Positions 1 through 37,882 of a stretch of 37,882 bases of DNA are shown here, in pieces (position 1 is the first letter of the stretch; each line of letters begins with the position of its first letter). The notes below the pieces were generated by a model that saw nothing but the letters and a program-made list of their open reading frames with translations, was not told the DNA's origin and ran no database searches. Source of the DNA: Clostridiales bacterium (GTDB lineage: Bacteria > Bacillota > Clostridia > Peptostreptococcales > NVVX01). Position numbers and translations under genes: made by a program. Location of the stretch: positions 22,222-60,103 of the forward strand of contig JAJOKP010000052.1 in assembly GCA_021129775.1 (NCBI GenBank). The letters run 5' to 3'.

Positions 1-295
1 CGTCTTCATCTTCATTTTTATCTTCGTCTTCGTCTTCGTCTTCATTTTCATCTTCGTCTTCGTCTTCGTCTTCATTTTCATCTTCATCTTCGTCTTCATC
101 TTCATCTTCGTCTACGTCTACGTCTACGTCTTCATCCTCGTCGTCTTCATCTTCATCTTCGTCTTCGCCCGATTCAGAGATTTCGAAAACACTCTCATTT
201 CCCAAATATCCTGCATATGCATTTATACTAATTCCCGTCCAACTCATTGCAATTATTAAAATAAATGATAAAAAAAATGCTGCTACTTTTTTCAT
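1..295 (-). CDS. Exported protein with Asp/Glu-rich repeat tract (C-terminus outside the window)
   Basis: This gene is read from the ATG at 293-295 towards the left edge and is cut by the window; 98 codons are visible with no stop. A perfect AAGGAGGA ribosome binding site precedes the ATG. Residues 1-28 look like a Sec signal peptide: a Lys pair, a hydrophobic core and a likely cut after AYA (INAYA|G). About 14 ordinary residues follow, then from roughly residue 43 a nearly pure alternation of Asp and Glu, with a short Asp-Val run (51-57) and rare Asn and Lys. The tract is encoded by GAA/GAC/GAT codons in an imperfect 6-bp repeat. Acidic tracts like this can bind calcium or act as spacers in surface proteins, but nothing visible assigns a function. 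The repeat number may vary by slippage. The gene is divergent from the signalling operon at 590. Confidence 0.8.
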   Translation of the reverse strand, partial: MKKVAAFFLSFILIIAMSWTGISINAYAGYLGNESVFEISESGEDEDEDEDDEDEDVDVDVDEDEDEDEDEDENEDEDEDEDENEDEDEDEDKNEDED

Positions 296-424
296 ATAAT
301 CGTCCTCCTTCGAAATTAATTCCAGTTAAATTAATCACACTCTTACGAACTCGTACTCTTACTCTTACTTACATAATACGTGACAGAGTATTTTTTTCAT
401 GGGGTATATATCAAGAAATTCAAC

Positions 425-453
425 TTGTAAATTGTTTCATTTTGTCTTATAAT
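425..453 (+). promoter_or_regulatory. Probable sigma-A promoter of the signalling operon
   Basis: TTGTAA at 425-430 and a perfect TATAAT at 448-453 are separated by 17 bp, upstream of the gene at 590. The whole divergent gap 296-589 is AT-rich. Apart from this promoter and a short run of TCTTAC-like repeats near 341-371 I see nothing in it; no clear promoter for the leftward gene was found. Confidence 0.5.
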
Positions 454-589
454 TTCTATATACATGTTAATTATATACACAAAATCTCTCTAGTTCAATC
501 TTTTTTTCAATTCCTAAATCTTTTTGCGTGGATATATGGTAATATGTTTTTATACGAACTATCTAATTTATCAAAGTGAGGCAAATTAT

Positions 590-2125
590 ATGTATGAAAC
601 CAATACTTTCAACAATGTAAATGAAGACACGCAAAATTACAAACTAATCACCAAATTAGTAAATATAGGCAAAAGCATGTCCGCCGAAAAAAACACAGGA
701 AATCTATTAAGCATGATTTTAAGTGAATGCATGTTGATAACAAATAGTGATGCCGGTAGCATCTATATCAAAGTTTCTATGAATGATATTGATTACTTGC
801 AATTTACTGTGACTCAAAACAATTCTATTTCTATCAACTTGAAAAAAAGTTTTGTCCCTATAAACTATGATAGTATTGCAGGGTATACTGCCCTATCAAA
901 AAAAATATTCAATTTTAATAATATGGATGATATTTTCACTTCTCTTGGCATTAGCCACGATAGTTCATTCGACAAAAAAAACAAATACAAGACTGCAAAT
1001 ATGTTATCTCTCCCCATGAAAAACGTTAAAAACGATGTGATAGGTGTCATGCAGCTTCTAAACAAAAAGAAAAATCCTAATTCAACTATTTCCGATACAT
1101 CAATCTGTAGTGATATTGTAATTCCATATACTAACGAAGAGGCAAACATCGTCGCTTCTTTAGCATCGCAAGCTGCAATACTTTTAGAAAGAAGCAAGCT
1201 TTATTCTGATATTAACTTGCTTCTTGAGACATTTGCCGAGAGCTTGGTTACTACTCTCGACCAAAGAGATCCTGCAACCGCTGGACATTCAACACGAGTA
1301 GCAAAAATGTCTGTAAAACTAGCTCATGCAGTAAACAATTCCAAGTTACATGCCTTTACTTCAATATTCTTCTCAGAATACGAAATAAAAGAATTGTTTT
1401 TTGCCTCACTTTTACACGATGTTGGTAAGATCGGGGTGCGAGAACATATCTTGTTGAAAGAATCGCGCCTTTCTAAATCTGAAATTGAAGCCTTAAAATA
1501 TAAATTTATGTGTCTCGAACTTCTTTTAAAAGAAAAACAGCGCAACAAAACTATATCCCCTCAAGAAATAGTTATTCTTGAGTCTGCCAACCGCTACTAC
1601 GAGTTTGTTTTATCCATAAACTATAAGGGATTTATTACAGATGCTGAATTAGAACTCATAAGCGAGATCAACCGCATGAATTATATAGACGAAAATGGAG
1701 TGACTAAGATTGAGCTTTTGCCACCTCACGTATTAGAGAGCCTCTCTGTTAGAAAGGGTAATCTTACTCCTACCGAAAGAACAGCGATTGAATCACACGC
1801 TACTTTTACAGAACAGATCTTAAAAGAAATATCTTGGACTAAGGAACTAAAAAACGTCTCAAATATAGCAGCAAATCACCACGAGCGCATCAACGGAACT
1901 GGATATCCAAAAGGCCTCGTCGGCGCAAGTATTTCTATGCAGAGCAGAATTATTTCTATTGCTGACATTTTTGATGCAATGACCGCTTCTGACCGTCCCT
2001 ATAAGTGTGCGCTCCCTACAGATAAAGCTCTTAGCATTCTACAGGCAGACGCTAAGTCTAATTATCTTGATAGTGATTTGGTCAATCTTTTTATTTCCGA
2101 AAAAATTTATGATATTGAAAGATAA
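590..2125 (+). CDS. GAF domain / HD-GYP phosphodiesterase-like signalling protein
   Basis: A 511-residue soluble protein. I chose the ATG at 590, which has a GTGAGG ribosome binding site; an in-frame start at 524 would add residues with no such site. Residues about 20-205 look like a GAF sensor domain. The C-terminal half carries the HD-GYP signature: H233 (AGHSTRV), H276-D277 with K280 (LLHDVGK), H403, H430-H431-E432, GTGYP at 436-440 and D459. HD-GYP proteins usually hydrolyse cyclic di-GMP or related cyclic dinucleotides. About 100 residues (roughly 293-392) lie between the HD motif and the next conserved block, longer than in minimal HD-GYP domains. It is the first gene of a three-gene operon, 10 bp from the next. 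HD-GYP membership is clear; the nucleotide it acts on is inferred. Confidence 0.88.
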   Translation: MYETNTFNNVNEDTQNYKLITKLVNIGKSMSAEKNTGNLLSMILSECMLITNSDAGSIYIKVSMNDIDYLQFTVTQNNSISINLKKSFVPINYDSIAGYTALSKKIFNFNNMDDIFTSLGISHDSSFDKKNKYKTANMLSLPMKNVKNDVIGVMQLLNKKKNPNSTISDTSICSDIVIPYTNEEANIVASLASQAAILLERSKLYSDINLLLETFAESLVTTLDQRDPATAGHSTRVAKMSVKLAHAVNNSKLHAFTSIFFSEYEIKELFFASLLHDVGKIGVREHILLKESRLSKSEIEALKYKFMCLELLLKEKQRNKTISPQEIVILESANRYYEFVLSINYKGFITDAELELISEINRMNYIDENGVTKIELLPPHVLESLSVRKGNLTPTERTAIESHATFTEQILKEISWTKELKNVSNIAANHHERINGTGYPKGLVGASISMQSRIISIADIFDAMTASDRPYKCALPTDKALSILQADAKSNYLDSDLVNLFISEKIYDIER

Positions 2126-2135
2126 TGGTGATTAT

Positions 2136-2969
2136 ATGGATAAAAAAAGATTTCATGTAAAATTTTGGGGTGTTCGAGGCTCAAGTGCAACTTCAATTGA
2201 GAGAAATAGTAAATATGGAAGTAACACTTCTTGTGTTGAAGTACAAATTAATAATCAATTAATAATCCTTGATGCAGGAACTGGCATTTATCCTTTGGGA
2301 GAAAAAATCTACTTGCGCAATAACCCAACTATTGGACACGTTTTTATTTCTCACTCGCATTATGATCATATACAAGGCTTGCCCTTCTTTGCTCCACTTT
2401 ATTGTGCTGATAATACTTTTTACTTATATGGCGAGCAAAAACAAAGTACTTGTTTTCAAGATATTATCTCTAATTATATGATGAAACCATATTTTCCCGT
2501 CCCATGGAATGCCTTCAGGGCTAAAACTATAGTGCTTGATATTGTTCCAAAACAGGTAATCAGGATTGACGAAAATATTAGCATCTCTTCCATTAGAGTC
2601 AATCATCCAGGAGGAAATCTAGCTTTTCGTATTAACGCTAACGGAAAAACTTGTTGCTATCTTACCGACATAGAACATAGAGAGGATTTCAGTAATGAAC
2701 TTATTAACTTCGCACGTAACGCAGATATTGTTATTTATGATGCTAGTTTAACCACCGAAGAATACTCGCAACCAAAATATATTGGATGGGGACATTCTAC
2801 TTGGTCTGTGGCTACCAAATTCGCAAATGATGCAAATATTAAAAAACTCGTTTTATTTCATCATGCCATTAATAAAAATGACGATGAAATTTTAGACATG
2901 CAAAACCAAGCACGTACTGTCTTTCCAAATACTATTGCTGCCTATGAAGGGTTGGAGATTTCGCTATGA
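2136..2969 (+). CDS. Metallo-beta-lactamase-fold hydrolase (COG1235-like)
   Basis: A 277-residue cytosolic protein. The start at 2136 sits 10 bp after the upstream stop, behind a weak GGTGA site; the longer open frame from 2007 overlaps the previous gene and is not used. The metal motif HxHxDH is visible at 73-78 (HSHYDH), followed by a His in NHPGG, an Asp in YLTD and a late His pair (FHHAI), as expected for a two-metal site. The opening FWGVRGS and LDAGTG strands match the branch that contains PhnP and class II cyclic phosphodiesterase-like enzymes. It lies between an HD-GYP protein and an adenylate cyclase, and its stop overlaps the cyclase start by 4 bp (ATGA). A role in cyclic nucleotide hydrolysis is therefore attractive, but this is inference; other phosphodiester substrates are possible. 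Confidence 0.82.
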   Translation: MDKKRFHVKFWGVRGSSATSIERNSKYGSNTSCVEVQINNQLIILDAGTGIYPLGEKIYLRNNPTIGHVFISHSHYDHIQGLPFFAPLYCADNTFYLYGEQKQSTCFQDIISNYMMKPYFPVPWNAFRAKTIVLDIVPKQVIRIDENISISSIRVNHPGGNLAFRINANGKTCCYLTDIEHREDFSNELINFARNADIVIYDASLTTEEYSQPKYIGWGHSTWSVATKFANDANIKKLVLFHHAINKNDDEILDMQNQARTVFPNTIAAYEGLEISL

Positions 2970-5011
2970 ACTTGCTAAAAAATACAAACAGACCTCTTTG
3001 TTTATTAATCATTTTCGTCTTGCTCCTTTGCTCCATTTTTCGTTCAACTTATTTTTTTAGTTATGCGAATCCAGAAAATAATCTAGAGAAAATGAAATCA
3101 CAACTCACAGACGTCTCTGGATCTAGAAAAGTCGATTTGTTAAACGGAATATCTAGGTTGCAACTTATCACTTCACCTGACAAAAGTCTTCTATATGCCA
3201 ATGATGCCCTTAATCTTTCCCAATCATTGCAATACAAATTAGGAATTATCAGTTCATACAACAATTTAGGCATGGCGCATTATTTTTTGCTAAATTACTC
3301 AAAGGCAATTGATTATTTTAATAATTCTATTCTTGAGAATTCAGACCACCGTTACAAAATAGAATTAGGCTATTCACTCAATGGGCTTGGTTTGACTTAT
3401 CAAGCCAAAGATGAAATAGGAAAAGCAATGACTTTTTATAAAAAGGCTCTCAATTCTTATACTGATGCTAACTATCAAAAAGGTATAGCAAATACACTAA
3501 ATAATATTGGCACCGTGAATAGTCACTTTTTACAATTTGATATCGCCTTAGAAAACTATTATGACGCATTATCAATATATAAAGCTATAGAGTATAAAGA
3601 TGGAATTGGCACTACATATAACAACATTGCAGTGGTTTATGAAAATTTGGGTAATAGCAAGGTATCTATTGATTATTACTTAAAAGCTATAAATATCTTT
3701 ACTGAGATTAATAATAGAGAAAGAATTGCAATTTTATTTAATAACATTGGTCTTGTTTTTGTATCACAAGAACTTTACGATGAGGGATTAGATTTTTTTC
3801 GTCAATCCATTCTACTAAGCACTGAGATTGCCAATGAATCTGAAATTGCCTCTAGCTACAATAATATAGGTGTCTTGTCAAATTTACTAGGCGATTATCA
3901 AGATGCATTAGCAAACCATTACAAAGCTCTTGAAATAAGAAAGAGAATAGACGATAAAGATGGAATTATTAATTCCTATGTTAATATTGGAACAGTTTAC
4001 TTCAACAGCAACAAATTAGATAAGTCTTTGGAATATTTTGATAATGCCCTAAACGCAGCAAGAGAAATTAGTGACAAAGAGGGTCTGCAATCTGCTTTAT
4101 TTAATCTCTCTAAGGTACATAGCGAGCTTGGAAATTATAAGGAAGCATACTCATTTAAATCACTATACAGCACTCTATCAAAAATGATTGCTGACGAGAC
4201 GTATTTAAAAAACATTGCAGAAATGCAAGAAATATTTGAAGCCGAAAGAAAAGCACGACAAATTCAACTTTTAACCAAAGATAATGAAATATCCTTAGTT
4301 TTACTAAACCAACAAAGGATTATTATTCTTTCTCTCGCATTGATTGTACTACTCGCCCTTATCCTAGGATTTATAATCGTCAAAGAAAAGAAAAAATCAG
4401 ACAAATTACTACATAATGTCCTTCCTAAAAAAGTGGCAAGAGAGTTAAAGAAAAAAGGTAAGTCGAAACCAGAAAATTTTCAAAATGTTACTGTTTTTTT
4501 CTCTGATATAGTCGAATTTACCAGTATATCCTCCAAACTCAGCCCTCAATACTTAATTAACGAATTAAATGATATGTTTACAACTTTTGATAGTATTATG
4601 ACTAAGCATAATTGCGAGAGAATTAAAACAATTGGGGATGCTTACCTTGCGGTTTGCGGTCTTCCTATTAAAAACGAGAAACACGCCGAAAATATTACAA
4701 ATGCAGCAATTGAAATAATGTCTTACATGAATACTCGAAATCTTACCGCAAAAACCAAATGGGAGATTAGGGTTGGTATTCATTCAGGAGAAGCGGTGGG
4801 CGGAATTGTTGGAACCAAGAAGTACATATACGACATCTTTGGCGATGCTATAAACACCTCTCAGCGAATGGAAAGTAATAGTGAGCCTATGAAGATCAAT
4901 TTGTCAGAAACGTCATACACCATGCTTAAAGACAAGTATGGTTTTATGAAAAGAGAACCTCTCTATATAAAAGGCAAGGGTCTTGTTAATATGTATTTTC
5001 TTGATTGCTAG
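2966..5011 (+). CDS. Membrane TPR protein with class III adenylate cyclase domain
   Basis: A 681-residue membrane protein predicted to make cAMP. Hydrophobic segments lie at about 11-29 and 453-472, so residues 30-450 are probably outside the cell and the cyclase inside. The outer part holds eight tetratricopeptide-like repeats with an exact 40-residue period (an NNIG-like motif near 99, 139, 179, 219, 259, 299, 339 and 379), then a charged helical stretch at 410-445. The cyclase domain starts near 505. The metal aspartates are D514 (FSDIVEFT) and D558 (IGDAY). K554 and D623 are the residue types that select adenine over guanine, and N630 and R634 fit the catalytic pair. The catalytic set therefore looks complete. 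It is translationally coupled to the upstream hydrolase. The TPR region probably senses a protein or peptide ligand; this is inference. Confidence 0.9.
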   Translation: MNLLKNTNRPLCLLIIFVLLLCSIFRSTYFFSYANPENNLEKMKSQLTDVSGSRKVDLLNGISRLQLITSPDKSLLYANDALNLSQSLQYKLGIISSYNNLGMAHYFLLNYSKAIDYFNNSILENSDHRYKIELGYSLNGLGLTYQAKDEIGKAMTFYKKALNSYTDANYQKGIANTLNNIGTVNSHFLQFDIALENYYDALSIYKAIEYKDGIGTTYNNIAVVYENLGNSKVSIDYYLKAINIFTEINNRERIAILFNNIGLVFVSQELYDEGLDFFRQSILLSTEIANESEIASSYNNIGVLSNLLGDYQDALANHYKALEIRKRIDDKDGIINSYVNIGTVYFNSNKLDKSLEYFDNALNAAREISDKEGLQSALFNLSKVHSELGNYKEAYSFKSLYSTLSKMIADETYLKNIAEMQEIFEAERKARQIQLLTKDNEISLVLLNQQRIIILSLALIVLLALILGFIIVKEKKKSDKLLHNVLPKKVARELKKKGKSKPENFQNVTVFFSDIVEFTSISSKLSPQYLINELNDMFTTFDSIMTKHNCERIKTIGDAYLAVCGLPIKNEKHAENITNAAIEIMSYMNTRNLTAKTKWEIRVGIHSGEAVGGIVGTKKYIYDIFGDAINTSQRMESNSEPMKINLSETSYTMLKDKYGFMKREPLYIKGKGLVNMYFLDC

Positions 5012-5012
5012 C

Positions 5013-5038
5013 AGGATTAACTCAACATGCTTAATCCT
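5013..5038. terminator. Possible bidirectional terminator between convergent genes
   Basis: AGGATTAA (5013-5020) and TTAATCCT (5031-5038) form an 8-bp perfect inverted repeat with a 10-base loop at the junction of two converging genes. The U-run is poor on both strands, so termination is uncertain. Confidence 0.35.
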
Positions 5039-5583
5039 ATTTTGCCTAGTTCTTCTTCCCTATTTACTATTGCATCTATAACCGTTTGGATATGTTCTGT
5101 CATATCTACACCCAACTCATCCGCACTTTGAAGTATACCTTCTCTGTTTACAGCTCTTGCAAAAGCTTTGTCTTTCAATTTTTTCTTTACCGATTTTACT
5201 TTCATGCCTTCAAGTTTATCAGGTCTAACCAGAGCACATGCAATGATAAAACTTGATAATCCATCAACTGCATAAAGAGTTTTTGCCATCAATGTTTCTC
5301 TAGCTGTGCTTTCATCAGCATGCCCCTTAATCGCTAATATAAAATCTTCTGGGTAACCATTTTCAAGTAAAATTTGCACTCCTTTAAACGGGTGCTCTTC
5401 TGGGTATTTTTCGAAGTCTATATCATGCAATAGTCCACACGATGCCCAAATTTCAATATCCTCTTCAAATTTCTTTGCATAGCCAATCATTGAAGCTTCT
5501 ACCGCTAGAACATGTTTTAGTAAATTACTTGAATTCACATACTGTTTCAACAACGCAAATGCATTTTCTCTACTTATTACCAT
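5017..5583 (-). CDS. HD-domain (HDIG-type) hydrolase
   Basis: A 188-residue soluble protein with one HD domain. H24 (LLKHVLAVE), the H53-D54 pair (GLLHDID), H88 (KGHAD) and D107 (AVDGL) are in the order expected for the metal-binding residues of HD phosphohydrolases. The length fits the small stand-alone HDIG proteins common in Clostridia, most of which have no known substrate. The ATG at 5583 has a good AAAGGAGAG site. The gene follows the MATE exporter with a 41-bp gap and is probably co-transcribed with it. Its 3' end faces the cyclase gene only 5 bp away. A nucleotide or phosphoester substrate is likely from the family; nothing here identifies it. Confidence 0.82.
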   Translation of the reverse strand: MVISRENAFALLKQYVNSSNLLKHVLAVEASMIGYAKKFEEDIEIWASCGLLHDIDFEKYPEEHPFKGVQILLENGYPEDFILAIKGHADESTARETLMAKTLYAVDGLSSFIIACALVRPDKLEGMKVKSVKKKLKDKAFARAVNREGILQSADELGVDMTEHIQTVIDAIVNREEELGKIGLSMLS

Positions 5584-5624
5584 TTAAACTCTCCTTTTTG
5601 TAACATATTTGAAATTTCCAGACA

Positions 5625-6974
5625 CTATATTTCTATTTTAGCCCATTTTTTCCCAACAAACCTTATGTGAATAACAACACAAAATACCACAAATGATATA
5701 ATTTCAGCGATCCAAACACTAGCTATACCTCCCCCATAGAAATGTACAAGCACGTATGTTATTGGAACATGTAGAAGCCATATTCTAAGAGCTGTAGTCA
5801 CCATCACTGTTCTGGTATCTCCTGCTCCTCTTAATGCACCTGACATTACTATCATATAATTTAACATTGGTTGGTTAACAGCTAAAAATAATAATGGAAC
5901 AAGGGATATTGCTATCAACGAAGCTTCTGATGTAAATGGTAGTATCATTTGTCTTGGAAAAACAACAAGGATTACACTCATAAAGATTCCCCATAGCACA
6001 CCTAATAAAGCGGCAGTATGCCCTATTTTCAAAGCTTTATCTTCGTCATTTTCACCAAGTGATTTACCAACTAAGGTTGCTGCTGCTAGCGAAATACCTA
6101 CCGTTGGCATAAATGACAAAGACGCAATATTAATAAGTATTCTAAATGCAGCTTCTGATACCGTATCTAGAGAAGATACCACCACTCCAATTATTACAAA
6201 TGATATCTGCATTAATGCTTGCTCAATCGCTCCAGGATAGCTAAATTTCCATAGCGGACTAATAATATTTCTTTTAATGTGCATATGCTTCAATTCAATC
6301 TGTACCAAAAACTTCTTAAAAAAGAGAATATAAACAAACAAGGCTGCTGCAACTAATCTTGAAAACGTGGTCGAAAATGCGGCTCCTGCAATTCCCATTT
6401 CAGGGAAAATCCAAAATCCAGTAATCAGAACATAATTCCCAACAATGTTCAACACATTAGCAAGTAATGCAATATAAAGTGGTGTTTTTGTATCTCCGAC
6501 ACCTCTTAGTAATGCCCCCCCTGCAAATGAAACAAACAAGAATATTAAACCATATACTATTATGTTAAAATAAGCATGCGTATAATCGATTACTACCTGT
6601 TCCATATCATAAATACTGAAAATCTCTTTCGAGAATACTAAAGCAAGTGCTGTTATAACAATCCCAATAATAATATTTACACTGAAATTTTGTCCTGCTA
6701 TTTCATTCAATTTTTTGTAATTTTTCTCTCCATAACTTCTTGCAACCATTGCAACAGCGCCAGTATTAAATGAAGAGAAAATAAAAACTAACATAAATAC
6801 AATTAGATTAACAAACCCTGACCCAGCCAAAGCTTCTTTATTAATTAATCTACTAATCATTATTGTATCTGCCACACCCACTACTGTATGAAGTGCCATC
6901 TCGGCTATTGCTGGTAGCGCAAGTGATATAACTGTCAGCATTATAGCTTTATCAATATTGAATTTTTTAATCAT
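5625..6974 (-). CDS. MATE-family multidrug/organic cation efflux transporter
   Basis: A 449-residue, strongly hydrophobic protein with about 12 membrane segments in two related halves, the usual size and shape of the MATE family. These proteins export drugs or metabolites in exchange for Na+ or H+. Typical features are the early LALPAIAEMALHTVVGVADT stretch and the paired motifs GALLRGVGDTKTP (first half) and GALRGAGDTRT (second half), which mark the repeated halves. The ATG at 6974 has only a weak GTGGGG site. A promoter with a perfect -10 lies at 7016-7044, so it need not depend on read-through from pyrE. It appears to share a transcript with the HD hydrolase downstream. The substrate cannot be predicted. 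Confidence 0.9.
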   Translation of the reverse strand: MIKKFNIDKAIMLTVISLALPAIAEMALHTVVGVADTIMISRLINKEALAGSGFVNLIVFMLVFIFSSFNTGAVAMVARSYGEKNYKKLNEIAGQNFSVNIIIGIVITALALVFSKEIFSIYDMEQVVIDYTHAYFNIIVYGLIFLFVSFAGGALLRGVGDTKTPLYIALLANVLNIVGNYVLITGFWIFPEMGIAGAAFSTTFSRLVAAALFVYILFFKKFLVQIELKHMHIKRNIISPLWKFSYPGAIEQALMQISFVIIGVVVSSLDTVSEAAFRILINIASLSFMPTVGISLAAATLVGKSLGENDEDKALKIGHTAALLGVLWGIFMSVILVVFPRQMILPFTSEASLIAISLVPLLFLAVNQPMLNYMIVMSGALRGAGDTRTVMVTTALRIWLLHVPITYVLVHFYGGGIASVWIAEIISFVVFCVVIHIRFVGKKWAKIEI

Positions 6975-7015
6975 AATTAATGCCCCACTTTGTAAATTGT
7001 TTGATAGACTAAATA

Positions 7016-7044
7016 ATTATACCACAAACATTAAATGCTATCAA
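7016..7044 (-). promoter_or_regulatory. Probable sigma-A promoter of the MATE gene
   Basis: On the minus strand TTGATA (7039-7044) and a perfect TATAAT (7016-7021) are 17 bp apart, about 40 bp upstream of the MATE start and just beyond the pyrE stop. Confidence 0.6.
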
Positions 7045-7051
7045 TTTTGTT

Positions 7052-7627
7052 TTACAATTTCCTACTCCCCGGCTTAATAGGTACTGAATTTCCCTCTTTG
7101 CATAATGGACAGTCATTCGCTTCGTATGCAACTACTTCTGTTGTCAATGCAGCTTCAAATCTTGTACCAAATTCAACTGTGCCATTACTTCTATCTACAA
7201 CAACCACTACCCCTACAACCTCTCCACCTTGTTTTTCTACCGCTTCAATTACCTCTTTTACTGAGCCCCCAGTTGTTACTACATCTTCTGCAACTAGAAC
7301 TTTTGCTCCTTTAGGAATTTCAAAACCTCTTCTTAATTCCATTTTGCCATTAACTCTTTCTGCAAAGAGATTCTTCGCACCTAATTGTCTTGCTACTTCG
7401 TATCCGAAAATAATTCCACCTATTGCTGGTGCAATTACACTATCTATTTTTTCATTATTAAACTTATTCGCTAAATGTCTAGCTATTTCTTCAGTGTATA
7501 CTGGGTATTGTAAAAGTTTTGCACATTGCATATACTTGGCGCTATGTTTACCCGATGTCAATAAAAAATGGCCCTCCAATAAAACTTTTGTTTCTTTTAA
7601 AATTTCAATTATTCGTTCTTTATTCAC
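7052..7627 (-). CDS. pyrE: Orotate phosphoribosyltransferase
   Basis: Joins orotate to PRPP to give OMP, the fifth step of UMP synthesis. The type I phosphoribosyltransferase PRPP loop is clear (VLVAEDVVTTGGSVKEV), and HFLLTSGKHSAKY near the N-terminus is typical of PyrE. At 191 residues it has the normal length. I chose the GTG at 7625-7627: the AAGGAAGG site (7637-7644) directly abuts an in-frame ATG at 7634-7636, leaving no spacing, but is 9 bp from the GTG. The ATG would add three residues. It is the last gene of the pyr operon, about 20 bp after pyrD. I saw no strong terminator after it. Confidence 0.95.
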   Translation of the reverse strand: MNKERIIEILKETKVLLEGHFLLTSGKHSAKYMQCAKLLQYPVYTEEIARHLANKFNNEKIDSVIAPAIGGIIFGYEVARQLGAKNLFAERVNGKMELRRGFEIPKGAKVLVAEDVVTTGGSVKEVIEAVEKQGGEVVGVVVVVDRSNGTVEFGTRFEAALTTEVVAYEANDCPLCKEGNSVPIKPGSRKL

Positions 7628-7647
7628 AATTATCATCCTTCCTTATT

Positions 7648-8571
7648 TTAAGTGACTATCGCTAGCCCTCTAATTTCACTAATACTATCGACACTATTCT
7701 CTGCGAGATAATTTTCAATACCTTCTATAACATCTATAGTCGCTCTTGGGTTTGCAAAATTAGCAGTCCCAATTGCAACTGCTGTAGCACCTGCGAGAAT
7801 AAACTCAATTGCATCTTCCCCATTCATTATTCCTCCCATCCCAATTATAGGGATATCAATAGCCTTCGCTACTTGATAAACCATTCTTAGAGCAACAGGT
7901 TTTATCGCTGGACCAGAAAGACCACCTATAGTATTTGCCAATACCGGTCTTTTCTTATGGATGTCTATAGCCATTCCTATTAAAGTATTTATCATAGAAA
8001 TAGCATCTGCGCCACCGTCTACAGCTGCTTTTGCCATTTCAACAATGTCTGTAACATTTGGGCTTAGTTTCACAATTAGTGGATGCTTAAGATTTTTTTT
8101 AACTTCTTTTGTGATATATTCGATCATTTTAGGATCAGTCCCAAAAGCAACTCCACCTTCTTTTACATTTGGGCAGGAAATATTAAGCTCTACTAAATCA
8201 ATATCTTCGCTAGATAATCTTCTTGCAACTTCGCAATATTCTTCAAATGTTCTCCCAACAATGTTAACAATTATTTTCGTATCGAACTGTCTTAAAAACT
8301 TTATATCCTTCTCTATAAATTCCTCTACTCCAGGGTTTTGCAACCCAACGCTATTCAATATTCCACCATACGTTTCTGCAATTCTTGGAGTATTATTACC
8401 TCTCCACGGAGTGCTGGATACCCCTTTAGTAATAACTGCGCCTATTTCATTAATATCAACATATTCTCCATATTCTTTGCCCGAACCGAAAGTTCCAGAA
8501 GCCGTCATTACTGTATTTTCAAACTCTACTCCTGCTATTTTAATTCTCATATCACATTTATTCATTCCCAT
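7648..8571 (-). CDS. pyrD: Dihydroorotate dehydrogenase B (NAD+), catalytic subunit
   Basis: Oxidises dihydroorotate to orotate with FMN; in this class (1B) electrons pass to the PyrK subunit and on to NAD+. The protein opens with the family pattern VEFENTVMTASGTFGSG, contains ELNISCPNVKEGG with the catalytic Cys of this class, and ends with the FMN phosphate-binding stretches IIGMGGI and GATAVAIGTANF. Length, 307 residues, is normal. Two starts are possible behind a GAGGTGAT site. The ATG at 8571 is very close to it. The ATG at 8565 is 10 bp away and forms a 4-bp ATGA overlap with the pyrK stop. The second may be the real one. The pyrK neighbour confirms the 1B assignment. Confidence 0.95.
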   Translation of the reverse strand: MGMNKCDMRIKIAGVEFENTVMTASGTFGSGKEYGEYVDINEIGAVITKGVSSTPWRGNNTPRIAETYGGILNSVGLQNPGVEEFIEKDIKFLRQFDTKIIVNIVGRTFEEYCEVARRLSSEDIDLVELNISCPNVKEGGVAFGTDPKMIEYITKEVKKNLKHPLIVKLSPNVTDIVEMAKAAVDGGADAISMINTLIGMAIDIHKKRPVLANTIGGLSGPAIKPVALRMVYQVAKAIDIPIIGMGGIMNGEDAIEFILAGATAVAIGTANFANPRATIDVIEGIENYLAENSVDSISEIRGLAIVT

Positions 8572-9428
8572 ATCACCTCATCTCTATAGAAAACAGGTCC
8601 ATCTTTACATACTCTATAATTTTGCCACTCGCTGTCTTCACTCTTTTGAATTTTACACGTACAGACTAGACAAGCTCCTATTCCACACGCCATTCTTTCT
8701 TCCATTGAAAACTGCGCTTCTATTTCTTTTTCTTTCGCCCACTCATTTATTGCTTCAAGCATTGGTTTAGGACCGCATGCGTATATCATATCTGCTTTTG
8801 TCATATTTGTTTTAATTAAATCCATAACGTTTCCTTGTGGATATCGGGAAAAAGGCAGCGAATTTCGGGACAAGGGACGGCTCTCTCGGGACAGGGGACG
8901 GTTCTTTGTCTCGACTTTGGATTTGGACAAAGAACCGTCCCCTGTCCCATTTTCAATTGCTATATGTACTTTGTCAGCATATTTTTTAAATTCATCTGCA
9001 AGAATAGTTTCTGCATTAAAACCCAAGTAAACTGTTTTTTTGCCTTTAAGTTTTTTTACAAGCTCTAGCAAAGGTGGGCTACCAATCCCACCGCCTATTA
9101 TCAAATGATTCTCTATAGTGTCGTCAATGTCAAACCCATTCCCTAAAGGTCCCATTATAGCGATTTTCTCACCACTAAGCATTTTAACAAGTTCAGCAGT
9201 ACCTTTCCCTACTACAGCATATACTAAAGTTATTATACCTAGCTTCATATCGAGCTCACATATGCTTATTGGCCTAGGTAACAGCAAATCTCTCTGCTTA
9301 CAAAATAGATTTAAAAATTGACCCGCCTTTGCTTCTCTTGCAACTAATGGTGCTAAAATTATCATTTTATACGTGTTCTTAGCTATCTTCTTATTCTCCA
9401 TTATCTCTACTGCACGTTTCTCTTTCAC
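8562..9428 (-). CDS. pyrK: Dihydroorotate dehydrogenase B, electron transfer subunit, with a translated repeat insertion
   Basis: The FAD and [2Fe-2S] subunit that passes electrons from PyrD to NAD+. Visible parts are the flavin motif LPRPISIC (50-57), the NAD-binding IGGGIGSPPLLELV (111-124), and the cluster cysteines in MACGIGACLVCTC (C248, C253, C256, C258 region) plus C274. The start is a GTG at 9428 behind AGGAG. At 288 residues it is longer than the usual 250-260: about residues 161-195 are an extra segment with heptad-like copies NRPLSRE, SRPLSRN and SLPFSRY. This is encoded by the repeat element at 8845-8948, which lies in frame. The insert falls between the nucleotide-binding core and the following GNVMDL stretch, so the enzyme is probably still functional. 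Confidence 0.93.
   Translation of the reverse strand: MKEKRAVEIMENKKIAKNTYKMIILAPLVAREAKAGQFLNLFCKQRDLLLPRPISICELDMKLGIITLVYAVVGKGTAELVKMLSGEKIAIMGPLGNGFDIDDTIENHLIIGGGIGSPPLLELVKKLKGKKTVYLGFNAETILADEFKKYADKVHIAIENGTGDGSLSKSKVETKNRPLSRESRPLSRNSLPFSRYPQGNVMDLIKTNMTKADMIYACGPKPMLEAINEWAKEKEIEAQFSMEERMACGIGACLVCTCKIQKSEDSEWQNYRVCKDGPVFYRDEVIWE
8845..8948. repeat. Composite palindromic repeat element inside pyrK
   Basis: Three degenerate 21-bp direct repeats run head to tail (8845-8865, 8866-8886, 8887-8907); the last two agree at 18 of 21 bases. The third is also the left arm of a perfect 23-bp inverted repeat (8888-8910 with 8926-8948, 15-base loop). The core reads GGGACAGGGGACGGTTCTTT. The element is open through the pyrK frame on the minus strand. 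It resembles the palindromes at 20224-20252 and 20725-20759. Confidence 0.85.
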
Positions 9429-9443
9429 CGAACTCCTCTTTTC

Positions 9444-10367
9444 CTAAATCACACTCTGTATATCCGCTTTCATATCTAGCACTGCTTGTCTTGCTGCTTT
9501 ATCAAATTCATTTTCCGTAAATTCGTTTATATATTTCTGATTCTTATAAGCTGCAATTATCCCTCTTGATGAGTTTATAATGGCACCCAATCCATTTTTA
9601 TCAAATGCGCCTTTTAAGTCTTTAGCACTACCACCTTGCGCCCCATATCCTGGCACTAAAAAAAATACATTCTTAATGCTGCGCCTAAGTTCTGCTAATT
9701 GTTCTGGATAGGTTGCCCCTACTACAGCTCCAGTTGAACTATAACCTCTTTCACCAACTAATTCCTTTCCCCATTCACTTATTAAATCCGCTACTCTTTC
9801 ATACACTTTCCCACCTTTTATCTCCAAGTCCTGTATTTCTCCGCTTCCAGCATTTGAAGTTTTAAGTAGTATAAACAATCCCCTATTGAATCTTTTACAG
9901 TTTTCAATAAACGGTTCAATCGAGTCATGTCCCAGATACGGGCTGATTGTGATTGCATCTTCTTCATAAATTTTGACACTCTCCCCTCCAATATTTACTT
10001 CGCCAATATGACCATTTGAATATGCTTCTGCGGTAGATGCGATATCGCTTCTTTTTATATCCCCTATAACCAATAGTCCCTTTTGCTTCGCATACTTAAT
10101 CGTTTCAATATACGCCCTTATTCCTTCATGTCCGTATTGCTCATACATTGCTATTTGGGGTTTGACCGCTGGTATCAAATCATATGTTTCGTCCATTATT
10201 GCTTTATTAAACCTTAAAAATATTTCTGCCACAGCTTTCGGGGTTTTCTCGTGCCTTTCAAACTCTTCTACTTTAATGAATTCTGGTATAAAATCTAACC
10301 TCGGGTCTAATCCTACAACTGTAGGATTCTGTTTCTCTTCAATCTTGTTAATTAGTAAATCTATCAT
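9444..10367 (-). CDS. pyrF: Orotidine 5'-phosphate decarboxylase (type 2)
   Basis: Decarboxylates OMP to UMP, the last step of the pathway. The catalytic motif is DIKRSD in LLVIGDIKRSDIASTA, and the N-terminal NPTVVGLDPRLDFIP and the long SPYLGHDSIEPF stretch mark the longer type 2 subfamily of about 300 residues, against about 230-240 for the Bacillus type. I chose the ATG at 10367 (307 residues), which is preceded by GTGAGGTG; a GTG at 10379 in the same frame overlaps that ribosome binding site. It lies between pyrC (26-38 bp) and pyrK (15 bp), within the PyrR-controlled operon. Confidence 0.95.
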   Translation of the reverse strand: MIDLLINKIEEKQNPTVVGLDPRLDFIPEFIKVEEFERHEKTPKAVAEIFLRFNKAIMDETYDLIPAVKPQIAMYEQYGHEGIRAYIETIKYAKQKGLLVIGDIKRSDIASTAEAYSNGHIGEVNIGGESVKIYEEDAITISPYLGHDSIEPFIENCKRFNRGLFILLKTSNAGSGEIQDLEIKGGKVYERVADLISEWGKELVGERGYSSTGAVVGATYPEQLAELRRSIKNVFFLVPGYGAQGGSAKDLKGAFDKNGLGAIINSSRGIIAAYKNQKYINEFTENEFDKAARQAVLDMKADIQSVI

Positions 10368-10405
10368 ACAGCACCTCACTATTTTATTTTACTGCCCTCT
10401 TAATC

Positions 10406-11683
10406 TTAGCTATAGCTATATCTAATTTCTCCATTTACAATTGTATAAACCACTCTACCTTTTACTTCTCTACCGTGAAAAGGTGTGTTTTTGCTCTTAG
10501 ATACAAATTCATACTTGTTAATTTTGTATGACTCGTTTGGGTTAATAATAGTAATATTCGCCTTCTTCCCTACTGATAATTTAGGTTCGTCCATACCTAT
10601 AAGTTTTGCAGGGTTTATGCTCATTTTTTCGATCAGTTGTATGGGTGATAACACCCCTTTTTCAACCAATTCAGTCATGCATATTGACCACGCAGTTTCT
10701 AAGCCTACAATTCCAAAAGGAGCTTCACTGAATTTAACATTTTTTTCTTCGTCAGTATGTGGTGCATGATCGGTAGCAATTATGTCAACAGTACCATCTT
10801 TTAGCCCTTCTATTATTGCCTCAATATCTTCTTTGCCTCTTAGTGGTGGATTCATTTTTGCATTTGTTCCCCATATTTTCACTTCTTTATCTGTTAAAGT
10901 AAAATGATGTGGGCATACTTCTGCAGTAACTGGTTGATTCCTCTGTTTTGCCTCTCTCACTAATTCAACACTATTTTTAGAGCTAATATGGCATATGTGT
11001 AATTTCGCACCGATTTTACTAGCCAAATTTATGTCTCTACTAACAATATTGTCTTCAACAGTTCTTGATATACCTTCTATTCCTATTCCCTTTGCAACTA
11101 TCCCTTCGTGCATTGCTCCTCGCCCAACAATAGCATGATCTTCACAGTGAGACATAATAGGAATGTCTAACTCTTTTGCTTTAACCATAGCTTTTTTAAA
11201 CAGTTCAATATCCATTAACGTCTTTCCATCTTCACTTATAGCGCATATCCCCGCTCTATGCATTCCTTCAGCATCAGACATCTCTTGTCCATCTTGGTTT
11301 TTAGTAATACTTCCTATTACCTTCAAGTTAATAGTTTGTGTCTCACCTACTTTATTATTTATATATTCTACTACTTCGGCGTTATCTATGGCTGGTTTTG
11401 TATTAGGCATACAACATATTGTAGTAAAACCACCCTTTACAGCGCTCAGCGAACCAGTATTAATTGTTTCTTTATGTTCAAATCCTGGTTCTCTCAAATG
11501 TACATGTACATCAATCAACCCTGGTACTACCCACAAGTTCTCGGCATTGATTTCTTTATCTGCAATTATTTCTATACTCGCTTTCACTTCTGTAATTAGA
11601 CCATTTTCAATCAGAATATCCATCTGTCTATCTATATTGTTTAATGGATCAATTACTCTACCTGATTTAATTAGTATTTTCAA
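10406..11683 (-). CDS. pyrC: Dihydroorotase (type I)
   Basis: Closes carbamoyl-aspartate to dihydroorotate using a metal centre. The amidohydrolase motif DVHVHLREPG, which supplies two metal-binding histidines, is followed by FTTICCMPNTKP, MSHCED, HICHISS and the late ATDHAPH, all in the expected order. At 425 residues this is the long type I form of Gram-positives. The start codon is TTG (11681-11683) with an AGGAGA site 7 bases upstream, which may limit expression. It is the first gene of the pyr operon and lies directly after the attenuator. Genes for carbamoyl-phosphate synthase and aspartate carbamoyltransferase are not in the window. Confidence 0.96.
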   Translation of the reverse strand: MKILIKSGRVIDPLNNIDRQMDILIENGLITEVKASIEIIADKEINAENLWVVPGLIDVHVHLREPGFEHKETINTGSLSAVKGGFTTICCMPNTKPAIDNAEVVEYINNKVGETQTINLKVIGSITKNQDGQEMSDAEGMHRAGICAISEDGKTLMDIELFKKAMVKAKELDIPIMSHCEDHAIVGRGAMHEGIVAKGIGIEGISRTVEDNIVSRDINLASKIGAKLHICHISSKNSVELVREAKQRNQPVTAEVCPHHFTLTDKEVKIWGTNAKMNPPLRGKEDIEAIIEGLKDGTVDIIATDHAPHTDEEKNVKFSEAPFGIVGLETAWSICMTELVEKGVLSPIQLIEKMSINPAKLIGMDEPKLSVGKKANITIINPNESYKINKYEFVSKSKNTPFHGREVKGRVVYTIVNGEIRYSYS

Positions 11684-11722
11684 TGTACCATCTCCTAAGT
11701 TATTAATATGCCCAACTATTCC

Positions 11723-11775
11723 TCAAAAACAAAAGACAATAAATCAAGGTCTCAATAACCGTTGTTTATTGTCTT
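11723..11775 (-). terminator. Attenuator terminator of the pyr operon leader
   Basis: On the minus strand an 11-bp perfect stem, AAGACAATAAA with TTTATTGTCTT (11765-11775 and 11733-11743), is followed by a T-rich run (11723-11732). It lies about 40 bp before pyrC and downstream of a PyrR-type hairpin, as expected for UMP-dependent premature termination. Confidence 0.8.
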
Positions 11776-11849
11776 ATCATACGAATTTATGTTGCATATA
11801 ATACAACTTTTCCCATTAACAAATAAATAATTCATAATATTCATCATCA

Positions 11850-11871
11850 GTCCTTTCATGCCTCTCTGGAC
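11850..11871 (-). promoter_or_regulatory. pyrR binding site: PyrR-binding hairpin in the pyr leader
   Basis: The minus-strand RNA has GUCC, then AGAGAGGCAUGAAA, then GGAC. The CCAGAGAGGC block is the conserved PyrR recognition loop of Bacillus-type pyr leaders. With UMP or UTP bound, PyrR stabilises this hairpin, blocks the antiterminator and lets the terminator at 11723-11775 form. The site was recognised from memory of the consensus; pyrR itself is not in the window. Confidence 0.82.
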
Positions 11872-11901
11872 AAAGTTAAAGGTGGAAGATTTCTTTATTA
11901 T

Positions 11902-11930
11902 ATCTTAGCATAGCAGTGACGTAGTGTCAA
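11902..11930 (-). promoter_or_regulatory. Promoter of the pyr operon
   Basis: On the minus strand a perfect TTGACA (11925-11930), 17 bp, then TAAGAT (11902-11907) with an extended TGC just before it. Transcription would start near 11895, giving a leader of about 210 bases that contains the PyrR hairpin and the attenuator. The gap 11684-12048 is fully accounted for by this leader and the divergent promoter at 11972. Confidence 0.75.
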
Positions 11931-11971
11931 TTGAAGTTTAGATTATAATATTTTCATGTTTTTAGATTGTT

Positions 11972-12001
11972 TTGATTATTGCACCTCTTTTAGTATATAA
12001 T
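11972..12001 (+). promoter_or_regulatory. Probable promoter of the 12049-19331 operon
   Basis: TTGATT (11972-11977) and a perfect TATAAT (11996-12001) are 18 bp apart, about 48 bp before a gene with a perfect AGGAGG site. It is divergent from the pyr promoter about 40 bp away. Confidence 0.55.
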
Positions 12002-12048
12002 TAGTTTAGAACATTGCGTTTGAAGTAATTTTACTACAGGAGGTTATT

Positions 12049-15000
12049 ATGCCATCTCAATTAGAAACTCTAAGCCAGGAAATACTTTTGCAATTGCTTA
12101 CTTTAGAATCAAAAAAAACTATACAGATAGGTTCTCAACTAATTAGAAAACACATTAAGAACGAAAAAACTTCTGACACTGTTAATTCAATTCTTGCAGA
12201 TAACAATTATAGTTGTTCTATCGTATATACATTATGTGAAGATCTTTTACGTGAACTTTGGGGAAATTCCGCACCTAAAAAACCTCTTTATTACATGTAC
12301 CAATATTCGCTAAAAAAGTCTTTTCCTAGTTCTGTTGAAGTTGAACTAGATGCACAACTAAATGAGGGGTGCGAAATCTACTTGCATGTCCTTAGAATAG
12401 TTAGCGAATGGCAAAAAAAATCTAACGATAATACTTTACAAAGTAAATATCCAATACTTTTGCTCTCTTCTGAGGACGAAAAAAAATATCAAATAACTAG
12501 CGAATACGCAAAATTCACTTCTGCTTTTAATAATGATTTCCTGTATGAAATGATGAAATTAAATCAAGAGATTATAGGACATAATACACTAGACCATATC
12601 TGCGCTGTCCACTATATGTCGATTTTCATTGCTAAACAGCTTTCTGATTCTGGACTTCCAGTAGATTTGGGCAGAGTTTCAGGCGGTGCTGCAGGGCACG
12701 ATCTTGGAAAATACGGTTGTAGAACTTGGGAAAGCAACAGGGTTGCATATCTACACTACTTTTATACTGATTTATGGTTCAAAAAACATCATATTACATA
12801 CATAGGACATATAGCATTAAACCATTCCGTTTGGGATTTAGAATTGGACAACCTTTCAATAGAATCTCTTATTTTGATTTATTGTGATTTTAGGGTCAAA
12901 AATGTGAGAAATAATAAAATGCAAATATTTACGCTTGCAGATTCTTTTCAGGTCATTCTAGATAAGCTAGATAATGTCGACAAGAAGAAAGAGCTCCGTT
13001 ATATTAAAGTATATAATAAATTAAAAGACTATGAAGATTTCATGCTTGATATTGGTGTGGTAACAGATATTGATTTAAAGCCAGCACACTCTTTCGATAA
13101 AACCCCAAAATACTATTCACTTATGAAAGGAGCTGAAATTACCAAAAACCTAAAATATCTTGCCATTAGCCATAATGTCTACTTAATGAATAAGTTTAGA
13201 AATCGTTCATCTTTAAATGATATATTGGAAACAGCAAGGAGCGAAAAAAATTCAAAGGTACTTAGAGAATATTTAGATGTTTTTCAAGAATACTCTACTC
13301 ACTTTACTCCTGCTCAAAAAACAATCATTATAAATTTTCTCTACGATAATTTGATCCATCCAGAAGAAGACGTGAGAAGACAATGTGCAGAGCTAGTTGG
13401 AAAACTTATTGCTACTTTCGACGAAGACTACCGAAAAGAAATACCTAAAGATATGGCAATAATTAATAATATTGAAAGCAGTTCTGAGTTGCTAGACAAA
13501 TACCTCTATCTATTTATCACGCCTGATCATAAAATAATACCCACCCATAGAAATTGGATAGGGCATAGCATGAAAATTATGATTGCTTCACTTTTCTCAC
13601 ATTGCGAAAAACATCGCATAAAGCAGTATATTGATATTATTCTTAAGTATTACAATGAAGATGTTTTCCCTAAAACTGATATTAATCTATACCTTTTGGA
13701 TACTATTAAGTACATTCCTTTTGCTGAGCGATCATATTCTGTTAACGTTTTTTTTGATTACATCTTCCAAAGCCTTGACAGCTTCGAAATTCCATTAAAA
13801 ATTAGCGCTTTAGAGGAAATATATCACTTGATTGGATATGTTAAGGAGGGCTCTGCCATTTATAATAAAATTGTTTCTATTATAAAACATGTGTCTGATT
13901 CCGAATACTCACCAGTAAAAAATTATTTAAAAATTAAAATTGCACAGAGAATGTTTGATGAGAATCATCCAATCAACAAAAAATTAGATTTGCTCTATCA
14001 ACAAGATATGCTAAACAAATCTTCTCTTTTTTTGAGTAATCTAAAAAGCAACACAGACTGGATTGCGAAAAAAATACAGGTCGATATATTGTTAGATTAT
14101 TACCTCAAACACAATGAGACCGATGGACTGCACACTGCAATTCATTTTTGTAATCTCCTAAAAGTTAGCGCGCTCGAAAACGTGCGCAATAGAACTGGTA
14201 GAGCTTTAGTCAAAATAATACCAAATTTGCCTGTTGAGCAAAGAAATGATGTTGCCATAGAACTGTTAAGCTCACTAGAGATAGAAGGTTATCGTTTTGC
14301 GAAGTATATTCCCAATTATTTGGGACAAATCTTAGTATATTTACATCCTGTAGAACTTGATGAATTAATCAGTGATTTAATTGATAAATGCAAGTCTTCA
14401 AATATTCAAACGCTTTCTTTACTGCTTAAAACAATTGGGGTGTTTATCCCTAGCTATCCAAAATACAAAAAATTGTTCCTTGAAAAAGGCACTAAGTACC
14501 AAGACCGACTTAGTAGAATGCTAGGCGTTTTACTAAACGCTCTAGTGCACGACAATGTTCAAATTAGACAAATCGCTTTTAGTGTTATTGGTAAGGATGT
14601 TTTCGCATCCGCAACACTTTCGCCCGACGAAAAGTGTAATATTTATCAGTTAACTGCTAAAAAAATTCTTACACTGTTAACTGACGATAATGAAAACGAA
14701 CTTCTGTTTTTAACTAATTCAGCAAGCTTAAATCAAATATACAGATTTATTTCTGATTATTCCTTTGATAAGGGAGATATTAATCTTAAAATACCGTCCA
14801 AAATTGCTTTATTCCCTGGCACTTTTGATCCTTTTACCCTGTGCCACAAAAAAATAAGTACTGCCATCAGAGATTTTGGATTCGAAGTATTTATAGCTGT
14901 TGACGAATTTTCTTGGTCAAAACGCACCCAACCAAATACAATTAGAAAAAATATAATTAAAATGTCTATCGCAAATGAAATGGGTATTTTTCACTATCCT

Positions 15001-16935
15001 GAAGATTTTCCTACAAACATAGCTAATCCGTCTGACTTAAAACAACTTAAAGATAATTTTAAGGGTTCGTTGGTATATATTGTTGCAGGTAGTGATGTTG
15101 TACTAAATGCATCCGCATACAAAAAAGCAAAAAATGAATTCTCTATACACACATTTCCACATGTTATTTTTGACAGGCACGAAACAGGTTTCACCCCAAA
15201 TTATGAATCGCAATTGTCAAATTCTTTTAAAAAAATTAATGCTCCCATTTTAAGACTTAACCTCGCACCTCAGTTTGAGGAAATCAGTTCAACACAAATC
15301 AGAAAATATATTGACGAAGAAAGAGATATATCACAACTAATTGACCCTCTCGCACAAAGATACATTTATATCAATAATTTGTACAAAAAAGAACCACAAT
15401 ATAAAACGACACCTCACGCTATTTCAGTTGATATTGAAGTAATTGTTGAATATAGTGAAGAACTTACTTGCACCCTTGTAGATACGTTTCACCAACAATC
15501 ACAGGACGCCTATAATAAACTAAAGAGTTTTTTCAACAAGAGGCATGCAACAATAATAATAGTGAAAGATATTGCAGACAACAGAATTTTGGCTTATTCT
15601 TCTCTATATTGGGTTCCATATGACATGATTTATAGAACTTTTAAAGATATAGATACAAGCGATAGTATTAGGAGAAACAGTGTTGGGCGAATAGTTGCTT
15701 TAAGCGGCATTTTTTCGCTTAGTAATCCTTTGTTTGAAAATTCTTTGCAAGCTATAGTTACCGAGACTTTGTCATATTGCCTAAAAAATGATTATAGCTA
15801 TGCTGTATTCAATAGCCATATCCCTATGAAAGATGAGTCCGAACTGGTGGAATTGCTAACTCTCCACGGATTTCAAGAGCCTTATCAATCACAAAATATT
15901 AAATACAAAACCATGGTAGTTGAAATGAGCAATCCATGTACACTTAACCTTGATTTATCTACAATTATTAAGGAACCTTTCAATAATGACCCCGAAATTC
16001 GGGCTGTCATTAAGGCTAGTAGAAAAAAATTGCAAAATTCTCTTGCTAATTTGTTTCCTGGAAAATTGGTTTTGTCTTTCGATCGAAACGCTGTTGATGA
16101 TATCGTTGTAAAAAAAATATGTCGCCTTAATAATGTTCCGTACACCCCCTCAATACCAAGGGAAGCTGGCAACCTTATGTGTGTTCCCTATGGGAATATA
16201 TTACACAGAAAAATGGTGCCTAATACTATAACAAAAACATTGCATACCGAGAAAATGTTTGCTCCTGATATTAAAAGTTTTAGAATCGAAGCTCATCCAT
16301 ATTATTTGAGCTTGAAAAATCAGGTGCGCATGATTAAATCTTTTGACAGATCTATAATTCTTGTTGACGACCTAATGCACAAAGGATACCGTATGAAGGC
16401 TCTTTACCCTCTATTAGAATCTGAAAAAGTTAATGTAACAAAAGTTATATCGGGGATAATGTCTGGTCGGGGAAAGGAATTAATGGAAATTCAAAGCCGC
16501 GAGGTTGACTGTGCCTATTTCATTCCTAGACTAAAGTTATGGTTTAGCGAGCAGCTATTATATCCATTTATTGGTGGAGACGTTCTATGGAGGGGTGTTT
16601 ATCCAAATAAAAACTTGCTTCCCTCTATTAATTTAATACTGCCATATGACTCAGCACAATTTATTAAGGGAGCCTCGCCTGAAAGTATTTATAATCTATC
16701 TTTAACATCTTTAGAGAATTCTATTTCACTGTTAAAAATCATAGAACGAAGATACCAAAAGATTAATGAGCGTGTTCTGACTATATCGTCGCTTAGTGAA
16801 GTGTTTTTATTCCCTCGTTGTCCTGACCCAGGCAAGAACATGAGCTTTGATATGCATTTGAGCGCTTCTAATTATGTAGAAAACGACCTAGAGTTACTTA
16901 AAAGACTACAATATAGAGTCACTACTATAGACTAA
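12049..16935 (+). CDS. Giant multidomain protein: HD, helical repeats, NadD-like nucleotidyltransferase, GNAT-like and PRTase-like regions
   Basis: A 1628-residue cytosolic protein without signal peptide or membrane segments, starting at an ATG with an AGGAGG site. Residues about 175-290 form an HD domain: H183, H217-D218 (GHDLGK), H254/H259 and D280. Residues about 380-900 look like an all-helical, HEAT-like array. Residues 917-1112 match the NadD/cytidylyltransferase fold, with FPGTFDPFTLCH (922-933) and the closing motif ISSTQIR (1079-1085). The usual (H/T)xGH is here TLCH, with Cys for Gly. Residues about 1160-1285 resemble a GNAT acetyltransferase, ending in LHGFQ. Residues about 1300-1510 resemble a type I phosphoribosyltransferase, with IILVDDLMHKG at 1436-1446; its usual TG is changed. 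NadD beside an HD hydrolase (YqeK) is a known pairing; this architecture I do not recognise. Function unknown; NAD or nucleotide chemistry is inferred. Confidence 0.75.
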   Translation: MPSQLETLSQEILLQLLTLESKKTIQIGSQLIRKHIKNEKTSDTVNSILADNNYSCSIVYTLCEDLLRELWGNSAPKKPLYYMYQYSLKKSFPSSVEVELDAQLNEGCEIYLHVLRIVSEWQKKSNDNTLQSKYPILLLSSEDEKKYQITSEYAKFTSAFNNDFLYEMMKLNQEIIGHNTLDHICAVHYMSIFIAKQLSDSGLPVDLGRVSGGAAGHDLGKYGCRTWESNRVAYLHYFYTDLWFKKHHITYIGHIALNHSVWDLELDNLSIESLILIYCDFRVKNVRNNKMQIFTLADSFQVILDKLDNVDKKKELRYIKVYNKLKDYEDFMLDIGVVTDIDLKPAHSFDKTPKYYSLMKGAEITKNLKYLAISHNVYLMNKFRNRSSLNDILETARSEKNSKVLREYLDVFQEYSTHFTPAQKTIIINFLYDNLIHPEEDVRRQCAELVGKLIATFDEDYRKEIPKDMAIINNIESSSELLDKYLYLFITPDHKIIPTHRNWIGHSMKIMIASLFSHCEKHRIKQYIDIILKYYNEDVFPKTDINLYLLDTIKYIPFAERSYSVNVFFDYIFQSLDSFEIPLKISALEEIYHLIGYVKEGSAIYNKIVSIIKHVSDSEYSPVKNYLKIKIAQRMFDENHPINKKLDLLYQQDMLNKSSLFLSNLKSNTDWIAKKIQVDILLDYYLKHNETDGLHTAIHFCNLLKVSALENVRNRTGRALVKIIPNLPVEQRNDVAIELLSSLEIEGYRFAKYIPNYLGQILVYLHPVELDELISDLIDKCKSSNIQTLSLLLKTIGVFIPSYPKYKKLFLEKGTKYQDRLSRMLGVLLNALVHDNVQIRQIAFSVIGKDVFASATLSPDEKCNIYQLTAKKILTLLTDDNENELLFLTNSASLNQIYRFISDYSFDKGDINLKIPSKIALFPGTFDPFTLCHKKISTAIRDFGFEVFIAVDEFSWSKRTQPNTIRKNIIKMSIANEMGIFHYPEDFPTNIANPSDLKQLKDNFKGSLVYIVAGSDVVLNASAYKKAKNEFSIHTFPHVIFDRHETGFTPNYESQLSNSFKKINAPILRLNLAPQFEEISSTQIRKYIDEERDISQLIDPLAQRYIYINNLYKKEPQYKTTPHAISVDIEVIVEYSEELTCTLVDTFHQQSQDAYNKLKSFFNKRHATIIIVKDIADNRILAYSSLYWVPYDMIYRTFKDIDTSDSIRRNSVGRIVALSGIFSLSNPLFENSLQAIVTETLSYCLKNDYSYAVFNSHIPMKDESELVELLTLHGFQEPYQSQNIKYKTMVVEMSNPCTLNLDLSTIIKEPFNNDPEIRAVIKASRKKLQNSLANLFPGKLVLSFDRNAVDDIVVKKICRLNNVPYTPSIPREAGNLMCVPYGNILHRKMVPNTITKTLHTEKMFAPDIKSFRIEAHPYYLSLKNQVRMIKSFDRSIILVDDLMHKGYRMKALYPLLESEKVNVTKVISGIMSGRGKELMEIQSREVDCAYFIPRLKLWFSEQLLYPFIGGDVLWRGVYPNKNLLPSINLILPYDSAQFIKGASPESIYNLSLTSLENSISLLKIIERRYQKINERVLTISSLSEVFLFPRCPDPGKNMSFDMHLSASNYVENDLELLKRLQYRVTTID

Positions 16936-16950
16936 AAGGAGATTCCCCTT

Positions 16951-18240
16951 ATGCATTATTACAAATTAAATAATAAAGTGCTTTTTTCATTGAAACCATA
17001 TACTCTTGACAATGAAATTACAGAAGATATTGCCAAGAAAAAACGTGATGTTCTTTACTTCCTTAGAAAATTCAATCCTAAATTTTCCAGAAATTCTTTT
17101 TCAATAAGCCAGCCGTCGCAGTTATATTTGAAAAATGAAGATTTAAATCTGCTAAGAAAAGATGATGCGTACAAAGAGCTTGTCCCTTACTGGATAATTA
17201 GAAAAATAGAAAACAGAGAAGTTGTTTCGGTCAATACAAACTACTCTGATTGGCAAAAATCAATAATTGACCGAGATTTTAAAAAATGCCTTCTGGTCAA
17301 TCCCTGCTCCAAACCAAGGCTTAAAGTCAACGATAAATTCTCTATAAACATTTGCGGTTTAGGCGATGTAGGTGGCACTCTCTTAACTTCGCTGCGTCTT
17401 GTCGGAGGAGATTGTATTAGCAAAATTGGTATTTACGATACCGACTTAAACAAAGTACAGCGATACGAATATGAAACCAACCAAATTTTCATTAAAAATA
17501 AGAACTTCCCTGATGTTGTTCCTGTTTCAACTTATAAAATATTTGATTGTGATATGTTTGTCTTCTGTGTCGCATCTCAAGTACCACCTATTGGCAGCGA
17601 AAAACATGATGTGCGCATGGTTCAGTTAGATGCCAACTCCAAAATTTTAAGCATCTATGCAAAACTTGCCCGCTCAAGTAACTTTAAAGGCATTTTTGCT
17701 GTCATTTCTGACCCAGTGGATTTATTATGTAAGTCTGCTTTAATTTCGAGTAATACTAATAAAATGGGCGTGTATGATTTCAAGGGATTATTGCCTGAAC
17801 AAATAAGAGGATATGGACTCGGTGTTATGAATGCTAGAGCCAATTATTTCGCAATGCAAAACGTAGAAACTAAACACTATCAAAATGAAGGCAGAGCATT
17901 TGGTCCGCATGGTAATGGACTAGTTATAGCTGATAGTATCAATAACTACAACAAACGACTGTCACAAGAGCTAACGAAGAAGACACTCGCTGCAAATCTG
18001 CAAGTCAGAAAAACTGGTTATAAACCATACATTGCCCCAGCCATTTCTTCAGCAGCCTTACCTATAGTTGAGACTTTAAGAGGAAACTGGCATTACAGTG
18101 CTACTTTTGTAGGAGGTGTTTACATGGGAGCAAGAAATAGGCTAAATAATACAGAAATTGAAATAGAAACTTTAGATATACCATCTGCATTAGTTATAGA
18201 GCTTGAAAAAACGTACAAAATGTTAGGTGGTATGTTATGA
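16951..18240 (+). CDS. Lactate/malate dehydrogenase-like protein with an N-terminal extension
   Basis: A 429-residue cytosolic protein. Residues about 131-260 are a Rossmann fold like that of lactate and malate dehydrogenases: ICGLGDVGG (134-142) is the dinucleotide loop, an acidic residue ends the second strand (YDTD), and ISDPVDLL (252-259) corresponds to the family's NPVD stretch. A later AFGPHGNG aligns with the catalytic-His segment GEHGDS. The first 130 residues are an extension not found in the standard enzymes, and the active-site arginines cannot be placed by eye, so the substrate is unknown. The ATG follows an AAAAGGAG site 15 bp after the giant gene, and the stop overlaps the next start. 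It probably binds NAD(P) and acts in the same pathway as its two neighbours. Confidence 0.72.
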   Translation: MHYYKLNNKVLFSLKPYTLDNEITEDIAKKKRDVLYFLRKFNPKFSRNSFSISQPSQLYLKNEDLNLLRKDDAYKELVPYWIIRKIENREVVSVNTNYSDWQKSIIDRDFKKCLLVNPCSKPRLKVNDKFSINICGLGDVGGTLLTSLRLVGGDCISKIGIYDTDLNKVQRYEYETNQIFIKNKNFPDVVPVSTYKIFDCDMFVFCVASQVPPIGSEKHDVRMVQLDANSKILSIYAKLARSSNFKGIFAVISDPVDLLCKSALISSNTNKMGVYDFKGLLPEQIRGYGLGVMNARANYFAMQNVETKHYQNEGRAFGPHGNGLVIADSINNYNKRLSQELTKKTLAANLQVRKTGYKPYIAPAISSAALPIVETLRGNWHYSATFVGGVYMGARNRLNNTEIEIETLDIPSALVIELEKTYKMLGGML

Positions 18241-19331
18241 TTTATTTAATTAAGTCTACTAATCCATCAAAGCAGCTGAATAGAATGATTGCATATGCGA
18301 TGCAAAATCGAAGCTACATCGAAATAAATAGCAATACTGAAGCTCCTAACTTACGACATAAGAAAATACTATTTGCAATTGAATTAGACGAAATAGGAAT
18401 AGATTTTTCTATGTTAAAAATAATGAAAAAGCTCAATTGCAACACTTTTTCGTCTATATCTCCTTTACACGGCTCTGTAGCTGGAATTCTAATTCATAGC
18501 AAAAATGAACTATATACTAAGAGTTTTTGCTCTCAAATTATTTTTTTAGCTAATAGTTTAGGCTGTAGATTTATAGGTCACCCCATGGTAGAAGCAACAG
18601 GAGACCTGACTAATTTTCTCACTTGGCAAAAAAGATATGATATTTCTCTTGCTGATATTTGTTATAAAATTTCAACAAAACTTGGCGAAAGATTGAATGC
18701 GTTTCTCGAAACAAACCAGTGTGCCGACAAAGAGATGTTTAGTTTATCACCTCATAAAGCCCCAAAAAAGGGACCTTCAATACTTGCATTACATGCTAGT
18801 AATCGGGATACTTCTAATACTCTTACGCTATGGAATATGGTAAAAAAACATCTATCCAATTATGAAATAGAAGAACTTCACGTGGAAAACGGTACAATAT
18901 ATGACTGTAACGGATGTCCATTTAAAGTCTGTCTTCACTATAGCAAGCAAGAAGGCTGTTTTTACTGTGGTAAAATTACTACCGAAGTGTTTCCAGCAAT
19001 TGAAAAGGCAGATATTGTTATATGGATATGCCCAAACTATAATGATTCTGTTTCTGCTAATTTAATGAGTGTCGTTAACAGATTAACCGCTTTGTATAAA
19101 AAAATTAGTCTCTACGATAAATCAATTTTTGCAATAATTGTGTCTGGTAATTCTGGCAGCGATTCTGTAGCAAAACAACTTATTAGTGCGTTAAATATCA
19201 ACAAAGGATTTCAACTGCCCCCCAACTTTGCACTAATGGAAACTGCTAATGATTTTGGTGCGATACTAAGGATTAAAAATGTTGAAGATAGGGCAAAGCA
19301 ATTTGCAGAAAATATTCAAAGAAAATTGTAA
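18237..19331 (+). CDS. Flavodoxin-like NAD(P)H-dependent FMN reductase family protein
   Basis: A 364-residue soluble protein, coupled to the previous gene by a 4-bp ATGA overlap. The C-terminal half (about 180-364) is a flavodoxin-like fold: the strand SILALHASNRDTSNT carries the FMN phosphate-binding loop, YDCNGCPFKVCLHYSKQEGC is a Cys-rich stretch like that of the iron-sulfur flavoprotein/FMN reductase branch, and DIVIWICPNYNDSVSANL is the usual second flavin loop. The N-terminal half also looks like a worn flavodoxin-type domain (KNELYTKSFCSQIIFLANSLGC), which suggests an internal duplication with one degenerate copy. It probably passes electrons from NAD(P)H to a partner. Its stop abuts the stop of the convergent gene at 19332 with no space for a terminator. 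Confidence 0.75.
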   Translation: MIYLIKSTNPSKQLNRMIAYAMQNRSYIEINSNTEAPNLRHKKILFAIELDEIGIDFSMLKIMKKLNCNTFSSISPLHGSVAGILIHSKNELYTKSFCSQIIFLANSLGCRFIGHPMVEATGDLTNFLTWQKRYDISLADICYKISTKLGERLNAFLETNQCADKEMFSLSPHKAPKKGPSILALHASNRDTSNTLTLWNMVKKHLSNYEIEELHVENGTIYDCNGCPFKVCLHYSKQEGCFYCGKITTEVFPAIEKADIVIWICPNYNDSVSANLMSVVNRLTALYKKISLYDKSIFAIIVSGNSGSDSVAKQLISALNINKGFQLPPNFALMETANDFGAILRIKNVEDRAKQFAENIQRKL

Positions 19332-20777
19332 TTATTTAGATGCGCTAGTACCAGCCACATACCCTGAAGACCATGCCCATTGCAAATTAAATCCTCCACA
19401 GTCTCCATCAATATCTAAAATTTCTCCTGCAAAGAATAATCCCTTAACTAATTTTGATTCCATTGTAAACGGATTAATATCTTTTACATCTATTCCACCT
19501 GCTGTTACCTGTGCACTTTTCCACGGCTGTGTTCCTATCACTTCAAATCTCCATTGTTTTAATATCTTCACAATACTATTTATTTGGCTATCCTTTATTT
19601 TTCTTGAAATCATGTTAATGTTTTTAATCTTTGCCTCTTTTAATATTACGGGTATAAGTCTTTTATTAATCAACCCCACAAAATTACAATCTAAAGGCTT
19701 ATTTTCTTGAAATGCTATACGTTTCATTATTAATTTTTCCATATCCAAATTACTCAAATCAGGAAATAAGTCTAACTCAACCCAAGGCTGTTTGTTCTTT
19801 TGCAGCTGCTCTCCTGCTTTCCTACTTAATTGCAAAATTGGCGGTCCTGAAATTCCATAATCAGTAAACAAAATTTCTCCTTCATCTGCTCTAAGAATTT
19901 GATCATCTACTCCAATAGAAGCCTTCCCCTTAAACTTAACGCCCTTAATTTGTTTTACGAATCTTTCTTTAAAATTAAGCTGTACTATTACAGGAAAGGG
20001 TAATATTGTTTTATGCCCAAAAGTTTTTGCTAAACTGTATCCGCTCCCATTTGAGCCTAGGTTGGGACTAGCTTTCCCTCCTGTTGATAAGATGATTTTA
20101 GCTGCTCTAATTACAAAATGACAAAGAGACGCTTCCACTCTTTCCCTGTTGTTACCCTGAGCCCGCTCGACTCGCGAAGTGCGCTCAGGGTAACCTCCAC
20201 GGACTGAAGTCGTACGAGTCTCGCATGACAAAAGAAACGCCCCCTTGTCATGCTTACTATGCAATTTGCGTGTAATCTTTGTTACTGCAACATTACATCT
20301 TTCTTCAACGTTTAATCTCTCCATTTCATACCTCAACACATCTAGAACACTAGTTGCTTGTTCAGATTTAGGAAAAATTTTACCTAAGTCTTCAACTTGA
20401 TGTGCTATTCCTAACCTTTCAAAAAAATCAAGTGTCTTTTCTAAATCAAACTTTTCTAGAGCATTTTCAGCAAACTTCACGTTTTCCCCATAAAAACGAG
20501 TAATATCTAAATTCAAGTTAGAAAAATTACAACGCCCATTTCCCGTTGCTAAAATCTTTTTTCCAACTCTATTTAATCTCTCTATTACCACTACTTTAGC
20601 ACCTTCACGTGCTGCAAAGATAGCCGCTACTAAGCCTGAAGCTCCTCCACCAACAACTGCGACGTCGTATTTGCTTTCAAATAGTGAAGGGATACTACTT
20701 TTTTCGAATTGATCCGAAATGGCCGAATGTGGCAAACAAAACGTCCCCTTGCCACATTCTAGAATTTGTTCTTTCAT
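19332..20777 (-). CDS. HI0933/YhiN-family FAD-dependent oxidoreductase with two translated repeat insertions
   Basis: A 481-residue flavoprotein of the HI0933 (BaiN/YhiN) family. The FAD-binding motif YDVAVVGGGASGLVAAIFAA begins at residue 37, followed by GKKILATGNGRCNFSN (72-87), ILSTGGKASPNLGSNGSGY (229-247) and the C-terminal VTAGGIDVKDINPFTMESK and GLFFAGEILDIDGDCGGFNLQWAWSSG, all diagnostic. Reaction in this organism unknown. Typical members start within a few residues of the FAD motif and are near 400-420 long. Here about 36 residues precede it and about 45 (174-218) interrupt the middle. Both extra stretches coincide with the palindromic elements at 20725-20759 and 20151-20252, and the frame is kept. 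The ATG at 20777 has an AAGGAGG site with 8-base spacing. Confidence 0.88.
   Translation of the reverse strand: MKEQILECGKGTFCLPHSAISDQFEKSSIPSLFESKYDVAVVGGGASGLVAAIFAAREGAKVVVIERLNRVGKKILATGNGRCNFSNLNLDITRFYGENVKFAENALEKFDLEKTLDFFERLGIAHQVEDLGKIFPKSEQATSVLDVLRYEMERLNVEERCNVAVTKITRKLHSKHDKGAFLLSCETRTTSVRGGYPERTSRVERAQGNNRERVEASLCHFVIRAAKIILSTGGKASPNLGSNGSGYSLAKTFGHKTILPFPVIVQLNFKERFVKQIKGVKFKGKASIGVDDQILRADEGEILFTDYGISGPPILQLSRKAGEQLQKNKQPWVELDLFPDLSNLDMEKLIMKRIAFQENKPLDCNFVGLINKRLIPVILKEAKIKNINMISRKIKDSQINSIVKILKQWRFEVIGTQPWKSAQVTAGGIDVKDINPFTMESKLVKGLFFAGEILDIDGDCGGFNLQWAWSSGYVAGTSASK
20151..20252. repeat. Compound palindromic repeat inside the HI0933-family gene
   Basis: Two palindromes lie close together. 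One has 12-bp perfect arms (20151-20162 with 20183-20194, reading GTTACCCTGAGC and its complement). The other spans 20224-20252 with 8-bp arms (CATGACAA and TTGTCATG) round a loop that on the minus strand reads GGGGGCGTTTCTT. A degenerate copy of one half, ATGACAAAGAGACGC, sits at about 20118-20132. The region is translated as about 45 residues not expected in this protein family. Confidence 0.78.
20725..20759. repeat. Palindromic repeat at the 5' end of the HI0933-family gene
   Basis: Perfect 11-bp arms (20725-20735 and 20749-20759, GAATGTGGCAA and its complement) flank a 13-base loop that on the minus strand reads GGGGACGTTTTGT. It begins about 19 bp after the start codon and is translated as ECGKGTFCLPHS. 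The loop core is shared with the elements in pyrK and at 20224-20252. Confidence 0.8.
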
Positions 20778-20954
20778 TATTCATTCCTCCTTAAAGTGAA
20801 TAATATACAATACTTTCACATTTTAGCCTGTTTTTTGATTTGGTTCGTCAATTACTCTCATTCATTATATACCAAAAATAAAACGAGTAAAATAGTGGAC
20901 TGAAGCATAGTTTTTACAAAAATTTAATAAAAGTATTGATTAATAAAAAAACAC

Positions 20955-20984
20955 TTGAATTTTCTAACTAGTTTATGATATTAT
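20955..20984 (+). promoter_or_regulatory. Probable promoter of the symporter gene
   Basis: TTGAAT (20955-20960), 18 bp, then TATTAT (20979-20984) preceded by TGA, an extended -10 form. Transcription would start near 20991. The gap 20778-21086 otherwise holds only the hairpin at 21004-21063 and AT-rich sequence. Confidence 0.55.
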
Positions 20985-21003
20985 ATGATAAGAAGAAATA
21001 AAT

Positions 21004-21063
21004 AAACAGTCGACACAATTTTTTATGCACAACTCATAAATTTCAAATTGCGACTGTTTTTTT
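21004..21063 (+). promoter_or_regulatory. Terminator-like hairpin in the leader of the symporter gene
   Basis: AAACAGTCG (21004-21012) pairs with CGACTGTTT (21051-21059), with a further AATTT/AAATT pairing inside, and is followed at once by a T-run to 21063. It lies between the predicted promoter and the ribosome binding site, 23 bp before the ATG at 21087, so it could act as a transcription attenuator. No known riboswitch or T-box pattern was recognised. Confidence 0.55.
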
Positions 21064-21086
21064 AATATGAAAATAAGGAGGATATT

Positions 21087-22358
21087 ATGAAAAAGCAATA
21101 TGGGTTGACAACAAAAATATTTTTTGGTCTTATTGCAGGTCTTATAACTGGACTTATTCTGTATCAATTCAACGAAATTCCGTTTGTTAAAAACATTATC
21201 ATCGGGTTTTTCTTCGAGCTAGTCGGGGACGCTTTTATTAACTCAATTAGAATGATGATAGTTCCTTTAGTATTTGTTTCGCTCACAGTAGGGGCAGCTT
21301 CGATCGGAAGTATTGCTAAACTAGGTAGAATAGGTACAAAAACTGTTGCATTTTATCTAGTTACAACAGCAATTGCTATTGGCATTGCTATACTTATTGC
21401 AACTATCGTGCAACCAGGTATCGGTGCTGATATTCCGCTTGGAGAAGCTGCGTATGAAGCTAGACAAAGCCCTCCTTTTGTTGATGTTTTAGTTAATATG
21501 ATTCCAAGGAATCCTATTAAAGCAATGGCAGAGGGTAGAATGTTACAGATAATCGTTTTTGCTATTCTCACTGGTACTGGTTTAACAGTATTGGGAGAAA
21601 AAGCAAAAAAAGTTACCGAACTTTTTGAACAACTAAATACTCTTGTACTAAAACTTGTTGAACTAATTATGTATATTGCTCCATTTGGTGTGTTTGCACT
21701 TATTGCAAAAACGTTTTCGTTGTTAGGCTTCGAAGCAATGAGACCACTTGCGTGGTATATGATTTGCGTTTTAGGCGCGTTGCTAATTCATGCAATTTTC
21801 ACCTATGGAACTCTACTAACATTATTTACAAAGCTCAATCCTCTTAAATTCCTTAAAAATTTTTCTCCTGCAATGCTAGTTGCATTCTCTACAGCAAGTA
21901 GTAGTGCTACGCTTCCTGTAACATTAAAAACTGCAAGAGAGAGATTGGGAGTTTCTGAAAGTCTTTCATCGTTCACGTTACCTCTAGGTGCTACTGTTAA
22001 TATGGATGGTACTGCAATAATGCAAGGTGTTGCCACTGTATTTATCGCTCAACTTTTTGGTACCCAACTAGGAATTCCTGATTTCTTAACTATAATACTT
22101 ACCGCTACATTAGCATCAATAGGAACTGCTGGTGTTCCTGGTGTTGGTCTTATAATGCTAGCAATGGTATTAGATCAAGTAGGGCTTCCAGTTGAAGCGA
22201 TTGGCTTAATACTAGGAATTGATAGAATTCTAGATATGTCAAGAACAGCTATCAACATTACTGGTGATGCAGTTTGTACGTTGATTATCGCTAAAAGTGA
22301 AGGCGAACTTAATGAAGAAGTTTTTAATTCTGACAAAGCAGTTACTGCCGAGCAATAA
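21087..22358 (+). CDS. Dicarboxylate/amino acid:cation symporter (GltP/DctA family)
   Basis: A 423-residue membrane protein that takes up glutamate, aspartate or C4-dicarboxylates with Na+ or H+. Family hallmarks are the serine-rich re-entrant loop AFSTASSSATLPVT, followed by LPLGATVNMDGTA (substrate and cation binding), the second loop stretch GTAGVPG, and NITGDAVCTLIIAKSEGE near the C-terminus. About eight membrane segments and two re-entrant hairpins fit the normal length. The ATG has a strong AAGGAGG site. It is a single-gene unit with its own promoter and a leader hairpin, ended by the strong terminator at 22437-22470. The exact substrate cannot be told from the sequence; glutamate, aspartate and C4-dicarboxylate carriers all share these motifs. 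Confidence 0.93.
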   Translation: MKKQYGLTTKIFFGLIAGLITGLILYQFNEIPFVKNIIIGFFFELVGDAFINSIRMMIVPLVFVSLTVGAASIGSIAKLGRIGTKTVAFYLVTTAIAIGIAILIATIVQPGIGADIPLGEAAYEARQSPPFVDVLVNMIPRNPIKAMAEGRMLQIIVFAILTGTGLTVLGEKAKKVTELFEQLNTLVLKLVELIMYIAPFGVFALIAKTFSLLGFEAMRPLAWYMICVLGALLIHAIFTYGTLLTLFTKLNPLKFLKNFSPAMLVAFSTASSSATLPVTLKTARERLGVSESLSSFTLPLGATVNMDGTAIMQGVATVFIAQLFGTQLGIPDFLTIILTATLASIGTAGVPGVGLIMLAMVLDQVGLPVEAIGLILGIDRILDMSRTAINITGDAVCTLIIAKSEGELNEEVFNSDKAVTAEQ

Positions 22359-22436
22359 AAAGTGTTATAGGCTGCCACAGTAATCTTTTTTAGTCATAAT
22401 AAGCATTAGAAGCTAGTATTAGGAGTTGTGCATTAA

Positions 22437-22470
22437 AAAAAGGTAGAAGTTCTTTCTACCTTTTTCTCTT
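22437..22470 (+). terminator. Intrinsic terminator of the symporter gene
   Basis: A 12-bp perfect stem (AAAAAGGTAGAA at 22437-22448 with its complement at 22454-22465), a 5-base loop and a T-rich tail. The A-run on the 5' side could let it work in both directions. Confidence 0.85.
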
Positions 22471-22511
22471 TTTCTGATATCTAATAATTGACTCGTCAAT
22501 TCACCAAGTAG

Positions 22512-22543
22512 CAAAAAACTCACAAAGCGGTTCGTGCGTTTTT
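22512..22543 (-). terminator. Probable terminator of glmS
   Basis: Just after the glmS stop, minus-strand AAAACGCAC pairs with GTGAGTTTT (one mismatch) round a loop of about 11 bases, followed by further T residues. The + strand also has a T-run, so it may work in both directions. Confidence 0.5.
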
Positions 22544-22558
22544 ATGCTCTTTTTCCCT

Positions 22559-24385
22559 TTACTCCACAGTAACACTCTTTGCAAGATTCTTGGGCTTATC
22601 AATATCACAACCTCTTGCTACGGCAATGTAATAGGCTAATAGTTGTAGTGGAATCACAGATAATATTGGTGTCAATTCGTTAATCGTTTCTGGGATATAC
22701 AGTACTTTATCTGCAGTTTTTTCAATTTCAATTTGATTCTCTTTTGCAATTGCTATGACATATGCTCCTCTTGCTTTTACTTCTTTAATGTTTGATAACA
22801 TTTTTTCATAAAGATGCTCTTGAGTTGCAACTGCAATAATAAGTATTCCTTCTTCAATTAATGCTATCGTGCCATGCTTTAATTCTCCTGCTGCTATAGC
22901 TTCTGAGTGGATATATGATATTTCTTTTAGTTTTAGAGAGCCTTCTCTTCCTACATAATCATCAATGCCTCTTCCCATATAAAATACACTTTGATTGTTG
23001 AATTGCTTATCTGCAAGTTCTTGTATAGGGGACACATTATTGAGAATTTTTTCTGCCTTGTCTGGAAATTCTCTAAGCTCTTTTATTACGCTCTTATATT
23101 TTCCCTTGGATAACGTCCCTCTTTTTAACCCTAAATCTAAGGCAATTAAATACATCGAAACTAATTGCGTTATATATGCCTTAGTAGATGCAACTGCTAT
23201 TTCGGGACCTGCCCAAGTGTAGAATACGTCTTCTGCCTCTCTTGAAATTCTACTTCCCACAACATTTGTAACCGCTATTATTTTAGCGTCTCTTCTTTTA
23301 GCTTCTCTTAGAGCAGCTAGCGTATCTGCTGTTTCACCAGATTGGCTAACAGCAATGAACAATGTGTTTTTGTCAATAAAAGGGTCTCTATATCTAAACT
23401 CAGACGCAACATCTGTTTCTACAGGAATCTTTGCAAATTTCTCAATTGCATATTTGCCAACTAATCCTGCGTGATATGCAGTTCCGCAAGCTACAATGAC
23501 AATTTTATTAATTTCTTTTAAATCATCTTTTGTAAGATTGATTTCATTTAAATCTATATTGCCCTCATTATCTATTCTCGGAGACAATGTTTCTTTTATA
23601 GCATTTGGTTGTTCGTAAATTTCTTTAAGCATAAAATGCTGATATCCGCCTTTTTCAGCCGCTTTCACATCCCAAGTGACATTAAAAACTTCTTTTTTCA
23701 CTTCTCCCCCAAATTCATTTAAAATTTTGATGTCATCTTGAGTAAGAATAGCTATATCTCCATCGTCTAAGAAATAAACATCTCTAGTATGCTTTAAGAG
23801 TGCTGGTATATCCGAAGCCACAAAATTTTCTCCTTTTCCAACACCTACAATCAGTGGACTATCTTTTCTTACTGCCACTAGCTGATTAGGATTGCTTTTG
23901 CTAATTACAGCAATCGCATATGCTCCCTCAAGTTTTGCGACTGATTTCTGCACTGCTAAAACTAAGTCTCCTTCAAAATAATAGTCAATTAAATGTGCAA
24001 TTACTTCTGTATCCGTTTCGGATTTAAATACCTTTCCTTCTTCTATCAACCACTCTTTGAGCTTCATATAATTTTCTATAATCCCATTGTGAATTACTGC
24101 AATATTACCTGCAGTATTTTCATGCGGATGCGCATTAACATCATTCGGTTCTCCATGAGTAGCCCACCTTGTATGACCAATTCCTAATGTCCCGCTGATT
24201 TTTTTTACGCTTAAGTTCTCTTCTAGTACACTCAGTCTTCCTTTATTTTTTCTTACCGTAACTTTACCATCTTGGCAAACCGCCACTCCTGCTGAATCAT
24301 AACCTCTATATTCTAATTTGCTTAATCCTTCGAGTAAAATTGGTACAACTTCCTTTTTGCCAATATATCCAACTATGCCACACAT
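22559..24385 (-). CDS. glmS: Glutamine--fructose-6-phosphate aminotransferase (isomerizing)
   Basis: Makes glucosamine-6-phosphate from fructose-6-phosphate and glutamine, the entry step to UDP-GlcNAc and the cell wall. The protein begins MCGIVGYIG, so that after Met removal Cys is the N-terminal nucleophile of the glutaminase domain (about 1-230; TRWATHGEPNDVNAHPH is typical). Two sugar isomerase (SIS) domains follow, with ACGTAYHAGLVGKY and AVSQSGETADT, and the ending DKPKNLAKSVTVE is characteristic. Length 608 residues, as usual. The ATG at 24385 with an AGAGGAG site is the start; a longer open frame to 24409 only adds residues upstream of the essential Cys. Expression is controlled by the ribozyme upstream. 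Confidence 0.97.
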   Translation of the reverse strand: MCGIVGYIGKKEVVPILLEGLSKLEYRGYDSAGVAVCQDGKVTVRKNKGRLSVLEENLSVKKISGTLGIGHTRWATHGEPNDVNAHPHENTAGNIAVIHNGIIENYMKLKEWLIEEGKVFKSETDTEVIAHLIDYYFEGDLVLAVQKSVAKLEGAYAIAVISKSNPNQLVAVRKDSPLIVGVGKGENFVASDIPALLKHTRDVYFLDDGDIAILTQDDIKILNEFGGEVKKEVFNVTWDVKAAEKGGYQHFMLKEIYEQPNAIKETLSPRIDNEGNIDLNEINLTKDDLKEINKIVIVACGTAYHAGLVGKYAIEKFAKIPVETDVASEFRYRDPFIDKNTLFIAVSQSGETADTLAALREAKRRDAKIIAVTNVVGSRISREAEDVFYTWAGPEIAVASTKAYITQLVSMYLIALDLGLKRGTLSKGKYKSVIKELREFPDKAEKILNNVSPIQELADKQFNNQSVFYMGRGIDDYVGREGSLKLKEISYIHSEAIAAGELKHGTIALIEEGILIIAVATQEHLYEKMLSNIKEVKARGAYVIAIAKENQIEIEKTADKVLYIPETINELTPILSVIPLQLLAYYIAVARGCDIDKPKNLAKSVTVE

Positions 24386-24427
24386 ATTATTATCTCCTCT
24401 CAAAGTCATAATTAAAAAACACGTAAG

Positions 24428-24600
24428 AAAGCTAGCCTGCAGTACTTTTCACTGCAAACTTTCACTTAAATCCTTTTGTCCCATCAATTACTTGATAGTT
24501 TTGTAGATTTTTATCGGTGGTGAAACACCGCAAGGCATCCGCCGAATATTCGATAACCTTGTTCCTCGTCAAGTTAAGCTCTACTTAACTTCAGGCGCTT
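24428..24600 (-). promoter_or_regulatory. glmS: glmS ribozyme (glucosamine-6-phosphate-responsive riboswitch)
   Basis: The minus-strand leader of glmS carries the conserved ribozyme: AAGCGCCUGAA with the cleavage site between 24599 (A) and 24598 (G), a hairpin AAGUUAAG/CUUAACUU, then UUGACGAGG, UUAUCGA, UUCGGCGGAUGCC and a 9-bp P4 stem (24434-24460). Glucosamine-6-phosphate acts as the catalytic cofactor; self-cleavage exposes the mRNA to decay, so glmS is turned down by its product. The 3' boundary is approximate. This fills most of the 24386-24768 gap. Confidence 0.93.
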
Positions 24601-24678
24601 TAAAAATACTATTTTGTTTTCATACCTTCTTCCTTTTGCTCACAACAAAAATAAGCATCACCTACTCTCTTATTTCCC

Positions 24679-24707
24679 ATCTTATCACTACTACTAACTA
24701 TATGCAA
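24679..24707 (-). promoter_or_regulatory. Probable promoter of glmS
   Basis: Minus-strand TTGCAT (24702-24707), 17 bp, then TAAGAT (24679-24684), about 80 bp upstream of the ribozyme cleavage site. A second possible pair (TTGTAA and TATAGT, 17-bp spacing) overlaps it. glmS can therefore be read separately from glmM. Confidence 0.45.
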
Positions 24708-24768
24708 TACTCATATATATTACAAGTAGATTGCACCAACTACCATTGCAAATATTTCTATAGAGAAA

Positions 24769-26121
24769 CTAACTCAATCTGCTCTCTATCAGTTTTGCCA
24801 GTTTAGTAGCTAAATACTCTAAATCCTTTTGATTCTCACCTTCTAGCATAACTCTTACTACTGGCTCAGTTCCTGATGGTCTAATAAGCACTCTACCTTT
24901 TCCGCTCATGGAATTCTCGATTCTTTCTATTTCTTCCATAATTTCTTTGTCTCTAAGGTATTCGGTTTTATTCTCCTTCTTCACTGATGCATTAACCAAA
25001 ACCTGAGGGTAAGATGTCATGACACTTGCTAATTCTTCTAATGTCTTGCCTTCTTCTTTTATTGTGTCAATTAGTTGAATCGCAGTCAAAAGTCCGTCTC
25101 CTGTTGTATTGTGCTTTAAAAAGATTATATGCCCTGATTGCTCTCCGCCTAATGTATAGTTATTATTAATCATTTCTTCTAGTACATATCTATCCCCTAC
25201 TTTTGTCTTCAAAACACTAATATTCTCTTTTCTCACAGCTAAATCTAAACCAATATTACTCATCACTGTAGCTACTATCGTATCTTTATTAAGCTCTTTC
25301 TTTTTCTTTAATTTCATTCCGCATATTGCCATTATATAGTCACCGTCAATTATTTGACACTTACTATCTACCGCTAAGGCTCTATCTGCATCACCGTCAA
25401 AGCTTATTCCTATATCCGATCCAGTTTCTTTTACAAGTTTTTTAATAGCCTCTAGATGCGTAGAGCCGCAATTTAGGTTAATATTCATCCCATCTGGTTT
25501 GTCATTAATAACAAAGACTTCTGCTCCAAGTTGTTTAAGTAGTTTCGGTGCTACCTCATATGCTGATCCATTAGCCGTATCGATCGCAATTTTCATACCT
25601 ATAAAGTTATGCGAGGTTGTTTTCAGTAAGTACTCCATATACAATTCTATCGCATTTTCTACTCGTTTTATTATCCCAACTTTTTCGTTAACTGCTCTAT
25701 ACTGAATTTCGTCATTTTGCAATACAATTTTTTCTATTTCACTCTCTGCTTCGTCTCGTAGTTTACATCCTCTATTATCAAAAAACTTAATCCCATTATA
25801 CTCTACTGGATTATGCGAGGCTGAAATCATTACTCCACAGTCTGCACCAAGTTCTCTTGCCAGATGTGCAATCGCAGGAGTTGGAACAACACCTAAAGAT
25901 AGTACGTCTACGCCCATCGAAAGAAACCCTGCCGACATAGCATTTTCTAACATATCTCCAGAAATCCTCGTATCTTTTCCAATAATTACTTTTGTTTTGT
26001 CTTTATTTTTATCTTTAAAAAGCACATAAGCACCCGCTCTTCCTAGCCTATATGCAAGTTCTGGGGTTAAGTCTTTATTCGCAATCCCTCTAACTCCGTC
26101 TGTGCCAAACAGTTTTCTCAT
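24769..26121 (-). CDS. glmM: Phosphoglucosamine mutase
   Basis: Converts glucosamine-6-phosphate to glucosamine-1-phosphate, the step after GlmS. The start MRKLFGTDGVRG is diagnostic. The phosphoserine loop MISASHNPVEYNGIKFF places the active Ser at 102. The metal loop is DGDADRA, the sugar-binding loop GGEQSGH and the C-terminal phosphate-binding loop RPSGTEPVVRVM. Length, 450 residues, is normal. The ATG has an AAAGGAG site, and a promoter lies at 26153-26181. In many Firmicutes glmM is the third gene of cdaA-cdaR-glmM, and CdaA can bind and be inhibited by GlmM; here cdaA and cdaR are about 10 kb away on the same strand. Confidence 0.97.
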   Translation of the reverse strand: MRKLFGTDGVRGIANKDLTPELAYRLGRAGAYVLFKDKNKDKTKVIIGKDTRISGDMLENAMSAGFLSMGVDVLSLGVVPTPAIAHLARELGADCGVMISASHNPVEYNGIKFFDNRGCKLRDEAESEIEKIVLQNDEIQYRAVNEKVGIIKRVENAIELYMEYLLKTTSHNFIGMKIAIDTANGSAYEVAPKLLKQLGAEVFVINDKPDGMNINLNCGSTHLEAIKKLVKETGSDIGISFDGDADRALAVDSKCQIIDGDYIMAICGMKLKKKKELNKDTIVATVMSNIGLDLAVRKENISVLKTKVGDRYVLEEMINNNYTLGGEQSGHIIFLKHNTTGDGLLTAIQLIDTIKEEGKTLEELASVMTSYPQVLVNASVKKENKTEYLRDKEIMEEIERIENSMSGKGRVLIRPSGTEPVVRVMLEGENQKDLEYLATKLAKLIESRLS

Positions 26122-26152
26122 TTATTATTGCTCCTTTCTTTCGCTTGCCAAT

Positions 26153-26181
26153 ATTTTACCATAGCGTTCAAATTTCATCAA
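26153..26181 (-). promoter_or_regulatory. Probable promoter of glmM
   Basis: Minus-strand TTGATG (26176-26181), 17 bp, then TAAAAT (26153-26158), about 30 bp before the glmM start. It suggests glmM has its own promoter here, away from the cda genes. Confidence 0.5.
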
Positions 26182-26213
26182 CTAATATTCAATGAATAAT
26201 TTGATTAAGCTTG

Positions 26214-26231
26214 CCCGCCGATTCTGGCAGG
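26214..26231. repeat. Short GC-rich imperfect palindrome (copy 1)
   Basis: CCCGCC, GATTCT, GGCAGG: an imperfect palindrome in AT-rich DNA, 1 bp upstream of a TTGACA -35 box. A similar sequence lies at 33805-33823 upstream of the sigma-54 promoter. Operator or small repeat element cannot be told apart. Confidence 0.45.
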
Positions 26232-26232
26232 T

Positions 26233-26319
26233 TTGACAAAATTCTATATCATAGTATACTTATATATATATGGTTTCGCATAGTATTTGATTGTATAGAA
26301 GTTTAGATTTTGATATAAT
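26233..26319 (+). promoter_or_regulatory. Two candidate promoters of the YoaK-like gene
   Basis: The nearer one is TTGTAT (26291-26296), 17 bp, TATAAT (26314-26319) with an extended TGA. The farther one is TTGACA (26233-26238), 16 bp, TATACT (26255-26260). The nearer gives a leader of about 125 bases in which I recognise no riboswitch. Together with the glmM promoter these account for the gap 26122-26452. Confidence 0.5.
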
Positions 26320-26452
26320 GACTTGGGCGAAGCCTAACAAGTTCATCAAAATCATCTATAGTCTTCTGCGAGCCTTTGATAGTATTTTAATCGGTGATTC
26401 TTTTAAATACATATGCTTGATTATAATAATACAAAGTGATTTGGGGGATTTT

Positions 26453-27193
26453 ATGCAAGCAACGAAAAATTATGGCGATATGTCTTTTTTTACGTACTGC
26501 TCAATTGTCTGTTCTAATGTTTGGGTTATGATTCTTGCAGGTTTTGTAAACGCTACTACCACATTGTCCCTTTTATTTGAAAGATCTTCACATATGAGCG
26601 GACGTGCTAATGACCTCGGCAAAGGAATTATTGCTCCTTTCATAGTTGAAGATGAAATAAGGAAAAACGTGCTCTACGAAGAAGCTCTGATAATTTTAAT
26701 AATTACACTTGTTTTTGTATTCGGTTCTTACCTTGGAGCAAAGCTATTTACAAAAATAGGATTTGGCAAAAGCATTATAGCGGTAGGTCTTCCATTGGCG
26801 TTAGCATCATTATCTGTTTTCATAGGCGTGTCATCAGGCATAGAAGGAAATTTTTGCTATGCTAGAGTCTGGTGGGCATTTATACTCGTTCTCCCTATGG
26901 GTATGCAAAATGCGATAACCTCTCTTACCCCTATTGGCAGATCTACGCATGTTACAGGAACTCTAACTGACTTAGGCATTTCTATTGCAAATTCTGAGAA
27001 GAGAAAATTCGTACACCTTTTCTTAAGGTGGGCTGGTTTCGTTGTAGGTACATCTTTAGGACTTCTTGGCTATGTTTTGATTCCTTCACTTTCTATTCGT
27101 TTACTCATTTCCACTGCATATATTGTGTTCACCGGCGTTTTCTTTTTACTTCCCGCAGTAAAAGAAAAGTTGCATATTGTTAACGGCAATTAG
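26453..27193 (+). CDS. YoaK/DUF1275 family membrane protein
   Basis: A 246-residue protein with about six membrane segments, the normal size of DUF1275 (YoaK) proteins, whose function is not established. Two related signature stretches are visible, SSHMSGRANDLG (near residue 38) in the first half and STHVTGTLTDLG in the second, matching the family's HMTGN-type motif; GFVNATTTLSL near the N-terminus also fits. I chose the ATG at 26453 with a GGGGG site just upstream. A longer frame from 26291 would start inside the best promoter, so it is rejected. The gene stands alone, divergent from glmM, and converges on the catabolic operon with a shared hairpin between. Confidence 0.85.
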   Translation: MQATKNYGDMSFFTYCSIVCSNVWVMILAGFVNATTTLSLLFERSSHMSGRANDLGKGIIAPFIVEDEIRKNVLYEEALIILIITLVFVFGSYLGAKLFTKIGFGKSIIAVGLPLALASLSVFIGVSSGIEGNFCYARVWWAFILVLPMGMQNAITSLTPIGRSTHVTGTLTDLGISIANSEKRKFVHLFLRWAGFVVGTSLGLLGYVLIPSLSIRLLISTAYIVFTGVFFLLPAVKEKLHIVNGN

Positions 27194-27249
27194 ATGCGAT
27201 TTTTAGCCTATTACGATTATTTTTGGCGTTCGCACCTTGTGTCGTTTCC

Positions 27250-27288
27250 AAAAGCAAAACTCCTCACTTCATTATTTAGTGAGGAGTT
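27250..27288 (-). terminator. Terminator at the end of the catabolic operon
   Basis: An 11-bp perfect stem (AACTCCTCACT at 27258-27268 with its complement at 27278-27288), 9-base loop. On the minus strand it is followed by TTTTGCTTTT, suiting the leftward operon; it could also stop the YoaK-like transcript coming from the left. Confidence 0.75.
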
Positions 27289-27312
27289 AATTATTCGTTT
27301 CATATTGCATTA

Positions 27313-27852
27313 CTATACTTCTTTAGCCCCACATTTTAGTGCTTCCTTATTTAACTCAACTAAATGCTGCTTACTTGGACCAAATACTTTCTTCATAGCT
27401 TCCACTATCGATTCTTGAGACACGATTTTTGTAAGTTCGATATATGCTCCTAGTATGACCATGTTAGCTACTTTATTGTTTCCAATTTCAGTAGCTATTT
27501 CATTCGCTGCCACGTAATATACATTTAAATCCTTTCTTTCTGCTTTCTTCTCGATTAAAGAAGAATTTACAACCAAATTCCCGCCTTTTATTACCTGCTT
27601 TTCAAATTTCAACAAGGAAGGCAAATTCATTACCACAGACGCAGTTGCATCGTTGTTAATTATTGGTGATCCTATTAAACTATCGGAAACAATAACTGAA
27701 CAATTAGCAGTGCCACCACGCATTTCGGGACCGTAAGAAGGTGACCATGAAACTTGTTTGTCTTCAATCATTCCAGCATATGTTAATAGTTGCCCCATTG
27801 ACATAATACCTTGCCCACCAAAACCTGCCATAATTATTTTTTCAGTTGCCAT
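27313..27852 (-). CDS. 2-oxoacid:ferredoxin oxidoreductase, gamma subunit
   Basis: The 179-residue gamma subunit of a multi-subunit ferredoxin oxidoreductase. The N-terminal glycine motif MAGFGGQGIMSMGQLL and the stretch SYGPEMRGGTANCSVIVSD are typical of the gamma domain that contacts CoA and the other subunits. It follows the beta gene directly (the beta stop abuts this ATG), so the subunits are co-translated. The order in transcription is delta (ferredoxin), alpha, beta, gamma. The catalysed reaction is oxidative decarboxylation of a 2-oxoacid with CoA and ferredoxin; the neighbours Ptb and Buk favour branched-chain or related acids, which is inference. It is the last gene of the operon, 25 bp before the terminator. 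Confidence 0.92.
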   Translation of the reverse strand: MATEKIIMAGFGGQGIMSMGQLLTYAGMIEDKQVSWSPSYGPEMRGGTANCSVIVSDSLIGSPIINNDATASVVMNLPSLLKFEKQVIKGGNLVVNSSLIEKKAERKDLNVYYVAANEIATEIGNNKVANMVILGAYIELTKIVSQESIVEAMKKVFGPSKQHLVELNKEALKCGAKEV

Positions 27853-28599
27853 TTACTTCGCCTCCTCTGGTGTACGGAAATTTCCTAAAGGATAATAAGA
27901 AATCATATTTTCTTCTAACCAAACGCAAGATTCTACTGGTGTTTGTCCCCAACCCGTTGGACAGGTTGATAATATTTCAACAATGCCAAATCCCTTGCCG
28001 TCTAGTTGTACTTGAAATGCTTTCTTAATGGCTTTTTTTGTTTTTCTTATGCCTGCTACATTGTGCACAGTTACCCTTTCTACAAATACAGCACCATCAA
28101 TTGTTGCTAGCATTTCACATACTTTGAGAGGCTTGCCTGTAAGTGCTTCATCTCTACCATAGGGCGAGGTTGTAGCCTTTTGCCCTATCAGAGTAGTGGG
28201 AGCCATTTGTCCACCCGTCATACCATATATTGCATTATTAACAAAAATAGTAGTAATTTTTTCACCTCTATGTGCAGCATGAACTATTTCAGCAGCTCCA
28301 ATAGAAGCTAAATCTCCATCTCCTTGATAAGTAAATACAACGTTATCTGGAAGCATTCTTTTTACGCCCGTACCTACTGCTGGAGCTCTACCATGTGCGG
28401 CTTCATGCATGTCACAGTTAAAATAGTCATAAGCTAGCACAGAACATCCTACTGGGGCTACTCCAATTGTTTTACCTAAAACCCCTAACTCTACTAAAAC
28501 TTCACCTACCAATCTATGAATAATACCATGCGCACATCCCGGACAATAATGCATAGCTTTATCGGTCAATCCTTTTGTTGTTTCAAATAATTGCGTCAT
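27853..28599 (-). CDS. 2-oxoacid:ferredoxin oxidoreductase, beta subunit (thiamine diphosphate)
   Basis: The 248-residue subunit that binds thiamine diphosphate. It has MHYCPGCAHGIIHRL near the N-terminus, with a conserved Cys pair. The ThDP and Mg2+ motif runs from TYQGDGDLASIGAAE to FVNNAIYGMTGGQMAPTT (GDGD then NN). The beta start and alpha stop share one base (TAATG), and the gamma gene follows without a gap. Length and motifs fit the VorA/KorB type rather than the large single-chain pyruvate enzyme. Substrate specificity among 3-methyl-2-oxobutanoate, 2-oxoglutarate and other oxoacids cannot be decided by eye. Confidence 0.92.
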   Translation of the reverse strand: MTQLFETTKGLTDKAMHYCPGCAHGIIHRLVGEVLVELGVLGKTIGVAPVGCSVLAYDYFNCDMHEAAHGRAPAVGTGVKRMLPDNVVFTYQGDGDLASIGAAEIVHAAHRGEKITTIFVNNAIYGMTGGQMAPTTLIGQKATTSPYGRDEALTGKPLKVCEMLATIDGAVFVERVTVHNVAGIRKTKKAIKKAFQVQLDGKGFGIVEILSTCPTGWGQTPVESCVWLEENMISYYPLGNFRTPEEAK

Positions 28600-29660
28600 T
28601 ATTTAGCACCTCCTACTATTTCTTTTGCCTTCTCAACAATTTCTTCTGGTGTAGGAATCATCCCGCCCGGTCTTCCGTGAAAGTGGATAGGTAATCTTCC
28701 TTCGTTTGCAATTCTTACATCATCTATCATCTGCCCCATACTCATTTCTACAACCAAAATTGATTTTGCTGGTTTCGGAATTTCGTTAAACGCTTTATTT
28801 GGAAATGGCCATAATGTAATAGGTCTAATCAGCCCAGCTTTGATTCCGCTCTCACGTAATGAATCAATAGCGTTTTTTGTAATTCTAGATGTAGTCCCAT
28901 ATGCTACTAATACTATTTCAGCACCCTGCATTTTGTGTGTTTCATACATTACCTCTTTTTCTTCCATTTCATCATACTTTTTTTGTAATTTGTAATTGTG
29001 TCTCTCTAAATCTTCTGATACAAGTGCTAAAGAGTTGATTATATTAGGTTTTCTTTCTCCATTTGTTCCAGTAGTCGCCCAGTCTTTTGTTGGTAGAGTT
29101 CTATTTTTTGTTAAATAAAACTCAACTGGCTCCATCATTTGCCCTATCATTCCATCACCCAGAACTATTACAGGGTTTCTATAGTAATCCGCTAAGTCAA
29201 ATGCTTTTGCTGTTAAATCAACCGCTTCTTGTATGCTAGAAGGTGCAAATACAATAATTCGATAGTCGCCGTTGCCGCCCCCCCTAGTCACTTGAAAATA
29301 ATCCGATTGCGACGACTGTATACTCCCTAATCCTGGTCCTCCTCTACTTATATTTACAATTACAGCAGGAAGCTCTGCTCCTACCAAATATGAAATCCCT
29401 TCTTGTTTTAGTGCCATTCCTGGCGAAGATGTAGATGTCATAACTCTAAAGCCAGCACCTGAAGCGCCATATACCATATTAATTGCTGCTACTTCTGATT
29501 CTGCTTGTATGAACACCCCGCCTGATTTAGCCATATGTTTTGCCATGTATTCAGGCACTTCATTCTGCGGTGTAATTGGATATCCAAAAAAACAATCACA
29601 GCCTGCTTTGATTGCTGCTTCAGCGATTGCCTCATTACCCTTCATTAAAACCTTATCCAT
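28599..29660 (-). CDS. vorB: 2-oxoacid:ferredoxin oxidoreductase, alpha subunit (VorB-like)
   Basis: The 353-residue alpha subunit. The opening MDKVLMKGNEAIAEAAIKAG followed by GYPITPQNEVPEYMA is the pyrimidine-binding domain signature of this family, and TSTSSPGMALKQEGISYLVGAELP and GGPGLGSIQSSQSDYFQ are likewise typical. The later part (EIVLVAYGTTSRI) is the transketolase C-terminal-like domain. The closest named group is 3-methyl-2-oxobutanoate dehydrogenase VorB, which acts on the 2-oxoacid of valine; the neighbouring butyrate-type kinases support branched-chain oxoacids, but 2-oxoglutarate-type enzymes look alike. The ATG has a GGAGGG site, and the gene follows the ferredoxin subunit after 24 bp. 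Confidence 0.92.
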   Translation of the reverse strand: MDKVLMKGNEAIAEAAIKAGCDCFFGYPITPQNEVPEYMAKHMAKSGGVFIQAESEVAAINMVYGASGAGFRVMTSTSSPGMALKQEGISYLVGAELPAVIVNISRGGPGLGSIQSSQSDYFQVTRGGGNGDYRIIVFAPSSIQEAVDLTAKAFDLADYYRNPVIVLGDGMIGQMMEPVEFYLTKNRTLPTKDWATTGTNGERKPNIINSLALVSEDLERHNYKLQKKYDEMEEKEVMYETHKMQGAEIVLVAYGTTSRITKNAIDSLRESGIKAGLIRPITLWPFPNKAFNEIPKPAKSILVVEMSMGQMIDDVRIANEGRLPIHFHGRPGGMIPTPEEIVEKAKEIVGGAK

Positions 29661-29684
29661 AGTTTTCCCTCCTAATTTTCAGTG

Positions 29685-29909
29685 CTATTCTTTTGTTTCT
29701 ACTGTTATTACTAAATCTGGACATATCAATGCACAATTTGTACATGCAATACATTTGTCCATTTCTTCAATTGATGCTGGATTGTATCCTCTCTCGTTAG
29801 TAGTGCCTCTGTTTAACGCGACTATTTTTACAGGACAAACATCAATACATAGTCCACAACCCTTACAGCGATTCTCTCTAAACGTAACAAGTCCTTTTCT
29901 TTTAGGCAT
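29685..29909 (-). CDS. 2x[4Fe-4S] ferredoxin subunit (delta) of the oxidoreductase
   Basis: A 74-residue ferredoxin with two complete CxxCxxCxxxCP motifs (CKGCGLCIDVCP and CIACTNCALICP), which carries electrons out of the oxidoreductase. I chose the ATG at 29909 because GGAGGAGGG lies six bases upstream. An in-frame ATG at 29939 would extend the protein with MDVKIGGGCK, which is simply the translated ribosome binding site, and would overlap the upstream gene. The opening PKRKGLVTFRENRCKGCG also fits the start of related delta subunits. Confidence 0.92.
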   Translation of the reverse strand: MPKRKGLVTFRENRCKGCGLCIDVCPVKIVALNRGTTNERGYNPASIEEMDKCIACTNCALICPDLVITVETKE

Positions 29910-29929
29910 TTTGCACCCTCCTCCAATTT

Positions 29930-30601
29930 TTACATCCATGCTTCTCTTATCAACATATTTATAGGCAAAATTTCACCTTCTAAATCTTTTGGCTGTTTTC
30001 CTATAATCATTTCACTAGCTGCAATATATTTTATTGGTAAATTCACTATTTTTGACACATTCTCGCATACTGTTTGTCCCTTCAATATATCCGCCACTGT
30101 AGTGTAACGTAAAAGGTGAGTGTTATTCACTAAACCTGTAAATTTTGCTCTTGCAGATTTTTCGATTTCTTTCATATTGTTGATTACACCTTCAGCTGTT
30201 AAGTTCTCTAGCCGATTTGCGTTGACAACGTAGAACATGTCATATTGACCTTCAATCAAATGATCTTTATGACTGCTAAGAACTCTCGCTCCAGTTGCAT
30301 CGCCTCCGACATCTAACACTACTCTTACACTTAAATCATTTAGTGAGCCTGCTACTCCACCAGATATAGCTGGAAGATCAGAGCCTAATTTCTTTATATT
30401 ACTTGATACAAGCTTCACTCCATACCCGTTCAATAATTGTTCTTTTTCTCGACTTCTGAAATATGGATTCACAAAATCTAAATCAGCAAGCACAGTTTTA
30501 ATGCCCTGTTTTGCTAAGCTAATAGCGTAATTCAAAGCGAATTCCGTTTTCCCGTTTCCATAGTATCCAGATATAATACAAATCCTTTTGTCCTTGTTCA
30601 A
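29930..30601 (-). CDS. P-loop ATPase (MinD/ParA-like) of the oxidoreductase operon
   Basis: A 223-residue soluble protein. SGYYGNGKTEFALNYA near the N-terminus is a Walker A loop (GxxGxGKT) and VVLDVGGDATGA is a Walker B-like stretch with the DxGG of the SIMIBI class; VLADLDFVNPYFRSRE resembles the switch region of MinD/ParA and nucleotide-binding iron-sulfur proteins. No Cys pair for an iron-sulfur cluster is visible. The start is TTG (30601) with an AGGTGG site, 8 bp after the upstream buk stop. Its place between buk and the ferredoxin gene suggests a role in maturation or regulation of the oxidoreductase, but its function is not known to me. Confidence 0.72.
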   Translation of the reverse strand: MNKDKRICIISGYYGNGKTEFALNYAISLAKQGIKTVLADLDFVNPYFRSREKEQLLNGYGVKLVSSNIKKLGSDLPAISGGVAGSLNDLSVRVVLDVGGDATGARVLSSHKDHLIEGQYDMFYVVNANRLENLTAEGVINNMKEIEKSARAKFTGLVNNTHLLRYTTVADILKGQTVCENVSKIVNLPIKYIAASEMIIGKQPKDLEGEILPINMLIREAWM

Positions 30602-30609
30602 AATACCAC

Positions 30610-31686
30610 CTACTTATATACTTTAGAATTTTCTTCTCCACGTAAAACTCTTAATCCACCTTCAGCTAGCGCAATCATCTCATCTTCGCCTGGGTATATT
30701 GTCACATCTGAAATAAAAGAAACGCTATCTTTTACCCAACCAGTAAATAGATTATTATAAGCTATACCTCCGGTTAAAATAATAGCATCGACTTGACCCT
30801 TTAGTACAGCGGCACATGCGCCAATTTCTTTTGATACTTGATAAGCCATCGCTTTAAAAATCAATTCAGCATTTTCATCCCCAGCACCAATCATTCTCGC
30901 AACCTCTCGCGCGTCATTAGTTCCTAGGTAAGCAACAAGTCCGCCACTCCCTTTAATTTTTTTCTTAATGTCCGCATGAGTGTAGTCACCAGAAAAACAT
31001 AGCTTTGCAAGATCCCCTGAAGGGAGTCCACCAGCTCTCTCAGGTGAAAATGGACCTTCGCCATCTAGTGCATTATTAACATCAATGACTTTACCTGCTT
31101 TATGAGCCCCTACAGAAATCCCGCCGCCTAAGTGTACAACAACCAAATTTAATTCTCCGTAATTTCTTTTCATGTCCTTTGCAACTCGTCTTGCTACCGC
31201 TTTTTGATTAAGGGCATGGAATATACTCATTCTCTCTATTTCTGGCATGCCTGATATTCTCGCAACTTCGTCCATTTCGTCCACAACCACTGGGTCAACA
31301 ATAAAAGATGGTATATTTAATTGTGATGCTATCTCATAGGCTAAGACTCCGCCTAAATTTGATGCATGCTCTCCTAGCACTCCCACTTTCAAATCATCTA
31401 GCATAGTATTGTTAACACTATAAGTTCCACCTGCGATTGGTTTTAGTAAACCTCCTCTTCCGACTACAGCCGCTAATTTTGTAAGGTTCATCCCCTTTTC
31501 ACTCAAAGTTTCTAAAATAACGCCTTTTCTAAATTCATATTGATCAAAAAGTTTGTCAAATTTTGAGATCTCCTCTGTCGTGTGTCGAATTACCTCCTCA
31601 AACACAGGCTTCTCGTTATCAAAAATCGCTATTTTTGTCGATGTGGAACCTGGATTTATTGTCAAAATTCTGTATATTTTGCTCAT
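30610..31686 (-). CDS. buk: Butyrate kinase-family acyl kinase (second copy)
   Basis: Transfers phosphate from an acyl-phosphate (butyryl, isobutyryl or similar) to ADP, giving ATP and the free acid. The ASKHA-fold signatures are clear: [14 protein letters not shown] at the N-terminus (phosphate-1 loop), [55 protein letters not shown] and [12 protein letters not shown]. 358 residues is the usual Buk length (COG3426). It is clearly a paralogue of the kinase at 32634, with about half the positions the same in the stretches I compared. The pair flanks ptb, which suggests kinases tuned to different acyl chains; that is inference. The ATG has an AAAGGAGAG site. Confidence 0.92.
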
Positions 31687-31735
31687 ATTCTACTCTCCTT
31701 TACAAATAATTTTCATGATAATGGTTGTGATTGTT

Positions 31736-32641
31736 TTAAATAACACTTGTGCATAATACACCCAAAGCAATAGAATACAATTTGGTTTCTTCGCTGTCTG
31801 CCCTAGATGTAAGAATAATTGGTGCCCTAGCCCCAACAATTAATCCAGCATTTTTTGATTTAGCAAAATACACCATTGATTTGTATAGTACATTGCCAGC
31901 TTCGATATCTGGAAGCATTAGAATATCAGCTTTACCAGCAACAGGATGTTCTATCCCTTTAAGCTTAGCAGCATCTTCTGATACCGCATTATCTAATGCA
32001 AAAGGACCTGCTACTAAACAGTTTTTAATTACGCCTTCTTCATTCATTTTCTGTAATTTCTGAGCATCAATTGTATCTGGCATTTTAGGGTTTGCTTTCT
32101 CTTTTGCGCAAATCACGGCTACTTTTGGTTCTTCATTGTCTAAAGCTTGCGCCACCACAACCGCGTTTTCAATGATTTGTTTTTTAGTCTCTAGGTTAGG
32201 CGCAATATTCATAGCAGCATCAGAGACAATAAACAATCTCTCATAGCCTTCGATATCAAAAACTGCTATGTGGCTTAATACTTTACCAGTTTTTAATCCA
32301 ATTTCATTATCTAATACTGCTTTTAAAATAATTGAAGTGTCGACTAAACCCTTCATTACCATATGAGCTTTACCTGAAGATACAAGCTCCACAGCCTTTC
32401 TTGAGGCTTCTGCCATATCTTTTATGTCGATAAGTTCAAACCTTGATAGGTCTATGTTTTTTTTCTTCGCAATACTCTCTATTATTTCTTTATCTCCAAC
32501 TAAAATTGCATCTACTATTCCTTCCTTTTTAGCCGCATCTATAGCTAGCAAAACTTCTACGTCTTGTGCGCATGCAACTGATACAATTTTTGGGCCTCTC
32601 GCACGAGCTATATGCATAATTTGGTCAAAACTTTTAATCAT
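31736..32641 (-). CDS. ptb: Phosphate butyryltransferase
   Basis: Exchanges CoA for phosphate on butyryl-CoA or branched acyl-CoAs, giving the acyl-phosphate used by Buk. The 301-residue length and stretches IVSVACAQDVEVLLAID, HMVMKGLVDTSIILKAVLD, LFIVSDAAMNIAPNLETK, ADILMLPDIEAGNVLYKSM and GARAPIILTSRADS are typical of the phosphate acetyl/butyryltransferase family, closest to Ptb (phosphate acetyltransferases are usually longer). Its start overlaps the end of the upstream buk by 8 bp and has an AAGGAGGT site. Together with Vor it links oxidation of 2-oxoacids to ATP formation. Confidence 0.93.
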   Translation of the reverse strand: MIKSFDQIMHIARARGPKIVSVACAQDVEVLLAIDAAKKEGIVDAILVGDKEIIESIAKKKNIDLSRFELIDIKDMAEASRKAVELVSSGKAHMVMKGLVDTSIILKAVLDNEIGLKTGKVLSHIAVFDIEGYERLFIVSDAAMNIAPNLETKKQIIENAVVVAQALDNEEPKVAVICAKEKANPKMPDTIDAQKLQKMNEEGVIKNCLVAGPFALDNAVSEDAAKLKGIEHPVAGKADILMLPDIEAGNVLYKSMVYFAKSKNAGLIVGARAPIILTSRADSEETKLYSIALGVLCTSVI

Positions 32642-33722
32642 AGATTTTTACCTCCTTCTCATAAATTTTCGACTTCTCTTCTCTATTAAGCACTCTTAAT
32701 ACACCTTCATTTAACGCCTTCATTTCGTCTTCGCCAGCATATATCATTACTGGTGCAATAAATCCTATTCTTTCTTCTATATATTTAATTAATCGTCTTG
32801 AGTGGGCAAGACCACCCGTCAGTATTATTGCATCGATTTTCCCTGCTAAGACAGTTGCCATAGCACCTATTTCTTTAGCAATTTGATAACCCATAGCATT
32901 AAATACTAGCTTTGCCATTCCGCTTCCTTCATCTATCATTTTTTCTACCTCTCTGGCATCGTTGGTCTCTAGATATCCAGTCAAGCCACCTTTGCCTCTC
33001 AACTTCATTTTAATTTCTTTGAGTGAGTATTTTCCTGAGAAACACATTCTAGCAAGTGTCCCACTAGGAACTCCTCCTGCTCTTTCAGGCGAAAACGGAC
33101 CCATTTCATTAGCATTATTATAGTCTATTAATTTTCCTTTATTCACTGGTGCTATAGTAATGCCACCGCCTAGATGTGCAATTACAAAGTTTAAATCATC
33201 AATTTTTTTCCCCAATTCTAGCGAAGCTCTGTGCGCAACCGCTTTAATATTTAGCGAATGCCCTAATGCACTCCTAGTAATCTCTGGCATCCCTGAAATT
33301 CTCGCAACTTCGCTAAATTCATCCACAGCAACCGAGTCCACAATGTATGATTTTACCTCGCACAACTCCGCTATTTCTTTTGCAATAATTCCTCCGAGAT
33401 TTGAAGCATGCTCTCCTTGAATCCCAACTTTTAAGTCTTTAATCATAGCATCAGAAACTTCGTAGGTCCCACCAGGCATTGGTCTAAGAAGCCCACCTCT
33501 ACCCACAACTGCAACGAAATCACTTAATTTGATATCGTTTTCCTGTATCCATAACAAAATCATGTCTTTTCTTAATTTATATTGGTCAGTAATTTTGTCG
33601 AATTTTTCTAATCGTTCAGCAGAATGAATCAAATTTTTTTGCAAAATGTTTTCCTTACCCTTAAAAATAGCAACTTTCGTTGATGTCGAGCCTGGATTGA
33701 TAGCTAAAGTATACTTGCTCAT
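32634..33722 (-). CDS. buk: Butyrate kinase-family acyl kinase (first gene of the operon)
   Basis: A 362-residue acyl kinase of the same family as the one at 30610. It shows [70 protein letters not shown] and AIILTGGLAHSRR in order. The ATG at 33722 has an AGGAGTGGG site and lies about 40 bp downstream of the sigma-54 promoter, so it is the first gene of the seven- to eight-gene catabolic operon. It overlaps ptb by 8 bp. Butyrate, isobutyrate and branched-chain acid kinases cannot be told apart by eye. Confidence 0.93.
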   Translation of the reverse strand: MSKYTLAINPGSTSTKVAIFKGKENILQKNLIHSAERLEKFDKITDQYKLRKDMILLWIQENDIKLSDFVAVVGRGGLLRPMPGGTYEVSDAMIKDLKVGIQGEHASNLGGIIAKEIAELCEVKSYIVDSVAVDEFSEVARISGMPEITRSALGHSLNIKAVAHRASLELGKKIDDLNFVIAHLGGGITIAPVNKGKLIDYNNANEMGPFSPERAGGVPSGTLARMCFSGKYSLKEIKMKLRGKGGLTGYLETNDAREVEKMIDEGSGMAKLVFNAMGYQIAKEIGAMATVLAGKIDAIILTGGLAHSRRLIKYIEERIGFIAPVMIYAGEDEMKALNEGVLRVLNREEKSKIYEKEVKIYD

Positions 33723-33761
33723 TTTCCCACTCCTAACAAATATATTTCTAACTTAGTATTC

Positions 33762-33776
33762 GCAAATATTATGCCA
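33762..33776 (-). promoter_or_regulatory. Sigma-54 (-24/-12) promoter of the catabolic operon
   Basis: Minus-strand TGGCATAATATTTGC has the invariant GG and GC at the right spacing for sigma-54 (consensus TGGCACGNNNNTTGC, 12 of the specified positions kept apart from CG). It lies 40 bp before buk and beside a gene for a sigma-54 activator, which strongly supports it. Confidence 0.85.
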
Positions 33777-33804
33777 CTTTTTAAACTATGCTATGTTTCT
33801 CTTT

Positions 33805-33823
33805 TCCGCCCAATTCTGGTAGG
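33805..33823. repeat. Short GC-rich imperfect palindrome (copy 2)
   Basis: TCCGCCCAATTCTGGTAGG resembles the sequence at 26214-26231, agreeing at 10 of 12 bases over the right part (AATTCTGGTAGG against GATTCTGGCAGG). It lies about 30 bp upstream of the sigma-54 promoter and could be an activator site or a dispersed repeat. Confidence 0.4.
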
Positions 33824-33867
33824 TAAGGAGCCCTTTCAAATAAGCAGCTAAATATGCGCACAATTTT

Positions 33868-33906
33868 GCATGAAAAAAGTTGCAAGAAGTGCAACTTTTT
33901 TCATGC
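33868..33906 (-). terminator. Strong terminator after the sigma-54 activator gene
   Basis: A 17-bp perfect stem with a 5-base loop (33868-33884 and 33890-33906), containing AAAAAAGTTGCA and its complement with the T-run inside the stem. It separates the activator transcript from the sigma-54-dependent operon. Confidence 0.85.
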
Positions 33907-33912
33907 TTCTGC

Positions 33913-35625
33913 TTATTCAACCCCATATTTTTCTATTTTATAATATAAGTTTCTAATAGATAAACCTAATGCTTTTGCTGTCAAAGTGCGGTTTCCTTTA
34001 TTCTTCCTCAACATTTCTATTATTACTTGTTTTTCATATTCACTCATAGTTTCCTTAAGACTTATATCATTTACACCATTTTCTTTTCTAACCTTCCCTT
34101 TGGGAATTTTACCATCACTATCAAAAAAATTTGGTAAATGGTCAAGCAAAATAATTGTATCGTTATACTCCATATTGACTATTGCTCTGCTTATGTAGTT
34201 TTGTAGTTCTCTTACGTTCCCAGGCCAGTCATAATTAATCAGTCTTTCCAATGCAGTTTCCGATATGTTTTTTACATTCCTTCCATATTCCAAATTAAAT
34301 TTCTTTATTAAATAAACAACTAACGGATGAATATCACATTTTCTCTTTTTAAGAGGGGGAATTACAATAGGAATAACGTTTATTCGATAATAAAGGTCTT
34401 CTCTAAACTCTCCATTTTCTATTGCTTCTTCAAGTGATTTGTTAGTAGCAGCAATAATACGAACGTCAATCCTAGTAGGGTTAGTTCCCCCTACACGAAT
34501 TATTTCCTTCTCTTGTAACACCCTTAACAGTTTAACTTGCGTGCTAATGGAAATTTCTCCTATCTCGTCTAGAAAAATAGTGCCACTGTGTGCTTCTTCA
34601 AATAATCCTATTTTACCACCTTTTATCGCTCCTGTAAAAGCTCCTTCAACGTATCCAAATAGTTCACTTTCTAAAAGATTCTCACTTAAAGCCGCACAAT
34701 TCACCCTAACAAATTGATTATACTTTCTATTTGATAAATTATGTATCGCATGAGCAAACAATTCTTTTCCAGTTCCACTCGCACCTCTTAGCAATATTGT
34801 TGCAGGAATCATTGCGGCATGCTTAGCTTTTTCAATAACAACTTTCATTTCCTTATCTTTAGTGATAATATCTTCGAATGTATAACGCGCCTCGAGTTTT
34901 CTAATAATCTGTTTTGCTTTCATCAACTCATAGTTAAGTTTCTTAATCTCAGTTAAATCGTGTAACACTCCTACACTCCCTTTTAATTTGCCATCTACAA
35001 TAATAGGAGCCGCTTCTGCTAATACTTCTCTATGATATTTTCCGACTTTCATACGAGTACTTTTGATTGGCTTTTTTGTCTCTAATACATGTTTATGTAC
35101 GCTCATTCCTTCAATGATGTCAAATTCTACCATTTTACCTATTATCTCTTTCGGCTTTAATCCTGATAATTTGGAATACGCCAAATTCACCATAACGTAT
35201 TCCCCATTTTCATCACAAACAGTGATTGCATCTTGAGTAGCATCAAAGATCGCCTCTAACAAGCATTGAATCTCTTTTAGTTCGTAAATTTTCTCGTTCA
35301 AACCAATAATTTCGCTAATATCGCGAAAAATTGCTACCGCCCCGATTACTGCTCCGTTTTCATCTTTAACGGGCATTCTACTAGTTATTATCGTAGTGTC
35401 CCCTAAAGGTTGTCTTCTGTTTAACTCTGTTTCACCTGTTTCCAATATGTATGGTAAACGAGTGCTCTTAATAATTTTATTCACAGGTTTTCCTACAACA
35501 TCAGCACTTCTTAATTTTGTAATAACTTCAGCAGCACGGTTAAATAACGTAATATTCCCGCTTATATCTATTGCCATCATAGCATCTTTTGCACTACTTA
35601 GAAAAACATCAATTTCTTTTTTCAC
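33913..35625 (-). CDS. Sigma-54-dependent transcriptional activator with two PAS domains
   Basis: A 570-residue enhancer-binding protein. Residues about 5-105 and 120-230 are PAS domains (DISGNITLFNRAAEVI and DENGEYVMVNLAYSKLSG), a helical linker runs to about 250, and the AAA+ domain covers about 250-490. It has Walker A GASGTGKE (281-288), the sigma-54 contact loop GAFTGA (328-333), Walker B GTIFLDEIGE (348-357) and the NYDWPGNVRELQN stretch. The end, GNRTLTAKALGLSIRNLYYKIEKYG, is a Fis-type helix-turn-helix. The start is GTG (35625) after GAGGTG. It is separated from the catabolic operon by a strong terminator and a -24/-12 promoter, and is probably its activator, responding to a small ligand or redox state through PAS. 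It follows cdaR after 28 bp. A BkdR-like role is inferred. Confidence 0.93.
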   Translation of the reverse strand: MKKEIDVFLSSAKDAMMAIDISGNITLFNRAAEVITKLRSADVVGKPVNKIIKSTRLPYILETGETELNRRQPLGDTTIITSRMPVKDENGAVIGAVAIFRDISEIIGLNEKIYELKEIQCLLEAIFDATQDAITVCDENGEYVMVNLAYSKLSGLKPKEIIGKMVEFDIIEGMSVHKHVLETKKPIKSTRMKVGKYHREVLAEAAPIIVDGKLKGSVGVLHDLTEIKKLNYELMKAKQIIRKLEARYTFEDIITKDKEMKVVIEKAKHAAMIPATILLRGASGTGKELFAHAIHNLSNRKYNQFVRVNCAALSENLLESELFGYVEGAFTGAIKGGKIGLFEEAHSGTIFLDEIGEISISTQVKLLRVLQEKEIIRVGGTNPTRIDVRIIAATNKSLEEAIENGEFREDLYYRINVIPIVIPPLKKRKCDIHPLVVYLIKKFNLEYGRNVKNISETALERLINYDWPGNVRELQNYISRAIVNMEYNDTIILLDHLPNFFDSDGKIPKGKVRKENGVNDISLKETMSEYEKQVIIEMLRKNKGNRTLTAKALGLSIRNLYYKIEKYGVE

Positions 35626-35653
35626 TCTCTCACCTCACTATGATTAGGTATGT

Positions 35654-36904
35654 TTACTCGCCTCCCGAATCCTCCGACTCGCCAGTAGCTGGAATTAAGA
35701 TTATAAAAAAGCCTTCCGAAATCAAACTAAGTTCTTTAGCTTTCTGCTCAATAGCAAATGAGGTTTTAATTATGGGTTCTATAGTGTATTCCCCAGCACC
35801 TAGTTCCTCAAGATTCACAATTACATTAAAATCATCTGTAGTTAAAGTATCAACAAAGCTTTCAATTGCTACTATTTTAATTTCTATTTTTTCAGGAATG
35901 TTGCTTTTATCTATCTCTAAATCATCCCTCAAATTACTAAAAATTATATTTTCTCTATCTATTGATATTATTTTCTCTGCTATTTTTTCAACTTCAATTT
36001 TTACCTTTGTGTTCTTACGTGACACAGTGAACCCATTGTCAGGTACTAGAAGGGTTACAATAAGTTCTGTGTCATTACTTAGTTCTTCTCTTTGAACTAA
36101 AAGAGTTCGAATTGCAAACACATTACTGATTGCCTCTGGTTGTCCAATTATAGTAATCTCACTCGGTGATGCTGTTATATCAGTTATTTCATATCCCTCT
36201 GCAGCTTTTGCTTCAATATTCGGAATAATACGCACTGTTCTCTTTGAATCAATTAGTAACGACGCTTCGATATACTCTGTTCGTATATCAATCCCGCTAA
36301 CTTCAGTACCTCTTATGTCATATGCTTTTAACGGCAAACTAGCCGTAATGTTAGCTGACATGTTTTCTACTTCAAGACGTGCAATTATCTTATCAACTCT
36401 ATTAACAAAGCTCTCTGGTCCTTCTATCCAAACTACAGTTGGGGAGTACTGAGATTGACCTAATACAAAATTTTCCTTCGGATCACCTGTAATTTCTAAA
36501 TCAATTTCTTTTTGAACTCTTATAATCTCTTCTAACTCAACTAAAAGTGTCTCAGGAAATAAGCTGACCTCAATATCATCCATAAGATTGTCATTAATTT
36601 GAACGTTATTTCTCCCTAAATTTAAGTCACGTAAATCCGCTGTTAACACTACCTCATCTCTTGTAATGTCTGTTACATAGTCTAGTCTTCCTCTTAATCT
36701 GATGTTTGTCGTTTCATTCTCTATATTCTTGATTACTAAACCTCTTTCAAGTATTAAATTTTCTGACAAAATAGTGATAGGCACGTTCGTTATTTCAATA
36801 GTAATAATCGGATTTATTTCACCCATGACATACAGCCATATAACTAAAGCAAAAAGTATTGAAATAATTTTTGCTGTTGCATTTTTCGAGAAAAAATTAC
36901 TCAT
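35654..36904 (-). CDS. cdaR: CdaR, YbbR-domain regulator of diadenylate cyclase
   Basis: A 416-residue protein with one N-terminal membrane segment (about residues 12-30) and the rest outside the cell as successive YbbR repeats, seen as recurring patterns such as VWIEGPESFVNRVDKI and ITIIGQPEAISNVFAI. Partner of CdaA in Firmicutes, where it modulates c-di-AMP synthesis. Its start lies 8 bp inside the end of cdaA, indicating translational coupling. The C-terminus is hydrophilic and acidic (ESEDSGGE). Length is within the usual range for three to four YbbR repeats. In many relatives glmM follows; here a sigma-54 activator does. Confidence 0.92.
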   Translation of the reverse strand: MSNFFSKNATAKIISILFALVIWLYVMGEINPIITIEITNVPITILSENLILERGLVIKNIENETTNIRLRGRLDYVTDITRDEVVLTADLRDLNLGRNNVQINDNLMDDIEVSLFPETLLVELEEIIRVQKEIDLEITGDPKENFVLGQSQYSPTVVWIEGPESFVNRVDKIIARLEVENMSANITASLPLKAYDIRGTEVSGIDIRTEYIEASLLIDSKRTVRIIPNIEAKAAEGYEITDITASPSEITIIGQPEAISNVFAIRTLLVQREELSNDTELIVTLLVPDNGFTVSRKNTKVKIEVEKIAEKIISIDRENIIFSNLRDDLEIDKSNIPEKIEIKIVAIESFVDTLTTDDFNVIVNLEELGAGEYTIEPIIKTSFAIEQKAKELSLISEGFFIILIPATGESEDSGGE

Positions 36905-37724
36905 CTTTATGCCTCCACTTCATTTTTAGAATATTCCACTTTTTCTTCTCATCTTCTCTAAAAGCGTCATTCAAGTAATCGTTTAATTTCTTACCATCTA
37001 CAAATCTTACCAGTTTCCCATTTTCTGCAATTGAAATAGCGCCAGTTTCCTCGGATACAATGACAACAATTGAATCTGATCTTTCAGTAATTCCGATACC
37101 AGCTCTATGCCTTGTTCCTAAGTCCTTACCAATATTCATACTGTCGGTCAATGGTAGCAAACAACTAGCAGCTAAAACTTTATTCCTTCTTATAAGTGCG
37201 GCTCCATCGTGAAGTGGAGTGTTTGGAATAAATATATTTATTAACAAGCTCCTTGACACATTCCCATTTATTAACGTTCCAGTTTCAGCAATTTCATTTA
37301 ACCCTGTAGTTCTTTCAAACACTAACAAGGAACCTATCTTCTGCCTTGATAGCGAGCTCACTGCTTCTACAATTTCACCAATCATTTTCTCATTTTCTTC
37401 CACCTGAATATCAACAATTGATTTTGTCAATAATTTTGTGCGCCCAATATATTCGAGTCCTCGCCTTAATTCTGGCTGAAACACAATTAACAGCGCAATC
37501 AACCCTACCGTCATTGTTCCTCTTAAAACCCAGTTAACTACATGTAGCTGCAACCACCCACTCACCTGTGTTGCTACTAGCAAAACTACTATGCCTTTAA
37601 TAAGCTGTTCCGCTCTTGTTTCACGCACTAGCATAAGGAATTTGTAAAACACAAAAGCCACAATTGCCATGTCGACAATATCTTTTAACATTATATTTTT
37701 CAGAAGATCTAATACTTGATGCAT
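36897..37724 (-). CDS. cdaA: Diadenylate cyclase CdaA
   Basis: Makes the second messenger cyclic di-AMP from two ATP. About three membrane segments lie in the first 90 residues, then the DAC (DisA_N) domain with its two signature motifs, DGA (NTPLHDGAALI) and RHR (LGTRHRAGIGI). The family's long form is as here, 275 residues. I chose the ATG at 37724, 8 bases after GAGG; the in-frame GTG at 37733 overlaps that ribosome binding site. It is the first gene of a cdaA-cdaR-activator unit, downstream of the tRNA gene and its terminator. c-di-AMP controls potassium, osmotic and cell-wall balance. Confidence 0.95.
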   Translation of the reverse strand: MHQVLDLLKNIMLKDIVDMAIVAFVFYKFLMLVRETRAEQLIKGIVVLLVATQVSGWLQLHVVNWVLRGTMTVGLIALLIVFQPELRRGLEYIGRTKLLTKSIVDIQVEENEKMIGEIVEAVSSLSRQKIGSLLVFERTTGLNEIAETGTLINGNVSRSLLINIFIPNTPLHDGAALIRRNKVLAASCLLPLTDSMNIGKDLGTRHRAGIGITERSDSIVVIVSEETGAISIAENGKLVRFVDGKKLNDYLNDAFREDEKKKWNILKMKWRHKDE

Positions 37725-37795
37725 GATATACACCTCATGTCCCTTTTATTCTTACTCTCTTTTAACCTCTACTCCTATTTTACTTCAAAAATGAG

Positions 37796-37821
37796 AAAAA
37801 AACTAGAGTTAATTTCTCTAG
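37796..37821 (-). terminator. Terminator after tRNA-Phe
   Basis: Minus-strand CTAGAG and CTCTAG (37816-37821 and 37803-37808) with a 7-base loop, followed by seven T residues (37796-37802). Confidence 0.7.
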
Positions 37822-37830
37822 CTAAACAAA

Positions 37831-37882
37831 TGGTGCCCAGAGGCGGAATCGAACCACCGACACGGGGATTTTCAGTCCCCTG
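37831..37882 (-). tRNA. tRNA-Phe (GAA), 5' part outside the window
   Basis: The minus strand shows an anticodon arm GGGGA-CTGAAAA-TCCCC with anticodon GAA, a T-arm GGTGG-TTCGATT-CCGCC, the acceptor strand TCTGGGC, discriminator A and an encoded CCA (37831-37833). The D-arm and 5' acceptor strand lie beyond the right edge. Confidence 0.93.

Follow-up and report, generated by a model that had tools for sequence, protein, structure and literature searches.

A conserved three-gene cassette of anaerobic Firmicutes linking a NadD-like/HD/PRTase-like multidomain protein to a dehydrogenase-like protein and a flavoprotein

INTRODUCTION

NadD-type nucleotidyltransferases and HD hydrolases can occur on a single polypeptide. 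In JCVI-Syn3A, NadD is fused to YqeK (JCVISYN3A_0380), an HD diphosphatase with a demonstrated proofreading role (PMC9426524), and for YqeK as an Ap4A hydrolase the same paper cites Minazzato et al. 2020 (J Bacteriol 202:e00053-20). This fusion bears out the precedent to which a first-pass annotation of the present locus had appealed when it described YqeK as a frequent neighbor of NadD, fused to it in mycoplasmas. The PRTases that act on nicotinate, nicotinamide and quinolinate belong to type II (PMC4442680).

Here, a window of 37,882 nucleotides from a Clostridiales bacterium (GCA_021129775.1, contig JAJOKP010000052.1) was analyzed around three consecutive genes, designated genes 1, 2 and 3. 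The first-pass annotation knew of no described pathway with this combination; likewise, no description of the gene or domain set was found in a search of the open-licence full-text literature. Within this limited search, the folds are known and the three-gene system is new.

RESULTS

The three genes are inherited as a set

The features of the locus are given in Table 1. The ORF positions confirmed the three-gene arrangement noted at first pass, with a gap of 15 bp between genes 1 and 2 and an overlap of 4 bp between genes 2 and 3. The gene downstream of gene 3 is convergent, lying on the minus strand from position 19332. Similar spacing was observed among relatives (median gaps of 12 bp for genes 1-2 and −4 bp for genes 2-3), and the exact 4-bp overlap of genes 2 and 3 was present at 29 of the 55 intact loci.

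Table 1. Coordinates (window numbering) and supporting evidence for features of the cassette
Feature	Position	Strand	Evidence
Ribosome-binding site of gene 1, AGGAGG	12038..12043	+	Read directly; 5' of first ATG
Gene 1, 1628-aa multidomain protein	12049..16935	+	ORF call; full-length relatives in order, class and phylum
N-terminal region, aa 1-140	12049..12468	+	Without family match; dN/dS 0.14-0.19
HD phosphohydrolase-type domain, aa 141-375	12469..13173	+	Alignment; PF01966 in relatives; conserved ligands
Alpha-helical ARM/HEAT-type solenoid (moderate confidence), aa 376-905	13174..14763	+	Pfam HEAT 6e-4; AlphaFold; Foldseek
NadD-like nucleotidyltransferase, aa 917-1115; FPGTFDPFTLCH, GSD, EISSTQIR	14797..15393	+	TIGR00482; PDB profile; hhalign
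GNAT-like domain, aa 1119-1290	15403..15918	+	hhalign 75%; alignment
Type I PRTase-like domain, aa 1300-1500; K1396, H1399, ILVDDLMHKGYR	15946..16548	+	PF00156 in members; hhalign 63%; conservation
Conserved C-terminal region, aa 1501-1628	16549..16932	+	Without family match; dN/dS 0.02-0.04
Gene 2, 429 aa, LDH/MDH superfamily with N-terminal extension	16951..18240	+	PDB profile 1.3e-11; conservation, 57 sequences
Gene 3, 364 aa, FMN_red flavoprotein	18237..19331	+	PF03358 5.1e-22; Cys invariance 54/54
True solo copies of gene 1: L039, L047, L053, L055, L100, L109, L237			

Among 65 loci with gene 1, all three genes were found at 55, genes 1 and 2 only at two, and gene 1 only at eight; given that one of the last group (L101) is truncated where its contig stops, seven are true solo copies. 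Strong matches to gene 2 in a set of 60 genomes, 34 places with E values of 3.3e-47 or better, all lay directly 3' of gene 1, and strong matches to gene 3 in the same genomes came after gene 2. By contrast with this constant core, the outer neighbors differ between families, and a neighborhood comparison of homologous loci revealed no common fourth gene. In two genomes, genes for AmtB and glutamate synthase lie between genes 1 and 2; as no other locus has them, they were taken for local inserts and rejected as cassette members. Comparison of the distance matrices of the three proteins at 51 loci yielded Mantel r values of 0.75-0.87 (0/999 permutations as high), a correlation that still contains species relatedness and thus indicates co-inheritance and not contact. 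The three genes are a real and old cassette, inherited as a set.

An Rfam search of the window and 13 homologous loci identified no common riboswitch near the cassette. No PADLOC model matched the three proteins at E ≤ 0.01, and a known anti-phage defence system was rejected on this ground.

The cassette is spread across anaerobic Firmicutes

Gene 1 was matched in 42 of the 60 order-level genomes at E ≤ 0.001, where some matches represent NadD only and ∼34 genomes hold real relatives. It was present in 24/291 genomes of the class sample and in 8/399 of the phylum sample, some of them outside the class. The carriers are anaerobic Firmicutes from several families and classes, among them Acetoanaerobium noterae (record NZ_CP154629, 2.6 Mb, filed as a plasmid). 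A scan of genome contigs with a single sequence as query returned one locus, and none was found on viral contigs in the scan. The first-pass suggestion that relatives may exist in other Clostridia was borne out, and the linkage of the three genes reaches far beyond the genus. Homologues of gene 1 with other neighbors, which would have counted against the first-pass reading, are limited to the seven solo copies, six of which are second copies.

The patchiness of these counts would fit a gene cluster that makes a nucleoside-like secondary metabolite or signaling molecule, in which the redox pair would tailor a hydroxy-acid part and, in an alternative cassette, a kinase would phosphorylate it; the existence of an alternative partner kinase, described below, points the same way. 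Given that co-inheritance looks vertical and that the loci share no fourth gene, such a cluster appears improbable.

Gene 1 combines an HD domain and a solenoid

The HD domain proposed at first pass is regarded as certain from the conservation of all six metal ligands: H183, H217, D218, H236 and D280 are present in 61/61 copies and H259 in 60/61; these ligands would suit a two-metal HD hydrolase. PF01966 matched 20 of 31 family members (best E value 1.2e-4) and gave no match in a scan of the window protein alone; the match of the region to PDB profiles was weak (0.011). Comparison with YqeK by hhalign gave 12% over 42 columns, around the H/HD motif only. The parallel with YqeK drawn at first pass stands for the pairing of a NadD-type domain with an HD domain, with sequence similarity confined to that motif.

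For residues 376-905, Pfam returned a single, weak HEAT match in the window protein, and AlphaFold modeled ∼28 helices (mean pLDDT 65, pTM 0.50). The best PDB matches of this model in Foldseek were ARM/HEAT-type solenoids, with the RNA-associated SF3b among the top ones. These results agree with the helical repeats seen at first pass and suggest, with moderate confidence, a solenoid of this type, several residues of which are invariant (e.g. K674, H699, K705 and E738). Alpha-solenoids are frequent binders of macromolecules, and the SF3b match, informative as to fold class only, would accord with an RNA- or tRNA-directed enzyme in which the solenoid binds RNA for processing of its ends or bases by the nucleotidyltransferase and HD domains. 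Such a role is very improbable, given that a dehydrogenase and a flavoprotein suit small-molecule chemistry, that NadD-type enzymes use mononucleotides and that Pfam/NCBIfam scans revealed no RNA-binding domain.

The nucleotidyltransferase of gene 1 is NadD-like

Profile matches make it certain that the nucleotidyltransferase is NadD-like (Pfam 7.5e-5; NCBIfam TIGR00482 3.5e-11; PDB profile 1.1e-8; hhalign 98.7%), as had been claimed at first pass together with an intact ISSTxIR motif. This motif reads ISSTQIR in the window, and ISSTxxR is nearly invariant across the family. The altered (H/T)xGH motif noted at the same time is indeed TLCH in the window protein and, in most family members, T/S-L-(G/S)-H; its final His is kept in 61/62 copies, so that TLCH alone does not mark a dead site, and the cassette copies give no sign of one. 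At the position of the NadD TW motif, most copies have N-A-S-A-Y. The window domain scored 43.5 bits against TIGR00482 and cassette copies about 28-60 bits, below the NadD cut-off of 112.45. Purifying selection was detected in every domain of gene 1 and was strongest in the nucleotidyltransferase and the C-terminus.

The C-terminal half contains GNAT-like and PRTase-like regions

Both regions had been predicted at first pass and were recovered by hhalign, the former at 75% over nearly the full GNAT profile (wrong families ≤ 1.6%) and the latter at 63%; in controls, gene 1 domains gave ≤ 3.5% against wrong families. AlphaFold with a two-row input produced no usable model of residues 1116-1628 (pLDDT 35.5), and the two fold assignments rest on profile comparison. 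The acetyl-CoA pyrophosphate loop, (R/Q)xxGx(G/A), is absent from the GNAT-like region, where NSLQAIVTE occupies the aligned positions of the window protein; an active acetyltransferase was rejected. The region is mostly missing in three distant copies and is under the weakest selection among the enzyme-like domains; a PDB profile search with it was empty.

PF00156 matched the PRTase-like region in 12 of 32 members (best E value 8.2e-5), and the match to PDB profiles was weak (0.034). The PRPP motif is type I-like (ILVDDL), with the acidic pair present in most copies, and a scored PRTase residue varies in 7/58 cassette copies. Given that the PRPP loop is changed, with KGYR in place of TGxT, PRTase catalysis is uncertain.

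The altered PRPP loop, the lack of an acetyl-CoA loop and the large solenoid with its invariant Lys, His and Glu residues would also fit a regulator. In this reading, PRPP or nucleotides would be sensed by the PRTase-like and GNAT-like domains, and perhaps by the nucleotidyltransferase as well, on a solenoid scaffold, and the redox enzymes would be controlled by contact; catalysis would be required of the HD domain alone. Alteration of the nucleotidyltransferase site in several second copies is a further point in its favor. Sensing, however, rarely needs catalytic residues, and those of the nucleotidyltransferase and HD domains are near-invariant over much-diverged sequences; a regulatory role appears unlikely.

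Relationship to NAD metabolism

Canonical NadD was found above the curated cut-off in 57/60 genomes, including the source genome (G000, at C11:35105). YqeK is present in most genomes of the set; none was above cut-off in the source genus (G000-G002). The coexistence of canonical NadD in nearly all genomes implies that the cassette domain is a paralogue with another job and, together with scores of the cassette copies well below the cut-off, led us to reject the cassette as the cell's NAD synthesis.

At first pass, pyridine nucleotide synthesis was put forward as the common ground of PRTases and NadD. This argument does not hold for the present protein, the PRPP motif of which is type I-like, whereas pyridine PRTases are type II. 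A pyridine-type PRTase was rejected for the same reason, and single-protein Pfam/NCBIfam scans of the window proteins listed no type II PRTase. The link to NAD drawn at first pass is only partly supported: the linkage of the genes, the domain assignments and the pairing of NadD-like and HD domains speak for the first-pass reading, the separate canonical NadD and the type I-like PRTase against it.

A back-up NAD pathway was also considered. Here, the nucleotidyltransferase would convert NaMN/NMN to NaAD/NAD, the HD domain would proofread, and the redox enzymes would be ordinary users of the product. NadD is by far the closest family, and the NadD-YqeK fusion offers a precedent. Nonetheless, the near-universal canonical enzyme, the low scores of the cassette copies, a PRTase-like domain unlike the pyridine PRTases and the N-A-S-A-Y substitution for the TW motif in most copies leave this pathway with a small probability, and the cassette product is probably not ordinary NAD.

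Genes 2 and 3 encode a rearranged dehydrogenase and a cysteine-containing flavoprotein

The first-pass description of gene 2 as malate/lactate dehydrogenase-like is supported by the LDH/MDH PDB profile match (1.3e-11); with 29 bits it falls short of the family cut-off of 303.55. By alignment, LDH Arg109, Arg171 and His195 are kept as R222, R296 and H320, the last being the counterpart of the catalytic His and present in 56/57 sequences. Asp168 of LDH is the partner of the catalytic His. In all 57 sequences, this residue is replaced by Met (M293) and Asn140 by Asp (D254). The Asp168-His195 dyad of L-LDH/MDH is thus not preserved in the gene 2 family, and the catalytic acid may have moved elsewhere in the site.

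Gene 3 matched FMN_red (PF03358) with an E value of 5.1e-22 and 78.5 bits, above the Pfam cut-off of 24, in keeping with the FMN-reductase-like assignment made at first pass. Cysteines 224, 227, 232 and 241 are invariant (54/54) and form the motif C-x2-C-x4-C-x8-C, plausibly an Fe-S site. The N-terminal domain (residues 1-165) is without family match, and a PDB profile search with gene 3 was empty at E ≤ 0.001. An internal duplication was looked for in this protein and rejected.

Solo copies suggest a modular architecture

The six solos that are second copies occur in genomes G012, G025, G034, G035, G208 and G250; in G250, which was counted with the cassette-holding genomes, the other copy has only the start of gene 2 before the contig end. 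A kinase of the APH family (1.6e-18) adjoins four of the seven solos (L039, L055, L100 and L109), at three places on the tree. Ten of the 60 genomes carry this kinase, each of them together with gene 1 (hypergeometric p 0.002, kinship ignored), and in eight of the ten it lies away from gene 1. In addition, panB was noticed by eye close to two second copies from a single family.

Alterations of the nucleotidyltransferase site were found in 4/7 solos compared with 2/58 cassette copies (Fisher p 0.0007, kinship ignored), where the solos are few and partly related. One solo has a single changed HD residue, and no solo has a changed PRTase site. One of the two cassette exceptions, locus L050 on a draft contig of genome G031, carries H933N and D1016N in the nucleotidyltransferase and H320N in the dehydrogenase and lacks the flavoprotein, with the PRTase site intact. 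These patterns support the hypothesis that the nucleotidyltransferase acts in a single series of steps with genes 2 and 3, and that the HD and PRTase-like domains may constitute a core with its own use, which persists without the module in several second copies next to the APH-family kinase. Given that the HD domain is intact where the nucleotidyltransferase is altered, it would not be merely the proofreader of that domain.

DISCUSSION

The reading preferred here is that of a nucleotide-processing and redox cassette, in which the nucleotidyltransferase, dehydrogenase and flavoprotein would form a module, set on a core of HD and PRTase-like domains, that makes or uses an NAD-like nucleotide. 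This proposal is tentative and is assigned a probability of 0.35. In such a scheme, the PRTase-like domain would make or hold a 5'-phosphoribosyl compound, to which the NadD-like domain would transfer AMP from ATP to give an NAD-like dinucleotide. The HD domain would cleave phosphate-linked product that is wrong or in excess, a role like that of YqeK towards NadD, and the dehydrogenase and flavoprotein would carry out redox steps that build or use the dinucleotide.

In a more specific form of this proposal, the cassette would both produce and employ a cofactor of dinucleotide type that is undescribed and differs from NAD. The PRTase-like and nucleotidyltransferase domains would assemble this cofactor, the HD domain would police it, and the rearranged dehydrogenase and the flavoprotein would use it, with a second version of the system exchanging the redox pair for a kinase. 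This more specific scheme is doubtful.

All parts of the cassette belong to known superfamilies, and the nucleotidyltransferase, HD domain and dehydrogenase fall outside the nearest characterized families. Its broad occurrence in anaerobic Firmicutes, together with purifying selection, implies that it does something its hosts need, and it may make an undiscovered cofactor. The coordinated loss of the nucleotidyltransferase, dehydrogenase and flavoprotein leads to the testable hypothesis that the three act on one molecule, and the presence of the cassette in A. noterae makes culture work possible.

Comparison with known systems

Like gene 1, the NadD-YqeK fusion carries a NadD-type nucleotidyltransferase and an HD hydrolase on one polypeptide. 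In gene 1, however, the two domains are ∼540 solenoid residues apart within a 1628-residue protein whose further regions resemble GNAT and PRTase domains, and stand-alone NadD, usually with YqeK, is encoded in the same genomes. The PRTase-like domain shares with type I PRTases (PF00156) the position of the PRPP motif, the acidic pair and the preceding K/H/E loop, but has Lys-Gly-Tyr-Arg for Thr-Gly-x-Thr and lies under the Pfam cut-off.

Gene 2, by its sequence an NAD-binding, LDH-like dehydrogenase, has the GxGxxG-type Rossmann motif of L-lactate/malate dehydrogenases (PF00056, TIGR01771), from which it differs in its N-terminal extension and in the Met and Asp that replace Asp168 and Asn140. 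With NADPH-dependent FMN reductases and Fe-S flavoproteins (PF03358), gene 3 shares the flavodoxin-like FMN_red domain, to which it adds the four-cysteine motif and an unmatched N-terminal domain of 165 residues. The partner kinase of four solos elsewhere belongs to the APH/fructosamine-kinase superfamily (PF01636) and scores 47.8 bits against the APH(3') cut-off of 205; it is absent from the cassette in the window.

Cassette Decay and NadD/YqeK Content

The cassette of genome G031 (locus L050) is in decay: its nucleotidyltransferase carries the changes H933N and D1016N and its dehydrogenase the change H320N (window protein numbering), the flavoprotein gene is absent, and the PRTase site is intact. 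Canonical NadD is present in the genomes of the window's genus (G000-G002). No YqeK above the curated cut-off was detected in the same genomes, of which G001 is 97% complete.

Genes Associated with the Cassette and with Second Copies of Gene 1

Genes for an ammonium transporter and a split glutamate synthase separate gene 1 from gene 2 in two related genomes. At four loci (L039, L055, L100, and L109), second copies of gene 1 are adjoined by an APH/fructosamine-kinase-like protein of ∼308 residues with the motif PIGNHELxRHLVYRV, which, among 60 genomes of the order, was confined to those bearing gene 1. In G006, G028, G038, and G055, all of one family, this kinase adjoins a 443-aa gene judged by eye to be glutamate dehydrogenase-like. 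Inspection by eye also placed a panB-like gene near the second gene 1 copy in two genomes of one family, a proximity that may reflect shared synteny only. The 2.6-Mb record NZ_CP154629.1, filed as an Acetoanaerobium noterae plasmid, looks like a chromosome.

Features of the window and of homologous gene 1 loci
Feature	Position	Strand	Basis or remark
TPR repeats + class III adenylate/guanylate cyclase domain, 681 aa	window 2966-5011	+	Pfam 2.9e-54
glmS-type gene	window 22559-24409		glmS riboswitch/ribozyme upstream
glmS riboswitch/ribozyme	window 24458-24610	-	109 bits
Ammonium transporter + split glutamate synthase	L094:7921-13233		Pfam run
Same	L096:10746-15943		by eye
panB-like	L039:2-670		by eye
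panB-like	L053:4837-5667		by eye
APH/fructosamine-kinase-like	L039:5048-5971		
Same	L100:12414-13340		
Same	L109:4020-4946		
Same	L055:5089-6003		
Decaying cassette	L050:6175-9983
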